From: Deltaproteobacteria bacterium
GTDB lineage: Bacteria > SAR324 > JACQKK01
Direction: 5' to 3'
Assembly: GCA_029858505.1 (NCBI GenBank)
Contig: JAOUEW010000002.1
Location: 168,851-232,850 of the forward strand
Length of the DNA: 64,000 nucleotides
Shown: piece after piece, positions 1 through 64,000 of the stretch
How the letters are laid out: each line of letters starts with the position of its first letter
How positions within the stretch are numbered: position 1 is the first letter of the stretch
Position numbers and translations under genes: made by a program
Notes under the pieces: generated by a model
Told to the model about the DNA's origin: nothing
What the model saw: the letters and a program-made list of their open reading frames with translations, nothing else
Database searches by the model: none

Positions 1-505
1 ATGCTCGAATCCGTTGGCTATTCTTTTTATCCGCTCGGATGGGTTGGGCGAACGGAAGCAAGCAACGCCCAAACGCCATTGAACTCCCCCTCTCTTCGGG
101 AGAGGGGGGCGGGGGGTGAGGTCTCATTAAGCGGTGAGTGATCTTTTCATCCGCTCGGATGGTTCGGGCGAACGGAAGCAAGCAGCGCCCAAACGCCATT
201 GAACTCCCCCTCTCTTCGGGAGAGGGGGGCGGGGGGTGAGGTTTCATTAAGCGGTGAGTGATCTTTTCATCCGCTCGGATGGTTCGGGCGAACGGAAGCA
301 AGCAACGCCCAAATGCCATTGAACTCCCCCTCTCTTCGGGAGAGGGGGGCGGGGGGTGAGGTCTCATCATGCGGAGAGTGATCGTTTCATCCGCTCGGAT
401 GGGTTGGGCGAACGGAAGCAAGCAGCGCTCAAACGCCATTGAACTCCCCATCTCTTCGGGAGAGGGGGGCGGGGGGTGAGGTTTCATCATGCGGAGAGAG
501 TGTTG
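1..505 (+). repeat. 120-bp tandem repeat array, left copy (4 units)
   Basis: Four near-identical units with an exact 120-bp period; the palindromic core (CCCCTCTC, TTCGG, GAGAGGGG) recurs at about 91, 211, 331 and 451. Each unit also holds the palindrome CATCCG-CT-CGGATG. The array ends about 10 bp from the stop codon of the amrS-like gene. The first 40 bases of the window match, in reverse complement, the outer flank of the right array near 52.75-52.79 kb. The array may continue beyond the window. Such G/C-rich palindromes between genes resemble REP-like extragenic elements; no transposase or RAYT gene is nearby. Confidence 0.95.
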
Positions 506-514
506 TTGGGCAGC

Positions 515-1585
515 TTAACCCCACCGGCCCGGCAGGGCCAGCCCGCAGGTTGGGCAGCGCCCGTCACGGGCCTTGTTCTCCAGCACATGGAATCCCCGGC
601 GTTCGATCAGCAAGGTTTTACATTCCGGGCAGCAAGTGTGTTCGGTTCCCTGTACCCGACCGGGCAGGTTGCCGGTGTACACATAGCGCAGGCCCGCTTC
701 TCGGCCAATGGCGTGGGCCCGGGCCAGGGTTTGGGGTGGAGTAGCGGGTGTGGTGTCCATTTTGTAGTCGGGGTGAAAGGCGGTGACGTGCCAGGGCATG
801 TCTGGCGAAACTCCCGCCAGCCAGCGGGCCATTTCCGTCAGCTCTTCGGGGGAGTCATTCATGCCTGGAATGACCAGGGTGGTGACTTCCACCCAAATGC
901 CCGCCCGCACCATCCGCTCAATGCCCTGCTTTACACCCTCCAGGGTTCCCCCCAGCTTGCGGTAGGTTTTGTCTTGAAAGCACTTCAGGTCAATGTTGCA
1001 GGCGTCCAGCCAGGGGGCCAGGTATTCCACGGCTTCCGGGGTGTTGTTGCCGTTCGACACAAAAGCCGTGTACAGCCCTAGGGTGCGGGCCAATCGGAAC
1101 ACTTCAACCGCCCATTCCAGGGTAATCAGGGGTTCGTTGTAGGTGCTGGCCACCCCCAGGCTGCCATGGGCCAGGGCCTGGGCCACGATGTCTTGGGGGG
1201 AGATTTCCCGCAGGTACACCTGGGACTCTGGATCGCGCAGCGTTTGAGACGTGACCCAGTTTTGGCAAAATGGGCAGTGAAAGTCGCACCCCAGCATTCC
1301 GAAGGAAAAGATGGAGGTGCCGGGGAACACATGATAGAACGGTTTCTTTTCCACCGGGTCATTGTTCAGCCCAGACACATACCCCCAGGGTCCGTAACCC
1401 ACTCCATCCCGATTGAAGCGCACCTTGCACACCCCCTGGTGCCCTGGGGGAATGAGGCAGCGGTGGGCGCAGGCCACGCAGCGAACTTTTCCCTCACCAC
1501 CCTCTCTGCCCATCAGGGCCATGGGGCGGGTCAGGTGCTCCAGCCGGGCCTGGGCGGAATCAAGAGAAGGATGCGCGGAGGGCAT
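515..1585 (-). CDS. amrS: AmmeMemoRadiSam-type radical SAM enzyme
   Basis: 356-residue radical SAM protein. The cluster motif CDFHCPFC (C100, C104, C107) follows GMLG, as in the AmrS/PflA-like family. Extra cysteines lie near the N-terminus (CVAC, HRC) and in a C-terminal zinc-ribbon-like pair (CCPEC and CPTC). The family is known from its association with AMMECR1 and Memo proteins; the substrate is undefined and neither partner gene is here. I chose the ATG at 1585 because GGGAG sits 7 bases upstream; a TTG 13 codons earlier is open but lacks a better site. It is transcribed alone and ends against the repeat array. Confidence 0.85.
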   Translation of the reverse strand: MPSAHPSLDSAQARLEHLTRPMALMGREGGEGKVRCVACAHRCLIPPGHQGVCKVRFNRDGVGYGPWGYVSGLNNDPVEKKPFYHVFPGTSIFSFGMLGCDFHCPFCQNWVTSQTLRDPESQVYLREISPQDIVAQALAHGSLGVASTYNEPLITLEWAVEVFRLARTLGLYTAFVSNGNNTPEAVEYLAPWLDACNIDLKCFQDKTYRKLGGTLEGVKQGIERMVRAGIWVEVTTLVIPGMNDSPEELTEMARWLAGVSPDMPWHVTAFHPDYKMDTTPATPPQTLARAHAIGREAGLRYVYTGNLPGRVQGTEHTCCPECKTLLIERRGFHVLENKARDGRCPTCGLALPGRWG

Positions 1586-1741
1586 GGCGGCACTCCCAAC
1601 TAAAAGCAAAACATCAAGGTTCAAGTCTGGTTCTACAGATATTATATCATCATTACTTTTCTTCCCCCAGGCGCGCCCAATCGTTTGGATTCGACCGCCA
1701 GCCGAGGTGAGTCCTGTTTCTGGTCGGGAGGAATGGGTGAT

Positions 1742-2137
1742 CTATAAAAGAGCGGATGCCATCATGGCCAACCCGCAGATGCCTACTGCCCAGACGAAGG
1801 TACGAAGGTATGGGATGCCAATATAATAAACCGCAATATAAAGAAGTCTGGACCAGAAGAATATTTCAGCGCCAAGAAGTACCCTAGTAGATTGGATGCC
1901 CGAAACATGCGTAGTGAGCGCCAGCGCGGAAAAGAGAACAAAGCTCTCCAAGGTGTTTTTTGCGGTGCGGTCAGCACGACCTGAAAACGGGGTTTCTTCG
2001 GGAAGATTGTCCCTGTTCCCCATGGCGATCTTTGTGCCTTGAAGGGTCCATCCCTTGGCTCGGATGAGGCTGGCCGCAAGCAACAGAAACCAGGTGATGC
2101 CAGCCATGTAAACCACTAACATTAGTGGATCGGTCAT
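1742..2137 (-). CDS. MAPEG family inner-membrane protein
   Basis: 131 residues with about four hydrophobic helices and the MAPEG signature region (GNRDNLP, then GRADRTAKNTLESF, then SRLLYIAVYYIG). MAPEG proteins include glutathione-dependent eicosanoid enzymes, but bacterial members of this short type have no defined substrate. AGGAG lies 5 bases before the ATG. It stands alone between the radical SAM gene and an HtrA gene on the same strand, 160 bp from the latter. Confidence 0.85.
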   Translation of the reverse strand: MTDPLMLVVYMAGITWFLLLAASLIRAKGWTLQGTKIAMGNRDNLPEETPFSGRADRTAKNTLESFVLFSALALTTHVSGIQSTRVLLGAEIFFWSRLLYIAVYYIGIPYLRTFVWAVGICGLAMMASALL

Positions 2138-2296
2138 GCGGTCTCCTTTTCCTTTGGTGCCAGATGGGCGTCTCTCATGACGGGCGCAACCTTGGCTCAG
2201 CAGAGAGACTAGATATAGATGATGACCAAGGGAATGTCTATCGCAAAATATAGGTATTCACCTAGACGCACCAACTTATCAAATGGTTAATTTCTG

Positions 2297-3415
2297 TTAC
2301 TTTTCTTCTCCCAGCCGCACCCGGAAAGTAAGCAGGTCATTCCCCCGGCGGACTTTCAGTTCCACAATGTCGCCGGGTTTCTGTTGTTCCAGGGCGTTCA
2401 GCATGTCATCGTGATTTTGAATGGTGAACGATCCGAATTTAACAATCACGTCTCCCAGCAGCACCTGTCCATCGGCCGATTGGCGGAGGCCCCGCAACCC
2501 GGCCTGATCGGCGCCGGACCCTTTCACCACTTTGCCCACCATGACGCCCCTCACTCCCAGCCGCAGGGCAATATGTTCAGGCAGGGGGTAGAGCCCAATG
2601 GTGGGGCGGACTTCCCGCCCGTAGCGGTGAAATTGCTCCACCACTTTGCGGATGGTGTTGATGGGGGTAGCAAAGCCAATGCCCACGCTGCCCCCGCCCT
2701 GGGGAGACAGGATTGCGGTGTTCATGCCCACCACCTGGCCAGAGATATTCAACAGCGGGCCGCCGGAATTCCCCATGTTGATGGCGGCATCGGTTTGGAT
2801 CACCCCGCGAATGTGCCGCCCGCTGGGAGAGACGATCTCCCGCCCCATGGCGCTCACCACCCCGGTGGTCAGGGTAAAGTCCAGCCCGAAGGGGTTGCCA
2901 ATGGCCAGAACCTTGCGGCCAACTTCCAGTTGGCTGGAATCTCCCGCGGGCAGGGGTTCCAGCAGGCTGGCGGGGGCTTTCACCCGCAGCAGGGCAATAT
3001 CTTTGTCCAACGAGATTCCCTCGATCTTGGCGGGGTAGGTAGACTGATCGTGAAAGGTCACCAGAATGCTGCTGGCCCCCTCCACCACGTGGGCGTTGGT
3101 GAGGATCAGCCCCTCCCTGTTCCATATGAACCCGCTGCCCGCCCCCCTGGGAATTTCCATGATGTCTAGGGTGTAGGGGTTGCGGGCCAGTTGCCGGTTG
3201 GTGATGTACACCACCGAAGGGGCGGACCGTTTAAACACCTCCACATTGTTTTCCTCATCGGAGGACGTGACATGCCGAATTTCTTCTACCACCCTGCGGT
3301 TATCGGGGCTTTCCTGGTCCTCCTGCCCGCCAAACAGGCCACACCCCCCCAGGTTCAGTAGAGAAAGGGACAGCAGCAACCCTAAAGTTTGGGCTTTCCA
3401 AGGGACCTGGTTCAT
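2297..3415 (-). CDS. HtrA/Deg-type serine protease, predicted lipoprotein
   Basis: 372 residues. A signal sequence ends in the lipobox LNLGGC with C25, so the protein should be lipid-anchored. The trypsin-like domain carries H109 (TNAHVV), D139 (DKDIALL) and S217 (GNSGGP). A single PDZ domain follows to the C-terminus, including ADQAGLRG. This is the DegS/HtrA layout, but with a lipid anchor in place of a membrane helix. I chose the ATG at 3415 because it begins the signal peptide; an ATG 16 codons upstream has no ribosome site. A second HtrA gene lies at 25.1 kb. The probable role is envelope protein quality control. Confidence 0.9.
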   Translation of the reverse strand: MNQVPWKAQTLGLLLSLSLLNLGGCGLFGGQEDQESPDNRRVVEEIRHVTSSDEENNVEVFKRSAPSVVYITNRQLARNPYTLDIMEIPRGAGSGFIWNREGLILTNAHVVEGASSILVTFHDQSTYPAKIEGISLDKDIALLRVKAPASLLEPLPAGDSSQLEVGRKVLAIGNPFGLDFTLTTGVVSAMGREIVSPSGRHIRGVIQTDAAINMGNSGGPLLNISGQVVGMNTAILSPQGGGSVGIGFATPINTIRKVVEQFHRYGREVRPTIGLYPLPEHIALRLGVRGVMVGKVVKGSGADQAGLRGLRQSADGQVLLGDVIVKFGSFTIQNHDDMLNALEQQKPGDIVELKVRRGNDLLTFRVRLGEEK

Positions 3416-3585
3416 CGCGCCTGAATAGTAACCTATTGAAACCGTAGGGGGATTGTATCTCATGGGGGGGTTGGAATGGGGTGATCAGCGAAAAGCCAGT
3501 GAAAAAGGGGTATCGTCCATTGATCCCCTTGGGGATTTTCCCTATGATAAAAGTTTATGGGAAAAACCCGCAAGCGGAATTCAGA

Positions 3586-4236
3586 ATGAACGGGTTCGGT
3601 GGATGGCTGGTGGTGTTGCTGGCTGTGGTGGTGATGGGGCTTGTCCGGCGGCGGCGGCACAGGCCGATTCCCCAGAGGGAAGACAAACTGGCTGGTCTTG
3701 CGCCTCGGATTGAGGGCTGGCGGGTGACCGCCGGGTTGCATCCCCGGATGGGCAATGACTGCCTGCGGGATCATGGTATGACCTTTGGTCCAGGCTTTAA
3801 GCGCCAACTGGGGCCCACGCTTCCCCATCCCGGAGATTGCCGCTGTCAACTGGAAGCGGTCTCGTTTTCTGCGGCCGATGCGATGGCCGGGCGACTCCGC
3901 GAACCGGCGGTTCCCCAGGGCTTTCCTGGGCTGTCGGGAGCAGAAGCCAAGCGGTTATTGGAAGATCTACGAGGCTGGGTGGGGCAGCCGGTTCCAGCCT
4001 CTCCAGATTTGTTTCTCCAGGAAGCCACGAAAAGGGGATGGGGTGAACCCCTGGCGCCGGACTTGGCAGAATTTCTCATGGAACGATACCGTTATCTAAC
4101 CGAACCCCCAAACACACCCGTGGAAACTGGCCCTCTGCCGGAAGCCCCCACGGGCAGTCTAGACCGATCACCTGAAAAAAGCCCAGACGCACCATCTTCC
4201 GATTCACCCACACCTTCTAAGGATGCCCGTTCATGA
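3586..4236 (+). CDS. membrane-anchored protein of unknown function, coupled to PBP1a
   Basis: 216 residues from the ATG at 3586; the frame is open upstream with other ATGs at 3481 and 3544, so the start is uncertain. It begins with one hydrophobic anchor (GGWLVVLLAVVVMGLV) followed by an Arg-rich stop-transfer stretch. A soluble region with a few cysteines and a Pro/Ser/Thr-rich tail follow. I recognise no family. The stop overlaps the PBP start by 4 bases (ATGA), so translation is probably coupled and a cell-wall role is plausible, but that is inference. Confidence 0.65.
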   Translation: MNGFGGWLVVLLAVVVMGLVRRRRHRPIPQREDKLAGLAPRIEGWRVTAGLHPRMGNDCLRDHGMTFGPGFKRQLGPTLPHPGDCRCQLEAVSFSAADAMAGRLREPAVPQGFPGLSGAEAKRLLEDLRGWVGQPVPASPDLFLQEATKRGWGEPLAPDLAEFLMERYRYLTEPPNTPVETGPLPEAPTGSLDRSPEKSPDAPSSDSPTPSKDARS

Positions 4237-6935
4237 AACGCCGCCCGACCCGACAACTTCATCCCCTGGTGGAAAAAGCCCTGCGGATTCTGATTTGGTT
4301 GGTGGAATTGACCATGGCCCTGGCTTTGAGGGTGTGGGACTGGTTGGAACCCTATCGGCAGAAAGCCCAGCCTTATCTGATCCGCTTTTACCGCTGGCAA
4401 GACAAAACCGAAGCCCGGCTGGCGGTGAAATACCAGCGTCAGATCGCCTGGGTTCAGCGCAGGTTTTTCTTTAAATATGTTCGTCGGCTTCAGGCGACCC
4501 CTTATTATAAGCGCCACGAGCGGGGGATGCGCCTGTCGGCCTGGGGGGCGGCACTGTTTCCCTTCGTGTATTTTTTTCTGCTGTTGGTCACCCTTCCCAG
4601 CGTGGGAATGCTGGAAGATCCGGATTTTTCTCTGCCGACCCAAATATTCGACCGCCACGAACGATTGGTGGGAGAAATTTACGTGAAAAAACGGAAGCTG
4701 ATTACCTACGAGCAAGTGCCTCCCTACTTAATCAACGCCCTGGTGGCCAAGGAAGATTCCAACTTCTTTCATCATTGGGGGATTTCCCCTGGGCGGATGG
4801 CCAAAGCCTTCTGGGTCAACCTGACGCACTTTCGGAATGTGCAGGGGGCTTCCACCCTCACCCAGCAGACGGCCAAACAGTTCTTTCTTTCGCCGGAAAA
4901 GTCTTACACCCGGAAAATTCGGGAGGTCATGCTGGCCTTCAAAATCGAACTGTTTTTCAGCAAAGAAGAAATTTTGGAGCTTTACCTGAACAAGGTGAAC
5001 ATGGGCGACGTATGGGGGATTGAAGCCGCCTCGGAATATTACTTTGGAAAAGAGGTGGGCAAACTCACCCTGGGAGAAAGTGCCGTGTTGGTGGGCATGC
5101 TGCCCGCCCCCAACCGTTACAAACCCACCCGAAACCCCCACTTGGCCCGCCGCGAACGGGATGTGGTGCTGGAGCGAATGGTGGAGGAGGGATACCTGAC
5201 CGCGGAGGAGCGGGACCGGGTGAAAGCCGAACCCATCGTGGTGGTGCGCGACGAAGACCAATCGCTGGATGAGGCCACGGCTTATTACAAAGAATTGATT
5301 CGGCGCGACATCATGGAACGCTACGGCAGCAAAGACTTGTACGAGGGAGGCCTGCGGGTGTACACCGCCATGGATTTGGAATCCCAGAAAGCCGCCCACC
5401 GGGCATTGTACAAGGGGGTGCACGAGATAGACAAACGGATTGGCTACCGGGTGTGGTCCCGCACCCGCAGGCACTTAGATGAAACCGGTGAGGAGCGGGC
5501 GGACATTCGGGTGCCCCTGGGCCCCAAGGGGGAACTGCCCTTGGAGGAACTGGTGGATTTGAACCCCCCCGGTATGCTGGGGATCAACCAGACGGTGAAG
5601 GGCGTGGTGGAGTCGGTGGATGGATCCACGGTCACGGTGTATTTGGGGGCGGCTGGCCGGGGGAAGATTCAATGGGCGGGCCAAACAGATTGGAGGATTG
5701 CCTGCGACCCGGAAAACCTGGAACGCAAATGGCCGGTTTATTCTCCCCGCGATATTTTGGCCAGGGGAGATTTTTTGATGGTGAAGGTAAAGGGAGGGAA
5801 TACCGAGGAGGGGTATGATCTGGATTTGCACCAGAACCCCCTGGTAAATGGCGCCCTGTATTCCATTGATCCCCGCACCGGTGAATTGCTGGCCATGGTG
5901 GGGGGCATTCGGTTCGGGCGCAGCGGTGGGGCCAGCGAGTTCATCCGGGCCACCCAGGCCGAACGCCAGCCTGGATCGGCCTTTAAGCCCATTGTTTATG
6001 CCGCCGCCGTGGATGAAGGCTACACCCCCGCCACCATGATGGACGACAGCCCCATCGCCATGATTGTGTTTGGCGGGGGAAAACACAACGTGAAGAACTA
6101 CGATGGCGAGTTCAAGGGCCGAATGACCCTGCGGGAGGCCCTGTATCAAAGCCGCAACGTGCCAGCCGTGAAACTGGTGGATGAGATGGGCCCGGACAAG
6201 GTGATCGAAGTGGCCCGTAGAATGGGCATCACCACCAATATCCCCAGGGAAAATTTGATTGGTTTGGGAACCAACTCGGTGAAACTGAACGAGCTAACCC
6301 ATGCCTATGGGGTGTTGGCCACCAACGGAAAATTGGCCAAGCCGTTGTTCATCCTGCGGATTGAAGACAGCAAGGGCCATGTGTTGGAGGAAAACCACCC
6401 CCAGGTGGAAGCCGTGATGAATGAAGCCACGGCGTTTCTGGTGACCGATATGCTGCGGGATGTGATCCGGATGCCAGGGGGAACGGCCGCGAACGTGATT
6501 GTGGGGTTGAACCGGCCAGTGGCGGGAAAAACCGGCACCACCACCAGTTCCACCAACGCTTGGTTCATGGGGTATGTGCCCCAGGTGGTCACGGGGATAT
6601 ACGTGGGCTACGATGACCCCCGGATTTCTTTGGGGCGCGGCGAAACGGGCGGCCACGCGGCAGCACCCATTTGGCTGGAATACATGAAGGTTGCCTTGGA
6701 AAATATTCCCCCCGATCCCTTCGTTCAGCCCCCTGGGGTGGTCAGCCTCAAGGTCAATTCGGCGGGAGAAATGATTGGCGACTGCGACGCGGGGGATGAC
6801 GCCCGGTTTGAGTTTTTCAAAGACAACGCGCGCCCCCCTGAGGCGGCGGGTGGTTGCGGCCAAACCAAATACGGTGGGGGAAGACAGGGGCCCAAGGAAA
6901 ACGCGTCTCAGGGGGCGGAGGATTCTCAATTGTGA
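4233..6935 (+). CDS. class A penicillin-binding protein (PBP1a-like)
   Basis: Bifunctional murein polymerase of 900 residues. A long cytoplasmic N-terminus (about 100 residues) precedes one transmembrane helix (about 101-123). The GT51 glycosyltransferase domain has catalytic E174 (KEDSNFF) and the GASTLTQQ motif. The transpeptidase domain has S582 in the SxxK motif (GSAFK), SRN, and KTG at 766-768. Family members make glycan strands and cross-link them in the periplasm. The first and last codons overlap the neighbouring genes by 4 bases each, so it is the middle of a three-gene coupled set. The N-terminal extension is longer than in E. coli PBP1a. Confidence 0.93.
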   Translation: MKRRPTRQLHPLVEKALRILIWLVELTMALALRVWDWLEPYRQKAQPYLIRFYRWQDKTEARLAVKYQRQIAWVQRRFFFKYVRRLQATPYYKRHERGMRLSAWGAALFPFVYFFLLLVTLPSVGMLEDPDFSLPTQIFDRHERLVGEIYVKKRKLITYEQVPPYLINALVAKEDSNFFHHWGISPGRMAKAFWVNLTHFRNVQGASTLTQQTAKQFFLSPEKSYTRKIREVMLAFKIELFFSKEEILELYLNKVNMGDVWGIEAASEYYFGKEVGKLTLGESAVLVGMLPAPNRYKPTRNPHLARRERDVVLERMVEEGYLTAEERDRVKAEPIVVVRDEDQSLDEATAYYKELIRRDIMERYGSKDLYEGGLRVYTAMDLESQKAAHRALYKGVHEIDKRIGYRVWSRTRRHLDETGEERADIRVPLGPKGELPLEELVDLNPPGMLGINQTVKGVVESVDGSTVTVYLGAAGRGKIQWAGQTDWRIACDPENLERKWPVYSPRDILARGDFLMVKVKGGNTEEGYDLDLHQNPLVNGALYSIDPRTGELLAMVGGIRFGRSGGASEFIRATQAERQPGSAFKPIVYAAAVDEGYTPATMMDDSPIAMIVFGGGKHNVKNYDGEFKGRMTLREALYQSRNVPAVKLVDEMGPDKVIEVARRMGITTNIPRENLIGLGTNSVKLNELTHAYGVLATNGKLAKPLFILRIEDSKGHVLEENHPQVEAVMNEATAFLVTDMLRDVIRMPGGTAANVIVGLNRPVAGKTGTTTSSTNAWFMGYVPQVVTGIYVGYDDPRISLGRGETGGHAAAPIWLEYMKVALENIPPDPFVQPPGVVSLKVNSAGEMIGDCDAGDDARFEFFKDNARPPEAAGGCGQTKYGGGRQGPKENASQGAEDSQL

Positions 6936-7945
6936 GCGACCTGCGGATTGTGGTGCGTACCCCCAACTGGCTGGGGGACTTGGTGATGAGCCTCCCCTTT
7001 CTGCGGGCGGTTCTTCAGCGGTTCCCCCAGGCCGGGGTGGACCTCATCGTCCGTCAGGGGTTCGAGACCCTGCCCCTGCCCCACCGGGGGAAAGTCATCC
7101 CTTACGATCGCAAGGCCCTTGGCCCAGGGCGTTATGGCTGGGGGCTGCGAGGGGCAGGTTACACTCACTTTTTTGTTTTGCCCCCCAGCTTGTCCTCGGC
7201 CTGGATGGCCTTCACTTCCCGGGTTCCCCAGCGCATTGGGCACCCCGGCGATGGCCGCCGCTGGCTGTTGTCTCCCGCCATTCCCTATACCCGTCCGCCC
7301 CGCTCCCGCCCCCTGGCTGAAGAATACTTGGAACTGTTGGCCCCCTGGGGCACCCCGGCCTTGGCCGATTACCCGGCTCGCTTCCCCCTGCCAGAAGGCT
7401 GGGCGGTCCATGTGTTGGAACAGGAGGGTCTGACTGGCCTGTTGCCGGAACGGTTCGTGGCCCTGGCCCCTGGGGCCGAGTTTGGCCCGGCCAAACAGTG
7501 GCCCGTGGCCCATTACCGGGCCCTGGCGGGGCTGCTGGCCAGTCGGGGTTGGCCAGTGGTGGTGGTGGGGCTGCCCAAAGAACGGGAGGCGGGGGAGGAA
7601 ATTACGCGGGGGGTACAGGGGAAACCCGCCGGGCTGAACCTGTGCGGCCGCACCCGGCTGGCGGGCATGGCCGCCGTGCTGGCCCGGGCCTCTGGGGTGG
7701 TGAGCAACGACTCCGGCGCCATGCACGTGGCGGCGGCCCTGGGGCGGCCCCAGGTGGCTCTGTTTGGTTCCACCAACCCTGGCTGGACGGCCCCCCTCAA
7801 TCCACAGGCCAAACTGATCCACTTGAATTTGCCCTGCTCCCCCTGCTACCAGCGGGTCTGCCCCCTGGGCCACACCCGCTGCCTCAGCGAAATCACCCCC
7901 CAGGCGGCCCTGGAGGCTTTACTGGAAGGAATGGGGGAGGGTTGA
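6932..7945 (+). CDS. waaF: glycosyltransferase family 9, ADP-heptose:LPS heptosyltransferase II-like
   Basis: 337 residues starting at a GTG that overlaps the PBP stop (GTGA), with GGAGGA 8 bases upstream. The N-terminus (RTPNWLGDLVMSLPF) is the WaaF signature. The C-terminal half has NDSGAMHVAAALG followed by GSTNP, the ADP-heptose binding region, and the Cys-rich tail CSPCYQRVCPLGH common in WaaF. It should add the second heptose to the LPS inner core at the cytoplasmic face of the inner membrane. It fits with hldE at 26.9 kb, which makes the donor sugar. Confidence 0.85.
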   Translation: MSDLRIVVRTPNWLGDLVMSLPFLRAVLQRFPQAGVDLIVRQGFETLPLPHRGKVIPYDRKALGPGRYGWGLRGAGYTHFFVLPPSLSSAWMAFTSRVPQRIGHPGDGRRWLLSPAIPYTRPPRSRPLAEEYLELLAPWGTPALADYPARFPLPEGWAVHVLEQEGLTGLLPERFVALAPGAEFGPAKQWPVAHYRALAGLLASRGWPVVVVGLPKEREAGEEITRGVQGKPAGLNLCGRTRLAGMAAVLARASGVVSNDSGAMHVAAALGRPQVALFGSTNPGWTAPLNPQAKLIHLNLPCSPCYQRVCPLGHTRCLSEITPQAALEALLEGMGEG

Positions 7946-7993
7946 GGGAGGGGGCGCTTGAAGAAGAATCCCCGCCTTCCACGATCAGCAGGT

Positions 7994-8803
7994 CTACTTT
8001 TCCGGTTCCGCTGGGTGTTGGCGGAAGATATAGACGATCCAGCCCAGGCCCAGCAGCAGCATGGGCACCGACAATATTTGCCCCATGGTGGCCCAGCCCC
8101 AATAGTAGCCCATGTGGGCGTCGGGCAAGCGCACGAACTCCACCACAATCCGAAACGTGGCGAACCCAGTCAGGGCCGCTGCCGGCTGCAACCCCCGCCG
8201 GTGGGGGAAATATTTTCGGAGCAGCATTAACACAGACAGCAGCACCAGCCCTTCCATGAACGATTGGTACAACTGGCTGGGGTGCCGGGGCAGGCGCTCA
8301 GGGTCGGTGGGGAACACCACCCCCCAGGTTCCATCGGTGGGCTTGCCGTACAACTCAGCGTTGATGAAGTTTCCGATGCGCCCAAAGAACAGCCCGATGG
8401 GCGTCCAGGTGACGACATAGTCGCCCAGATTCAGCAGGTCTTTTTGGTTGCGGCGGGCAAAGGCCCACAGCGCCACCGTGACCCCCGCCAGCCCCCCGTG
8501 AAACGACATGCCCCCCTGCCATATCATGAAAATCCGCAAAGGATTTTCCAGGTAGCTTCCCTGGCCATAGAACAAAATGTACCCCATCCGTCCCCCCACA
8601 ATGGTGCCCGCCACCACATAGGTCACCAGGTCAGAGACCTCGACTTCGTTCAGGAAGGCTCCCTTTTGCCGGGCCTGTTTGGCCAGAATGGCGTAGAAGA
8701 TCATGAAGCTGATGAAGTACATCATGCCATACCAGCCCAGGTGAAACGAACCGAAGCTGGCAATGTAGGGGCTGATATGGTGGTAAAAAATCCATTCGTT
8801 CAT
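7994..8803 (-). CDS. lgt: prolipoprotein diacylglyceryl transferase
   Basis: 269 residues, multi-helix inner-membrane protein. It carries the Lgt signature GRIGNFINAELYG and the conserved H-G-G region (GGMSFHGGL). Lgt transfers diacylglycerol from phosphatidylglycerol to the lipobox cysteine, the first step of lipoprotein maturation. The ATG at 8803 has AGGAG 5 bases upstream and gives the usual family length; the frame remains open further upstream but without a site. It converges on the heptosyltransferase gene. Several lipobox proteins in this window would be its substrates. Confidence 0.96.
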   Translation of the reverse strand: MNEWIFYHHISPYIASFGSFHLGWYGMMYFISFMIFYAILAKQARQKGAFLNEVEVSDLVTYVVAGTIVGGRMGYILFYGQGSYLENPLRIFMIWQGGMSFHGGLAGVTVALWAFARRNQKDLLNLGDYVVTWTPIGLFFGRIGNFINAELYGKPTDGTWGVVFPTDPERLPRHPSQLYQSFMEGLVLLSVLMLLRKYFPHRRGLQPAAALTGFATFRIVVEFVRLPDAHMGYYWGWATMGQILSVPMLLLGLGWIVYIFRQHPAEPEK

Positions 8804-8924
8804 GACATCTCCTGGGGGTGAGGATGGATGATCAACATTTATGATTTTGCATGGAAATTTCTCAAAACGCCATGCGTGTGGCAATGCGGAGAGGTCCGCT
8901 TCGGGCATGAGCCATGATTGCGGG

Positions 8925-8954
8925 TTGTCTGGCGAACAGGGTTTATGATAAATA
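8925..8954 (+). promoter_or_regulatory. possible sigma-70 promoter for 6S RNA
   Basis: TTGTCT at 8925-8930 and TAAATA at 8949-8954 are separated by 18 bases and would start transcription around 8961, just ahead of the closing stem. Both boxes are imperfect, and TATGAT or TATGAA nearby could serve instead. Confidence 0.35.
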
Positions 8955-8967
8955 TGAATTAGAAAAC

Positions 8968-9150
8968 GCACTCCTGCGGTGTTCGATCAGCCGTCACGCT
9001 TCTGAGCCTATTCACACTTCGGGGTTTGGTTCTTGAGGGCGGTGTGTCTTCCCCCTTGCGGGGCAAGCCTAAAGCCTTTATACCGGATCCCACCTGCACA
9101 AAGCAGGTTCAGAACTCCCCGGCAAACCGGCACAGGCGGGAGTGTTTTTT
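8968..9150 (+). ncRNA. ssrS: 6S RNA
   Basis: About 180 nt. The ends pair: CACTCCTGC at 8969-8977 with GCGGGAGTG at 9136-9144, directly followed by eight T. The 5' half contains TGTTCG, then CTGAGCC and ATTCACAC, in the order seen in E. coli 6S. The 3' half contains AAGCCTAAA, then ACCTGC-ACAAA-GCAGGTTCA and CCGGCAAACCGGCA, matching the proteobacterial 6S pattern. Inner stems GTTCT/AGAAC and GGTTTG/CAAACC close the central bubble. 6S RNA binds sigma-70 RNA polymerase in stationary phase. A possible promoter (TTGTCT at 8925, TAAATA at 8949, spacer 18) lies upstream. The usual neighbour ygfA is not here. Confidence 0.88.
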
Positions 9151-9152
9151 TT

Positions 9153-9522
9153 GGCGGGATTTATTTTAGGGTTTGAGTCGGTTCTTAGGGGCGGGGAAGA
9201 TTCAGGAACTCAGTGAACGAATCCCATTTTTCTCTTCGTTTTTCCCAGTCCGATATTTTCTAGTTCTTATTTTCCAGCCTATTTTTTCAATCCCCTTCAG
9301 TCCCCTCCATCCCCTTTCAATACTTTTTCAATTCTGTTTTCTTACAGCCCGCCCAATTGTTTCCCATCCGTTCCGTGTTTGGAAAGGGAGACAGTCTGGG
9401 GGATTTTGTTCCTCCCCCAGCGGGCAAATGATAAGGATTCTAAAACGGGTGGGATTGTAAATTCCACGAGATGAATACGCGCTGGCCTAGGCCCGTCGGC
9501 TCAAGCCGCAAACAACACAGGC
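9153..9522. other. noncoding, T-rich stretch
   Basis: No credible gene. The first 250 bases downstream of 6S RNA are pyrimidine-rich on the + strand. Near the STAS gene end, a short hairpin (CGGCT-CA-AGCCG at about 9498-9509) could help end transcription on the minus strand. Confidence 0.5.
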
Positions 9523-9861
9523 TTAGCGCATGGCCTTCAGGGCGTCGGCCTCGGAGGGGAAAATATCGAGGATTTTATTCAGCCGGGTAATGGTGAAAAT
9601 CTCCTCGTTTTTCTTGCTCAGGTTGATCAGGCCAAACTTGCCCTCTTTTTGCTGCAGGGTTTTGTAAATCGACACAATCAGCCCAATGCCGGAGGAGTCG
9701 ATAAAGTTCACCTTTTCAAAGTTCAGCAACACCCCTTTGACATCAGGGCTTTCCAGGTGGGGCTTCAGGTAGCTTTTGGCTTCGTTCACCCCATCCAGGG
9801 CGAAGTTGCCTTCAATGGAGACCACGCAAACTTTGTTGTCGATCCGGTGGCTAAGCAGCAT
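9523..9861 (-). CDS. STAS-domain anti-sigma-factor antagonist-like protein
   Basis: 112 residues, a single STAS domain. The motif NFIDSSGIGLIVSI (near residues 51-64) holds the phosphorylatable serine of SpoIIAA/RsbV-type proteins. Such proteins bind a partner-switching kinase in their unphosphorylated form. No anti-sigma kinase or PP2C phosphatase gene is adjacent, so its partner is elsewhere. AGG lies 5 bases before the ATG. Confidence 0.88.
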   Translation of the reverse strand: MLLSHRIDNKVCVVSIEGNFALDGVNEAKSYLKPHLESPDVKGVLLNFEKVNFIDSSGIGLIVSIYKTLQQKEGKFGLINLSKKNEEIFTITRLNKILDIFPSEADALKAMR

Positions 9862-10014
9862 AAGGGCCTGTGTCGTTTGAATGGGGTGTATAGATACCGG
9901 CTGATTACGGACGTGGTATCAAAATAGGGATATATCGGGAAAAAATCAACCCGGAAAGTGATCGGGGGGGAAATTCCCGATCTCCCATGCCCATGAATCT
10001 ACGCCACCGAACCA

Positions 10015-11376
10015 TCAACCCCCACCTAACCGTTCTTGTTCCAGGCTAAGGGCCATGGCCCCCAGGGCCCGCTGGGCCCACCAGGCTTTTTTGCCCGTTT
10101 TGGCGATGTCTGGGGGCGGGGGGTCCATCAGGCCAAAATTGGCGTTCATGGGCTGAAAACCTTCCCCGGCGGTTTGGGTGACATACCGCCACAGGGCCCC
10201 AATCATGGTGTCGGGGGCGGGGGGCGGGGGCCATGGGCATTCCCGCAGGGCCTGGGCCACCCGGCGGCCCACGGCCAGCCCCATGGCGGCCGATTCCATA
10301 TAGCCCTCCACCCCGGTGATTTGCCCGGCAAAGTGCAGGCGGGGCTCGGTTTTCAGGGCCATTTCCTGGGTGAGCAGGCCGGGGGACTGGAGGAAAGTGT
10401 TGCGGTGCATGGAACCCAGCCGGGCGAATTCGGCCTGCTCTAGGCCGGGAATCAGGCGAAGCACCCGCTGCTGTTCAGGCCAGGTCATTTTGGTTTGAAA
10501 CCCCACCAGCCCCCACAGGGTGGCTTGGCTGTTTTCCTGGCGCAATTGGGCCACGGCAAAGGGCCAGCGGCCAGTGGCCGGGTTGGTGAGCCCGGCCGGT
10601 TTCAGGGGGCCGTGGGCCAGGGTCATGGGCCCCCGCCGGGCCAATTCTTCAATGGGCAGGCAGCCCTCAAAATGGCGCAGGTCTTCAAATGTTTGCAGCG
10701 GCACGGTTTCGGCGGACAGCAGGGCCTCTACAAAGGCATGGTACTGCTCTTTGTTCAGGGGGCAGTTCAGGTAATCGGCACCGCCTTTGTCCCAGCGGGC
10801 CGCCGGGTAGGCCACCTGCCGGTTGATGCTGTCGGCCATGACCACCGGAGCGATGGCATCGTAGAAGTACAAAAACCCCTGCCCCACCATCCGCTGAAGG
10901 GCTTGAGACAAGGCCGGAGAGGTGAGGGGGCCGGAGGCCACCACCACCCGGCGGTGCCGGGTGAGCAGCAGAGACAGATCGGAGACTTCTTCTCGCCGCC
11001 AGCGGATGGCGGGGTGCTCCTCCAGCCGTTGGGTCACCCGGCGGGAGAACTGCTCCCGATCCACCGCCAGGGCTTGGCCCGCGGGCAGGGCCGCGGCCCG
11101 GGCGGCCTCTAAAATCACCGACCCTTGCAGCTCCATTTCGGCCTTCAGCAGGCCATGAGCGTTTTCCTGGTTCAGGGACTTGAAGGAGTTGGAACACACC
11201 AACTCGGCGGCCTCCCCCGTGTGGTGGGCCTCGGTGGAACGGCCCGGGCGCATTTCGTACAAATCCACCCCAAACCCCCGTTGGGCAATTTGCCAGGCAG
11301 CCTCGCTGCCCGCCAAACCGGCGCCCACCACGCCCACGTCGGCCCATGAATTGGCCAAGTCAATCTCTTTTGGCAT
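10015..11376 (-). CDS. trmFO: methylenetetrahydrofolate-tRNA-(uracil-5-)-methyltransferase
   Basis: 453 residues, the usual TrmFO length. The FAD-binding motif VGAGLAGSEAAW is near the N-terminus, followed by EMRPGRSTEAHHT and CSNSFKS, both typical of the family. The enzyme uses methylenetetrahydrofolate and FADH2 to make m5U54 in the T-loop of tRNAs. It is a monocistronic gene, divergent from the histidine kinase. No strong ribosome site precedes the ATG. Confidence 0.95.
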   Translation of the reverse strand: MPKEIDLANSWADVGVVGAGLAGSEAAWQIAQRGFGVDLYEMRPGRSTEAHHTGEAAELVCSNSFKSLNQENAHGLLKAEMELQGSVILEAARAAALPAGQALAVDREQFSRRVTQRLEEHPAIRWRREEVSDLSLLLTRHRRVVVASGPLTSPALSQALQRMVGQGFLYFYDAIAPVVMADSINRQVAYPAARWDKGGADYLNCPLNKEQYHAFVEALLSAETVPLQTFEDLRHFEGCLPIEELARRGPMTLAHGPLKPAGLTNPATGRWPFAVAQLRQENSQATLWGLVGFQTKMTWPEQQRVLRLIPGLEQAEFARLGSMHRNTFLQSPGLLTQEMALKTEPRLHFAGQITGVEGYMESAAMGLAVGRRVAQALRECPWPPPPAPDTMIGALWRYVTQTAGEGFQPMNANFGLMDPPPPDIAKTGKKAWWAQRALGAMALSLEQERLGGG

Positions 11377-11483
11377 GTGGGTTCTTTTTTTGCGGGGTTT
11401 AGGATAGGGGTGAGAAGACCACGGAAATCTCGATTGTTGGGGGGTTCGCTCCCCAATGGTTCATCCCCCACAGGAATTGTTTC

Positions 11484-12584
11484 ATGGAATCCCATCCGAT
11501 GGAACGGGTTGTTTTGGCCAGCTTGGCGGCGCCCCTGCTGGCCGTGGACAAAGAAGGGGTGGTGACCTGGGCCAACGAGGCGGCCGCGCACTTTTGGCGC
11601 TCTACCCCCCAGGGGCTGGCAGGGCAGCCAGTGCACCGCCTGTTTGGGGGAAATACCCTGGTGGCCGATAGCGTGACCCGGGCTTGGCAAGAAGAACAAC
11701 CCATCCAGGTGGATGCCATGCCGTTGTTTCAGGCCGAAGGCATGGACCCGGTATTGCTGCGTATTCATTTTTTCCCGTTGATTCGCCCCAACGGGCCGCC
11801 GGAAGGTACCCTGCTGTTGTTTTGGGATGAGACCGCCCGGGAGAACCGGGAGGCCGACAAGCACAGCCGACAATTGGCCGACACGGTGGGGAACATGGTG
11901 GCCCGGCTGGCCCACGAGCTGCAAAATCCCCTCAGCGGCATCAAAGGGGCCACCCAGCTGCTGGCCCGGCAGACCTCTCAAGATTCGGCCATTCGGGAGT
12001 TTCCCCAGGTGATTTTGCGGGAACTGGACCGCCTGGAGCGGCTGGTGAAAAACCTGCTGTCTCAGGGTGGGGAACCGCCCTTGACCAAAAGCCGGTTCAA
12101 CCTGCACGAACTGCTCGACACCGTGATCTGGTTCGTGCGCAATTCAGCCCCAGGGCAACGGGTGGAGCGGATCTACGATCCTTCACTGCCCGAGCTGTAC
12201 GCCGACCGGGACCGGATGCATCAGGTGTTTCTGAACCTGATGAAAAACGGACTGGAGGCCGCGGCCCCTGGGATGCCCCTCACGGTGGGCACCGCCTTTG
12301 CCGCCCCCTGGGAGGCCCGGGCGCGGCTGCCCGGCCCCCGCCGGAACTTCCTGCGGGTGGATGTGATGGACCGGGGGCCAGGGGTCGCCGCCAAAGATAT
12401 GCCCCGGTTGTTCACTCCTTTCTTCACCACCCGCAAACAGGGCAACGGTTTGGGGTTGTCGTTATGCCAGTTGATTGTGCGGGCTCACCAGGGGCATGTG
12501 CTCTACGCCCCACGCCATGGCGGGGGCGCGGTGTTTTCCGTGTACCTCCCCATTCTCACGCCAGAAGAAATGGAAGGAAAATAA
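11484..12584 (+). CDS. NtrB-like PAS/histidine kinase
   Basis: 366 residues, soluble. An N-terminal PAS-like domain (about 8-115) precedes the H-box with H144 in RLAHELQNPLSGIKGA, closely resembling NtrB/GlnL. The N-box (NLMKNGLEAA) and GNGLGLSL G-box follow. The length and motif suggest a nitrogen-regulation-type kinase, but no response regulator gene is adjacent, so the partner cannot be named. AGGA lies 8 bases before the ATG. Confidence 0.85.
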   Translation: MESHPMERVVLASLAAPLLAVDKEGVVTWANEAAAHFWRSTPQGLAGQPVHRLFGGNTLVADSVTRAWQEEQPIQVDAMPLFQAEGMDPVLLRIHFFPLIRPNGPPEGTLLLFWDETARENREADKHSRQLADTVGNMVARLAHELQNPLSGIKGATQLLARQTSQDSAIREFPQVILRELDRLERLVKNLLSQGGEPPLTKSRFNLHELLDTVIWFVRNSAPGQRVERIYDPSLPELYADRDRMHQVFLNLMKNGLEAAAPGMPLTVGTAFAAPWEARARLPGPRRNFLRVDVMDRGPGVAAKDMPRLFTPFFTTRKQGNGLGLSLCQLIVRAHQGHVLYAPRHGGGAVFSVYLPILTPEEMEGK

Positions 12585-12915
12585 ATCAAACACTTTGGGG
12601 TGGATAATAAAGCAATCCCATCTTCCGCAAAACCCCCGTTTTCATAAAAACCCCTGTCATGGCATGACCTTCCAGAAAAAAAAGGATGAATTCTGAGAGC
12701 GAAGGGGTTCATTTTTCCGCGGAAGTACCGAAAGGAAGATGGGAACGAGATGATGGTAGTGTCAGGATTGGGGTGAGAGCGTCGGACAATCATCTTGGGC
12801 GGTGAATTTGATAAAATGCTGATATGAAAAAATAAATACAAAAATATTTGTGTGATGTCGCAGGAAAAGGTGTGGAAAGAAAATCCATCCTTTTCCAAAC
12901 GACCACACAAAATGC
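12585..12915. other. intergenic, no gene seen
   Basis: AT-richer than its surroundings. Open frames here have no ribosome sites and no family resemblance. The end of this stretch leads into the promoter at 12916. Confidence 0.5.
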
Positions 12916-12943
12916 TTGACTTTGTTGGTGAATTGGTTATGAT
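12916..12943 (+). promoter_or_regulatory. strong sigma-70-type promoter
   Basis: TTGACT at 12916-12921 and TATGAT at 12938-12943 with a 16-base spacer; this is among the closest matches to the sigma-70 consensus I noted in the window. Transcription would start near 12950, immediately before the structured RNA candidate and about 315 bases ahead of the next coding region. Confidence 0.65.
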
Positions 12944-12949
12944 CCGCAT

Positions 12950-13115
12950 ATACATTAGGTGAAGGCAAGGAAGGCACAACGCCCACGGATGCGGCGCACC
13001 AACAGTAAAGCGCAACGCCCCTCGAAAGGGAGGGGGGCAACCGTAGGCGGTGGACGAACATCCCGCAGGGGGGATTGGTGAACGGACGCCATGGGAATCC
13101 ATATCCGTGGGTCTT
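12950..13115 (+). ncRNA. candidate structured RNA or leader, family not recognised
   Basis: Nested pairing. P1 is CCCACGGAT (12982-12990) with ATCCGTGGG (13103-13111). P2 is GGCG (12993-12996) with CGCC (13087-13090), extended by CACCA (12997-13001) with TGGTG (13076-13080). Inside are the hairpins CCCCTC/GAGGGG, ACCG/CGGT (13040-13051) and ATCCC/GGGA (13060-13074). Between P2 and P1 lies ATGG-GAAT-CCAT (13091-13102). I do not recognise TPP, cobalamin, c-di-GMP, glycine, RNase P or SRP signatures. It could be a cis-acting leader of the secreted protein gene at 13265, or a separate small RNA. Confidence 0.5.
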
Positions 13116-13204
13116 TCGCCAACACACGTAACCGCCCAACAATCCCTTAATCAACGCCCATCTTTTCCAGGTTTGTTGCTGGTTAGGGGGCCCTAAGCAT
13201 GTTT

Positions 13205-13219
13205 GCATCATTATGATGC
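13205..13219. promoter_or_regulatory. inverted repeat, operator-like
   Basis: GCATCA-TTA-TGATGC forms a perfect 6-bp inverted repeat about 45 bases before the ATG of the secreted protein, followed by a second GCATCA half. It may be a protein-binding site or a small hairpin; no terminator T-tract follows. Confidence 0.35.
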
Positions 13220-13264
13220 ATCATTGTGCTTGGTGAACATCATTCATGGAAACTGGAGGGTGGC

Positions 13265-13939
13265 ATGAGGATGACGAGGATGTGGAAGGGTTGCGTGGCC
13301 GGGATTTTGGGGGCAGGGTTGACGTTCTCTGGGGTTGCCTGGGCCGGAGAAGATGTGGTTCCCCCGCAGAAATTCGCCAGTTTGGTCGATACCTATGGGA
13401 AACCCCAGGGAAGAATTTCCGGTCGGATCTTGTTTCCCTCTGAATACAGCCAACGATCGGTGACCTTTAGTTTTTCCGGGCGGTCGTTCGTGACCCTTCC
13501 GGATGGACGGTTTGTGATTGAGCGGATTCCCCTGGGGCAGCATGTTTTGGTGGTGCGCACGCTGGGGTATGACCCGGTGGAAATGCACGTCAAGGTCAAC
13601 TCTGCCAGCCCGCTGGCGCTGAAAGACATTCGCATCAAAATGGCCCGTGGGCAGGTCAGCGGTCGTTTGGTCACGCCAGACGGCTCTTCGGCGGCCAATA
13701 TTTCTCTCAAATTGACCGAGCATGGGGGGGCCACCACCACGTCTTCCGATGGCCTGTTTACCTTCATGGGGGTGCCCGCGGGCTCCCATACCCTCTTGGT
13801 GGAAGATCCCCGCTTTCAAACCCCCGGAGACATTCAGGTGGAAATGGCTCCGAACAGCCGCAGGAACTTAGGGGTCATTCAAGTATCTAAAAAAATGACG
13901 ACCACGGGGCCAGCCCCCACGGCGGTATTGGTGAAGTAA
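13265..13939 (+). CDS. secreted protein with carboxypeptidase-regulatory-like repeats
   Basis: 224 residues from an ATG with GGAGGG 5 bases upstream. A signal peptide ends at ...SGVAWA with cleavage before GEDV. Two beta-sandwich repeats of the carboxypeptidase regulatory-like type follow (PDGRFVIERIPLGQHVLVV and DGLFTFMGVPAGSHTLLVE). Such domains are structural or adhesive in periplasmic and outer-membrane proteins; no catalytic domain is present. It is preceded by a long putative leader with a structured RNA candidate, which suggests post-transcriptional control. Confidence 0.75.
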   Translation: MRMTRMWKGCVAGILGAGLTFSGVAWAGEDVVPPQKFASLVDTYGKPQGRISGRILFPSEYSQRSVTFSFSGRSFVTLPDGRFVIERIPLGQHVLVVRTLGYDPVEMHVKVNSASPLALKDIRIKMARGQVSGRLVTPDGSSAANISLKLTEHGGATTTSSDGLFTFMGVPAGSHTLLVEDPRFQTPGDIQVEMAPNSRRNLGVIQVSKKMTTTGPAPTAVLVK

Positions 13940-13988
13940 CCCTATCCCCTGATCTTCTTTTCATCCCCCTGATTCTGATTTTTCCCTC

Positions 13989-14008
13989 CCCCCGGCTTTT
14001 GCCGGGGG
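13989..14008 (+). terminator. hairpin after the secreted protein gene
   Basis: CCCCCGGC-TTTT-GCCGGGGG is a perfect 8-bp stem 50 bases past the stop codon. No T-run follows, so its terminator function is uncertain. Confidence 0.4.
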
Positions 14009-14150
14009 CGTTGGGTCTTGCCATCCATTTTCCCCTGTTTCCCCTGTTTTTTGGCTGATTTTCTATTGCCCCCAAACCGGCTTGCGGTTACCGTGAACAA
14101 ATCACCTCTTTGTTTGTTCCAGAGCCCCTTCCCCAGAAGGTTATCCGGTC

Positions 14151-15515
14151 ATGTCTCCCATCCTTGAAACCAACGAAACCCCCGAATTTCTGGTCAACCA
14201 CATTCGGGAAGCGTTGGAACAGGCTGATTCAGCAGGGTTAAAAGGAATTCTGGAAGAAGCGGAGCCAGCCCAACTGGCCGATGTGTTGTACGGATTTAAC
14301 TTAGAAGACCAGCTTCATCTCATTCAGGCCATGAGCCCGGCCCTGGCCGCGGAGATTTTGCCCACCCTGAACGAGTCTTATCTGGAAGCCCTGCTGGCGG
14401 CCCTTCCCCCCGAACGGTTAACGGCTCTGCTGGCCCTGATGGAGCCCGATGACGCGGCCTTTTTGGTGTCGCTGCTGGAAGAAGACCACCGCCAAGGGGT
14501 GATTGGGGCCCTGGGTCAGCGGTTTGGGGCGGAGGTGAAAAACCTGCTGAGCCACGAAGAAGACACCGCCGGGCGGCTGATGGACCCGGACCTGGTGCGG
14601 GTGAGGGCCGGACAAACCGTGGGGCAGGCGGTGGAGGACATTCGCCAATATGTGGCCAGGGTGAAACTGGATGACTTTTTTACCGTGTTTGTGGTGAATG
14701 ACGCGGGGGAATTGGTGGGGGTGGTTCCCACTTGGCGGATGCTGTTGGCTCGGCCCAGCCAAACCATTTCCGAGGTGATGTCGACCGATGTGGTTTCGGT
14801 GGGCAGCGAGGAAGACCAGGAAGAAGTGGTGAAACTGGTGAGAGATCACGACTTGGTGACCCTGCCGGTGGTGGACGACAAGCAAAAGTTGATCGGCCGG
14901 ATTACGGTGGACGACGTGGTGGACGTGATTGAGGAAGAGTTTGAAGAAGACATGGGGCACTTAACCGGTACTCAAGAGGAAGTGCACACGTTTTCGGTGC
15001 TGGAATCCATCCGGGTGCGTTCGCCCTGGCTGCTGTTTGCCTTGTGCGGGCTGTTTTTATCGGCGGTGGTGATGACCCGCTATCAGGGCATTATCAACGT
15101 TCTGCCACAACTGGCTTTTTTCACCCCATTGGTGATGGCCATGGGGGGCAATGCTGGCATGCAGTCTTCCTCATTGGTCATCCGGGGTTTGGCCACTGGC
15201 GAGGTGCAGTTGTCTCACTTTTGGTGGCGGCTGGGAAAGGAACTGATGGTCTCCCTGAACATTGGGGTGTTGAGCGCCCTGCTGCTGCTGGGGGCTGTGT
15301 GGATCTTGTCTGGGAATGTTCGAATGGCCATGGTGGTGGGCATTGCCACCAACGTGTCCATTTTAACCGCGGCGTTCATCGGCATTTCTATTCCCATGGG
15401 GCTACGGCGGGCGGGCTTTGACCCGGCCTTGGCCACGGGACCGTTTTTAACCACCACCAACGATATTCTGGGAACCATTGTGTACTTGATGGTGGCGTTT
15501 CTGTTGCTGGGGTGA
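14151..15515 (+). CDS. mgtE: magnesium transporter MgtE
   Basis: 454 residues, the normal MgtE length. The order is an N-terminal helical MgtE_N domain (to about 130), two CBS domains (about 135-260) and a five-helix membrane domain with AMGGNAGMQSSSLVIRGLA in the first part. MgtE is a Mg2+ channel gated by Mg2+ binding to the cytosolic domains. AGAAGG lies about 10 bases before the ATG. It is a monocistronic gene. Confidence 0.95.
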   Translation: MSPILETNETPEFLVNHIREALEQADSAGLKGILEEAEPAQLADVLYGFNLEDQLHLIQAMSPALAAEILPTLNESYLEALLAALPPERLTALLALMEPDDAAFLVSLLEEDHRQGVIGALGQRFGAEVKNLLSHEEDTAGRLMDPDLVRVRAGQTVGQAVEDIRQYVARVKLDDFFTVFVVNDAGELVGVVPTWRMLLARPSQTISEVMSTDVVSVGSEEDQEEVVKLVRDHDLVTLPVVDDKQKLIGRITVDDVVDVIEEEFEEDMGHLTGTQEEVHTFSVLESIRVRSPWLLFALCGLFLSAVVMTRYQGIINVLPQLAFFTPLVMAMGGNAGMQSSSLVIRGLATGEVQLSHFWWRLGKELMVSLNIGVLSALLLLGAVWILSGNVRMAMVVGIATNVSILTAAFIGISIPMGLRRAGFDPALATGPFLTTTNDILGTIVYLMVAFLLLG

Positions 15516-15682
15516 TTGTGGTAGCATGAGACATTGGCGTAGCCAGGGGTTTCTGCCGAGAAAAAGGGGGAACGGGGGTTGGGGGAAGGGGGATGTAGAA
15601 AAATGGATATGCTGAAGTTTTAGAACGTGATGTGAATGACAGGGCAAAGGCAGGGGGCTCACACCAAACAAAGGGACTGAAC

Positions 15683-16552
15683 ATGAAGGGGGTTATTCTG
15701 GCCGCGGGATATGGCACCCGGTTTCTGCCGGCGTCTAAAACCATTCCCAAAGAAATGTTTCCGCTGATTGACACCCCGGTGATCGAGATGATCATTCAGG
15801 AGTTCGAAGAGGCGGGGATTCACGATATTTTGGTGGTCACCTCTCGGCGGAAAAAACCCCTGGAGGATTACTTTGACCGAGAGGTGGAACTGGAAACCAC
15901 CTTCAACAACGAGGGGAAAAGTGAAAACCTGCGGTTGATTGACCCGCTGGAGCTCCACACGTTTTTCATCCGCCAAAAGCACATGGCGGGCACCGGCGAC
16001 GCCCTGCTGCTCACCGAGCCCTTTGTGGGCAATTCCCCCTTTGTGGTGGCCTATCCGGATGATCTGCTGATCAACGGCCCGTCCCTCACCGGGCAGTTGA
16101 TGGAAACCTACCGCAAGACCGGGCGCTCGGTGTTGGCCGTGCAAGAAATCCCCAACGGAGATATCTCACGCTATGGGGTGGTGGACACCCACCAGGTCGA
16201 CGATTTGGAATTGGTGCGCAGCATGGTGGAAAAACCCCCCACCGGCACCGAACCCAGCCGGCTGGTGTCTTTCGGGCGGTATTTGTACACCCCAGAAATC
16301 TTCAAGGCCCTCCACGAAGCCAGGGAACTGTTCCATGGAAATGAAGGAGAGTTCACCCAAACGGTGGCGCTGAACCATTTGTCGACCCAGGGGCGGGTGA
16401 CCATCCGGCGGATTCAAGGGAAAATGCTAGACGTGGGGGCCCGCTTTGGCTATTTGCAAGCGGTGATCGAAACCGGGCTTAGCCGCAAGGAGTTTCGGCA
16501 GGATTTGATGGATTGGATGCGGCTGCGGCTGGAAGAAGAATCCAAACGTTAA
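15683..16552 (+). CDS. galU: UTP--glucose-1-phosphate uridylyltransferase
   Basis: 289 residues. The nucleotidyltransferase signature AAGYGTRFLPASKTIPKEM is at the N-terminus, with the Asp of YPDDLL in the middle. The enzyme makes UDP-glucose for LPS, exopolysaccharide and glycan synthesis. I chose the ATG at 15683, with AAGGGA 7 bases upstream, because the signature begins directly after it; a longer frame to 15632 adds 17 unrelated residues. It ends 6 bases from the convergent xseB. Confidence 0.95.
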   Translation: MKGVILAAGYGTRFLPASKTIPKEMFPLIDTPVIEMIIQEFEEAGIHDILVVTSRRKKPLEDYFDREVELETTFNNEGKSENLRLIDPLELHTFFIRQKHMAGTGDALLLTEPFVGNSPFVVAYPDDLLINGPSLTGQLMETYRKTGRSVLAVQEIPNGDISRYGVVDTHQVDDLELVRSMVEKPPTGTEPSRLVSFGRYLYTPEIFKALHEARELFHGNEGEFTQTVALNHLSTQGRVTIRRIQGKMLDVGARFGYLQAVIETGLSRKEFRQDLMDWMRLRLEEESKR

Positions 16553-16558
16553 GCGCCC

Positions 16559-16810
16559 TCAATCCTCATCGCCCAGGTCAAAGGCCACCTGGGTAAGGGC
16601 TTCCTTTTCGCTTTTCAGCAGAAGTTCCACTTTCTTTTCGGCGTCTACCAGCCGCTGCTGGCACTGGCGGCTCCACTGAATGCCCTCCTCAAAGGCCCCC
16701 AGGGCTTCTTCCAGCCCCAAAGAGCCGTCCTCCAACTTCCGCACAGACTCCTCCAACCGTTTCAAGGCGTCCTCGAAGGAAGGTTTTTTCTTGGGGTTTT
16801 TTTCAGCCAT
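16559..16810 (-). CDS. xseB: exodeoxyribonuclease VII small subunit
   Basis: 83 residues, typical length. The core SFEDALKRLEESVRKLEDG, followed by SLGLEEALGAFEEG, is the XseB signature, and the protein is mostly two amphipathic helices. It partners XseA in single-strand DNA degradation. xseA is not in the window. The gap to prmA upstream on the same strand is 37 bp, so they may be co-transcribed. Confidence 0.94.
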   Translation of the reverse strand: MAEKNPKKKPSFEDALKRLEESVRKLEDGSLGLEEALGAFEEGIQWSRQCQQRLVDAEKKVELLLKSEKEALTQVAFDLGDED

Positions 16811-16847
16811 GGAAAAGACTCTGGGGTTGGGGGTTAGGCGTGATGGA

Positions 16848-17771
16848 TCAGGTTGATGGATGGACGAGGCTCAGAGCCGCCCAGCCTTCTCGCACATGCA
16901 GTGGCTCTCCTTGGGGAGAGAAACCCAAGCGGGCGAATTCCCGGGCCACTTCCTCGGCTTCCCCCTCCAGCATCCCCGAAAGGATCAACCTGCCCCCTGG
17001 GGCGGTGAGCCGGGCCAAGTGGGGGGCCAAGGCCAGCAACACTGGGGCGGTGATATTGGCCAGCACCAGGGGAAAGGTTCCCTGCAGGGATTCTGGCCCC
17101 CCACACACCCGCAGGGGCGGCAGGGCCAACCCGTTCAGCCGAAAGTTGGCGGCCACTTCCTCCATCACCCGGGGGTCAATGTCTACGGTCACGGCCTGGG
17201 CCGCCCCCAGCAGGCACCCTCCGGCAGCCAATATACCAGAACCGCACCCCACATCCAAAAGACGGTTGGGGGCGGACTCCGTCAGGGCTTGCTCCAGCAG
17301 GGCCAGGGCCAGCCAAGTGGTGGGGTGGTTTCCCGTGCCAAACCCCTGCCCAGGGTCAATCACCAGGGGCAGCCGCCCCTCTGGGTTAAAGTCTGGCTCC
17401 GACAAGACCCAGGGGGGGCACACCAACAGTTTGCGGCCCACCGCCACGGGGCGAAAGTGGGCCCGCCATTGAGAGGCCCAGTTTTCCACCGGCTTGCGGG
17501 CCGTGGTGAACCTCACCGGGGGTTCGGCGTGGGGCCATTCCAGCCGGAAGGATTCCAGCCAGGCATCCACCGGCGGGGGGGCTTCTCCCACCCAATAGCA
17601 TACCATCCGCACCCAATCTTCCGATTCTTCCAACCAATGGGCCCCCGCGGCCCCCTGGGCCAAGCAATGGTCTCCCCACAATTCCGCCGAGGCGGTGGGA
17701 ACTTCGGCCTGGGCCTCCCAATACCATTGGCGCGGGATGCCGTCTGAATTGGAGGGGGGTTGTGGGGGCAT
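16848..17771 (-). CDS. prmA: ribosomal protein L11 methyltransferase
   Basis: 307 residues. The class I methyltransferase motif LLDVGCGSGIL, the preceding PGQGFGTGNHPTT loop and the late LANITAPVL motif (PrmA Asn-Ile-Thr) identify it. It methylates L11. AAGAG lies 6 bases before the ATG. A strong rpsA terminator lies directly upstream, so prmA must have its own start. Confidence 0.93.
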   Translation of the reverse strand: MPPQPPSNSDGIPRQWYWEAQAEVPTASAELWGDHCLAQGAAGAHWLEESEDWVRMVCYWVGEAPPPVDAWLESFRLEWPHAEPPVRFTTARKPVENWASQWRAHFRPVAVGRKLLVCPPWVLSEPDFNPEGRLPLVIDPGQGFGTGNHPTTWLALALLEQALTESAPNRLLDVGCGSGILAAGGCLLGAAQAVTVDIDPRVMEEVAANFRLNGLALPPLRVCGGPESLQGTFPLVLANITAPVLLALAPHLARLTAPGGRLILSGMLEGEAEEVAREFARLGFSPQGEPLHVREGWAALSLVHPST

Positions 17772-17804
17772 GGGGATCTCTTGAAACGCAACGCTGCGGG
17801 GTTC

Positions 17805-17839
17805 AAAAAAAACGGCGGACGGTTTGAACCGCCCGCCGT
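17805..17839 (-). terminator. rpsA rho-independent terminator
   Basis: On the minus strand a 10-12 bp G/C-rich stem (CGGCGGGCGGTT with AACCGTCCGCCG) is followed by eight T. It begins about 35 bases past the rpsA stop codon. Confidence 0.9.
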
Positions 17840-17872
17840 GCGCTGAAAAAAGTGCGGGTGAAAGGCCGGAAA

Positions 17873-19630
17873 TTACTCTCCGGCGGCTTCGCCCTCTTCT
17901 TCCCCTTCGGTTTTCTTCTTGGCTTTCTTCTTGGGCTTGGCTTCACCCTCTTGGAAGTCCTTCAGGGCGCCAGACATGGCGTCGGTGTCGGAGGATTCCA
18001 CCGGGCGGCCGTCGCCGGTCAGAGACAGACCCAGACGGCGTTCTTCGGGGTCTACCTTGATGACCTTGGCTTCCAGGGTAGAGCCCACCTTGTAGAAGTT
18101 GGCCACGTCTTCTTTGGGGATGCTGGCGTCGATTTCGGAGATGTGGATCAATCCCTCCACGCCGTCCTGCACCTCGACAAACACCCCGAAATCGGTGACG
18201 TTCACGATTTTTCCGGAAACCACGGTGTTCATGGGGTAGGACTCTTCGACCTGTTTCCAGGGGTCCTCGGTCAGTTGTTTAATCCCCAGCGACAGCCGCT
18301 CTTTTTCCGGGTCAATGTGCAGCACCTTCACCTCAATGTCATCGCCCTTCTTGGCGTAAGAAGCGGGTTTGCGCTGCCGGGGGCTCCACGACAGGTCAGA
18401 GATATGCACCAGGCCGTCAATGCCTTCTTCCAGCCCCACGAATATCCCGAAGTCGGTGATGTTGCGCACCTTACCGGTGACCACGGAACCCAGGGGGTAT
18501 TTGTTTTCAATGGTTTGCCAGGGGTTGGGCTCGGCGTCTTTGATGGACAACGAGATGCGCTTGCGCTCCACGTCGAGGTCCTTCACCAGGGCTTCCACCG
18601 GCTGGTTCAGAGTAAACAACTTAGACGGATGGCGCACTTTTTTCGTCCACGACATTTCAGACACGTGGATCAAGCCCTCCACGCCTTCCTCCAACTCCAC
18701 AAAGGCGCCGTAGTCGGTCAGGCTGACGATGCGCCCGTTGACCCGGGTGCCCACCGGGTATTTCCCAGGGACTTGATCCCAGGGGTTGGAGAATTTTTGC
18801 TTCAAGCCCAGAGACACCTTTTCGGTTTCTTGGTCGAACTTCAGCACGATCACTTCTACCTCGTCGCCGATGGAGAACATTTCCGAGGGGTGAACAATGC
18901 GCCCCCAGGTCATGTCGGTGATGTGCAGCAGGCCGTCTACCCCGCCCAGGTCGATGAACAAACCGTAGTCGGTGATGTTCTTCACGTAACCTTTGATCAG
19001 GGTGCCTTCTTTCAGGATGCCCAAAGTCTTCTTGCGGCGCTCTTCCCGGTCCACTTCCAGCAGGGCCCGGCGAGACAGCACGATGTTGCCGCGCTTTTGA
19101 TTGAACTTGAGAATTTTGAATTCGAACTTTTCGCCGATCAGTTTGTCCAGGTTGCGCACGGGCCGCAGGTCCACCTGAGAGCCGGGGAGGAACGCCTTGA
19201 TTCCAATATCCACCGACAACCCGCCCTTGATGCGGGAGTTGATGGTACCCATGATGGTGCGGCCTTCTTCGAAGATTTTGCCCACTTCTTCCCACACCCG
19301 CAGTTTTTCGGCTTTCTCTTTGGAAAGCACCACCATGCCGTCCTGGTCTTCCAGGGCTTCCAGAAACACCTCCACCTCATCGCCAGCCTTCACGTTCAGG
19401 GCTTGGTTTTCATCGAGGAATTCCGAGACCGCGATCTGGCCTTCGGACTTGTACCCGATGTCTACCGTGACGTAGTCTTTGCCCACTTCGATGACCTTGC
19501 CGATCACCATGTTGAAGGCTTTGAAGTCTTTGACGGATTGTTCGTACAGTTGGGCGAAGTCGATGTTTTCGTCCAGGAAGATGGTTTTGTCTTCGCTGGA
19601 GGCTTGGAGGTTTTGAGTGGCTTCCGACAT
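17873..19630 (-). CDS. rpsA: 30S ribosomal protein S1
   Basis: 585 residues with six S1 RNA-binding domains; the later four show the repeat phrases G-x-V-x-x-I-T-D-F-G-x-F-V and G-L-(I/V)-H-I-S. The first two are the divergent ribosome-binding type. The acidic/lysine-rich tail is typical. S1 brings mRNA to the 30S subunit. AAGGA lies 4 bases before the ATG. An imperfect inverted repeat (CCCGGG..CCCGGG, 19652-19681) lies in the upstream region between hisG and rpsA. Own terminator downstream. Confidence 0.97.
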   Translation of the reverse strand: MSEATQNLQASSEDKTIFLDENIDFAQLYEQSVKDFKAFNMVIGKVIEVGKDYVTVDIGYKSEGQIAVSEFLDENQALNVKAGDEVEVFLEALEDQDGMVVLSKEKAEKLRVWEEVGKIFEEGRTIMGTINSRIKGGLSVDIGIKAFLPGSQVDLRPVRNLDKLIGEKFEFKILKFNQKRGNIVLSRRALLEVDREERRKKTLGILKEGTLIKGYVKNITDYGLFIDLGGVDGLLHITDMTWGRIVHPSEMFSIGDEVEVIVLKFDQETEKVSLGLKQKFSNPWDQVPGKYPVGTRVNGRIVSLTDYGAFVELEEGVEGLIHVSEMSWTKKVRHPSKLFTLNQPVEALVKDLDVERKRISLSIKDAEPNPWQTIENKYPLGSVVTGKVRNITDFGIFVGLEEGIDGLVHISDLSWSPRQRKPASYAKKGDDIEVKVLHIDPEKERLSLGIKQLTEDPWKQVEESYPMNTVVSGKIVNVTDFGVFVEVQDGVEGLIHISEIDASIPKEDVANFYKVGSTLEAKVIKVDPEERRLGLSLTGDGRPVESSDTDAMSGALKDFQEGEAKPKKKAKKKTEGEEEGEAAGE

Positions 19631-19734
19631 GGTTTCCTTTGGGGTTGTGGGCCCGGGAGCCGTTGAATCACGGAGCCCGGGGTTGGGGTGAAATAAACAG
19701 ACTGGCCGTGGCCCGTCTGGTGGTAAAAAAACGC

Positions 19735-20604
19735 TTACGGAATGACTTTGTTCAGCGGGAACTCCACAATGCCTTGGGCCCCCAGCCGCTTCAATTCAGG
19801 AATCAGATCCCGGGCCACCCGTTCTTCCAGAATCACCGTGATGTCTACCCACTCTGGGTCGGTGAGGGTGGAAATGGTGGGGCGGTACAGGCTGGGGAGT
19901 TTTTCCAGCACCTGCTGCTGATGCTTTTTGTTCACGTTGACCAGCAGGCCCACCCGGCCTTCGGCCAGAATGGCCCCTTCCAGCAGCATGGCCAAGTGTT
20001 CAATCTTCCGCCGCTTGGCCGGGTCGGCCCAGGCTTTGGGGTTGGCGATCAGCTTGGTGTTGGTTTCCAGCAGGGTTTCCACCACCCGCAGTTTGTTGGC
20101 CCGCAGGCTAGAGCCCGTTTCGGTGATTTCCACGATGGCATCGGCTAGGTGGGGGGGCTTTACCTCGGTGGCGCCCCAAGAAAACTCCACCTTGGCCGTG
20201 ACTCCATTGTCTTTCAGCCATTTGTTGGTCAGGCCCACCGCCTCGGTGGCAATGCGCTTGCCCTGCAGGTCTTTCACCGATTGGATGGGGGAATTTTCTG
20301 GCACGGCCAGCACCCATTTGGCCTTGCCCGAGCCGGTTTTGGAGTAGATCAGGTCGGCGACAATTTCCACCCCGTCGTGGTATTCCATCACCCAGTCGTA
20401 ACCGGTCAGGCCGCAGTCGAGCAGCCCTTCCGCCACGTAGCGGGCCATTTCTTGGGCCCGCAGCAGGGTGCACTCAATTTCGGGGTCGTCGATCGAGGGG
20501 TAATAAGACCGCCCGCTGATGTTGATTTTGTATCCCGCCTTGCGGAACAACTCGACGGTGGCCTCTTGTAAGCTGCCTTTGGGAATGCCCAACCGCAATT
20601 TCAT
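19735..20604 (-). CDS. hisG: ATP phosphoribosyltransferase, long form
   Basis: 289 residues, first step of histidine synthesis. The N-terminus [14 protein letters not shown] and the motif [14 protein letters not shown] are HisG signatures. The length includes the C-terminal regulatory domain (from about 215) that binds histidine, so it needs no HisZ. It lies 9 bp downstream of hisI on the same strand, forming a two-gene unit. Confidence 0.96.
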
Positions 20605-20613
20605 GGTTTCGCT

Positions 20614-21033
20614 CTATTTTTTATAAACGGTTTCCGGGTCGAACACCCGCTGTTGCTTGATCAGGGTCAGGGAGCCGTTTTTTTCCATCTTACGGAAAAA
20701 ACAGGAGTTGTATCCTTCGTGGCAGGCGGCGCCCCCCACCTGATGAATCTTGAACACCACCGCGTCCTGATCGCAGTCCACCAGAATTTCCTTCACCTCC
20801 TGCACGTGCCCGGAGCTCTCTCCTTTCATCCACAAACGGTTGCGGGAGCGGGAGTAATAATGCATCTTCCCCGTTTCCTGGGTCAGGCGGAACGCTTCCT
20901 CGTTCAAATAGGCCACCATCAACACTTCGTGGGTCTGCCAATCTTGAACGATGGCGGGAATCATCCCCCCCCCTTTGGAGAAGTCGAGGGGTTGGGCGGT
21001 TTGGGCAGGCGATGACTGGGCAGGCAATGGCAT
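20614..21033 (-). CDS. hisI: phosphoribosyl-AMP cyclohydrolase
   Basis: 139 residues without a HisE domain. Signatures are [32 protein letters not shown], the metal-binding [10 protein letters not shown] and the cysteine of [13 protein letters not shown]. It opens the ring of phosphoribosyl-AMP in histidine synthesis. It precedes hisG in the same unit; other his genes are absent here. Confidence 0.96.
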
Positions 21034-21117
21034 TGTTTCCCGGCCTCTTCAGGGGTGAAGGGATGTTGTAGAGTGCAAACTATCTATGTAACGGGTTTTT
21101 CCGGGTTTGGCAAGCCT

Positions 21118-22083
21118 TCAGCCGCCCGCCAGGGTTTTCAACCGCTGGGCCAGGGGGTGGGTGTCGAGCAGGGGGGGCTGTGAAAAGGGGGGGGTCTCGC
21201 CCATTAGAACGGAAACCCTGTGCTGCAGGTTGGAAAGCAGGTGTTTCATGGTGTCCACGCCATCCAACAAAGACTGGTAGTCTTGGGAAGTGGGGGTTTG
21301 GGGAGATCGGTGCATGCGCTCCAGCAGGGTTTCCATGCCCAGGCTAAGGTCTCGAAATTCGACCAGCCCTAAAAATCCCGAATTTCCCCGGATGATATGG
21401 ACCGCCCGGATGGTTTCGTGCAGCATGGCGGGAGAAAGCCCCATGCTTTCCATGGAGAGGACGGCGGTTTCGGCCAGGGCCAGCAAATCCGGCAGGTCGG
21501 TGATGAACAGGCTGGTGAGTTCATGGTCGTAGGGCACTTGGTTCCCCAGGTAAGAAAACGTACCGGGATGATCCATTTTTTGGAGCGGGGGTGGAGAGAA
21601 GGGGGCCGGAACAATCCCCGGCAGCGGAGAGGCCAGGGTTTTGGCGTTGGCCATAATGGGGGCCATGGGCTTGGATAAATCCATGAAGATGGATTCTTCC
21701 TCCCGCCAAGCCTCATCGAGCAGCTCCCGGTGTTGAATAAGGACCGACTGGAATGCGGCAGGTTCCATCTTTCCCTCAGAAATTACCGCCATCAACGCGG
21801 CAATTTCGCTGGCCTCCAAACTCAGGTCCATCGCTTTGGCCTGGTAGGCAATTTCTATCAGCCGTTCGGCCACCAGCCGAACCCCGCGGATGACCACGGG
21901 GTTGGGCCATGCCAGTTTTTCCGCGCGCCGCAGTTGGGCGGAAAGAATCTGCTTAACCCTTGGCCCCCAGTAACCCAGCCGCGCGGGCGACATGTAAGGC
22001 AGGTAAGAAGAAGTGGACACCTGAGGAAAATGAGCGGGTGGGTGGGGAGTCATGCCGTCATATCCTGAGTTTGGGGAGAGCAT
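21118..22083 (-). CDS. HPt-domain protein
   Basis: 321 residues, soluble. The C-terminal region (about 186-300) is a helical HPt domain with H229 in RAVHIIRGNSGFLGL, the CheA-P1/HPt pattern. The N-terminal 170 residues are helical with no family I recognise. There is no kinase core, so it must receive phosphate from another protein. AGGA lies 8 bases before the ATG. The CheY-like gene is 130 bp upstream on the same strand. Confidence 0.75.
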   Translation of the reverse strand: MLSPNSGYDGMTPHPPAHFPQVSTSSYLPYMSPARLGYWGPRVKQILSAQLRRAEKLAWPNPVVIRGVRLVAERLIEIAYQAKAMDLSLEASEIAALMAVISEGKMEPAAFQSVLIQHRELLDEAWREEESIFMDLSKPMAPIMANAKTLASPLPGIVPAPFSPPPLQKMDHPGTFSYLGNQVPYDHELTSLFITDLPDLLALAETAVLSMESMGLSPAMLHETIRAVHIIRGNSGFLGLVEFRDLSLGMETLLERMHRSPQTPTSQDYQSLLDGVDTMKHLLSNLQHRVSVLMGETPPFSQPPLLDTHPLAQRLKTLAGG

Positions 22084-22214
22084 GTTGAATTCCTGTTTTT
22101 GTTAGAAATTGTGTTTGCATCCGCTTTGCTGTGGCGGGGTAATAGGGGGGGCAAATCGAGAAGAAAAAATACGCAGTGGGCCCATGGATTCTTCCCCCGA
22201 ATGCACAGCAAACC

Positions 22215-22616
22215 TTAGGCGGCGCTGGCGGCCTGCTGAATGGTATGGATAAGCTTTTCCGCGTCTTGAACGGGGTCCAGATCGGAATGCTGCACGGGCT
22301 TGGCCATCACGGCAAAGGCCCCCAGAGACTGGCAAATCCTCTCTTTGGGAGAGTCGGGCTGGGTGATGGAGGAGAGCACCACCACTTTCACCTTGGGGTG
22401 GGCGGTTCGCAGGTGCATCATGACCTGCACCCCGTCCATCACCGGCATTTCCATGTCGCAGGTCACCACATGGGGGGAAAAAACCTTCACCTTTTCAATT
22501 CCCTCCATGCCGTTTTTGGCTTCTCCCACAATTTCAAACCCGGGTACGGCTTCCAACAGCCGCTTGAGGGCCGTGCGGACCATGAAGGAGTCATCAATGA
22601 TGAGTATTCGAATCAT
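22215..22616 (-). CDS. single-domain response regulator (CheB-receiver-like)
   Basis: 133 residues, a lone receiver domain. D8/D9, phosphoacceptor D54 (VTCDMEMPVMDG), Ser at SS near 83 and K106 (AKPV) are all present. The DMEMPVMDG form is that of CheB receivers, but the methylesterase domain is missing. The ATG overlaps the stop of the preceding 80-codon gene (ATGA), so the two are coupled. Likely a phosphorelay partner of the HPt protein downstream. Confidence 0.88.
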   Translation of the reverse strand: MIRILIIDDSFMVRTALKRLLEAVPGFEIVGEAKNGMEGIEKVKVFSPHVVTCDMEMPVMDGVQVMMHLRTAHPKVKVVVLSSITQPDSPKERICQSLGAFAVMAKPVQHSDLDPVQDAEKLIHTIQQAASAA

Positions 22617-22855
22617 AGGGCCTCGGATGAGTTGGGGCGCCAGCGGTGTTTTGAAACCCTGCACAGGGCTTCATCCACCAGCGACGCCGCGGATTGAAGG
22701 GCAGACTTGAGTTCCCCATCGTCTGCCGCTTGAGAAAGAGTCAGTAAGTCCTGGTACACCATGGCCAGCCGAGTGCTTTGCCCTGGAGACAAGAGGGCCC
22801 CTTTGCGGGTGCCTGGGGGTGCCCCCAGAGAGGGAAACAGGTGGAATGAATCCAT
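22613..22855 (-). CDS. small protein coupled to the response regulator
   Basis: 80 residues, no family recognised. The second half is a helical, acidic stretch (LLTLSQAADDGELKSALQSA). GGGGA lies 7 bases before the ATG and the stop overlaps the next start by 4 bases; the coupling is the main evidence that it is real. It may be a small regulatory partner of the receiver, which is inference. Confidence 0.55.
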   Translation of the reverse strand: MDSFHLFPSLGAPPGTRKGALLSPGQSTRLAMVYQDLLTLSQAADDGELKSALQSAASLVDEALCRVSKHRWRPNSSEAL

Positions 22856-23245
22856 ACAAACATCCCCGTAAAATGGGTGATTTCGGAAACGGATTCCGAA
22901 TCTTGTTCTGATCTACCCTCCGTAGAGAAAATATTCAGTCCATGCTCTCTTTTGAACGAATGGCAAAGCTGTTTTTCCCGGAAAAACCTTGTGAAGAAAA
23001 TGTGAAGGGAGGGCTGAAGGCGAGAGAGGTATGGGTGGGGGGACATAAAGCGTCAGAAAACCATTGGAATATCCGATGGAAAACCAAAGGTCCAGGGAGG
23101 CCCAGGGAAGGGGAAAATAACTATTGAAAATAAAAGACGTGTTGTTGTAAATTGGCCATTCGGGTGAATGGGTCCTCCCCCACCATTTCCCTTTGTTCAC
23201 AGGCAGGGGATTTGTTTTTCAACGAAATCCAAAGGAGATTGTTCA
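22856..23245. other. intergenic, possible promoter for the small lipoprotein
   Basis: No gene is credible. TTGAAA at 23124 and GTAAAT at 23147 (17-base spacer) are a weak sigma-70-like pair about 95 bases ahead of the lipoprotein start. Confidence 0.35.
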
Positions 23246-23413
23246 ATGAACAACGCCATGAAGGCCCTGATGGCCGCCATGATTTTGACCTTTGCTTTGT
23301 CCTTGGCTGGTTGCAGCAAAAAAGCCGCTGAGTCCGCTCCTGCTGAAGGTGCTCCCGCCGCTGAAGGCGCTGCTCCTGCCGCTGAAGGTGCCGCCGCTCC
23401 CGCTGGCCACTAA
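23246..23413 (+). CDS. small Ala/Glu/Pro-rich lipoprotein
   Basis: 55 residues. A signal peptide ends in the lipobox LSLAGC with C23. The mature part of 33 residues is almost only Ala, Glu, Gly, Pro and Lys, with a repeated APAAEGA pattern. AAGGAG lies 9 bases before the ATG and a strong terminator lies just after the stop, so it is a self-contained gene. Small abundant lipoproteins of this kind are common in the family Lpp/EcnAB-like class, but I assign no function. Confidence 0.75.
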   Translation: MNNAMKALMAAMILTFALSLAGCSKKAAESAPAEGAPAAEGAAPAAEGAAAPAGH

Positions 23414-23423
23414 AATGGATCTG

Positions 23424-23457
23424 GGGGAGTGGGTTTATTCCCACTCCCCTGGGTTTT
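23424..23457 (+). terminator. terminator of the small lipoprotein gene
   Basis: GGGGAGTGGG-TTTATT-CCCACTCCCC, a perfect 10-bp stem 10 bases past the stop codon, followed by TGGGTTTTCC. Confidence 0.8.
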
Positions 23458-23771
23458 CCCCCTTGTTCTCGTGCTCCTCGCTGGTTCTCTTCTTCCCTAT
23501 TTTTCCTATTGCGCCCTTACTTCGCTGGATTTAGCTATTTCGATTCGCTCTCTTTTTTCTCTCCTTTACTTCCCATTATATTTTCTTTCTTTCTTTTATC
23601 CCCGCCTCGCATTGAGCCAATTCGATAAAATCACGCAATGACAGAGATAGGCCGAGATCGTACGCCTTCTCATGTTGTTTTGGTGAAGGGAGAGATGAGG
23701 GGAGTGACGCCAGGGGGTTCACCGGGGGGTTCGCCAGGGGGTGAGCGGGTCAGGCAGAACGAAACAGGGGA
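23458..23771. other. pyrimidine-rich intergenic region
   Basis: T/C-rich to about 23630, then a short stretch with the partly repeated unit GGGGGTTCACC/GGGGGTTCGCC near 23712-23740. No gene seen. Confidence 0.5.
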
Positions 23772-24416
23772 TTATTGGTACAGGAGGGGGGCTTGGATGG
23801 TGAGCCGTTCATCCCGGAGGGAATAGATTAAATTCTTGCCCTGAAAATTCGTTTGATTTTGCTGGAGCCAAACCTTCCCCGGGGCCCGAATTTCTCTTCG
23901 TTTATCGTGGTATTCCACCGTGGGGCTGGTAAAAGAAAGGTGATCGGAGTGATGAACCTGGACCTGATTGCGGAGGATAAACAGGCCGTTTTCCAGGGTG
24001 GCATACCCGGCCTGCCCCCATACCGAAACGGGTTTGCTGGGGTTGTTTTGGCTGCCAGCAAAGGTAAATCGCACATTCTGAAAGCGGCTTTTTTCGGTCT
24101 GCTGATCATACTCGGCCTGGTCGGCGTGAATTTCCATCAACAGCCGCCGGTTTTCGTGCTGTTGCATGGTCACCTGGGTCATGATGACCATGGTGGTGGG
24201 GCCGATTTGCCGATTGGGCAAGTCTCTCATTAAATCCTGCTCCACGCCGATCAGGTAATACACCGAGAATCCCGTGGCCATAATGGCGCTGGTGGTGATC
24301 AACCGGCGGCGCGTCCAAAACTGGCGGCGGTTCCTTTTGGGGGCACCGGGAAGTTCGGGCTTTTTGAATGGAGACAAAAGATTCACAGGAACCCGTAAAT
24401 AAAAGAGAACATGCAA
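23772..24416 (-). CDS. lptC: LptC-like LPS export protein
   Basis: 214 residues with one N-terminal membrane helix (about 38-60) and a periplasmic beta-jellyroll-like region. Features such as the TLENGLFILRNQVQVHH segment and a late CxxW-free, strand-rich tail fit LptC (YrbK) proteins, which link the LptBFG transporter to LptA. The usual neighbours kdsC, lptA and lptB are absent. Divergent from lspA. Confidence 0.75.
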   Translation of the reverse strand: MHVLFYLRVPVNLLSPFKKPELPGAPKRNRRQFWTRRRLITTSAIMATGFSVYYLIGVEQDLMRDLPNRQIGPTTMVIMTQVTMQQHENRRLLMEIHADQAEYDQQTEKSRFQNVRFTFAGSQNNPSKPVSVWGQAGYATLENGLFILRNQVQVHHSDHLSFTSPTVEYHDKRREIRAPGKVWLQQNQTNFQGKNLIYSLRDERLTIQAPLLYQ

Positions 24417-24525
24417 AGAATTTTCCGCCTTTGATCTATCCGTATTCTTATCTATACTGGTTTACGCAGGAAACTTCACCTGTTGACCTTCACCCTTCCT
24501 CCCATTCAAGACGATCTCCTTCCCC

Positions 24526-25008
24526 ATGAAAACACCTGCTTTTTTTATGCTCACCACCGGCTTGCTGGCCTTGGCCGATCAGGCGATTAAAATTTGGGTG
24601 AGAACCCAGGCGGTTCCCCAGCAGGTAAGGCCCTTGGTGCCGAACTTTTTGGACTTCATCTGGGTGGAAAACCGGGGCATTAGCTTTAGTTTTCTGTCTG
24701 GCCTGTCGGAGGGCATCCGGGCGCCGGTGCTGGTGGGAATTTCTCTGCTGGCCATGGGGTTTCTGGGGGGGTATTGGTTTCGCCACCGCCATGGCATGTC
24801 TGGTCTGGGGGCGGTGGCGCTGTCTCTTATTTTGGCGGGGGCCCTGGGCAACTTGGTGGACCGGGCCCTGTTCGGTTCGGTCACCGACTATTTGCACTTC
24901 CGGTTTTACTCCACCAGCCTGTTCGTCAACAACGCCGCCGATATATTTATATCCCTGGGGGCGGTGCTCTTTTTGGCCGACAACTGGCGGGCAGAAAGAA
25001 AGGGTTAG
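24526..25008 (+). CDS. lspA: lipoprotein signal peptidase II
   Basis: 160 residues, four membrane helices. The catalytic aspartates are D121 in GSVTDYLHF and D139 in NNAADIF, and the GNLVDR motif precedes them. The active-site loop reads VENRGISFSF, where many LspA have N-x-G-x-A-F. It removes lipoprotein signal peptides after Lgt action; lgt is elsewhere in the window. Confidence 0.95.
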   Translation: MKTPAFFMLTTGLLALADQAIKIWVRTQAVPQQVRPLVPNFLDFIWVENRGISFSFLSGLSEGIRAPVLVGISLLAMGFLGGYWFRHRHGMSGLGAVALSLILAGALGNLVDRALFGSVTDYLHFRFYSTSLFVNNAADIFISLGAVLFLADNWRAERKG

Positions 25009-25016
25009 GGGTAAGT

Positions 25017-25130
25017 TTAATCAGAATATGTTTGGATGAGTTCCAGAACTTCTTGTAAATTTTTCAGCCGGGCTTCCGTCAGCCAAGCCTTCCAAACCTC
25101 TTCGCTTACCGCTGGGATCAGTTGCCTGAT
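25017..25130 (-). CDS. possible 37-codon ORF with a non-standard start downstream of the Deg protease
   Basis: Directly after the degQ-like stop, GGGAGGAG is followed within 3-4 bases by an open frame of about 37 codons to a TAA at 25017. The frame has no ATG, GTG or TTG; ATC (25130) or CTG (25121) would be the starts. The peptide is helical and charged (EEVWKAWLTEARLKNLQEVL). It could be a rare-start small protein or the remnant of a longer gene. Confidence 0.25.
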   Translation of the reverse strand: MRQLIPAVSEEVWKAWLTEARLKNLQEVLELIQTYSD

Positions 25131-25140
25131 TTGCTCCTCC

Positions 25141-26574
25141 CTAGGGAATGGTAATCACCACGAACCGGGCGGTGTCTCCCGAACGCACCCGCAGCATGAG
25201 TTTTCCGCCATGACCCAGCCGTTCTACTTCACGGCGCAGGTCGGCCACCTGGGCCAGGGGGCGGCGGTTGGCCTCTAGCAGCAGGGAGCGGGGGTTAATG
25301 CCGGCTTGATCGGCCGGGGAGTTGGGCATGACCGCCGACACCAGCAGCCCCTTCAGCCCGGCATAGCCCAGGGAGCGGGCCTCGGTGGGCTTCATCACGG
25401 TGACCCGCAGGCCCAATAACTCGTGGGGGGAATCGGCCGGGGAGGGGGCCAATCCCGAAGTCATCTGGCCGGGCTGTTTGCCAATGGCCAATTCCATGTC
25501 CATCCGTTTTCCATCCCGCCACAATTCCACCGGCACTTTGGTGCCGGGCGCCGTGGAGGCCACCAAGTAGCGAAACGACTGGGCGTCTTTCACCGGCTTG
25601 CGGTTGTACTGGGTAATCACATCGCCGTCTTTCAGGCCGGAGCGGCTGGCGGGGGTGTCGTCTCCCACTTGGCCAATGACCACGCCCTGGCTGGCCCGAA
25701 TGCCCAGGGCCTCAGACAGGTCGGGGGTCATATCCTGGATGGCAATGCCCAAAAACCCGCGGGTGACGTGGCCCTTCTGAATCAGGTCTTCCATGACCTG
25801 CTTGGCCATGTTGACGGGAATGGAAAAGCCGATGCCCAGGTTTCGCTCGCCGAAAATGGCGGTGTTGATGCCCACCACCTCGCCTTTCAGGTTCACCAGG
25901 GGGCCCCCGCTGTTGCCCGGATTGATGGAGGCATCGGTTTGGATGAAGTCCTCATAGTCGGTCACCCCAATGCCCGAGCGGCCCTTGGCGCTGACGATGC
26001 CCATGGTGATGGTTTGGTCAAACCCAAACGGGTTGCCGATGGCCATGACGGACTCGCCCACCTCCAGGTCATCCGAGTCTCCCAGCGATGCCGCGTGCAG
26101 CTGGGCGCTGTCTATCTTGATCACGGCCAGGTCCGTCGAGGGATCGGTTCCCACCAGTTTGGCGGGAAGGGTGCGGCCGTCTTTCAGCTTCACGGTGATT
26201 TTGCTGGCGTTGGCCACCATGTGACTGTTGGTGAGGATATAGCCTTTGGCGTCTACAATCACCCCGGAACCCGAGGCGGTCTGGGAGCGTTTGCCCCCCT
26301 GGGGAAAGGGGATTCCCCGGAAGAACTGGCGAAAGAAATCGTCTTGCAGCAATTCTTGGGGCGGGGCAGCCTGGGTGGCGATGGCTTGCTCGACCTGGAT
26401 GTTGACCACCGCCCCGCTGACCCGCTTTACGATGGCCGCCCGGGCTTTGGATTCCCGGTTCATGGCTTCAATATCCCGGTTTACGTCTTGGCTCAGACCC
26501 AGGCCGGGGAGCACGGCCAGCAGTAAAAATACGCTGAGCAGAGAAAATGCCGAGATAATACGGGGAGATTTCAT
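25141..26574 (-). CDS. DegP/DegQ-type periplasmic serine protease
   Basis: 477 residues. Signal peptide, trypsin-like domain with H118 (TNSHMV), D148 (STDLAV) and S222 (GNSGGP), and two PDZ domains (about 265-350 and 385-470). It is the DegP/DegQ/MucD layout: an ATP-independent protease/chaperone of the periplasm. The LA loop (residues 70-95) contains FFRQFFRGIP. I chose the ATG at 26574 because it begins the signal peptide, although the site is weak. Distinct from the lipoprotein HtrA at 2.3 kb. Confidence 0.93.
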   Translation of the reverse strand: MKSPRIISAFSLLSVFLLLAVLPGLGLSQDVNRDIEAMNRESKARAAIVKRVSGAVVNIQVEQAIATQAAPPQELLQDDFFRQFFRGIPFPQGGKRSQTASGSGVIVDAKGYILTNSHMVANASKITVKLKDGRTLPAKLVGTDPSTDLAVIKIDSAQLHAASLGDSDDLEVGESVMAIGNPFGFDQTITMGIVSAKGRSGIGVTDYEDFIQTDASINPGNSGGPLVNLKGEVVGINTAIFGERNLGIGFSIPVNMAKQVMEDLIQKGHVTRGFLGIAIQDMTPDLSEALGIRASQGVVIGQVGDDTPASRSGLKDGDVITQYNRKPVKDAQSFRYLVASTAPGTKVPVELWRDGKRMDMELAIGKQPGQMTSGLAPSPADSPHELLGLRVTVMKPTEARSLGYAGLKGLLVSAVMPNSPADQAGINPRSLLLEANRRPLAQVADLRREVERLGHGGKLMLRVRSGDTARFVVITIP

Positions 26575-26874
26575 GGCAGGCCGCAGAAGTGTGTTGGTGA
26601 ACCCCCCGTTTGTCCAGTTGTCCTGTTGGATCCGCCGCCCCTTGGGAGGGTTCAACTGGGAAGCGGGTTTCATTCCATAGGGCTATTCTCTCCAAAGGGG
26701 GCGGAATTGGCAACCCGCCCGTGGGGCTTAGGGCGGCGCCAGTCCATTCATGTTCGTCAAATCAGGCTGGTTTCTCTTCTGGAAAACGGGGTATATTTGT
26801 TCCCGGTGAGTTTTGGTTTGTAGGCCTTCATGATTTTGTTGGTGGATGCTTGGTAACCTGAAAGGAACTTCGGC
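26575..26874. other. divergent intergenic region between the Deg protease and hldE
   Basis: 300 bases that must hold promoters for both divergent genes. I see no box pair good enough to mark, and no gene. Confidence 0.45.
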
Positions 26875-28374
26875 GTGATTGAAACCTTGGCCAAATTAGA
26901 GAATACACGGGTGCTGGTGGTGGGGGACCTGATGCTGGACCGGTATTACTGGGGAGAAGTGAACCGGGTGAGCCCAGAGGCCCCCGTGCCGGTGGTAAAA
27001 GTGGGGCGGGAGGAAACCCGGCTGGGGGGGGCGGCCAACGTGGCCAACAACCTTGCGGCCCTGGGGTGCAAGGTGTGGGTGTGCGGCCTAACCGGGGTAG
27101 ACGACATGGGGCGGGAAGTGCGGCGGATGCTGGGAGAAATCGGCGCCGATACCAGCGCGGTACTTTCCGACCCGGCCCGGCCCACCGGAGTGAAACTGCG
27201 CATTCTGGCCCAGCACCAGCAAATGCTGCGTTGCGACTGGGAACAGGCCGCCCCCCTGGGGGAAAAACTACTGGGCGACCTGCTGGCCCGGCTAGAGCCC
27301 CTGATGGCCAAGGTGGACGGGGTGATCGTATCGGATTACGGCAAGGGGCTGATTACCCGGGGTTTGATGGAGGCCCTGCTGGCCCTGGCGGGCCGCCATG
27401 GGCGCAAGGTTACGGTGGACCCCAAGGGCATGGATTATTCTCGCTACAAGGGGGCGGCCTGCCTGACCCCCAACGAGCACGAGGCCTCGATGGTGACCCA
27501 TCAGCCCATCCTGAACGACCAGGATGCCCTAACGGTAGCCCGGCGTTTGATGGACATGTGTGCCTTGGAGTCGGTGTGCGTGACACGGGGGGCCAAAGGT
27601 GTTCTTACGGCCCGGAAATCGGGCGAATGGCGCCAGCTGGCCGCCCAGGCCCGGGAAGTGTACGACGTGACTGGGGCGGGGGATACCTTCATCAGCTTGT
27701 TTTCGGCCCTGTTGTTTGCCGGGGTAGAACCGTTTGAATGCGTGCGGCTGGCCAATCTGGGGGCGGGCATTGTGGTGGGCAAGCTGGGCACCGCCACGGT
27801 CACCACCGCGGAAATTCTCAGCCAAGACGGCCACCCTTTCCGGTTCCACACCCTGCACGACATTGGCGAAACCGCCGAACGCCTGCGCCAAGAGGGCAAG
27901 CGTATTGTGTTTACCAATGGCTGTTTCGACTTGCTGCACGCTGGGCATATTCAATACTTAAAAGACTCCAAAGCCAGGGGCGATGTGTTGATCGTGGGGC
28001 TGAACTCGGACGACTCGGTGCGGCGGTTGAAGGGCCCCACCCGCCCGGTGATTGGCGAGGAAGACCGGGCCCATGTGCTGGGGGCCCTGGAGGCGGTGGA
28101 CCACGTGGTGATCTTTGGCGAAGACACCCCCCTGGAGGTGATCAAGCGGGTGCGGCCCCATGTGCTGACCAAGGGGGCCGACTACACGGTGGATCAAGTG
28201 GTGGGGGCCGACCTGATGGCCCAGTGGGGAGGAGTGGTGGAGTTGATTCCGCTCAAAGAAAACCGCTCCACCAGCGGCATCATCCGGAAAATTACCGCCC
28301 AAGAGAATACCCCTGCTGACCCGGATCATCCCGCGAAAACCAGTGCCCCAGGCCGCAAGAAACCCAAAGGGTAA
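26875..28374 (+). CDS. hldE: bifunctional heptose-7-phosphate kinase / heptose-1-phosphate adenylyltransferase
   Basis: 499 residues. The PfkB-like kinase domain (1-320) has GGAANVANNLA and the catalytic D270 in TGAGDTF. The cytidylyltransferase-like domain has TNGCFDLLHAGH with HxGH at 355-358 and the late motif STSGIIRK. It makes ADP-heptose for the LPS core. GTG start with AAGGAA 7 bases upstream. The C-terminal 25 residues are a Pro/Lys-rich extension. Confidence 0.96.
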   Translation: MIETLAKLENTRVLVVGDLMLDRYYWGEVNRVSPEAPVPVVKVGREETRLGGAANVANNLAALGCKVWVCGLTGVDDMGREVRRMLGEIGADTSAVLSDPARPTGVKLRILAQHQQMLRCDWEQAAPLGEKLLGDLLARLEPLMAKVDGVIVSDYGKGLITRGLMEALLALAGRHGRKVTVDPKGMDYSRYKGAACLTPNEHEASMVTHQPILNDQDALTVARRLMDMCALESVCVTRGAKGVLTARKSGEWRQLAAQAREVYDVTGAGDTFISLFSALLFAGVEPFECVRLANLGAGIVVGKLGTATVTTAEILSQDGHPFRFHTLHDIGETAERLRQEGKRIVFTNGCFDLLHAGHIQYLKDSKARGDVLIVGLNSDDSVRRLKGPTRPVIGEEDRAHVLGALEAVDHVVIFGEDTPLEVIKRVRPHVLTKGADYTVDQVVGADLMAQWGGVVELIPLKENRSTSGIIRKITAQENTPADPDHPAKTSAPGRKKPKG

Positions 28375-28482
28375 CTTTGGTCGCGCAGATCACCAAGAAA
28401 GCCGGAGAAAGAACCGGAGATAGATGAGCGTTTTCGTAACGGGGAGAAAATACAACAGGAGAGGGAGCAGGGGAGGGAGATG

Positions 28483-28573
28483 GATAAGAAAGTTAGATAA
28501 GAAAGTTAGATAAGAAAGTTAGATAAGAAAGTTAGATAAGAAAGATGGGTAAGAAAGATGGGTAAGAAATGGA
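28483..28573 (+). repeat. 13-bp tandem repeat, about seven units
   Basis: Units of GATAAGAAAGTTA repeat four times exactly, then drift to GATAAGAAAGATG and GGTAAGAAAGATG. It lies between hldE and ribH, in a purine-rich stretch (28375-28701) that otherwise holds no gene. Confidence 0.9.
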
Positions 28574-28701
28574 GATGGATAAGAGAAATAGGGGGTGGAG
28601 AAAGAACGGGTTGCTATTGAAAGCCCCCACGTTCATAGGTATGATCGCAAAGTGCGAATATTTATTTTCTGGCTTTTAAAAAAACGTGAAATGGGAACCC
28701 C

Positions 28702-29169
28702 ATGAAAACGCATGAAGGAAAGCTGACCGCCCAAGGGCTGAAAATTGGGCTGGTGGTGGCCCGGTTTAATGAATTTGTGACCCAGCGGCTGCTCGACGGA
28801 GCGGTGGATGCCTTTCGCCGCCACGGCGGAGACCCAGACTCCCTGGAAATCGCCTGGGTTCCCGGTGCCTTCGAACTTCCCCTGGCGGCTAACGCCCTGG
28901 CCCGCACCAAGCGGTTTCAGGGGCTGGTGGTGCTGGGGGCGGTGATTCGGGGAGACACCCCCCACTTTGATTACGTGGCCGGGGCAGCCGCCCAGGGCCT
29001 GGCACGGGTGGGGGCCGATTTTTCCCTCCCGGTGGGGTTTGGGCTGTTGACCACCGAAACCGTGGAGCAGGCCATTGACCGGGCTGGCTCTAAAGCTGGC
29101 AATAAAGGAGCGGAGGCCATGGCCACAACCATTGAAATGATTCACCTGTTACGGGAGATTGGCGGATGA
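28702..29169 (+). CDS. ribH: 6,7-dimethyl-8-ribityllumazine synthase
   Basis: 155 residues. RibH motifs are FNEFVTQRLLDGA, VPGAFELPLAA, GAVIRGDTPHFDYV and the late GFGLLTTE, followed by the helix with KAGNKGAEA. It condenses the ribityl-pyrimidine and dihydroxybutanone phosphate to the riboflavin precursor. The stop overlaps the sppA-like start by 4 bases (ATGA). Other rib genes and nusB are absent. Confidence 0.96.
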   Translation: MKTHEGKLTAQGLKIGLVVARFNEFVTQRLLDGAVDAFRRHGGDPDSLEIAWVPGAFELPLAANALARTKRFQGLVVLGAVIRGDTPHFDYVAGAAAQGLARVGADFSLPVGFGLLTTETVEQAIDRAGSKAGNKGAEAMATTIEMIHLLREIGG

Positions 29170-30068
29170 CGCACATGCAGCGGAGGATGTTTCAGTGGCG
29201 GGGCTGGATTTGGGGACTTACCCTGCTGGCGGCGTCTTGCTCTCAGGGGGGGGTGCTGCAGTCGAGCGGGGGGTTCCACGAGGTGCTGTTGATGGGAGAG
29301 GGCCCGGATAAAATTTTGATGATTGACATCGACGGGGTGATCTCCAACGAACCCATTGCCTCTCCCTATGGCGGGCTGCCGGGGATGACCGCCCGGATTC
29401 GGCAAGAGCTGGAGATTGCCTATCACGATCCCAACATCCGGGGAATTCTGCTGCGGATCAACTCTCCCGGTGGAACCCTGACCGATTCGGATATTATTTA
29501 TCACTCGCTGATGGAGTTTAAGAAGACCAAGAAGGTGAAGATCGTGGCTGCCATGGGAGACATCACCGCGTCTGGCGGGTATTACATCGCCATGGCCGCC
29601 GATGAAATCTACGCCCATCCCTCCACCATCACGGGCTCCATTGGGGTGATTATGCCCCACATGGAGTTCTCTGGTTTAATGAAACAGTTTGGGGTTACGG
29701 CCGACCCGGTGACCTCGGGCCGGTTCAAAGATATTGACTCCCCCTACCGCAAGCGCACCCCCGACGAGCAGAAACTGCTGCAAGAAATGGTGAACCAGCA
29801 GTATGAACTGTTTATCGGGGCCGTAAAGCAGGGCCGCCCCCGCATGGCCGAGCGGCAGATCCGGGCCATTGCCGATGGGCGCGTCATGACCGCCGCTGAT
29901 GCCAAACGCTATGGATTGATTGATGAAATCGGCTACCTAGACGACGCCTACAAGCGTTTAAGCGAATTGGCGGGTTTTCCGGAAAACCGGCTGGTGCGCT
30001 ATGCCAACACCTGGGCCACCGGCAACAACATTTACACCAACGCTTTCCCCATCGAGGGCGGGTTCTAA
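29166..30068 (+). CDS. sppA: signal peptide peptidase SppA-type protease
   Basis: 300 residues, the short SppA form (S49). Catalytic S136 is in ITASGGYYIA and K188 in TSGRFKDIDS. The N-terminus is hydrophobic and ends in LLAASC, a lipobox with C25, so it may be lipid-anchored rather than helix-anchored. It degrades leftover signal peptides in the membrane. Translationally coupled to ribH. Confidence 0.92.
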   Translation: MTHMQRRMFQWRGWIWGLTLLAASCSQGGVLQSSGGFHEVLLMGEGPDKILMIDIDGVISNEPIASPYGGLPGMTARIRQELEIAYHDPNIRGILLRINSPGGTLTDSDIIYHSLMEFKKTKKVKIVAAMGDITASGGYYIAMAADEIYAHPSTITGSIGVIMPHMEFSGLMKQFGVTADPVTSGRFKDIDSPYRKRTPDEQKLLQEMVNQQYELFIGAVKQGRPRMAERQIRAIADGRVMTAADAKRYGLIDEIGYLDDAYKRLSELAGFPENRLVRYANTWATGNNIYTNAFPIEGGF

Positions 30069-30100
30069 ACCCTTCCGGCGATTCAATCGGTTCATGTCGC

Positions 30101-30122
30101 ACCGGGGCTTCGCCCCGGTTTG
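30101..30122 (+). terminator. terminator after sppA
   Basis: ACCGGGGC-TTC-GCCCCGGT, a perfect 8-bp stem about 33 bases past the stop, followed by TTGCGTCC. The T-run is short, so efficiency is uncertain. Confidence 0.55.
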
Positions 30123-30224
30123 CGTCCTTCATCTTACATCTTAAATTTACAGGCGCTCCCTTTCTTGAACCTTTTCCCGGTTCTTCCTTTAGCCTTTATC
30201 GTTCCTTCTCTTTTCAGGCTTATC

Positions 30225-31619
30225 TCAGGTTTGCACCTGAGATTCTGGTTTGTTCGCTTCCTCTACTCGTGCTCCGGCCATGGCAGGTAGCCCGGTGCTC
30301 ATCAGCCGCAACGGAACGATAGTATTGGCCAGGGGATTGGCTAGGCCCAATGGGTTCTCCTCCGATAAGTTTACTTCTACCCGCACGTAATGGGGAGTAT
30401 ATCCCCCCACCCGGCCAGGGTTGGAAGAACTTTCCAACAACACGGGCAGCACCCGTCCCAGGAAGCGCCGTTGGTAGGCCAGCCGCTTTTGTTCATCCAG
30501 GGCTCTTAAGCGGGCCGCCCGGGCTTGCCGCAGGGCGGGGGGGACCTGGTCTTCCCGGCGGGCGGCGGGGGTGCCCTTGCGGGGAGAGTAGGGGAACACA
30601 TGCAGATAGGCGAAGGGCAGACTTTCCAGAAAGGCCAGGGTTTCCAGAAACCGTTCTTCGGTTTCACCGGGGAATCCGGTCATCACATCGGCCCCCAGGC
30701 AAAGGTCGTTTACCCGGGCCAGGGCACTTTGGGCAAAGCGGTGGTAGGCCTGGGGGGTGTAGCGGCGATTCATTTCGGCCAGCACGGTTTCTGAGCCGGA
30801 TTGCAGGGGCAAGTGCAGGAAGGGCACCAATTTGTGGGCGGGGTCGGCCATCCGGCTGAGCAGGCCCTCCCCCACGGTGGTGAATTCGATGGACCCCACC
30901 CGGATGCGTTCTGGTCCATCGATGGCGTTCAAGGCATCGATCAAATCCAGAAAGTTTTTGCCGTTTTCTTCCCAGGTGCCCACGTTAACCCCCGTCACCA
31001 CCAGTTCGCGGGCCCCGGCCTGGGCGGCTTGGCGGGCTTCTTCCAGCAGGTTATCCAGCAGGCGGGGGCGGGCCCGCCCCCGGGCCAGGGGAATCACGCA
31101 AAACGAACACATGAAGTCGCAGCCGTCTTGAACCTTCAGGTGGTGGCGGGTGTGGCCCCCCAGGGCTCCAAAACTCTGCTGGAAAGGCCCCCGGCGAACC
31201 GCCGGGCGGATGATTTTGGGGGGGCTATGGGGGGGCAGGTTGGCCAGGTGGGCCGCCACATTCATTTTTTCCTCCGTGCCGATCACCAGATCGGCCAGCC
31301 CCGCCAATTCGGCGGATTCCACCTGGGCATGGCAGCCCACCACCGCCAGCCGGGCCTGGGGCCAGCGGCGGCGGATGGCCGAAAGGGCTTGGCGGGTTTT
31401 GGCCCCGCTGGGGCCCGTCACCGTGCAGCTGTTCAGCACAAACACCTCGGCCTCTTGGCCCCAGGGCACCATCCGATAGCCCTGGGCCCTGAGGCTTTGG
31501 GCAATGGCATCGGCTTCGGCCAGGTTCAGCCGACAGCCGAGGGCGTGAATGGCCGCCCGGGGGCGTTCCGCGTCGGGGCTCAGGGCTCCGCTGGGTGGTG
31601 GGGAGGAGGGAAGATTCAT
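30225..31619 (-). CDS. mtaB: tRNA t6A37 methylthiotransferase, MtaB-type
   Basis: 464 residues. Three N-terminal cluster cysteines (C29, C65, C96) and the radical SAM motif CDFMCSFC (C167, C171, C174) form the MiaB-like pair of iron-sulphur clusters. HLPLQSGSETVL is also typical. The MtaB subgroup makes ms2t6A at position 37; assignment against MiaB or RimO rests on overall similarity. Start taken at the ATG 31619; a TTG 12 codons upstream is open. Convergent with sppA. Confidence 0.86.
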   Translation of the reverse strand: MNLPSSPPPSGALSPDAERPRAAIHALGCRLNLAEADAIAQSLRAQGYRMVPWGQEAEVFVLNSCTVTGPSGAKTRQALSAIRRRWPQARLAVVGCHAQVESAELAGLADLVIGTEEKMNVAAHLANLPPHSPPKIIRPAVRRGPFQQSFGALGGHTRHHLKVQDGCDFMCSFCVIPLARGRARPRLLDNLLEEARQAAQAGARELVVTGVNVGTWEENGKNFLDLIDALNAIDGPERIRVGSIEFTTVGEGLLSRMADPAHKLVPFLHLPLQSGSETVLAEMNRRYTPQAYHRFAQSALARVNDLCLGADVMTGFPGETEERFLETLAFLESLPFAYLHVFPYSPRKGTPAARREDQVPPALRQARAARLRALDEQKRLAYQRRFLGRVLPVLLESSSNPGRVGGYTPHYVRVEVNLSEENPLGLANPLANTIVPLRLMSTGLPAMAGARVEEANKPESQVQT

Positions 31620-31745
31620 GGATCCATTGTACGGGGGAGTGTTCTTTCCTGGCAATACAAGCCCCGGAACCTATTCCCCTGGGGCTTCGTTCAACAAAGG
31701 GGGGAGGATGGAACGGCCAGGAACAAATCTTTTCGGCGCTCAATA

Positions 31746-31760
31746 AGAGACCTCTGCATA
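31746..31760 (+). repeat. solo terminus of a dispersed repeat (GAGACCTCTGCATAA)
   Basis: Matches the outer 15 bases of the MITE-like element at 60238-60316. It lies about 30 bases ahead of the lipocalin start and may have contributed to that leader. Only one terminus is present. Confidence 0.6.
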
Positions 31761-31789
31761 AGTCTAAAAATTCTAGAAAAAGGCATCGC

Positions 31790-32386
31790 ATGACCCCTAC
31801 TCGGTTTCCATCGGTTTCACCATTGGTTTCATCATGGCCTTGGTCCGTGGGGGTCTGGCTGGCCCTAATGGGGGCAGTCTTTTTTTCGGCGCCGCCCCTG
31901 AGGGCGGAGGAGCCGCCACCCCAAACGGTGGCCTGGGTGGACCTGAACCGTTACGCCGGGTTGTGGTATGAAATTGCCCGGCTACCCACGCCCTTTCAAA
32001 AAAACTGCGTGGGGGTGACAGCGGAATATATTCCGCAGGCAGATGGTGATCTGACGGTGGTAAATCGCTGCCGGAATCTTACTTTGGATGGGAAACGGAG
32101 GGAGGTGAAGGGGGTGGCTTGGGTGGCCGACCCTGCCACCCAGGCCAAGCTCAAGGTGCGGTTCTTTTGGCCCTTTTATGGGCATTACTGGGTGCTGGCC
32201 CTGGATGACGACTACCAGTGGGCCCTGGTGGGGGACCCCAGCCGAGAGTATTTGTGGATTCTAAGCCGCTCGCCCCGCATGGCGCCGGAGCGCTACCAGG
32301 CCCTGGTGGAGCAGGCCCGATTACAGGGCTATCCGGTGGAGCAGATTCTGGTCACTCCACAAGCCCCCCCAGCCCCTACTTTATAG
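31790..32386 (+). CDS. exported lipocalin (Blc-like)
   Basis: 198 residues. An N-terminal signal region ends near PLRA-EEP. The lipocalin motif GLWYEIARLP follows, with the second conserved block WVLALDDDYQWALVGDPSREYLWILSR as in bacterial Blc/apolipoprotein D. Lipocalins carry hydrophobic ligands, lipids in Blc. There is no lipobox, unlike E. coli Blc, so it may be soluble in the periplasm. AAGG lies 6 bases before the ATG. Confidence 0.9.
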   Translation: MTPTRFPSVSPLVSSWPWSVGVWLALMGAVFFSAPPLRAEEPPPQTVAWVDLNRYAGLWYEIARLPTPFQKNCVGVTAEYIPQADGDLTVVNRCRNLTLDGKRREVKGVAWVADPATQAKLKVRFFWPFYGHYWVLALDDDYQWALVGDPSREYLWILSRSPRMAPERYQALVEQARLQGYPVEQILVTPQAPPAPTL

Positions 32387-32594
32387 CACGGTATCTTTCT
32401 ATTCGTATCTTCCTCCCAATCTCCTATCCTCCTTTATCCTCCTTTTTCCTTCCTCCTATTTCCCTCTTCCTCGTCTTGTTTATTTCGAGTCCAACGCATC
32501 AACAGAAATTCTGCCGTGAAAAGGGGAATGGGGGGCGAAGCCCCAATCTAATACGCTGTAATTCCGATTTTATCTATCCAACTATTCCATCAAA

Positions 32595-32633
32595 CCAAAA
32601 ACCCTCCCACGGCAGGGCCGGGGAGGGTTTTGG
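32595..32633 (-). terminator. terminator of rpsI
   Basis: On the minus strand CCAAAACCCTCCC pairs with GGGAGGGTTTTTGG around a 12-base loop, ending in a T-rich run. About 25 bases past the rpsI stop. Confidence 0.85.
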
Positions 32634-32657
32634 TGTGACCCACAATGGGGTGTTGGC

Positions 32658-33059
32658 TTAACGCTTGGAGAACTGGAAGCGGCGGCGGGCTTTGGGCTGG
32701 CCGTATTTTTTCCGTTCCACTTCGCGGGCGTCTCGGGTGAGGAACCCGGCTTTTTTCAGAACATCGCGGTATTGAACGGCGGGCACCTGCAACAGGGCCC
32801 GGGACACGCCGTGGCGGATGGCCCCGGCTTGACCGTTGACCCCCCCGCCCATCACGTTCACCACCATATCGAACTGACCGGTGGTTTCGGTGGCTTCCAG
32901 GGCTTGGCGCACCAGAAACCGTTGGGCGTTGTCGCCAAAGTATTCATCCAGGGGCTTGTTGTTGATGCGGATGATCCCTTTTCCGGGCCGCAGGTACACC
33001 CTGGCGACCGAGCGTTTCCGCCGGCCAGTTCCGTAGTATTGAGTCTTGGTGAGGGCCAT
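32658..33059 (-). CDS. rpsI: 30S ribosomal protein S9
   Basis: 133 residues. The N-terminal [16 protein letters not shown] and the C-terminal [17 protein letters not shown] end are S9 signatures; the tail reaches the ribosomal P site. It follows rplM on the same strand, as usual, but the gap is 149 bp rather than a few bases, so it may have its own start or an extended leader. Confidence 0.97.
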
Positions 33060-33208
33060 AATTCGATGGTTTGATGTTGGTTTGAAACGTCGTTGGGATG
33101 GTGGGGCCTTGCCCCGATACCCCCTGATTTACAGCATAATCAAGTCTTGCTTTCGTAAAGTGAAAATCTTAGCACCCGCTGGGCGCTGCCCGGCGATTCA
33201 CCCCGGCC

Positions 33209-33658
33209 TTACAGTTCCGTGGGCACGGGCTGCTGGGCTTTGTGGGGGTGCTCCGGACCTACGTACAACTTCAGTTTGGTTTCCAGAATGCCCCGGTTCA
33301 GGGCGTTCTTGGGGAGCATCCGCTTCACGGCCTGCCGCATCAGTTCAGTGGGTTTTTCGTTGAGCAGTTTTTCAGCATGGATCACCTTGACCCCGCCCGG
33401 ATACCGGGTGTGGTGAAAGTAAAACTTGTCTTTCAACTTGGCGCCAGTGAGCTTGATTTTCTCGGCATTCACCACCACCACGAAATCGCCGGTGTCCAGG
33501 TGGGGGGTGAAGTGGGGCTTGTGTTTGCCCCGCAGCAGGGTGGCAATGCGGGTGGCCGCCCGTCCCAGGGTTTGGCCTTGCACATCCACCAATAGCCATT
33601 GGTGGGCAAAGGGTTTGCCAGGGGCCAAGTCTTCTTTATGCAAATTGAACGTCTTCAT
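33209..33658 (-). CDS. rplM: 50S ribosomal protein L13
   Basis: 149 residues from the ATG at 33658. L13 signatures are WLLVDVQGQTLGRAATRIA, LLRGKHKP, GDFVVVVNAEKI and LPKNALNRG. AGAAG sits unusually close to the ATG. An upstream in-frame extension to 33745 gives 29 non-homologous residues and is not chosen. Confidence 0.97.
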   Translation of the reverse strand: MKTFNLHKEDLAPGKPFAHQWLLVDVQGQTLGRAATRIATLLRGKHKPHFTPHLDTGDFVVVVNAEKIKLTGAKLKDKFYFHHTRYPGGVKVIHAEKLLNEKPTELMRQAVKRMLPKNALNRGILETKLKLYVGPEHPHKAQQPVPTEL

Positions 33659-33810
33659 GACTTCTCGAAACCCTAAAGTTGTGGTGGCGGTGGGTGCTGG
33701 TGTCTCTAGCCCCGGGGATAGCGCTGAATTCGTTAACAAATTCAAAGCTGACCATCGCGGAAGGCTGTCCCACGGGCGAAAACCCTGCGCCGGAAGAGGT
33801 AAACAACATA

Positions 33811-33839
33811 TTTTTCCAGGAAGATCAGGGAAAGGTCAA
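33811..33839 (-). promoter_or_regulatory. possible promoter for rplM-rpsI
   Basis: On the minus strand TTGACC and AAAAAT with a 17-base spacer, about 150 bases before rplM. The -35 box is good, the -10 box weak. Confidence 0.35.
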
Positions 33840-33977
33840 GCCTTTTTTCCAGGTCCCTTGATCCCCCCTGGATGAAATGGCAGAGTGAAAGGGTGGTGGG
33901 GGATGGTTTTTCTCCACGCTTCGGCTGGTTCTCTCTATCCTACACTCTCGCGGCCTCTTGTGAAACGACCCCCCCGG

Positions 33978-34913
33978 ATGAAACCCATGGCGGCCCTGCT
34001 GGCCGGGCTGGCGGCTGGCGCCCTATGGATGACCCCCGCCTGGGGCCAAGACGCTTCCCCAGAAGCCGCGGCGGCGGCCAAATGGGCCCCGGCCATTACT
34101 GGCGATAATCCCAAGGAACGGCTGGAAGCCATGCGCCAAATGCGGGCCGACCGAGAGATGGCGCGCAAAGCCTTGGTGTATGCTCTGGCCCAGCGGGGGG
34201 GGCGGGGGCATTCTTGGCTGGGGGTGGCCCTGCGGGAGTTCGGTACCATGGGAGACGTCTCCCCTTTGCTGGGCGAGTACTTCAAGGCCGAAGATGAAGA
34301 ATCCAGGGCTCGCTTTTTGGGGGCGGTGAGAAAACTGTACGTTCCCCCGGCCAAAATCAATGGGAACTACTTGGTGGCGGCGGTGTCTGTGCGGAAAACC
34401 GGTGCTGCCGAGGCCTATCAGCCCAACGTGGCCAATACCTTTCTGCTGAGCGATGCCTCCTTTGTGGTGCTCCATCAAGAAGACATTCCCTATGGCACCC
34501 TGCGGAAAATCCTGTTTCTGCGGGGGGTGACCCACGACTCTCGCAACGACCTGAACGCCCGGCTGGTGAAATCTCTTTCACCGGGGGAGTGGGCCGCATA
34601 CCGGGATATCCTCCAGTTGCAAATAGAAAATCCCCCGGCTCGCAAATCTCAAAGCGTTATGGTCACCGCTACGTTGAAAAACCCCCTGGACCGCCCTCTG
34701 TTGCTGCTGGTGGCCTACGAGGCTTGGTGGGGGCGGTTCGATGGCGACCCCCGGAACCGGGTGGTGTATCTGGGGGCGAAAGAATCCCGCCCGGTGGAGC
34801 GTGAATTGCGGTTGGTGGCCAACCGCCCCGGCCACCCCGTGCGGGTGGATGTGCGGGCCATGGAATTCTCCTCCGGCGAAACCCTGTCGGCCGGTCATGG
34901 CTTTATGCCCTAA
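33978..34913 (+). CDS. exported protein of unknown function
   Basis: 311 residues from the ATG at 33978. A signal peptide ends near MTPAWG-QDAS. The first part of the mature protein is Ala-rich and helical, with a HEAT-like pattern (ALVYALAQRGG, LGEYFKAEDEE). The last part looks strand-rich (VMVTATLKNPLDRPLLLLVAYE). I recognise no family. There is no good ribosome site, so the start is uncertain. It lies directly upstream of the flagellar cluster but is separated by 318 bp and a promoter. Confidence 0.65.
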   Translation: MKPMAALLAGLAAGALWMTPAWGQDASPEAAAAAKWAPAITGDNPKERLEAMRQMRADREMARKALVYALAQRGGRGHSWLGVALREFGTMGDVSPLLGEYFKAEDEESRARFLGAVRKLYVPPAKINGNYLVAAVSVRKTGAAEAYQPNVANTFLLSDASFVVLHQEDIPYGTLRKILFLRGVTHDSRNDLNARLVKSLSPGEWAAYRDILQLQIENPPARKSQSVMVTATLKNPLDRPLLLLVAYEAWWGRFDGDPRNRVVYLGAKESRPVERELRLVANRPGHPVRVDVRAMEFSSGETLSAGHGFMP

Positions 34914-35143
34914 GGGCTGTGGACCAAGGCCATGTTTTATGGATGCAGTGGGGAAAAGTGTACCCTTGTGGCTAATCGTCAGGGTTGTATCATCAAAATT
35001 TTTACCGTGAAAAATTTACCGTAAAAAATCAATCCTCTTCCTCCTCTCGTATTCCTCACCGGATCAGTTTTTTCTGTTCCCTGTTGGCTGCTGGTTTTGC
35101 GTTTTCCCCTCCTTGTTCTCCCGCCTGGCGGATTCCCTGCCTT
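34914..35143. other. intergenic region before the flagellar cluster
   Basis: A repeated TTTACCGT(G/A)AAAAA stretch at about 35000-35030 and pyrimidine-rich sequence follow the exported unknown gene. No gene seen before the sigma-54 site. Confidence 0.5.
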
Positions 35144-35159
35144 TGGCTTGCCCCTTGCA
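35144..35159 (+). promoter_or_regulatory. sigma-54 (RpoN)-type promoter ahead of flgB
   Basis: TGGCTTGCCCCTTGCA: GG at 35145-35146 and GC at 35157-35158, with first-G-to-G spacing of 12 as in the -24/-12 consensus TGGCAC-N5-TTGCA. About 75 bases ahead of flgB. A second, weaker candidate (TGGCGGATTCCCTGC) lies just upstream. Confidence 0.75.
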
Positions 35160-35231
35160 TCTCTCCCTTCCAGAGAACCGGGTCATCCTGGCGATGACCC
35201 ACGATCCCCATGATTTGTCAGGGAGAATCTT

Positions 35232-35645
35232 ATGGCCGGTTTGTTCGATATCCGCATGACCCTGCTGGAGCGGTCTTTGGACCTGCGGACGAAGCGCAAC
35301 GAGATTCTTTCCAGCAACATTGCCAACCAAGAAACCCCCGGCTACAAGGCCCGGGACCTGGTGTTTGAGAAAGCCCTGGGAGAAGCCCTGGAGGCCCAAA
35401 CCCCCGGCCCGATGCGGGTGACCGACCCGCGCCACATGGACGGCCGCCGCCCCCTGCCCCTGGAAATGGTGCGAGGAGAGGTGATTCAGTCGGCCAACCC
35501 CAATGCCTCGTTGGATGGCAACACGGTGGACATGGAACGAGAAATGGCCAAGTTGGCGGAAAACCAAGTGGCCTACGCGGCCCTGACCCGGATGGTCAGC
35601 CATAAAATCGGCCAGTTGAAGCTGGCCATGCAAAGCGAGCAGTAA
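35232..35645 (+). CDS. flgB: flagellar basal-body rod protein FlgB
   Basis: 137 residues. The N-terminal motif RNEILSSNIANQETPGYKARD and the C-terminal amphipathic helix (YAALTRMVSHKIGQLKLAM) are FlgB signatures. A proximal rod component exported by the flagellar type III system. GGGAG lies 6 bases before the ATG. First gene behind the sigma-54 promoter; flgC follows 21 bp later. Confidence 0.97.
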   Translation: MAGLFDIRMTLLERSLDLRTKRNEILSSNIANQETPGYKARDLVFEKALGEALEAQTPGPMRVTDPRHMDGRRPLPLEMVRGEVIQSANPNASLDGNTVDMEREMAKLAENQVAYAALTRMVSHKIGQLKLAMQSEQ

Positions 35646-35666
35646 ACCCTTTGACCAGGTGACCCC

Positions 35667-36110
35667 ATGAGCTTCTTGAAAGCTTTGGAAACCAGTTCTT
35701 CCGGCCTGTCGGCCCAGCGTTTTCGGATGAACGTGATTGCCGGAAACATTGCCAACGCCCAAACCACCCGCACCCCGGAAGGGGGCCCCTACCGGCGGCG
35801 GGACGTGGTGTTTGGCGCCCTGCCGGCCCAGCGCTCCTTCGAAGAAGAGCTGCGGAGCAAGACAGGCCCGGATGAGTCGCTGCATGTGAAGGTGCTGGGG
35901 GTGTCGGTGGATGAGCGCCCCCCCATTCTGAAGTACGATCCGTCTCACCCCGATGCCAACGAGCAAGGATACGTGGCCATGCCCAACATCAACCCCACCG
36001 AGGAAATGGTGAACCTGATGATGGCCAGCCGCTCTTACGAGGCCAACGTGGCATCGTTCAACGCCACCAAGACCATGGCCATGAAGGCTTTGGAAATTGG
36101 CAAGGCGTAA
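35667..36110 (+). CDS. flgC: flagellar basal-body rod protein FlgC
   Basis: 147 residues. The N-terminal SAQRFRMNVIAGNIANAQT and the C-terminal EEMVNLMMASRSYEANVASFNATK identify FlgC. Rod component that adjoins FlgB in the basal body. AGGTGA is about 7 bases before the ATG. Same unit as flgB. Confidence 0.97.
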   Translation: MSFLKALETSSSGLSAQRFRMNVIAGNIANAQTTRTPEGGPYRRRDVVFGALPAQRSFEEELRSKTGPDESLHVKVLGVSVDERPPILKYDPSHPDANEQGYVAMPNINPTEEMVNLMMASRSYEANVASFNATKTMAMKALEIGKA

Positions 36111-36368
36111 GATGTGAATAGAAAATGCTGACCCGTGGGTTCGGGTAGTGGGTTGGCAACAAGAAATGAATGACGGGGCGGGGCCAGGGAAGGCGCTTCC
36201 GCCGAAAATGTGAGAAAATAACCTTGTCGGATTGCTTTGCCGGGCCATGGATGGCGCGGGCCGACCGAGGGGCAGGAACTTTGCATTCCTTTTCTAAGGG
36301 GATATTTTTTCCCCTGAAAAGGGGTTCCTGTCTGCGGAGACCACCTGCGATACAGAAAGGGTCCATCC
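36111..36368. other. intergenic region between flgC and the FliE-like gene
   Basis: Holds a sigma-54-type promoter near its end, so the fliE unit is likely transcribed separately from flgBC. No gene seen. Confidence 0.5.
36270..36285 (+). promoter_or_regulatory. sigma-54-type promoter ahead of the FliE-like gene
   Basis: GGGCAGGAACTTTGCA: GG at 36271-36272 and GC at 36283-36284, first-G-to-G spacing 12; it differs from the consensus at the first T and the sixth base. Expected start about 36297, some 72 bases ahead of the 98-codon gene. Confidence 0.65.
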
Positions 36369-36665
36369 ATGTCAGACGTCAAATTCAGTTCGGTGAACTC
36401 TGTTCAGGGCATTCAACAGCCCGGCCAGACCCGCGGAAAACCGGGAGTGGCCGAGGGGAAATTCGACGCCAATCTAGAGGCCGCCATTGCCCAGATGGGC
36501 CAGCTGAAAAACCAGGCCGAGGAAGCCACCCGGTCGCTGGAAGGGAAAGACACTTCCATCACCGATGAAATCCGGGCCTCCAACGAGTTGTTTCGGGACA
36601 TGATGAAAGCCAAGCAGAATCTGTCCAAGCTTTATCATGACATCCACAAACCTGAAGAGACCTGA
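36369..36665 (+). CDS. small FliE-like protein between flgC and fliE
   Basis: 98 residues, helical and acidic. Its second half aligns by eye with FliE: after a shared KD the pairs L/F, MM and YH(E/D)(L/I) sit at nearly identical spacings, with one gap (NELFRDMMKAKQNLSKLYHD against VTLKMMLQVRSKLTNAYHEL). AAAGGG lies 8 bases before the ATG, and fliE begins 8 bases after its stop. It may be a second basal-body adaptor or a rod-export accessory; the FliE relation is inference. Confidence 0.7.
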   Translation: MSDVKFSSVNSVQGIQQPGQTRGKPGVAEGKFDANLEAAIAQMGQLKNQAEEATRSLEGKDTSITDEIRASNELFRDMMKAKQNLSKLYHDIHKPEET

Positions 36666-36672
36666 TACCGCC

Positions 36673-36963
36673 ATGAAAATTGACCAAATCCATATCGGTT
36701 TGCTGGATGCCAACAAGGCCAAACCCAGCACCCAAAACCTGGTGGAAAACCTGGGGAATTCCTTCGGCTCGATGCTGGAGGACGTGAACCAAGCCCAACT
36801 GGCCGCCGATCAAAAAATCGAAGAATTTGCCACCAGCGGGGAAAAAGACATTCATGGCACCATGATCGCCATGGAAAAAGCCGATGTGACTCTGAAAATG
36901 ATGCTCCAAGTCCGCTCCAAGCTGACCAATGCCTACCACGAATTGATGCGGATGCAGTTCTAA
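36673..36963 (+). CDS. fliE: flagellar hook-basal body complex protein FliE
   Basis: 96 residues. The C-terminal block KADVTLKMMLQVRSKLTNAY followed by HELMRMQ is the FliE signature. FliE joins the MS ring to the rod. Start taken at the ATG that gives MKIDQI; a longer frame would overlap the previous gene. Follows the FliE-like protein by 7 bp. Confidence 0.93.
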   Translation: MKIDQIHIGLLDANKAKPSTQNLVENLGNSFGSMLEDVNQAQLAADQKIEEFATSGEKDIHGTMIAMEKADVTLKMMLQVRSKLTNAYHELMRMQF

Positions 36964-37081
36964 GGGGTTTAGGGGTAGAGGTTTGGGGGGCCTGCCCGCT
37001 GGGCACAGTCCTGGTTGGCCCAGGGGTATCGTTCTGCTAAAACGGGGTTTCTCTCCTGCCGTTTCCTGCGTAGTTCCTCGT

Positions 37082-37097
37082 TGGAATACTCTTTGCA
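37082..37097 (+). promoter_or_regulatory. sigma-54-type promoter ahead of fliF
   Basis: TGGAATACTCTTTGCA: GG at 37083-37084 and GC at 37095-37096, spacing 12; the TTTGCA half is ideal while the -24 half lacks the C of TGGC. About 195 bases ahead of fliF. The rest of the 36964-37291 gap holds nothing else I can name. Confidence 0.6.
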
Positions 37098-37291
37098 TTT
37101 CTGTCTTTCAGACTGTCTTTGCCTGGAAAAAAACAGGTGGGGAAAGGGATATGTCCGGGTTATAATGCCGGAAGTCCCGGACACCTGTTTTCCGCTTCCG
37201 GGTCTTCCGGCCTCTGCTCCATGGGATGGAACAGGGTGAATGCCGGTTGAACAGTCCGCTGACCTCTCACCTTACGCGAGCCAGAGGCCCC

Positions 37292-38899
37292 ATGAAGGAA
37301 GTCTGGGCACAGTTTCAAGTCTTTTTCGAATCTCTCTCCCTGGCCAGGAAGGCCGTCCTGTTCTCCGCCCTGGGGGCGGTATTGATCGGGATGGCGTCGA
37401 TTATTTATTTGGCCAACCGCGAAAGCTGGGTTCCCCTTTACACCAACATTTCCGCGGAAGACGCCGCGGTGGTGAAGGAAAAACTGGACCAAAACCAGAT
37501 TGCCGTGCTGGTGGGGGCCGGGGGCCGTTCGCTGATGGTGCATGCCGACAAAGCCGACGACGCCCGCCTGATCTTGGCCAAAGAGCGGGTGGTGCTGGGG
37601 GGCGGCTTGGGGTTTGCCGATTTGTTTTTGGGCAAAGCCAGCCTGGGCGAAACCGAATATCAGCAGCAAATCAAATTCAAAATGGCCCTGGAAGGGGAAC
37701 TGGCCCGGCTGATCCAACGGATCAGCAACATTCGCTCGGCCAAGGTGACCCTGGCCCTGCCCAAGAAAAGCTTGTTTATCGAGGAAGAGCAAAAACCCAC
37801 CGCTTCGGTGGTGCTGGAAACCCAGGCTGGCCATGAAGTGGGCCGAGACGAAGTGATGACGGTGGCCTACCTGGTGGCCAACTCGGTGGAGGGCATGGAC
37901 AAGAAGAATGTGGTGGTGGTGGATACCAGCGGCCGTTTGCTCAGCCAGGGAATTTCCGACGACTCGGTGGCGGGCAAGGTGAGCGAGGAGTTTAACTACC
38001 GGCACAAGATTGAGAAAGCCCTGGAAGGCAAGGTGCTGAACCAGCTGGAACCGGTGGTGGGGGAAGGCCGGGTGAAGGCCCAGGTCACCGTGGAAATGGA
38101 CTTTGACAAGGTGACCACCAAAGAGGAAATCTACGACCCGGAAGGGGTGGTGGTTCGCAGCGAGCAGATCAATACCGAAAACTCCACGGGTTCCCGCTCC
38201 ATTCCGGTGGGGGTGCCAGGGGTGACCAGCAACCTGCCCGAAACCCAGGCCGGGGCGTCGGAAGTGGCCAACGTGTCGCAGCTGAACCGCTCCAGCGAAA
38301 CCCGAAATTTTGAGACCAGCAAAAAAACCGTGATGAGCGAGCCCTCTCAGGGGAAAGTGCGCCGTCTGTCGGTGTCGGTGCTGGTGGATGGAAAGTACAC
38401 CCCCATCTTGAATGAAGAGGGGCGCATTGCCACCCACAAATACGAAGAACGCACGGTGGAGGAGATGAACCAGCTGACCCAGTTGATTCGCACCGCCGTG
38501 GGGTTTGACGAAAAACGGGGCGATCAGGTGGCCGTGTCGAACCTGCAGTTCAACAAACCGGTCGAGGAAGAGCTTTCCCGCCAGATTGAAGCCACCACCC
38601 GCAACCGGGAATTCTTCCTGGATATTTTGCGCTATACCTTCCTGGGCGTGGGGTTGATGCTGCTCATTCTGTTCGTCATCCGGCCCATGGTGCAAAAGCT
38701 TTCCGCCAAGCCGGAAGATTTGGATCTGTTGATGGGCCTTCCCGCCACCATTGGCGAGTTGGAGGGCGAAGAGCTGGAAATTCCCACCCCGCGGGAAGCC
38801 TCGGGCATTCCGCCCCGGGAAAAAATCATCGAACTGGCCCGGGCCGACCCCCTGTCGACCGCGTCCCTCATCCGCGGCTGGCTGCGGGAGAAACGCTGA
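37292..38899 (+). CDS. fliF: flagellar MS-ring protein FliF
   Basis: 535 residues, the normal FliF length. TM1 lies near 17-40 and TM2 near 444-466; between them are the ring-building motifs of the YscJ-like region (VPLYTNIS, AKVTLALPKKSLF, SAKV). The C-terminal ARADPLSTASLIRGWL contacts FliG in other bacteria. AGAGG lies 5 bases before the ATG at 37292. It leads the fliF-fliH-fliI unit. Confidence 0.96.
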   Translation: MKEVWAQFQVFFESLSLARKAVLFSALGAVLIGMASIIYLANRESWVPLYTNISAEDAAVVKEKLDQNQIAVLVGAGGRSLMVHADKADDARLILAKERVVLGGGLGFADLFLGKASLGETEYQQQIKFKMALEGELARLIQRISNIRSAKVTLALPKKSLFIEEEQKPTASVVLETQAGHEVGRDEVMTVAYLVANSVEGMDKKNVVVVDTSGRLLSQGISDDSVAGKVSEEFNYRHKIEKALEGKVLNQLEPVVGEGRVKAQVTVEMDFDKVTTKEEIYDPEGVVVRSEQINTENSTGSRSIPVGVPGVTSNLPETQAGASEVANVSQLNRSSETRNFETSKKTVMSEPSQGKVRRLSVSVLVDGKYTPILNEEGRIATHKYEERTVEEMNQLTQLIRTAVGFDEKRGDQVAVSNLQFNKPVEEELSRQIEATTRNREFFLDILRYTFLGVGLMLLILFVIRPMVQKLSAKPEDLDLLMGLPATIGELEGEELEIPTPREASGIPPREKIIELARADPLSTASLIRGWLREKR

Positions 38900-38953
38900 C
38901 GGGCAGGCCTTGTGCCCCGGCATTCGGGGTGAATTCAAGCGAGAGAACAAGCC

Positions 38954-39967
38954 ATGGCAGGCAAAGATTCCGGGCTCCAAGGATGGGTGCCCCCCGCTTT
39001 CGATCACGAAGGCGGGGGTTCCCTGCTGCCCGTTCCCCAAGAGGGCGGACGGTTCGTGGCGCTGGTGGAAGACCTGGAAGAAGACGGCGAGAAAGAAGCC
39101 TTTCACCAAGCCCATTCCACAACCCGGCCCCCGGGCGCCGCCACCGACTTTGCCAGCCTGAAGGTGAAGCGCGAAACCACCCTGCTCACCAACGCCGAGG
39201 CCTACGCCCAAAGCGTGCGCGAAGAAGCCGACTTGTACATGCGGCAGATTCGCTCGGAGATGGACGCCCTGAACGCCCAGGCCGAATTGCGTTATCAAGA
39301 GGCCCAGCGGGTGAAAGACGCGGCCGATGCCGATGCCGCCGCTTTGATGGCCAACACCCAAGATATGGTGGATAAAATCCGGGAAGATGCCCGGATGGAA
39401 GGGCATGAGATCGGGCGGAAAGAGGCTTTTGAGAAACGCTACCAAGAAGCGGGCGCCCACTTGGCCAACCTGGAAGCCCTGATGCGGGAGATGACCACCT
39501 TCCGGCGGCAGGTGGCCTATTGGGCCGAGAAAGATTCTGTGCGGCTGGCGGTGTTGCTGGCCAAAAAAGTGCTGCACCAGGAATTGAAACTGAACCCCAA
39601 GGCGGTGTTGATTTTGTTGAGCCGCACCCTGGCAGGGCTGAAGGGGCAGGGCACCTTCAAGGTGTGGGTCAGCCCCGCCGATTACAAGTTTATCCTGGAA
39701 GCCCGGCCTCAGTTGAAAAAAGTGCTGCAAGAGGGCCAAAACATTTCCTTCGCCGCCAAAGAAGACCTGCCCCCGGCCAACCTGCTCATCGAAACCGACC
39801 GGGATGTGATTGACCTGACCTTTAAGAATCAGTTCCACCACATTGAAAACGCCCTGAACCAAATGCTGGCGGAACGGGAAACCCGGGTGACCAAAGCCCC
39901 TGCCTCCTCCCGCCCGGCCATTGGCACGGGCGAAAACGGAACCCCCCATGCCCGACAACAAGCCTAA
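38954..39967 (+). CDS. fliH: flagellar assembly protein FliH
   Basis: 337 residues. A long helical, Ala/Glu-rich region (about 75-190) is followed by the C-terminal FliH domain with LAVLLAKKVLHQELKLNP and KVWVSPADYKFI. FliH regulates and anchors the export ATPase FliI. It overlaps fliI by 20 bases, and lies 54 bp from fliF with no fliG between. Confidence 0.92.
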   Translation: MAGKDSGLQGWVPPAFDHEGGGSLLPVPQEGGRFVALVEDLEEDGEKEAFHQAHSTTRPPGAATDFASLKVKRETTLLTNAEAYAQSVREEADLYMRQIRSEMDALNAQAELRYQEAQRVKDAADADAAALMANTQDMVDKIREDARMEGHEIGRKEAFEKRYQEAGAHLANLEALMREMTTFRRQVAYWAEKDSVRLAVLLAKKVLHQELKLNPKAVLILLSRTLAGLKGQGTFKVWVSPADYKFILEARPQLKKVLQEGQNISFAAKEDLPPANLLIETDRDVIDLTFKNQFHHIENALNQMLAERETRVTKAPASSRPAIGTGENGTPHARQQA

Positions 39968-41432
39968 CCCCCAGGGAAAACCGGCCCAACCGGTGAAACC
40001 AGCGGCTGGGAAGGCGGGCCAGCCTGCGGCCCCCACGGCGGGCCAGGTCAGCCCGGCGGCCCAAACGCCTCCCTCGTTGTTTTCCAAAAACCCCCTCTAC
40101 CCAACCCACCTGGAAGCCCTGGGCGAATACGCCCGCACGGTGAAAGACACCCCGGCCGTCCGCCGCCAGGGGAAGATCACCCGCATGATCGGCGGGGTGA
40201 TCGAGGCCTATAACCCCGGCTCTTCCATGGGCAGTGTGTGCCATGTATATAACCCGGACACCGGCGAGCGGGGCATTGCCGAAGTGGTGGGGTTTCGCGA
40301 CGACAAGATTCTGCTGATGAGCCTGGGGGAGCTGGCGGGGATCAATCCCCGCTGCGTGGTGATTCCCGAAGACCGTCCCCCGCGGGTCAGGGTGGGAGAC
40401 GACCTGCTGGGCCGGGTGCTGGACGGCCTGGGGCGGCCCATTGACGACCTGGGCGAGATTCTGTGCCCCTACGAGGTGCCCCTTTACGCCGAACCCATGA
40501 ACCCCCTGCGGCGCAAGCGCATCAGCCGCTACCTGGATGTGGGGGTGCGGGCCATCAACGGACTGCTGAGCTGCGGCCAGGGGCAGCGCATCGGCATCAT
40601 GGCCGGTTCTGGGGTGGGGAAAAGCGTGCTGCTGGGCATGATGGCCCGCCACACCACCGCCGACGTGAACGTGATTGCCCTGGTGGGGGAACGGGGCCGG
40701 GAGGTGTTGGAATTCATTCAGCGGGATTTGGGAGCAGAAGGCATGGCCCGCACCGTGCTGGTGGTGGCCACCTCGGACCAGCCGCCCCTGGTGCGCACCC
40801 GGGCGGCATACCTCGCCACGTCCATTGCCGAATACTTTCGCGATCAGGGCAAGCAGGTGCTGTTCATGATGGATTCGGTGACCCGTTTCGCCATGGCTTT
40901 GCGGGAAATTGGCTTGGCGGCGGGGGAGCCCCCCACCACCAAAGGATATCCCCCCACGGTGTTTCACCACCTGCCCCGATTGTTGGAACGCTGCGGCATG
41001 AGCGGCGGAGAGGGCTCCATTACCGGGTTTTACACCGTGCTGGTGGAGGGAGACGACCCCAACGAACCCATCGCCGACGCCGTGCGCTCCATTGTGGACG
41101 GTCACATTCTGCTGTCACGGGACTTGGCGGCCCGGGGGCAATACCCGGCCATTGATTTGCTGCATTCCACCAGCCGGGTCATGTCTGACGTGGTGCCCAG
41201 GGACCATGCCGCCGATGCCACCAAGTTTATTTCTACCCTGGCCACCTATGCCGAGGCCGAAGACCTGATTAACATTGGGGCCTATATCCGCGGCTCCAAC
41301 CCCCGCATTGATTATGCTATCGGCAAGATTGACCAGATTGTGGATTTCATAAAACAGGGCGTTACCGAGCGGGCCACCATCGAAATGGCCCAAGCCCGTC
41401 TGCACCAAATGTTCTCCGACTTTCCCAAGTAA
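39948..41432 (+). CDS. fliI: flagellum-specific export ATPase FliI
   Basis: 494 residues from the ATG at 39948. An N-terminal Pro/Ala/Gln-rich tail of about 45 residues precedes the F1-beta-like ATPase domain with Walker A GSGVGKS and the catalytic-Glu motif GERGREV. It powers and orders export of flagellar type III substrates. The tail is longer than in most FliI. An upstream TTG would make it 9 residues longer. Confidence 0.96.
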   Translation: MPDNKPNPQGKPAQPVKPAAGKAGQPAAPTAGQVSPAAQTPPSLFSKNPLYPTHLEALGEYARTVKDTPAVRRQGKITRMIGGVIEAYNPGSSMGSVCHVYNPDTGERGIAEVVGFRDDKILLMSLGELAGINPRCVVIPEDRPPRVRVGDDLLGRVLDGLGRPIDDLGEILCPYEVPLYAEPMNPLRRKRISRYLDVGVRAINGLLSCGQGQRIGIMAGSGVGKSVLLGMMARHTTADVNVIALVGERGREVLEFIQRDLGAEGMARTVLVVATSDQPPLVRTRAAYLATSIAEYFRDQGKQVLFMMDSVTRFAMALREIGLAAGEPPTTKGYPPTVFHHLPRLLERCGMSGGEGSITGFYTVLVEGDDPNEPIADAVRSIVDGHILLSRDLAARGQYPAIDLLHSTSRVMSDVVPRDHAADATKFISTLATYAEAEDLINIGAYIRGSNPRIDYAIGKIDQIVDFIKQGVTERATIEMAQARLHQMFSDFPK

Positions 41433-41472
41433 TCGGTTTTCTTTCCTCAAACCATTCCGCGCTTGTTCTCCC

Positions 41473-41495
41473 GTGCCAGCAACGTTGCTGGGCAC
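41473..41495. terminator. inverted repeat between convergent fliI and rimI-like gene
   Basis: GTGCCAGCAAC-GTTGCTGGGCAC, a near-perfect palindrome with one bulge. It sits between two convergent genes, where a bidirectional terminator is expected; there is no T-run. Confidence 0.35.
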
Positions 41496-41498
41496 CCC

Positions 41499-42038
41499 CT
41501 AGGTTTTGGGGGGAGCCAGGGGGGAACCAGGGGGAGGCTTGGGGGCGGGGCGGGGAGTTGGAGAGGGAAAAGCGGGAGAAACGCTAGGGAGGTCGGGGAT
41601 GCCCTGGCCCAACACCATCTCGATGGCGTCCTCTTGGTTGGGGTAATAGGCGGGCAACTGGCGGTGGAAGCGGAACCCGGCCTGCAGGTAGAGATTCTGG
41701 GCGGCCTGGTTGCTGGGGTTGACTTGCAGGGAGTAACGAACGAACCCCTGGCTTTTGGCCTGGGCCAGCCAGTCGGCCACCAGCATGCGGCCCAGGCCCT
41801 GCCGGCGGTGGGGGGGGGCCACGGCCACTTGATCCAGGTTGGAGAGGGTGTCTCGGGGGTGAAAGATGGCGTAACCCACCACTTGGCCAGAGATTTCGGC
41901 CACCCGCACGGTGAACTTTCCGGTGCGCAGCACCCCCTGGGTCAGTTCTTGGCTCCAGGGGTTGGAAAGGGACGCCCGTTGAACGCGCAGGATGTCTTCC
42001 AGGTCTTTGTGGGCGGCGGGTCGGATGGGAGGCGTCAT
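41499..42038 (-). CDS. GNAT acetyltransferase, RimI-like
   Basis: 179 residues. GNAT motif A is VAVAPPHRRQGLGRMLV (acetyl-CoA loop RRQGLG), followed by VNPSNQAAQNLYLQAGF, the RimI-type helix. RimI acetylates the N-terminus of ribosomal S18, but many paralogues act elsewhere. The Pro-rich C-terminal tail of about 30 residues is not part of the domain. GGAG lies 7 bases before the ATG at 42038. Confidence 0.82.
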   Translation of the reverse strand: MTPPIRPAAHKDLEDILRVQRASLSNPWSQELTQGVLRTGKFTVRVAEISGQVVGYAIFHPRDTLSNLDQVAVAPPHRRQGLGRMLVADWLAQAKSQGFVRYSLQVNPSNQAAQNLYLQAGFRFHRQLPAYYPNQEDAIEMVLGQGIPDLPSVSPAFPSPTPRPAPKPPPGSPLAPPKT

Positions 42039-42385
42039 GGAATTCTCCAATTGTTGAATCAGGATTCCAATACCTCGTTTTCTCTTCCTTCTCCCTCTTT
42101 CTACTCCCTTTTCTGCTGCTTCTATTTCCTCTTCCCGCTCTCTCCCTCTCCAACAACACCCCTCCCCTGCCCCCTGACGGGGGCATCCCCTCCCCGTCGG
42201 AGATGGGAACCGCTCGAAGCCGATGGGTTATTGATTTGCTTCCTTTCGGTTGAATCATCCAGACGGATTCTATTCTCCATCCTTCGGCCTAAGCGTATTG
42301 TCCCTCCACGATGGGGAGGGACAGGCACCAAAGGTGCCAGGGAGGGGTGCTGTTGGAAAATCAGTTTTCCGCAGGCATGCCCAAG
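42039..42385. other. intergenic region, pyrimidine-rich
   Basis: A long C/T-rich run (about 42066-42190) with no gene. It lies between the divergent rimI-like start and the 3' end of pgk. Confidence 0.5.
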
Positions 42386-42412
42386 ATTCCCTGGGGTTTT
42401 CCCCCAGGGAAT
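42386..42412 (-). terminator. terminator-like hairpin of pgk
   Basis: ATTCCCTGGGG and CCCCAGGGAAT form an 11-bp stem about 10 bases past the pgk stop. No clear T-run, so moderate support. Confidence 0.5.
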
Positions 42413-42421
42413 GGTTTTTCG

Positions 42422-43603
42422 TTAGGCTTCAGACAGCACCGCGATGCCGGGGAGGTTTTTGCCTTCCAGGAATTCAAGCGAGGCCCCGCCGCCTGTGGAA
42501 ATGTGAGAGATGCGGTCGGCATAGCCCGCCTGGTTGGCGGCAGCCACCGAGTCTCCACCGCCCACGATGGTGACGCCCTTGCTTTCGGCCACGGCTTTGG
42601 CCACGGCGAAGGTGCCCTCTTGAAACGCGGGGAATTCGAACACGCCCATGGGGCCGTTCCATACGATCATGTTGGCCTTGCCGATTTCTTGGGTATAGCG
42701 GGCAATGGTTTTGGGGCCAATGTCTAGCCCCATCATCCCGTCGGCGATATCAATGGCGCACAGTTCCGCTTTGGAGTCGGCGGAAAACTTGGCGGCCACC
42801 TTGTGGTCGGTGGGCAACAGAATTTGCTTGCCGCGTTTTTTGGCTTCTTTCAGCAGGTCCTCGGCGGTGCCCAGGTTGGGTTCATCCAGCAGCGAGGTGC
42901 CAATGGTATGGCCCATGGTTTTCAAAAAGGTGTAGGCCATGCCGCCGCCCACCAGGATGGTGTCGGCCCGGTCCAGCAGCGAGCGCAGGATGGTAATTTT
43001 ATCGCCCACCTTGGCGCCCCCCACAATGGCCACGTAGGGGCTTTTGGGGGCGTTCAAGGCCATGCCCAAGAACTCCAGCTCTTTGGCAATGAGAAAGCCC
43101 GCGGCGGCCTTGGGGAAGAACTGAGCCACCCCGGCGGTGGAGGCGTGGGCCCGGTGCACCGTGCCGAAGGCATCGGAGACATACAGGTCGGCCAGCGAGG
43201 CCAGCGACTTGGCGAAGGCCGGGTCGTTCTTCTCTTCCTCGGCATGGAAGCGCACGTTTTCCAGCAGCAGCACGTCTCCCCCCTTCATGCGGCCCACGGC
43301 GTCTTTGGCGCTGTTGTCGATCACGGTGGAACAGAACGCCACTGGCTTGCCCAGCAGTTCTCCCAACCGTTTGGCCACGGGGGCCAGAGAGTATTTGGGC
43401 TCAGGTTTGCCCTTGGGCCGCCCCAGGTGAGAGGCCAGAATGACCCTGGCGCCCTGCTTCACCAAGTGCTGAATGGTGGGCAGACCAGCCCGGATGCGGG
43501 TGTCATCGGTAATGCGGTCGCCGTCTAGGGGAACGTTGAAGTCTACCCGCACCAGCACTTTTTTATCTTTGGCGTCCAAACGGTCTACGGTCAACTTGGC
43601 CAT
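42422..43603 (-). CDS. pgk: phosphoglycerate kinase
   Basis: 393 residues. RVDFNVPLDG, ASHLGRPKG, the ADP-site GGAKVGDKI and GGGDSVAAANQAG are PGK signatures. Glycolysis/gluconeogenesis, ATP-forming step from 1,3-bisphosphoglycerate. ATG at 43603 with AAGGAA 7 bases upstream. No gapA or other glycolytic gene is adjacent. Confidence 0.97.
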   Translation of the reverse strand: MAKLTVDRLDAKDKKVLVRVDFNVPLDGDRITDDTRIRAGLPTIQHLVKQGARVILASHLGRPKGKPEPKYSLAPVAKRLGELLGKPVAFCSTVIDNSAKDAVGRMKGGDVLLLENVRFHAEEEKNDPAFAKSLASLADLYVSDAFGTVHRAHASTAGVAQFFPKAAAGFLIAKELEFLGMALNAPKSPYVAIVGGAKVGDKITILRSLLDRADTILVGGGMAYTFLKTMGHTIGTSLLDEPNLGTAEDLLKEAKKRGKQILLPTDHKVAAKFSADSKAELCAIDIADGMMGLDIGPKTIARYTQEIGKANMIVWNGPMGVFEFPAFQEGTFAVAKAVAESKGVTIVGGGDSVAAANQAGYADRISHISTGGGASLEFLEGKNLPGIAVLSEA

Positions 43604-43896
43604 GATGGTTCCTTTGTGTGGAGAAAATTGTTTTGAGAAAAGAATTCCCAGGTGATCGCACTTCAATGGGCTTTCCGAAAACCATCGGGTTCTGGCGGTG
43701 AACAACCCCAGGCACCCAGGGTTTCAGCCCCCGTTTCATTGCATTCCAAGGGCCGGGGGGGTACCGTGATAAAGAGAGCAATCGTTATCGGTGCATCGGC
43801 GGATTTAGGTTACTTCTTTTCCCACGGGGAATCAAACACAGGGGGCGGCACCAGCCAAACCGCGGCCTATTTGTCGTCTATTTAAAGGGGAATCCC

Positions 43897-44961
43897 ATGG
43901 CCACCAAGAAAAGTGCGGGAACGGGTGCGGCTGAAAACAGCCGGGAGGGGATACTGCGGCTGGCGTTTCAGCGCCCGCCAGAAGACGGCGCCCCGGCGGC
44001 AGAGGGCAAGGATCCCCACAATTTCATGATCAACAAGCAGTCGGCGGTGCCCATCCACGTGCAGTTGAAAGAGCAGGTGCGTTACGCCATCATGAGCGGG
44101 CTGCTGGAGCCGGGCCACCCCCTGCCTTCTATCCGAGAACTGACCGCCCAATTGGGGGTGCACCGCAACACCGTCCACCGGGTGTATTTAGAACTGCAAG
44201 CGGCGGGCATTTTAATCAGCCGGCCGGGCAAGGGGGTGTTCGTCAGCGAGTCCCTATCGGAAGTGGTGACGGCCAAAGAAATGAGCGAGGTGGACAACCT
44301 GATGGAAGACATCTTCCGTCAGGCCAACCTGAAGGGGGTCAATCCCATCACCCTGGGGCGGCTGATTAGCCAGCGGGCCCCCGCCTACGACAGCCGCTAC
44401 CCCTCGGTGACGTTTGTGGAGTGCACCAGCCACCAGTCGGCTGAATACGCCAAGGAACTGTCTCGGCAGTTTGGGGTGAACGTGACCCAGTTGCTGCTGG
44501 ATGACCTGCGGGCCGACCCCCGGTTGCTGGCCCCCCATCAGGTCCACGTGGTGACCAGCCTGTTTCACCTGGATGAAGTGCGGGATCTGTTGCGTAAAGA
44601 CAGCCGGAAGATTCACGCCGTGACCTATGACCTGCACCCGGTGACCCGCAAGCTGCTGCGGGAACTGCCCACGGGCTCCCGGCTGGGGTTCATCTGCCAC
44701 GATGCCAACACCGAGGAAATTGTGGGGGCCGAAATTGACGAGTTGGTGCCCCCCGGCGTGCTGGTGGGCTGCGCCAACCTGGAAACCCCCCAAAAGGCTT
44801 TGGAACTGATTGCCAAGGTAGACAAGGTTATCCTCACCGAGGCGGCTTCTACCTTTTGTGCCAAAAACTGCACCCCCGACCACGATTTGCTGGAGCTGCA
44901 TTTCGCTCTGAACCCCAACTCAGCAGAAAAAGTGGCCAAGGCCATTCTGTTGCAAGTGTAA
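43897..44961 (+). CDS. GntR-family transcriptional regulator
   Basis: 354 residues. The winged-helix domain (about 50-120) reads IHVQLKEQVRYAIMSG..LPSIRELTAQLGVHRNTVHRVY, the GntR HTH of the YtrA/DevA type. The C-terminal 220 residues hold a sensor-like domain (alpha/beta pattern, with YDLHPVT and HDANTEE) and not an aminotransferase fold, so the ligand is unknown. A 43-residue N-terminal tail precedes the HTH. AAAGGGG lies 5 bases before the ATG. Confidence 0.8.
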   Translation: MATKKSAGTGAAENSREGILRLAFQRPPEDGAPAAEGKDPHNFMINKQSAVPIHVQLKEQVRYAIMSGLLEPGHPLPSIRELTAQLGVHRNTVHRVYLELQAAGILISRPGKGVFVSESLSEVVTAKEMSEVDNLMEDIFRQANLKGVNPITLGRLISQRAPAYDSRYPSVTFVECTSHQSAEYAKELSRQFGVNVTQLLLDDLRADPRLLAPHQVHVVTSLFHLDEVRDLLRKDSRKIHAVTYDLHPVTRKLLRELPTGSRLGFICHDANTEEIVGAEIDELVPPGVLVGCANLETPQKALELIAKVDKVILTEAASTFCAKNCTPDHDLLELHFALNPNSAEKVAKAILLQV

Positions 44962-45035
44962 GTTATATTGAAAGCGTAAGTTATATTGAAAGCGTAAGTT
45001 TTGTTGAGAGTGTAAGTTTTGTTGAAAGCGTAAGC
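44958..45035 (+). repeat. 18-bp tandem repeat, four units plus a fragment
   Basis: GTAAGTTATATTGAAAGC twice exactly, then two drifted copies and GTAAGC. The first unit includes the GntR-gene stop codon. No dyad symmetry is obvious within a unit, so a direct repeat of unknown role. Confidence 0.9.
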
Positions 45036-45478
45036 AGCCTCCGCCATTTCTTCTGTTCTCTTTTATCGCATTCAATCTGCTCCCTTCTCCCCCCACCTTG
45101 GGGCGCGTCATTCCATGAAAGATCCAAAGAATTGTTCCCGGTTATGTTATCCCTTCTGCATTTCCCTGTGATTTTCCCCGCGACTTTTCCCCCTCGACCC
45201 TTACCCGAAATGTTCACGCAAAGACTTTCACGCAATGACTTACACGCACTGAGCCCTCCGCATCACCAGGGTTTTTGTCGTGAAATGGGGGCCGGGGGAT
45301 GGGAAAAAATAGGTTATGCAGAGGTCTCACATTTTCTTGCAATGACTTTCACGCAATGACTGTTCTTGCGGAATATCGCACAGAGACTGGAGGGAGCAGA
45401 AAAAAATAGAAATCCTAGAGAGAAATGAAAACAGATGGCGGGTAAGATGTAGGAAACAATAAGGGTGGGGAAAGCCAC
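45036..45478. other. intergenic region with dispersed repeats
   Basis: T/C-rich. The phrase CACGCAATGACTT recurs at about 45230-45245 and 45345-45360. A MITE-family copy lies at 45270-45328. No gene seen. Confidence 0.5.
45270..45328 (+). repeat. dispersed repeat, solo copy of the MITE-like family
   Basis: Matches the reverse complement of the left half of the element at 60238-60316: a TCGTGAA start, a G-rich middle (GGGGGATGGG), AAAAATAGGTTATGCA and the terminus GAGGTCTC. Only one terminus is present. Confidence 0.7.
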
Positions 45479-45901
45479 TCACTTCATGGCGTATTGACTG
45501 GTGAGGAATTCGTCCAGGGGTTCATCGTAATGGGGCTCATGGATGGAAAGCCATTCACCCACCAGGGCCACCAACCCGGTGCCGACTTCTTGCTTGACCC
45601 CATGGGTTTCCAGTTGCGTTTGGATGTCTGCCAACAGGTTAAGGAACCGGTGATGCTCCTGCCGGTGGTTTTCTTGGGAGGGGTAATCCGTATGGTTCAT
45701 TAACTCTTCTTCCAACTGGAAGTGTCGGATCATATCGAGGTACACAAACCGCACAAATTCAGCCAGATGTTCATTGCGGTTTTTTTTGGGGGCGTCTTTT
45801 TGAAGGGTGTGGTATTTGGCTCTCACTTGATCGTGGAACGTTTTGAGGTCCTTCCACAATGTGGGGATTTCAGTAGGACAAAGGTTTGATTTACTGTTCA
45901 T
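45479..45901 (-). CDS. bacteriohemerythrin-like protein
   Basis: 140 residues, all helical. The di-iron ligands are spaced as in hemerythrin: H23, H60 and E64 (HFQLEE), H79 and H83 (ENHRQEHH), H121 and D126 (HEPHYD). Such proteins carry or sense O2 or NO. AAGGGG lies 5 bases before the ATG at 45901. It is monocistronic and no methyl-accepting domain is attached. Confidence 0.88.
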   Translation of the reverse strand: MNSKSNLCPTEIPTLWKDLKTFHDQVRAKYHTLQKDAPKKNRNEHLAEFVRFVYLDMIRHFQLEEELMNHTDYPSQENHRQEHHRFLNLLADIQTQLETHGVKQEVGTGLVALVGEWLSIHEPHYDEPLDEFLTSQYAMK

Positions 45902-46139
45902 GGCGCCCCTTAGGTTTTTCCTCACACTTTATACATGGGCAGAACAAGAAGGATTCGTCAAGAATAAATTACGCCAAGAATAAAAAATATTTAGTCGTGA
46001 AAAAAGAAACCAAAACACGGCTCACGCCTTTTCGCCAAACATTATTTATTTCCGCTCCCGTTCTAACTTTCTGGTTGTTAGGGGCGGTTATCTACAGGCT
46101 GGGGGTCGTTACATCGGGGCTAAAATAGATTGAACGCCA

Positions 46140-46200
46140 GGGGGTTTTACCGTGAACAGGGGAAGGGGGATGGGAAAAAGTAAGTGACGCGGAGGTTTCA
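46140..46200 (+). repeat. dispersed repeat, degenerate copy of the MITE-like family
   Basis: Same order of segments as at 45270 (CCGTGAA, G-rich run, GATGGGAAAAAG, then GGAGGTTTCA) with more drift. It lies in a 342-bp gene-free gap (45902-46243), which holds little else I can name. Confidence 0.55.
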
Positions 46201-46243
46201 TCCAGGAGTTCATCAGACAGGGTTCCCTGCCTGTGCTTTACCG

Positions 46244-46702
46244 TTATGGCAGTTCAATCCGTGCCCGTTTTTTCGCTTCCATCAGCAGGCTATGGTTTAC
46301 CGCGATCATGTGTTGCAGCCGATGGGCCAGGTTGTCTTCGTGGGGGTCTAACTTTCCATCGGCAAAGGCCACCCGCCACACCATTTCCAACAAGTGGAGC
46401 TTTTGTTCTTCGGTCAGCACCCGCCGGATGGTGTTGGTGAAGGGCCACAGGTCGGGCACATGCCCCCGGCTTTCGGCGGCCAGGGCCATCAGGGTGCCCA
46501 TTTCTTCCTCGTTTAAGTGATAGGTTTTGGCCAGCATGGTCATCATGGTTTCCACCTCTTTGGGGTGCAGTTCCATGTCCACTTCGGCCACGGTGAGCAG
46601 CACCACGGTGGTGGCCACGCGCACCTCAATTTCTTCGGTGGGAAGGCTGTGATATTGGGCGTTGGCAGTGTAAAGGGCTCGCAGCCGGTCCAGGATCACC
46701 AT
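46244..46702 (-). CDS. TerB-family protein
   Basis: 152 residues, helical. The TerB/DjlA-like pattern is present in VATTVVLLTVAEVDMELHPKEVETM and VWRVAFADGKLDPHED, with an acidic A-D-G-x-L-x-x-E metal-site type motif. TerB domains bind metal and occur in tellurite-resistance and many stress contexts; function here is unknown. Start taken at the ATG 46702; a longer frame to 46753 has no better site. Confidence 0.75.
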   Translation of the reverse strand: MVILDRLRALYTANAQYHSLPTEEIEVRVATTVVLLTVAEVDMELHPKEVETMMTMLAKTYHLNEEEMGTLMALAAESRGHVPDLWPFTNTIRRVLTEEQKLHLLEMVWRVAFADGKLDPHEDNLAHRLQHMIAVNHSLLMEAKKRARIELP

Positions 46703-46817
46703 GGGAAATCTCTTTAAGGAGGTGGTGGGGAAAAAGGAGGAGGAGGCCGCCACAAAGGCATCCTCAAAAAGGGCACATTTAAGTTATGCAACGAATGGGC
46801 CTTCAATCTGTTTCAAT

Positions 46818-48914
46818 TCAAGTTTCTATCTGTTTTCTCAATTCTTCCAATTCTTGGGCAAACCCGGCAGACAGGATGGGAAACCGGCACCAGGTTTTGG
46901 GGTCCACGTTTTCCTCATCCAGGTGAAACGAGGGGGCTAGGCGCTCCCGCTTCCATTGGCTGGCGCTCCACAACCGGTAAAACCGTGCCACCCAATCCGC
47001 CGCTTGCCGGGGGGTGGGGGCAAACCCCGCCGGGGGATGGGTTAGCAGCCGCTCCCAGGCTTGGCGGGGGCTCATGCGGTGCCGAATGGCCGACTGCTCA
47101 ATGGCATCCAACACGGGATAGGGCATCAGGTCCGCCTCATCGGTTTGGCCGGCCGCGGGGGGGCGAAGTTCTGCCGTGGGGGCCTGCCGGTTCACGGCGG
47201 CCAGGGGGGGCACCGGCCCCAGGGGGGCTGGGGCACTGGTTTCCATCCAGGCCAGCCATTCCCGCAGAAAGGTTTTCCCCACCCCGGCAATGGGGGCCAG
47301 CCCCCCGCTGGTGTCTCCATCCATGGTGCAATATCCAGTGGCGGCCTCGCTGCGGTTGCTGGTGGCCAGCACCAGCCGCCCTTCCAGGTTGGCCAGCAGC
47401 CACAACCCCGGAGACCGCACCCTGGCCTGAATGTTTTGCAGGGCCAAGTCATCCCCTTGCCAGGCCAGGGGCCGCCCCAGGGCTTGTTCGGCCAAGGCCC
47501 GATATTCGCTAGTGATCCGGCCCACGTCCCACTCCAAGTGCCGGGTACCCAGAAACTGGGCCACCCCGGCGGCGGCGGCGCGGGTGGTGGGGGAGGAGTT
47601 TTCGGTGGATTGATATACCGTGGTGAGCAGCCGGTTCACCAGGGCGGGGCTGCCTGGATGGGCAGCCAAAAGGTTCGGCAGATCGGGCAGGTGTTCCAGG
47701 GCCTGGGCCACGCCCTGGGCTCCCAACTCGGCCAGGGCCAGCTTCAGCGAGAGAGCCGCCAGCACCGCCACGGCGGCAGAGTCCACCCCCCCGCTGAGCG
47801 AAACCGCGTAGCCCCCGGATTTGGTTTTGCGCAGGGTATCCCACAGCCCCAGGGCCACGGCACGGGCAAAGGCTTCGTGGGGTTCTGGGGCGGGGGCGGG
47901 GGCGGGGGCCGGAATGTCTGGCGATTCCGGCAGGGCCGGCAGCTGCAGAACCCAGGGGCGGGGGGACCCCTGGCCGTCTTTGGCGGATTCGGGTTCCTCC
48001 GGGTAGCCCAGGCGGCGGCGCTCCAGACGATTGGCCCGCACATCTACCCAGGCGGTGGTGAGCGTGACCGGTTGAAAAGAAAACGAGGGGCCCCTGGCGG
48101 TCAACTTGCCCCCGGAAGCCACCAGCACCGTGCCGTCAAAAATCAGCCGCCCGGCTTCGTTGCCCAGCAGGTTGGCAAACACATAGGCCCCCCGGCTTTG
48201 GCGCGAGCCTTCCACCACTATGTTTTCCACGGTGTGGTGTTTGCCCAGGGCAAAGCAACTGGCGCTGGGGTTGAGAATCACGTCCGGCAGGCCATCGTTC
48301 TGGGGGCTGGGGGCATGGCCCTGGGGGCTAGGGGCTTGGCCCTTTGAATCAGGGGGTTGTTCTTGGGGGAAGGCCGGGCGCCAGCCCCCCTGGGTCAGGT
48401 CTCGTCCCCAGGCTTCTTCGCAAATTTCAAAGGCCACTTGCAGTTCCCCCAGGTTGACCCGTACATCGCCCAGGGGCACCGGGCCAGTGGGCAACTGAAT
48501 GCGGGTGGTTTTCCCGGCGGGCCAGGGAGAGAACCAGCGGGGCTCGTAATACACCCCCGCCCCGGCCAGCACCTTCTTGGCCGCTAGGGCCGCCACCTGG
48601 CCATTCACCACCAGGGCCACCGTGTTATATAGCCGCCCCTGGTGCAGCAACGGCAGCCCCATGGCCACCGCCATGCCCTGGGTGGCGGGGGCCAGGGCCA
48701 GCAGGCTGTCCAGAGCCTGGGCGGCCACCCATTCGGCGTGGAAGGCGTCTTCGCAGCCATAGCCCGTCAGGCAAAGCTCTGGCAGGCACAGCACCTGTAC
48801 CCCTTGTTTCTTGGCCAGGGAAGTGGCTTCCTCTATCCGGCGGCGGTTGCCGGTCCAATCCAGGGGAATTTGGTTCAGGGCGGCTCCCCCCACCCGCACG
48901 CGGGACAGGGTCAT
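46818..48914 (-). CDS. nadE: glutamine-dependent NAD synthetase
   Basis: 698 residues. An N-terminal nitrilase-like glutaminase domain (PELCLTGYG and the Cys of FEICEEAWG) precedes the synthetase domain with the P-loop SLSGGVDSAAVAV and the late DLALQNIQARVR. It converts nicotinic acid adenine dinucleotide to NAD. A linker of repeated PAPAPA (about 345) and an insert with GQAPSPQGHAPSPQ (about 203) are unusual. The ATG overlaps the pncB stop (ATGA), so it is the second gene of a coupled pair. Confidence 0.95.
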   Translation of the reverse strand: MTLSRVRVGGAALNQIPLDWTGNRRRIEEATSLAKKQGVQVLCLPELCLTGYGCEDAFHAEWVAAQALDSLLALAPATQGMAVAMGLPLLHQGRLYNTVALVVNGQVAALAAKKVLAGAGVYYEPRWFSPWPAGKTTRIQLPTGPVPLGDVRVNLGELQVAFEICEEAWGRDLTQGGWRPAFPQEQPPDSKGQAPSPQGHAPSPQNDGLPDVILNPSASCFALGKHHTVENIVVEGSRQSRGAYVFANLLGNEAGRLIFDGTVLVASGGKLTARGPSFSFQPVTLTTAWVDVRANRLERRRLGYPEEPESAKDGQGSPRPWVLQLPALPESPDIPAPAPAPAPEPHEAFARAVALGLWDTLRKTKSGGYAVSLSGGVDSAAVAVLAALSLKLALAELGAQGVAQALEHLPDLPNLLAAHPGSPALVNRLLTTVYQSTENSSPTTRAAAAGVAQFLGTRHLEWDVGRITSEYRALAEQALGRPLAWQGDDLALQNIQARVRSPGLWLLANLEGRLVLATSNRSEAATGYCTMDGDTSGGLAPIAGVGKTFLREWLAWMETSAPAPLGPVPPLAAVNRQAPTAELRPPAAGQTDEADLMPYPVLDAIEQSAIRHRMSPRQAWERLLTHPPAGFAPTPRQAADWVARFYRLWSASQWKRERLAPSFHLDEENVDPKTWCRFPILSAGFAQELEELRKQIET

Positions 48915-50392
48915 GGGGAGTCTGGGGGATGGGGGTGCATCCGGGCCCGTTCGGCGCGGATCATGTCTTCCCGGCGGGCATGCAGCCGGGGGCTGAGGCC
49001 CACCGGATACAGGTGGGGGTTTTCAAAACGCAGGTGGCTGGGGTCCAGCCCTGCCAGTTGAGTGGTTACTCTGTCCCGCACGCTGTCTAACGGGGGGTGG
49101 GGGCGGCACACCCGGCCCTGGACCAACACCGGGGCCAGCAGGGGTTCGGCCTGCCGGTGCCCTTTCAGGGATTTGGCCCGCAGGGGGTCGTTGGGGTCCA
49201 CGATTTTTTCCACCTGCTTGGGGTCTTCGCCTTCCTCCACAATGGCGTCCGCCATGAAGCGGCCATCGGCATTGAAAAACCGGTATACCTCTTGGGCGCC
49301 GGGAATTGAAATTTTGGCGGTCTGCTCGGAGAGCTTCAGTTTGGGCAGCCAGGTTCCCCCTGGGGGGCGGATGGCCGCCAGCTTGTACACCCCCCCCAGG
49401 GCCGGGGAGTTTTCTGCCGTGACCAGTTTGGTGCCCACCCCCCAGGCCCCAATGGCCGCCCCCTGGCTTTTCAGCGAGCGGATCAAATATTCGTCCAGTT
49501 CGTTGGAGGCCATCACCACCGCGTTTTCAAACCCGGCGGCGTTCAACCGCTTGCGGGTTTCGATGGAAAGCCAGGCCAGGTCGCCAGAGTCTAACCGCAC
49601 CCCCACCATTTCATGCCCTTGCTGGCGCATCTCTTGGGCCACCACGATGGCCCGGTTTACCCCTTCCAGGGTGTGGTAGGTATCCACCAAAAACACGCAG
49701 TTGTTGGGCATGGCCTGGGCAAAGGCCCGGAACGATTCTTCCTCTCCGGAAAAGCTCATGACCCAGCTGTGGGCGTGGGTGCCCCGCACCGGAATGCCGA
49801 AGCGCTTGCCCGCCAGGGTGTTGGAGGTTCCGGCGCACCCCCCAATGTACGATGCCCGGCTGGCCGACAGGGCGCCGTCTAGCCCCTGGGCCCGGCGAAA
49901 GCCGAACTCGATGACGGGGTCGCCCTGGGCGGCCCAGCACACCCGTGCCGCTTTGGTGGCAATGAGGGTCTGAAAGTTCAGGGTGTTCAACAACAGGGTT
50001 TCTATTAGTTGCGCCTGAATAATCGGCCCCCGCACCCGGGCCAGGGGCTCGTTGGGGAACACCACGGTGCCCTCCGGCAGGGCGTCTACGTTCAGGGCCC
50101 ATTCCATCTCGTCCAAAAACCGCAGGTACTGCGGGTCGAACAACGGTTCCCCTCGGTTGTCTCGCAGGCCCGCCAAGTAGTCCATGTCTTCGGTGGAAAA
50201 CCGGAACCGCTCCAGGTAACCCAGCAGGGTCTCCAGCCCCGCCCACACGGCGTAGCCCCCGCCAAAGGGCAAGGTGCGGAAGAACATGTGAAATTCCGCT
50301 TTGTGCTCCGCCATGCCGTTCTTCCAATAGGCCTGGCCCATGGTCAGCTCGTATTGGTCGGTGGCCAAAGCCAGGGAGGGATCGTGGGGCAT
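48911..50392 (-). CDS. pncB: nicotinate phosphoribosyltransferase
   Basis: 493 residues. Signatures are TDQYELTMGQAYW, FGFRRAQGLDGA, AGTSNTLAGKRFGIPVRGTHAHSW and RLDSGDLA. It makes nicotinate mononucleotide from nicotinate, the Preiss-Handler entry step. It precedes and is coupled to nadE. The intervening nadD step is not in the window. Confidence 0.95.
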   Translation of the reverse strand: MPHDPSLALATDQYELTMGQAYWKNGMAEHKAEFHMFFRTLPFGGGYAVWAGLETLLGYLERFRFSTEDMDYLAGLRDNRGEPLFDPQYLRFLDEMEWALNVDALPEGTVVFPNEPLARVRGPIIQAQLIETLLLNTLNFQTLIATKAARVCWAAQGDPVIEFGFRRAQGLDGALSASRASYIGGCAGTSNTLAGKRFGIPVRGTHAHSWVMSFSGEEESFRAFAQAMPNNCVFLVDTYHTLEGVNRAIVVAQEMRQQGHEMVGVRLDSGDLAWLSIETRKRLNAAGFENAVVMASNELDEYLIRSLKSQGAAIGAWGVGTKLVTAENSPALGGVYKLAAIRPPGGTWLPKLKLSEQTAKISIPGAQEVYRFFNADGRFMADAIVEEGEDPKQVEKIVDPNDPLRAKSLKGHRQAEPLLAPVLVQGRVCRPHPPLDSVRDRVTTQLAGLDPSHLRFENPHLYPVGLSPRLHARREDMIRAERARMHPHPPDSP

Positions 50393-50535
50393 GAACGAAC
50401 CGGATGGGGGTGGACATAAAACCAGTGTTCCCTAGGGTTACATATTCAGGGCACAGGGAAAAGAGAAGGGGGCGGCCAGGGTGGTGCCCCCCAATTGAAC
50501 CCCTGGAAGTTTGAGGGTACACTTTTGCGGTGGGC

Positions 50536-52041
50536 ATGTTGCCCGCCCGAACCCTGATCTCCATTCCTGATTCCCGCCCGCCCTTGAAGCCCCTTCCGCC
50601 CCAGGTTCCCTCCACCGCGTTTGCCTCTCCCGACGGCGCCAACCGCCAGGCGGTGGAGCGTTTGTTGGGCCAAGTGCTGGCCCGGGTGACCGGGGCCATG
50701 GCGGGGGCCGGAGAGCGTGCCCCCTATCCGGCGGGCGTCCGCCTGCCGCCGGGAGACGACCTGCCAGAGGAAGGCAGCGGAGAGGACGCCTTGCTGGCGG
50801 GGGTGGAGGCCGCCTTGGCGGGTTCCATGAATCCGGCCCATCCGGGGTACATTGGCCACATGGACCCGCTGCCCTCGGTGGCGTCGGTGGCGGGGGGGCT
50901 GGTCAGCGCCTCGCTGAACAACAACATGCTCAGCCTGGAACTCTCCCCGTTTTTCTCCCGGCTGGAACAGCGGGTGATGGAGCGGCTGGCGGGGTTGTTT
51001 GGGCTGCCCCCAGGGTCTGGCGGGCTGCTGGTGAGCGGCGGCACCCTGGCCAACCTGCAGGCCATGACCGTGGCCCGCAACCATCACTTTCCGGTGATGG
51101 CGGATGGGTTGTGGGGGCTGCCCCGGCGGCCGGTGGTGCTGGCCAGCCGGGCGGCCCACACCAGTTTGCAAAAAGCCGCCATGATTTTGGGGCTGGGCAG
51201 CGGCGCCGTGCGGCCCCTGGAGGGAGATAGTGACGGCCCCCTGACCGAAGAAACCATGGCCCAGGCCTTGGCCGATGCCAGGGCCCAGGGGTTGGCACCC
51301 TTTATGGTGGTGGTCACCGCGGGCACCACGGTGACGGGCAGCATTGAACCCTTGCGAGCCGCCGGGCGGTTGGCCCGCGACAACGGCCTGTGGTTTCACG
51401 TAGACGGCGCCCTGGGGGGCACCTTGATGTTTTCCTCCCGCTACCGGGAGCGTTTGGCGGGCATTGAGCTGGCCGATTCCATGACCTTCAACCCCCAAAA
51501 GTGGCTGTACGTTACCAAGGTATGCGCCACGGTGATGTTTAGAGACATGAGCCTGCTGCACCGGGCTTTCCGGGTGCAGCTTCCCTACATGCTTCAGCCG
51601 CCGGATTTTGTGAACTATGGGGAGATTTCCGTGCAGGGCACCCGCCACCCAGACGTGCTGAAATTGTGGCTGACCCTGCGCCACCTGGGGCGCCGGGGGC
51701 TGGAAGCCCTGGTGGACCGCTGCATGGACACCGCGGCCCAAATGGCCGAGGAAGTGTCTCGCCGGCCGGAGTTAACCCTGGCCATGCCGCCCCAAATGAA
51801 CATCGTGGTGTTCCGGGCCCAGCCCAAATGGGTGGCCCCCGACCAATGGGACGACCTAAACCTGCAACTGCAAAAGCACTTGCTGGACGGCGGGGTGTAC
51901 CTGGCCGTGTCGGTGTATCAGGGCAAGAAGTGGCTGCGGGGGGTGGTGCTGAATCCCTACACGGGGGAGGAAGAACTGACCCGCCTGTGGGCCGGGGTAG
52001 ACGGCTTTCTGGCAGAATCGAAAATCGCAGCCGGTGGGTGA
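50536..52041 (+). CDS. group II PLP-dependent decarboxylase family protein
   Basis: 501 residues. The PLP lysine is in SMTFNPQKWLY, with the preceding Asp in WFHVDGALGG and the phosphate-binding region VTAGTTVTGSIEP. Family members decarboxylate aspartate, glutamate, aromatic amino acids or diaminobutyrate; the motifs do not choose a substrate. Start taken as the ATG 50536, with weak ribosome site; a GTG 6 bases upstream is possible. It ends beside the right repeat array. Confidence 0.85.
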   Translation: MLPARTLISIPDSRPPLKPLPPQVPSTAFASPDGANRQAVERLLGQVLARVTGAMAGAGERAPYPAGVRLPPGDDLPEEGSGEDALLAGVEAALAGSMNPAHPGYIGHMDPLPSVASVAGGLVSASLNNNMLSLELSPFFSRLEQRVMERLAGLFGLPPGSGGLLVSGGTLANLQAMTVARNHHFPVMADGLWGLPRRPVVLASRAAHTSLQKAAMILGLGSGAVRPLEGDSDGPLTEETMAQALADARAQGLAPFMVVVTAGTTVTGSIEPLRAAGRLARDNGLWFHVDGALGGTLMFSSRYRERLAGIELADSMTFNPQKWLYVTKVCATVMFRDMSLLHRAFRVQLPYMLQPPDFVNYGEISVQGTRHPDVLKLWLTLRHLGRRGLEALVDRCMDTAAQMAEEVSRRPELTLAMPPQMNIVVFRAQPKWVAPDQWDDLNLQLQKHLLDGGVYLAVSVYQGKKWLRGVVLNPYTGEEELTRLWAGVDGFLAESKIAAGG

Positions 52042-52051
52042 TGGGCCGATT

Positions 52052-52787
52052 CTCCGCATGATGAGACCTCACCCCCCGCTCCCCTCTCCCGAAGAGAGGG
52101 GGAGTTCAATGGCACTTGGGCGCTGCTTTCTTCCATTCGCCCTAACCATCCGAGCGGATGAAAAGATCACTCACCGCTTAATGAGACCTCACCCCCCGCT
52201 CCCCTCTCCCGAAGAGAGGGGGAGTTCAATGGCACTTGGGCGCTGCTTGCTTCCGTTCGCCCGAACCATCCGAGCGGATGAAAAGATCACTCACCGCTTA
52301 ATGAGACCTCACCCCCCGCCCCCCTCTCCCGAAGAGAGGGGGAGTTCAATGGCACTTGGGCGCTGCTTGCTTCCGTTCGCCCGAACCATCCGAGCGGATG
52401 AAAAGATCACTCACCGCTTAATGAGACCTCACCCCCCGCCCTCCTCTCCCGAAGAGAGGGGGAGTTCAATGGCGTTTGGGCGTTGCTTGCTTCCGTTCGC
52501 CCGAACCATCCGAGCGGATGAAACGATCACTCTCCGCTTAATGAGACCTCACCCCCCGCCCCCCTCTCCCGAAGAGAGGGGGAGTTCAATGGCGTTTGGG
52601 CGTTGCTTGCTTCCGTTCGCCCGAACCATCCGAACGGATGAAACGATCACTCTCCGCTTAATGAGACCTCACCCCCCGGCCCCCTCTCCCGAAGAGAGGG
52701 GGAGTTCAATGGCGTTTGGGCGTTGCTTGCTTCCGTTCGCCCGAACCATCCGAGCGGATGAAAAGAATAGCCGTTGGCTTCGAGCAT
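52052..52787 (-). repeat. 120-bp tandem repeat array, right copy (6 units), inverted relative to the left copy
   Basis: Six units of exactly 120 bp; the core palindrome recurs at about 52082, 52202, 52322, 52442, 52562 and 52682. The units are the reverse complement of those at 1-505. The array begins 11 bases past the decarboxylase stop and ends with the same flank (about 40 bases) found at the left edge of the window. Because 120 is divisible by 3, a frame through the array encodes a 40-residue periodic peptide; there is no sign it is a real protein. Confidence 0.95.
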
Positions 52788-52840
52788 TGCCCCTCTCTTC
52801 GGGAGAGGGGCAGCCCGCGCCAGCGGGCGGGGTGAGGTCC
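52788..52840 (+). repeat. divergent, oppositely oriented palindromic copy at the array edge
   Basis: CCCCTCTCTTCGGGAGAGGGG followed by a second palindrome (GCCCGCGCCAGCGGGC) and GGGGTGAGGTCCGC. It is the repeat core in + orientation, next to the minus-oriented array, between the array and the Sel1 gene stop. Confidence 0.85.
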
Positions 52841-52861
52841 GCTTTTCCACCACACACATTC

Positions 52862-54268
52862 TCACTTCCTCTGTGTTTTCGGTTTCCAGTTCCGGGCCAT
52901 TTTTTTGGCCTCGGCAATTTGTTGGGGGGTCATCTCTTTTTCCGTTATACTCAAAACCGAATCCGCCATCCTTTTCAATTCTCCATCCCAGTTTGAACGG
53001 GCCAAACTGACCCACATATGGGCCAGAACCATATTCTTCTTCACCCCCTGGCCATTGGTATACATCACCCCCAGGTTAAACTGGGCATTTGCATACCCTT
53101 GCCCCGCTGACTTGCGTAACCAATTCGCCGCCTCAACTTGGGGCACCCCCTGGTTCATCATCGCGCCTAGCATGAACTGGGCTCTCGCGTCCCCCTGCTC
53201 CGCGGCCTTAAGCGACCACTTCATCGCCTGGGCGTCATCCTGCTCCACACCTTGACCAAAGTTGTACATCCAACCCACCATGAGCTGAGCCCTGGCATTC
53301 CCTTGCTCTGCGGCCTTACGGCACCATTCCAAGGCCTGGGAATAATCCTGTTTCACCCCATCACCTTTGTGGTACATCAACCCCAAGTTGAGCTGGGCCT
53401 TCTCATACCCCTGCTCGGCCGCCTTGCGATACCAAGAGGCGGCCTGTGCGTCATCCTGGAGTACCCCTCGGCCAATGTGGTGCATCACCCCCAGCATGAA
53501 CTGGGCCTTGGCGTCTCCCTGTTCCGCCGCTTTGCGGACCCATTCCCTATCTTTCGTTTTATCCTGCGCCACCCCCTCACTATGGTCATACATCACGCCC
53601 AGGATAAGTTGGGCATCGGCATTCATCCGCGCCTTGCGAGACCAATCAGCCGCCTGTTTGGGGTCTTTATCCACCCCCAGGCCAATATCATATATCATTC
53701 CTAGCATTGCCTGGGCCTGGGCATTCCCCTGGTCTGCCGACTTGTGGAACCAAACGACAGCCTGTTTGGGGTCTCTTTCCACCCCAACCCCACTCCGGTA
53801 ACATACTCCCAGGTACAACTGGCCCACAGCATTCCCCTGTTCCGCCGCCTTGCGGTACCATTCCACCGCCTTTACAAAGTCTTTCTCCATCCCATGGCCA
53901 TACTGATACATCATCCCCAGGGAAACCATTGCCCAAACGTCTCCGGCTTTGGCCTGAGTGGGCAGCCCCTTGGCGGCCTGATCATAAAGCTTTTGGGCTT
54001 TGGCTTTGTCTTCTTTCACCCCCCGACCCGCCCCATACATCACACCCAAGCCGTATTGAACGGCATCATCGCTTTTGTCGGCCAGGGGAGACAGCAGTTT
54101 GAATGCTTTTGGAAAGTCGCCACGGAAATAGGCTTGGAAGCCATCTTCCCGGTCATCGGCCCACGCGGCTCCCGGTCCGGCGGCTAGTAGCCCCAGCATC
54201 AACAGCGCCATGGTCAGAGCCAAACAGGCAGGCCTGGTTAAGTGAATTTTCGAAAAATGATTTCCCAT
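52862..54268 (-). CDS. exported Sel1-repeat protein
   Basis: 468 residues. A signal peptide ends near GAAWA-DDRED. Ten Sel1-like (TPR-type) repeats of about 36 residues follow, with the phrases LGxMYxxGxGVxxD and AxxWxRKAAEQG. They form a right-handed helical solenoid for protein binding. GGAGGA lies 6 bases before the ATG at 54268. No partner gene is evident. Confidence 0.92.
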   Translation of the reverse strand: MGNHFSKIHLTRPACLALTMALLMLGLLAAGPGAAWADDREDGFQAYFRGDFPKAFKLLSPLADKSDDAVQYGLGVMYGAGRGVKEDKAKAQKLYDQAAKGLPTQAKAGDVWAMVSLGMMYQYGHGMEKDFVKAVEWYRKAAEQGNAVGQLYLGVCYRSGVGVERDPKQAVVWFHKSADQGNAQAQAMLGMIYDIGLGVDKDPKQAADWSRKARMNADAQLILGVMYDHSEGVAQDKTKDREWVRKAAEQGDAKAQFMLGVMHHIGRGVLQDDAQAASWYRKAAEQGYEKAQLNLGLMYHKGDGVKQDYSQALEWCRKAAEQGNARAQLMVGWMYNFGQGVEQDDAQAMKWSLKAAEQGDARAQFMLGAMMNQGVPQVEAANWLRKSAGQGYANAQFNLGVMYTNGQGVKKNMVLAHMWVSLARSNWDGELKRMADSVLSITEKEMTPQQIAEAKKMARNWKPKTQRK

Positions 54269-54375
54269 GGATTCCTCCCCCCTATGGGTGCTGATGGAAA
54301 CAAAGCGGCATATGCAAGCGGCGGAAAAAGATAATTTAGTCAGAATAGCCAATGGCTGCGAGTAACGGGGTAGCC

Positions 54376-55293
54376 CTAGCGGAGAGTTTGGCTTTCGGTT
54401 GGATGGGGGTCGAACCAAGCCAGCAGGCCCACGGCCAGGGCCAACACCATCAGCCCCGCCGCTCCGGTTAACCCCACCGAGAGATCGCTGCCGCCAGACA
54501 ACACCACCAGGGGCACGCCACCCATGGCGTTGATGGAGCCATGGAACACCCCTGCCGCGATGGATGACCCTGAGCGCAGGCGGATATAGCCGATGAGAGG
54601 GGCCAATAAAATGGTGAACACGGTCATCAACAACACCCCCGAAACCGGATGCTGAGGATAGTTGGCTCCCATCCACAACACCATGGGGGCATGCCACAGC
54701 CCCCATACCATCCCGATGGCCGCCTGGGCGTTCCAGAATCCCATGGGGCGCCACAGGTGAAACAGCAACCCCCGCCAGCCTGCCTCTTCAAACCACCCAA
54801 ACAAGGCGTTTACCGTGGGTCCCGCCACAAGCCCCTGCAACAGGGCCAGCCATAACGGGTGCAGGGGAAGTTCCCGCTGCCGGTGTAACATGGTTTGATA
54901 GTCTTCCGGCGACATGCTGGCCCGCATCCGCTCCAAGAAGTGGGTCATCTCCCAATCGAGGGTGACCCCCGGCACCAGCAGCGAGGCCCCCGTGACCGCC
55001 AGGGCCAACCCCACAGGGGCCAACCAAGCCACCAGCCACCAACGGTTCAGCCGCCAGGAGAGGGCCAGGGGCCCTTTCAACGGCCCCCGGGCCGCCCAGC
55101 GCTGGGCGATCACGGCGGCCATCAGGGGCCCGGCCATGAAACCCACCCCCAGCAGAATGATCCAGGGCGCGCGCAGGGGGCCGCCCAGGCCCAGGTAGGC
55201 CCCGGTCATTCCCCAGGAAAGCCCAAAGGCCAACCCAAGAAAAACCAGGGTGGTTTTTTGGTCTATGTTTCGGTTGGTGGGGTGGGGGGCCAT
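54376..55293 (-). CDS. CPBP-family intramembrane metalloprotease
   Basis: 305 residues, about eight membrane helices. The CPBP (Rce1/abi) motifs are WFEEAGWRGLLF, GLWHAP and VFHGSINAMGG, giving the catalytic EE and metal-binding His/Asn residues. Bacterial members are linked to bacteriocin self-immunity or prenyl-protein processing; no bacteriocin gene is visible here. The ATG is at 55293. Confidence 0.88.
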   Translation of the reverse strand: MAPHPTNRNIDQKTTLVFLGLAFGLSWGMTGAYLGLGGPLRAPWIILLGVGFMAGPLMAAVIAQRWAARGPLKGPLALSWRLNRWWLVAWLAPVGLALAVTGASLLVPGVTLDWEMTHFLERMRASMSPEDYQTMLHRQRELPLHPLWLALLQGLVAGPTVNALFGWFEEAGWRGLLFHLWRPMGFWNAQAAIGMVWGLWHAPMVLWMGANYPQHPVSGVLLMTVFTILLAPLIGYIRLRSGSSIAAGVFHGSINAMGGVPLVVLSGGSDLSVGLTGAAGLMVLALAVGLLAWFDPHPTESQTLR

Positions 55294-55487
55294 AGAGGGT
55301 GGGCTGGTTGGGCTATGACTCGGGCAGTGGGTTTGGGCCGCCGTCTGTTCTTTTTAGCGTACTCCCGCTATGAATGGAAAGAGAGTAACGGGGGATGGAC
55401 GGAGAGAACAGGAAATGGAGAGCGCAGGGAAGGGGAGAACCAGAACTTGCTAGACCACCGGAATCACCTTTTGAACCGATCAGATCC

Positions 55488-56525
55488 ATGGAAACATCCC
55501 AGGCGTTAAAGGGGGCTGCGTCGCAAGCGGCCGCCAAACGCCAACGTAAACGACTGGCCATCATTTTGGGGTTGATTGCCCTGGTGATGGTGTTTGGAAC
55601 CAGCGGGTATACCCTGCTGTTCAACTGGCCGCTGCTAGACGCGGTTTACATGACCCTCATTACCTTGACCACCATCGGTTTTGGAGAGATCCGCCCGATG
55701 GACGACCAAACCCGCATCTTCACCATGATGCTGGTGGTGTTTGGGGTGGGGGTGGTGGGGTTTAGCATTACCAGCCTGGGGGAAATGCTGATCGAAGCCG
55801 AACTGGGCGACCTGATCTGGAGAAGACGCATGGAAAAGCAAATTCGGGGGATGCACAATCACGTGATCGTGTGCGGGTATGGCCGCACTGGCCGGGCCGT
55901 GGTGGAGGGGCTGCAACGGATGAAAACCCCCTTTGTGGTGTTGGAATCCAACCCCGATGGCCTGTCGTTGCTGCGGGAACTGGGGCTGGCCCATGTGGCG
56001 GGCGACGCCACCGAGGATGACGTTTTGGTGAGCGCGGGGATTGCCCGGGCGAAATACCTGGTGAGCGCCCTGGGTTCCGACGCGGAGAACGTGTATCTGA
56101 TCTTATCGGCCCGGCAGATGAACCCTGGGTTGAAGATTGCCTCGTGGGCCTCCAGCCAAGCGGCAGAGGTGAAGGTGACCCGGGCCGGGGCCGACTATGT
56201 GGTTTCTCCCTATATGTTGGGGGGGAACCGCCTGGTGCAGCACCTGTTAACCCCCCACGCCATGGGGCTGCTGGACCGGGCCATCAAAGGCGAAGACCCC
56301 GGCATGCGGCTGGAGGAAATCGAAATTCCGGCGGGTTCCCGCTTTGTGGGGCAGTCTTTGCACGGGTTGGGCATTGGGCGGGACCTGCGGGTGATTGTGT
56401 TTGGCGTGCGCCGGGGAGAAGACCTGCGGTTTAACCCCTCCGCCGATACTCAGTTCGAGGCGGAGGATATTCTGATCGTGGTGGGGGGGGAGGATTCCCT
56501 CCACAAACTGCGGCAGCTGTTGTAA
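55488..56525 (+). CDS. potassium channel with RCK (TrkA) domains
   Basis: 345 residues. Two membrane helices flank a pore loop with the filter TTIGFGE. A TrkA-N domain follows with the nucleotide motif VCGYGRTGRAV, then a TrkA-C domain to the end. It is the MthK/YugO-type K+ channel plan. Ion selectivity cannot be fixed from sequence alone. Start taken as the ATG 55488; a longer frame exists without a site. Confidence 0.9.
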   Translation: METSQALKGAASQAAAKRQRKRLAIILGLIALVMVFGTSGYTLLFNWPLLDAVYMTLITLTTIGFGEIRPMDDQTRIFTMMLVVFGVGVVGFSITSLGEMLIEAELGDLIWRRRMEKQIRGMHNHVIVCGYGRTGRAVVEGLQRMKTPFVVLESNPDGLSLLRELGLAHVAGDATEDDVLVSAGIARAKYLVSALGSDAENVYLILSARQMNPGLKIASWASSQAAEVKVTRAGADYVVSPYMLGGNRLVQHLLTPHAMGLLDRAIKGEDPGMRLEEIEIPAGSRFVGQSLHGLGIGRDLRVIVFGVRRGEDLRFNPSADTQFEAEDILIVVGGEDSLHKLRQLL

Positions 56526-56530
56526 ATCGC

Positions 56531-58366
56531 CTAAGGCCGGTCTTCTTGCTGCAGGGTGCCCACCAGGGCGGCGTAGAGCCCCTGTTGGGCCAGCAGCTGC
56601 TGGTGGTTCCCCGATTCCATTACCCTTCCCTTATCCATCACCAAAATATTGCCCGCGTGCCGCACGGTAGACAGCCGGTGGGCGATGGCGATGACGGTCT
56701 TTCCCTGATACAGGCTGTCCAGCCCCTGGCGGATCCATTGCTCGGTCATGGAATCCACCGAGGCGGTGGCTTCATCGAGCACGATGAGGGGGGCCCCCGC
56801 CGCCACCGCCCGGGCAAAGGAAATCAGTTGGGCCTGCCCGGCCGACAAGTTCCCGCCGCCGGGGGCCACCGGGTGGTCGTATCCCAGGGGCAGTTGTTCG
56901 ATGAAGGGGTGGGCATGCACATAGCGGGCGGCTTGCTCTATTTGCGCTCGGGTTAAGGTGGGGTTGCCCAGGGCAATGTTGTCGGCAATGGTGCCTTTGA
57001 ACAGGAACACGGTTTGGTGCACCACGCTGATCCAGCGGGCTAGTTCTTGGGCCGATATGGTCGACAACTCCCGGTCGTTCAATCGGATGGAACCGGTGTA
57101 GCCCCCATACCCCCGGGTGAGCAGGCGAATGAGGGAGGACTTCCCCGACCCGGTGGCCCCCACCAGGGCCAGCATGCCCCCGGCCCGCAGCGAAAAACTC
57201 ACTCCAGACAGCACCGGGGGGCCGTCGGGCAAATAGCGGAATCCCACGTTGTCGAACGTCACGGTTTCTAAGGGCTCTTGGGTTAGGCGCGCGGGGCCGC
57301 CGCTGGGGATTATCCCGCTGGCGGGCAAACGTTCTGGGACCTGGGCCGGGTCGGGGGGGGTGTTCATCAGGTGGTGGATGTGTTCCAGCCCAGACCAAGC
57401 CCGCTGCAACACGGCAATGTCTTGGGAAATTTCTTTCACCGGCAGGAACAGTTTTTGGATGTACTCCATGAAGGCCACCAGCACCCCCAGGGTGATCAAC
57501 CCGGTCAAAATTTCACCGGCGGCATACCATAACATCAGCCCCAGGGCCAACGAGGTGATTCCCTCCACCAAGGAAAACAACAGGGCGTCGTACCAGTTCG
57601 ACTTGTTTTGGGCGTGGAGAAACTGGTGGTTCTTCTCGGTGAATTTTTGCAGCACCAGGTTTTCCGCGGCAAACAGTTGCACGGTCTTCATGCCGTTCAG
57701 GCATTCCTGCAAATATCCCGTGGCTTCGGACAAGGCGAACCGGGCTTTGAAAAACCAATGCCGCACCCGCTCTTGAAAATACTGAATCAGAAAAACCAAC
57801 ACCGGGGCCAGCAGCAGCACCAGCAGAGTCAACCGCCAGTTGAGAAAGAACATGGCCCCCAGGTAGGCGGCCATTTTCATGGCGTCTAGCACCAGTGACA
57901 ACACCCCACTGGCCAGTCCTTCAATCAGGGCTTCGAAGTCGCTGGTGACCCGGGTGAGGATGGAGCCGATGGGGTTGCGGTCGAAATGAGAGCGGGGCAG
58001 GCGCAGGGTGTGGCGGAACACCTGGCCCCGCAGGTCGGTGAGCATGGCCATGCTGGCCCGTTGCAGGGTGGCGGTGTACAGAGCGTCGATGACGTACTCG
58101 GCCAGCACCACCAAGCCTGCCAGGGTGGCAATGACTCCCAGGGGGCCCGAGACCTCTTCCACCCGCCCAGAGCCCGCCGCCGGAACAATGTATTCATCCA
58201 GTGCCACCTTGGTGAGGTAGGGCACCAGCATGGCGGTCAGGGCCGATAACGGAATGAGGGCTGCCGCCAGAAACAGGGTTTTGCGGTGGTTTCGCACCAG
58301 GGGCCACACCAGGGTTTGCAGCATGGCCCGACGGGTGGATACGTTGGCCTTAGGAGTGACTGCCAT
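56531..58366 (-). CDS. ABC exporter subunit 2 (MsbA/heterodimer type)
   Basis: 611 residues: six membrane helices, then an ATPase with Walker A GATGSGKSSLI, signature LSAGQAQL (S-A-G-Q variant of LSGGQ) and Walker B LIVLDEATASVD. It overlaps the partner gene by 17 bases, so the two are co-translated. GAAGGAG precedes the ATG at 58366. It converges on the K+ channel gene. Substrate unknown. Confidence 0.92.
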   Translation of the reverse strand: MAVTPKANVSTRRAMLQTLVWPLVRNHRKTLFLAAALIPLSALTAMLVPYLTKVALDEYIVPAAGSGRVEEVSGPLGVIATLAGLVVLAEYVIDALYTATLQRASMAMLTDLRGQVFRHTLRLPRSHFDRNPIGSILTRVTSDFEALIEGLASGVLSLVLDAMKMAAYLGAMFFLNWRLTLLVLLLAPVLVFLIQYFQERVRHWFFKARFALSEATGYLQECLNGMKTVQLFAAENLVLQKFTEKNHQFLHAQNKSNWYDALLFSLVEGITSLALGLMLWYAAGEILTGLITLGVLVAFMEYIQKLFLPVKEISQDIAVLQRAWSGLEHIHHLMNTPPDPAQVPERLPASGIIPSGGPARLTQEPLETVTFDNVGFRYLPDGPPVLSGVSFSLRAGGMLALVGATGSGKSSLIRLLTRGYGGYTGSIRLNDRELSTISAQELARWISVVHQTVFLFKGTIADNIALGNPTLTRAQIEQAARYVHAHPFIEQLPLGYDHPVAPGGGNLSAGQAQLISFARAVAAGAPLIVLDEATASVDSMTEQWIRQGLDSLYQGKTVIAIAHRLSTVRHAGNILVMDKGRVMESGNHQQLLAQQGLYAALVGTLQQEDRP

Positions 58367-60149
58367 GGGCTCCTTCGGCAATAGAGGTTCCGCCTGGGGG
58401 GTGTTGCTCGGATTGCAGCCGCCAAGCTTGGCGGTAAGCCCCCTCTTGGGCGATCAATGCTTGGTGGGTGCCCTGGGCGGTCACCCTCCCATCCTCCAGC
58501 ACCAAAATCCGGTTGGCCCGCTCCAGCACGCTCACCCGATGAGACACAATTAGCAGGGCGCGGGAATGCTGAAACCCGTAAATGGTCGAGATCAGTTTCC
58601 GTTCGGTCTCATGGTCCACCGCCGACAGGGGGTCGTCCAGCATCAACAGTTCGCAGGGGCGCATCATGGCCCGGGCCAGGGCAATGCGCTGCTTCTGGCC
58701 GCCAGACAGGGAAATTCCCTTTTCACCCACCTGGGTTTCCAAGCCCTGGGGAAACCGTGCCAGGTCGGCCTCCAACTGGGCGGCTCTCACCGCCGCCTGC
58801 ATCACCTCCTCCGCCACGGGTTCTCCCCCCGCTCCGAACTGAATGTTTTCCCGCACCGTATCACTGAACAGGAAGGGGTCTTGGGTCACGGTGACCACCT
58901 TGGCGCGCCACAGGCCCACCGAGATGGATTGGAGGGGCTGCCCTTCCATGGTGATGGTGCCGGGGGGCGGGTCCAGGTAACGGTTTAGCAGGTTCACCAG
59001 GGTGGTTTTGCCGCTGCCCACCGGGCCGAACACCCCCACGATTTCCCCCGGCGACAGGTTGAGCGACACATCGTTCAGCACCGGTTTGTCTGGGCGGGAG
59101 GGATAAGCAAAGGTGAGATGGTTCACTTGGATTCCCTGGCGGATGCTTCCCCGCAGAGCTTCTTCGGCCTGGGGGGCCCCAGGACCATAGGCCGGGGGGG
59201 TGTTCAAAATGGACAGGATGGAGTCGGCGGCGGTGAGCCCCCGTTGCAGCACGAACAGCAGAAAGGTGAGGCCCATCAGGGGGGGGAGCATCATCGACAG
59301 ATACAGCAGGTAGGCCAAGAAATTCCCCGGAGAAATTTCTCCCCGCACCACCATCAGCCCCCCCACCAACACCAGCATGACCTTCAGGGCGTTCACCATG
59401 TTGTTCAGCACCGGCATGAACAACGCCCGCATCTGAAAAATCTTCACCTGGGATTCCATCACATCCCCGTTGTGGCGGTCGAAGCGGTTTTCCACCCAAG
59501 AAAACGCCTGGTGGCTTTTCACCGCGTCGATGCCGTTGTACGACTCCACCACAAAGTCAGAGAGTTCTTGAAGAGACTCCATCTGACGGAACTGGTGAGA
59601 CCGCATCCGGGTCACCCCAATCAGCAAAACCCCTACTCCCACGGCTACCGGCACCAGACTGTACAACGTGAGCCGGGGGGAGATGACATACATGTAATAG
59701 GGCGCCAGCGACAACGTGGCCAAGCTGTTGGCCAGGGCCAGCAGGCCAAACCCCATGGTCATGCGAATGCCGTTGATGTCGTTGTTCACCCGGGAAATGA
59801 TGGAACCGGTGGGGTTGGCGGAGAAGTAATCGGTCCCCAGCAGCGACAAATGCTTCAGCAGCCGGTTTTTCAGGGCAAATTCCACCCGCCGCCCCGGCGT
59901 AAAAAACATCATCCGGGAAAACGTGCGGGTGACCATGATGATGACCGCGAAGCCCAGAATCCAGCCGATCAATTCGGCGAAATCTTCTCCCTGGGGGGCG
60001 GGGGAGCGGCCCAGCAGGTCAATGGCTTTTTGCAGCAACCGGGGGATGGCCAGCGACATCCACAGGGTGGCCGCCAGCATCATGGACCCGGTGAGGTAGG
60101 TTGCCCAATGGCCAGCCAGCAGAGACAGAAAGAATCGTAACCGGCTCAT
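58350..60149 (-). CDS. ABC exporter subunit 1
   Basis: 599 residues: N-terminal membrane domain with six helices, then an ATPase with Walker A GPVGSGKTTLV, signature LSGGQKQRIAL and LLMLDDPLSAVD. In this second ATPase the catalytic Glu after Walker B is Asp (LDD), as in the degenerate site of heterodimeric exporters. Together with the overlapping partner it forms one transporter, likely for a drug or lipid-like substrate. Confidence 0.92.
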   Translation of the reverse strand: MSRLRFFLSLLAGHWATYLTGSMMLAATLWMSLAIPRLLQKAIDLLGRSPAPQGEDFAELIGWILGFAVIIMVTRTFSRMMFFTPGRRVEFALKNRLLKHLSLLGTDYFSANPTGSIISRVNNDINGIRMTMGFGLLALANSLATLSLAPYYMYVISPRLTLYSLVPVAVGVGVLLIGVTRMRSHQFRQMESLQELSDFVVESYNGIDAVKSHQAFSWVENRFDRHNGDVMESQVKIFQMRALFMPVLNNMVNALKVMLVLVGGLMVVRGEISPGNFLAYLLYLSMMLPPLMGLTFLLFVLQRGLTAADSILSILNTPPAYGPGAPQAEEALRGSIRQGIQVNHLTFAYPSRPDKPVLNDVSLNLSPGEIVGVFGPVGSGKTTLVNLLNRYLDPPPGTITMEGQPLQSISVGLWRAKVVTVTQDPFLFSDTVRENIQFGAGGEPVAEEVMQAAVRAAQLEADLARFPQGLETQVGEKGISLSGGQKQRIALARAMMRPCELLMLDDPLSAVDHETERKLISTIYGFQHSRALLIVSHRVSVLERANRILVLEDGRVTAQGTHQALIAQEGAYRQAWRLQSEQHPPGGTSIAEGAHGSHS

Positions 60150-60529
60150 GGGAAGGGGGGTGATCCGTGGGGGTGAACATCAACGCGGGTGTGATTCTAT
60201 TTTGCATGACTTTTCCCCCCCTTACAAATGGCAGGTGGAGATCTTTGCATAACCTATTTTTCCCCATCCCCCCTGCCCCTTATTCACGGCCAAAACCCGG
60301 GTTATGCAGAGGTCTCAGGTTGAGTCATCGGCAGGATTGCTTTTTTTCTAAGATAAAAGGGGCGGAGGGGACCTGGCTACTTTTGGCTGTTTTAGACTAT
60401 TTGGGGCAAGGAAGGCGTTACAACGTGGCAAGCGTTTCATTGGTGCGTTGGAAAAACAACATATTTATTGTAGGATTCATATAGGGGAACTCAAGACAAT
60501 GAAAAGGACAATCAAAAGGAGATCCATCC
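60150..60529. other. intergenic region with MITE-like element
   Basis: Apart from the 79-bp element, I see no gene. AAAGGAG at about 60519 is the ribosome site of the next gene. Confidence 0.5.
60238..60316. mobile_element. MITE-like 79-bp element with 17-bp terminal inverted repeats
   Basis: GAGATCTTTGCATAACC at one end pairs with GGTTATGCAGAGGTCTC at the other (two mismatches). AGGT occurs on both flanks, close to where a 4-base target duplication would be. It codes for nothing. Related partial copies are at 45270, 46140 and 31746, so it has spread in this genome. The parent transposase is not in the window. Confidence 0.7.
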
Positions 60530-61270
60530 ATGAGGTTCAGAAACATCCTGTTGGTTCATCCCGCCCGAACGGTGCGGGAAATGATGCGGTCCTATTGCTA
60601 TGGCGAGTTGGACGACGTGCGGGTGAAGGAAGCGGAGTCGGCCCAGCAGGCGAAAACCCTGTTGTCTGAGCAGGCGTTTCATTTGGTCATTTCGGCGTTG
60701 GAGCTGGACAGCATGGATGCCAGCGGGATATTGGGGGTGCTCCGCCAGACGGCTCTGAATTCCCAAACGCCCCTGCTGGTGGTTTCTGCTAGTTCAGACA
60801 CGCAAAAATTGGTGCGCCTGCAAGAGAAGGGCATTCACCACATTCAAACGATCCCAGTCTCCCCCTGGGATTTTGCCCACAAAGTGAACCAACTGTGCGA
60901 CCCGCGGGGGTGGCGGGGCCTGCGCCGCATTCAGGTGGAAGGGGCCACGGCCCGGCTGCATTCTCCCCAGGGTGATTTCTCGACCCACCAAAGCAATGCT
61001 TCCCTGGGGGGTGTGGCGCTGGAATCCACCCTGGAGGGCCCCCACCCCGATTACTTTCAGGTGCATTCGGTCACCCTGCGGTTCCCCACCGGGACTGGTG
61101 AAGACGTGATTGGCCCCCTGAAGGTGCGCCTGTTGCAGGTGCAATTGTTTTACGGAAAATCAGATGCCCCCGAAATCACCCGAACCTCCTGGGCGTTTAC
61201 CTCCCTGGCCCAGGGAGACAAAGTGAGGTTAGAGCGGGTGTTTCAAGACATTTCAGCCCAGTGGGGTTGA
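60530..61270 (+). CDS. pseudo-receiver protein with a PilZ-like C-terminus
   Basis: 246 residues. The N-terminal 120 residues follow a CheY-like pattern (ILLVHPARTVREMM, HLVISALELDSMDASG), but the acidic pair is HP, the phosphoacceptor is A56 and the usual K is lost, so it should not be phosphorylated. The C-terminal half has NASLGGVALE, similar to the PilZ (D/N)xSxxG motif, but no clear RxxxR. It might bind c-di-GMP or only a protein. AAGGAG lies 8 bases before the ATG. Confidence 0.65.
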   Translation: MRFRNILLVHPARTVREMMRSYCYGELDDVRVKEAESAQQAKTLLSEQAFHLVISALELDSMDASGILGVLRQTALNSQTPLLVVSASSDTQKLVRLQEKGIHHIQTIPVSPWDFAHKVNQLCDPRGWRGLRRIQVEGATARLHSPQGDFSTHQSNASLGGVALESTLEGPHPDYFQVHSVTLRFPTGTGEDVIGPLKVRLLQVQLFYGKSDAPEITRTSWAFTSLAQGDKVRLERVFQDISAQWG

Positions 61271-61407
61271 CGGTCCCCTTTGGGCCCAGCACCCCCGTTT
61301 CAGCGGAACTTCTCCTGATGGCTTTTTTTTTGCACCTCCTTCCCTGAACCTTTGGAAAGCGTTCTGAGGTGTGGAAAAAAAGCATCAAATCCTTTGGAGA
61401 GGGTGGC

Positions 61408-62076
61408 ATGGGAACCTGGCGAACGGTGTTGAGCGTGACTTTGGCGGCCATGCTGGCGGCCTCTTGCGCGGTGAATGCGGGGCAGGGGCGGTATAACCGC
61501 GGGCGGGCACCGGTGGTGAAAGACAAGAACCCGGCCCTGTGGAACGTGGACAACGCCAGGGTGGCCAAGTTTAAGGCCTATTACATGAAGACCAACACGG
61601 TGGAAAAGGCCCTGGCCAACAGCCGCCCCCATATCCGCCGAATTCTGCCAGAGTTCCGCCGACGGGGGTTGCCCGAACAGCTGGCTTATCTGCCCATGTT
61701 GGAGTCTTTGTTTACCCGGCGGGCGGATTCGGGCCATGCAAGGGGGTTGTGGCAGTTTACCCCCACCACCGCCCGGGCCATGGGCCTACGGGTCAGCCGC
61801 TATGGCGATGACCGGCTGAATATTCCACGGGCCACCAAGGCGGCAGCCAATTACCTGGACCAACTGGGCGACCAGTTTGACTACGACTGGGCCCTGGCCT
61901 TGGCGGCTTACAACGGAGGACCTGGATACGTGGAGCGTTCGGCCAAAAGCCAGAACACCCAAGACTTTTGGGCCCTGGACCTGCGGGAAGAAACCGCCGA
62001 CTATATTCCCCGCTTTGTGGCCATGCTGCAGGTGGCCAAAGAAAAATACCCCCACTTGGTGGAAGGCCGCTGGTAG
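61408..62076 (+). CDS. MltD-like lytic transglycosylase lipoprotein
   Basis: 222 residues. A lipobox LAASC with C20 follows a signal sequence. The SLT domain has the catalytic Glu in YLPMLESLF, then SGHARGLWQFTPTTA and the late AYNGGPG. It should cleave murein glycan in the periplasm. Unlike E. coli MltD it has no LysM domains. GGAGAGG lies 6 bases before the ATG at 61408. Confidence 0.9.
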   Translation: MGTWRTVLSVTLAAMLAASCAVNAGQGRYNRGRAPVVKDKNPALWNVDNARVAKFKAYYMKTNTVEKALANSRPHIRRILPEFRRRGLPEQLAYLPMLESLFTRRADSGHARGLWQFTPTTARAMGLRVSRYGDDRLNIPRATKAAANYLDQLGDQFDYDWALALAAYNGGPGYVERSAKSQNTQDFWALDLREETADYIPRFVAMLQVAKEKYPHLVEGRW

Positions 62077-62187
62077 GGCGCAGGTTTTCTCTAGCCCATC
62101 CTTTTTGCCCCCTTTTCATGCCCGCCGGTTTGCCGCATGATAAGCACAGGTTTGCTTGTCATCGGCTGAACTTCCTTCCCCCATCCC

Positions 62188-62841
62188 ATGCTGAAAACCC
62201 TTGAACAATGGATGACCCGTGGGGCCAGCACCACCCGAGCGGCGGGGCTGTTGCTGGCCGCCTGGGTGATGTTGGCCGCCAACCCGTTGGCCTTGCCCTG
62301 GGGGCTGCTGTGCCGGGTGGAAATGCCCGGGGGGGTGGGCCAACTGCTGGACAGCCGGTTCTATGCCCCCGATGAGGCCATGTGGGTGTTGAACGGCATT
62401 AGCGAGCCCTGCCAGCAGGCTTATATCCGGTTCTTGTTGTCGTGGGATGCCTTGCTGCCCCTGGTGTATGGGCTGGGTTTGGCCATGGCGCTGATTCTGC
62501 TGCGGCCCCCCGCCACTGGGGTGTTGAAATATGCCCCCTGGCTGCCGCTGTTGGCGGCGGGGACCGATTATGCTGAAAACGGGTTGTGGCTGTTGATGCT
62601 ATGGCAATATCCAGACGCATCCGGCTGGGCCTCGGCCCTGTCTCCCTGGGCAACGTTGGTCAAATGGGTTCTGCTGGCGGCGGTGATGGGGTTGGGGGGC
62701 TGGCTGGGGTGGCGGCGGTGGGCCGGAAAACCCGCCCCCAGCCCAAAGCAGGGTGCCACGACAACACCCAAGGTTAAGAAAACCATTAAGAAAAGCCCAA
62801 AAGCAGCGTTAAAAGAAGCCGTCAAAGAAACAACAGAATAG
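62188..62841 (+). CDS. membrane protein of unknown function
   Basis: 217 residues. About four hydrophobic helices and a loop with FYAPDEAMWVLNG, then a Lys/Ala/Thr-rich cytosolic tail of about 35 residues. I recognise no family. It lies between the transglycosylase and rph on the same strand, with no coupling. Confidence 0.6.
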   Translation: MLKTLEQWMTRGASTTRAAGLLLAAWVMLAANPLALPWGLLCRVEMPGGVGQLLDSRFYAPDEAMWVLNGISEPCQQAYIRFLLSWDALLPLVYGLGLAMALILLRPPATGVLKYAPWLPLLAAGTDYAENGLWLLMLWQYPDASGWASALSPWATLVKWVLLAAVMGLGGWLGWRRWAGKPAPSPKQGATTTPKVKKTIKKSPKAALKEAVKETTE

Positions 62842-62934
62842 TCACTAAAAAAATGGGGAAAGTGCATAGGCGCTTGGGGGCGGACCCCCTTTTCATGCTC
62901 GTGGGTTTCACGCATCATGGATGTTTAGGCATTC

Positions 62935-63747
62935 ATGCCGTCTGTTTCTAAGCACCCTAGCTGGAACAACCCCGTGCCCGTGAACAAGTCGTCTCAGCCA
63001 AGCCAGCCAGGTCACCCCCCCGTGACCCGCAGTTATCAACGGGGGTGGGCCGACCTGCGGCCCCTGGTGATTACCCCCGGCGCCATGCCCCAGGCCGAAG
63101 GGTCGGCCCTGGTGGAGATGGGCAACACCCGGGTGATGTGCGTGGCCTCGCTGGAGGCAGGCGTGCCCCCCTTTAAAAAGGGCACCGGCGGGGGGTGGGT
63201 CACCGCCGAGTACGGCATGTTGCCCCGCTCGACCTCTACCCGCATGCGGCGGGAGGCCAGCGCCGGCAAGCAAGACGGCCGCACCGTGGAAATCCAACGC
63301 CTCATCGGGCGGTCGCTGCGGGCGGTGGTGGACCTGTCGGCCATGGGCGAACACACCATCACTGTGGACTGCGATGTGCTGCGGGCCGATGGTGGCACCC
63401 GCACCGCCGCCATCACTGGCGGCTGGGTGGCCCTGGCCATGGCACTCGGCACCCTGCAGGCCCAGACCAACCTGGTGCGCTCGCCCCTGCTGGGGCAGGT
63501 GGCCGCGGTAAGCCTGGGGGTGAAGGATGGGCAGGTGCTGCTGGACCTGGATTACGCCGAAGACCGCACCGTGGACGTGGACATGAACGTGATTATGACC
63601 GGAAACCTGGACCTGGTGGAAGTGCAGGGCACCGCCGAGGGCGCCCCCTTCCCCAGAAACCTGCTGAATCAAATGCTGGACACCGCCCAGGACGGCATTC
63701 AGCAACTGCTGGCCGCCCAGCGGAAAGCTCTGGCGCCGGGGGCCTGA
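62935..63747 (+). CDS. rph: ribonuclease PH
   Basis: 270 residues. RNase PH motifs are [26 protein letters not shown], [16 protein letters not shown] [10 protein letters not shown] and [18 protein letters not shown], the last with phosphate-site residues. It trims 3' ends of tRNA precursors with phosphate. The N-terminal 30 residues are a Pro/Ser-rich extension. It lies 9 bp upstream of tRNA-Pro. Confidence 0.95.
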
Positions 63748-63756
63748 CAACACAAT

Positions 63757-63830
<74 letters not shown>

Positions 63831-63882
63831 TTATCTATCCGCCGTTTTACCCGCCGCTTGACAAATACTCAGCCCACAACAC

Positions 63883-63920
63883 AGCCCCCCGTGCCAATGC
63901 GCGGGGGGCTTTTTTGTTTT
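63883..63920 (+). terminator. terminator downstream of tRNA-Pro
   Basis: AGCCCCCCG pairs with CGGGGGGCT and is followed by a T-rich run (TTTTTGTTTT). It likely ends the rph-tRNA-Pro transcript. Confidence 0.9.
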
Positions 63921-64000
63921 GGGGCGGGTGGCGTGAATCCATTTGCCTTCTGGCAGGGGGGGAATTAGATTGGGAAGAACCGATAGATATTTCACGAAAA

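Follow-up and report, generated by a model that had tools for sequence, protein, structure and literature searches.

Does the 680-nt gap between a sensor kinase gene (5' side) and a secreted-protein gene (3' side) in a SAR324 genome hold a new class of structured RNA, or only the promoter and leader of the downstream gene? The host genome is a SAR324 (Lambdaproteobacteria; Candidatus Lambdaproteobacteria) MAG, and the stretch of 64,000 nucleotides analyzed here is referred to as the window. The preliminary description had placed in this gap a promoter-driven RNA with several hairpins. The elements of the locus are as follows:

11484–12584, plus strand: upstream neighbour, PAS-HisKA-HATPase sensor histidine kinase (Pfam HATPase_c, HisKA, PAS_4)
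12916–12943, plus strand: sigma-70-like promoter TTGACT-16-TATGAT, 10 of 12 consensus matches, with -35-like hexamers also present in eight orthologous loci
12950–13264, plus strand: putative 5' untranslated leader of about 315 nt, deduced from promoter position, start codon, Shine-Dalgarno sequence and the lack of a terminator between them
13265–13939, plus strand: small secreted protein of 224 aa, a signal peptide (recognized by eye) followed by CarboxypepD_reg domains (Pfam PF13620, E 3.6e-16), with orthologues in the family

The gene starting at position 13265, which encodes the secreted CarboxypepD_reg-domain protein, probably has its promoter and 5' untranslated leader in this region. 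The near-consensus sigma-70 promoter that had been described is indeed present at this site, and two promoter-like sites were counted in the region versus 0.7 expected. The promoter is followed by a gene in the same direction with its own ribosome-binding site (Shine-Dalgarno GGAGGG at 13255–13260), and no intrinsic terminator-like site was detected in 12500–13700. RNA polymerase would accordingly start near position 12950, and transcription would run for about 315 nt and on into the secreted-protein gene. Promoter, 5' region, Shine-Dalgarno sequence and start codon thus stand in the order usual for an ordinary sigma-70 promoter with its leader, with no terminator ahead of the gene; the difference is that the leader is longer here than in the orthologues. 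Regarding hidden coding capacity, antisense reading frames and a 40-codon frame at 12959–13081 had no Pfam match.

Eight of the nine other genomes of the family encode an orthologue of the secreted protein, at 33–45% identity, and none was detected in 31 genomes of the sister family. A lipobox-like cysteine (such as LGGC or AAC) ends the signal sequence in most relatives and is absent in the host genome and in one relative (G003), as judged by eye. All orthologous loci feature a long reading frame upstream, recognizable by eye as a kinase. The gene following the secreted-protein gene is mgtE (14151) in the host genome and one for an NAD(P)H-hydrate epimerase/dehydratase in the five relatives checked; therefore, a link between the leader and magnesium transport is unsupported.

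Each of the eight orthologous loci has TTGAC or a close variant of it downstream of the long reading frame, and this -35-like hexamer is located 66 to 267 nt 5' of the start codon as placed. Since TTGACA or TTGACT occupies the -35 position in seven of nine loci, the host genome included (TTGCGA and TTGTGA in the remaining two), the position of the promoter next to the secreted-protein gene appears to be kept across the family; this comparison is a listing of -35 hexamers without shuffle control, and a scan with a strict -10 rule misses sites. The preliminary description had left open whether the RNA is a leader or a small RNA, and the promoter-like site at the same place in orthologous loci speaks for the leader.

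The leaders themselves are unrelated and of very different lengths, which, like the promoter match and its counterparts in the same slot, is a direct observation. Syntenic leaders measure approximately 43, 57, 63, 65, 167, 194, 219–255 and 239 nt, and their alignment to the host leader was no better than that of shuffled sequences. Conservation of the structure in homologues, which had been suggested as a check, was thus not borne out, the syntenic leaders of the eight relatives showing no detectable similarity. A protein-anchored search for further orthologous loci yielded seven loci, most of them apparently already in the set and one repeating the leader of the relative G005. A contig titled Chloroflexi, L053 (JACZSI010000071.1), has the same locus of kinase, leader and secreted protein as the SAR324 relative G005, which is probably due to a binning error.

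Searches beyond the syntenic loci gave a similar picture. At the DNA level, no convincing homologue was obtained in 57 other genomes (best E 0.005 over 25 nt) or among phage and plasmid records and viral contigs. A covariance model search of 52 SAR324 genomes, with no second genome of the genus among them, recovered only the leader itself and one hit of 16.6 bits lying within an open reading frame; the model was built on a single sequence and would miss diverged homologues. In these two genome sets, neither of which includes another member of the same genus, homologues with conserved structure as expected for a new structured RNA class were thus not encountered. Screening against Rfam 15 at gathering and relaxed thresholds revealed no family reaching or nearing its threshold, and the orthologous loci likewise had no match. 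The best hits below threshold, to snoRNA models and Bacillus sRNA models, did not rise above chance, and none of them covered the P1 region described below. This agrees with the earlier statement that no known riboswitch signature fits. Genes for RNase P, tmRNA and SRP RNAs were found elsewhere in the genome, as was 6S RNA; the leader therefore does not represent a diverged version of any of them. The 6S RNA is encoded at positions 8968–9146 of the window (84 bits). A literature search on RNA in SAR324 retrieved no relevant work.

The proposed fold was evaluated on the basis of the following elements, all on the plus strand:

12982–12990: 5' arm of P1, perfect complement to 13103–13111, pairing predicted mainly for RNA ends near 13115–13120
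13103–13111: 3' arm of P1, perfect complement to 12982–12990
about 12977–13052: local hairpin A by fold prediction, favoured in longer transcripts and exclusive with P1
about 13076–13122: local hairpin B, which displaces P1 and has a predicted probability of about 0.8 once the RNA end lies beyond 13140
13192–13232: A+T-rich hairpin 5' of the ribosome-binding site, by fold prediction

Several hairpins are indeed present in the sequence, as had been described, and the arms of the 9-bp P1 are perfectly complementary. The role of P1 as the organizing helix did not hold up, its predicted probability being 0–0.21 in longer transcripts and its occurrence near chance in shuffles. For RNAs ending at 13115, 13130 and 13185, P1 was predicted with probabilities of 0.98, 0.43 and 0.003, respectively; at ends 13264 and 13320 the values were 0.21 and 0.05. 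P1 is weak in longer transcripts because hairpins A and B compete with it. With growing RNA, hairpin A is predicted to form first, P1 only when the end lies near 13120, and hairpin B thereafter.

Statistically, the proposed RNA fold is close to what chance would give. Among shuffled leaders, 12.7% contain a perfect 9-bp inverted repeat whose loop spans 60–250 nt, and the same holds for 19.7% of the window's 315-nt tiles; for shuffles of the 142-nt P1 stretch, which was cut to fit P1, the share is 1.2%. Likewise, the fold energy of 12976–13117 (142 nt, chosen to fit P1) corresponds to z = -2.6 or -3.1 versus shuffles, which 8 of the window's 426 tiles equal or beat, and for the whole leader z is about -1.9 to -2.1. 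Some features nevertheless count against an ordinary leader: it exceeds the leaders of all relatives in length, its fold is somewhat more stable than those of shuffles (z about -2 to -3), and about 315 nt is long for an unregulated gene.

An alternative is a cis-regulatory leader that would adopt either P1 or hairpins A and B and thereby control expression of the secreted protein, possibly via a ligand or protein favouring one fold. The two folds are mutually exclusive and separated by only about 0–5 kcal/mol, which is within the error of such predictions. Moreover, the element TTGGTGAACnnnnnnCATGG, whose duplication was spotted after the fact, has exactly two occurrences in the genome, both within the leader and 155 nt apart:

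13075–13094: first copy of TTGGTGAACnnnnnnCATGG, in hairpin B
13230–13249: second copy, just 5' of the ribosome-binding site

However, the 3' arm of hairpin B has a predicted probability of 0.00 of pairing with the second copy, the leader's ungapped self-similarity is matched in 7 of 60 shuffles and so is nothing out of the ordinary, and conservation is lacking among the eight orthologous leaders. Riboswitches and cis-regulatory leaders in Rfam share with the locus the position ahead of a gene and a multi-hairpin fold with competing helices, but here no family comes near threshold, and a conserved core is lacking. Such a regulatory leader is therefore considered unlikely. Its genus-specific version, in which the leader would switch between P1 and the two local hairpins with the TTGGTGAACnnnnnnCATGG copies placed in a hairpin and before the ribosome-binding site, is regarded as rather improbable.

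It is equally doubtful that the promoter yields a free small RNA of about 165 nt, which would extend from 12950 to about 13115 and be closed by P1. P1 starts 39 nt 3' of the -10 hexamer and would be almost fully formed in an RNA of exactly this extent, but no intrinsic terminator was detected for such an RNA between 12500 and 13700, and thus nothing suggests a transcript ending where P1 is stable. Furthermore, homologues were found in none of the 52 SAR324 genomes, and the identities RNase P, tmRNA, SRP and 6S are all accounted for elsewhere. The suggestion of a new RNA class or small RNA consequently finds no backing, given the missing homologues, syntenic conservation and intrinsic terminator and a P1 that is near chance and out-competed.

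Slightly less probable still is a leader controlled by CsrA, or an RNA titrating CsrA, with GGA sites as binding sites. CsrA is encoded in the host genome, and the leader contains five ANGGA sites versus 1.5 expected (p 0.01 before correction). Several ANGGA motifs are also typical of CsrB/RsmX-type RNAs, which present many of them in exposed hairpin loops, but here only some GGA sites are predicted to be unpaired, the five motifs are mostly paired or outside apical loops, and terminator and conservation are lacking. Pooled over nine leaders, ANGGA was not enriched (11 versus 7.3, p 0.11).

A 120-bp unit with an internal hairpin (CTCCCCCTCTCTTCGGGAGAGGGGG) also forms tandem arrays in the window, at 22–498 (plus strand) and 52054–52766 (minus strand), the two arrays having opposite orientations and lying approximately 52 kb apart. 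The unit resembles a REP-like dispersed element; it has 44 matches in the host genome, and its hairpin core (about unit positions 63–101) also occurs in four other family genomes, with 22 matches in one of them. Diverged copies lie on both strands at 42149–42353, and the adjoining tile at 42301 folds with a z value of -5.7 on one strand and -4.6 on the other. That the leader is a decayed copy of this repeat is hardly credible and was rejected, since even without filters and at an E cutoff of 1000 a profile of 61 aligned repeat segments found no match in the leader; there is only a weak local alignment of the unit with about 12955–12985, which 9 of 300 shuffles equalled.

Based on these results, a structured-RNA class is unsupported at this locus, whereas the promoter looks real and the leader is probable. 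For the ordinary leader, the G+C-rich first half is predicted to fold into ordinary local hairpins; leader sequence and hairpins would be specific to the host genome rather than a conserved regulatory RNA, and presumably have no regulatory role. The case mainly calls for caution: the host genome often shows a 9-bp repeat and several G+C-rich hairpins behind a good promoter, and such features do not by themselves amount to an RNA class. If a comparison within the genus revealed covariation, the locus would represent an unrecognized leader RNA of SAR324, a phylum that has received little study.
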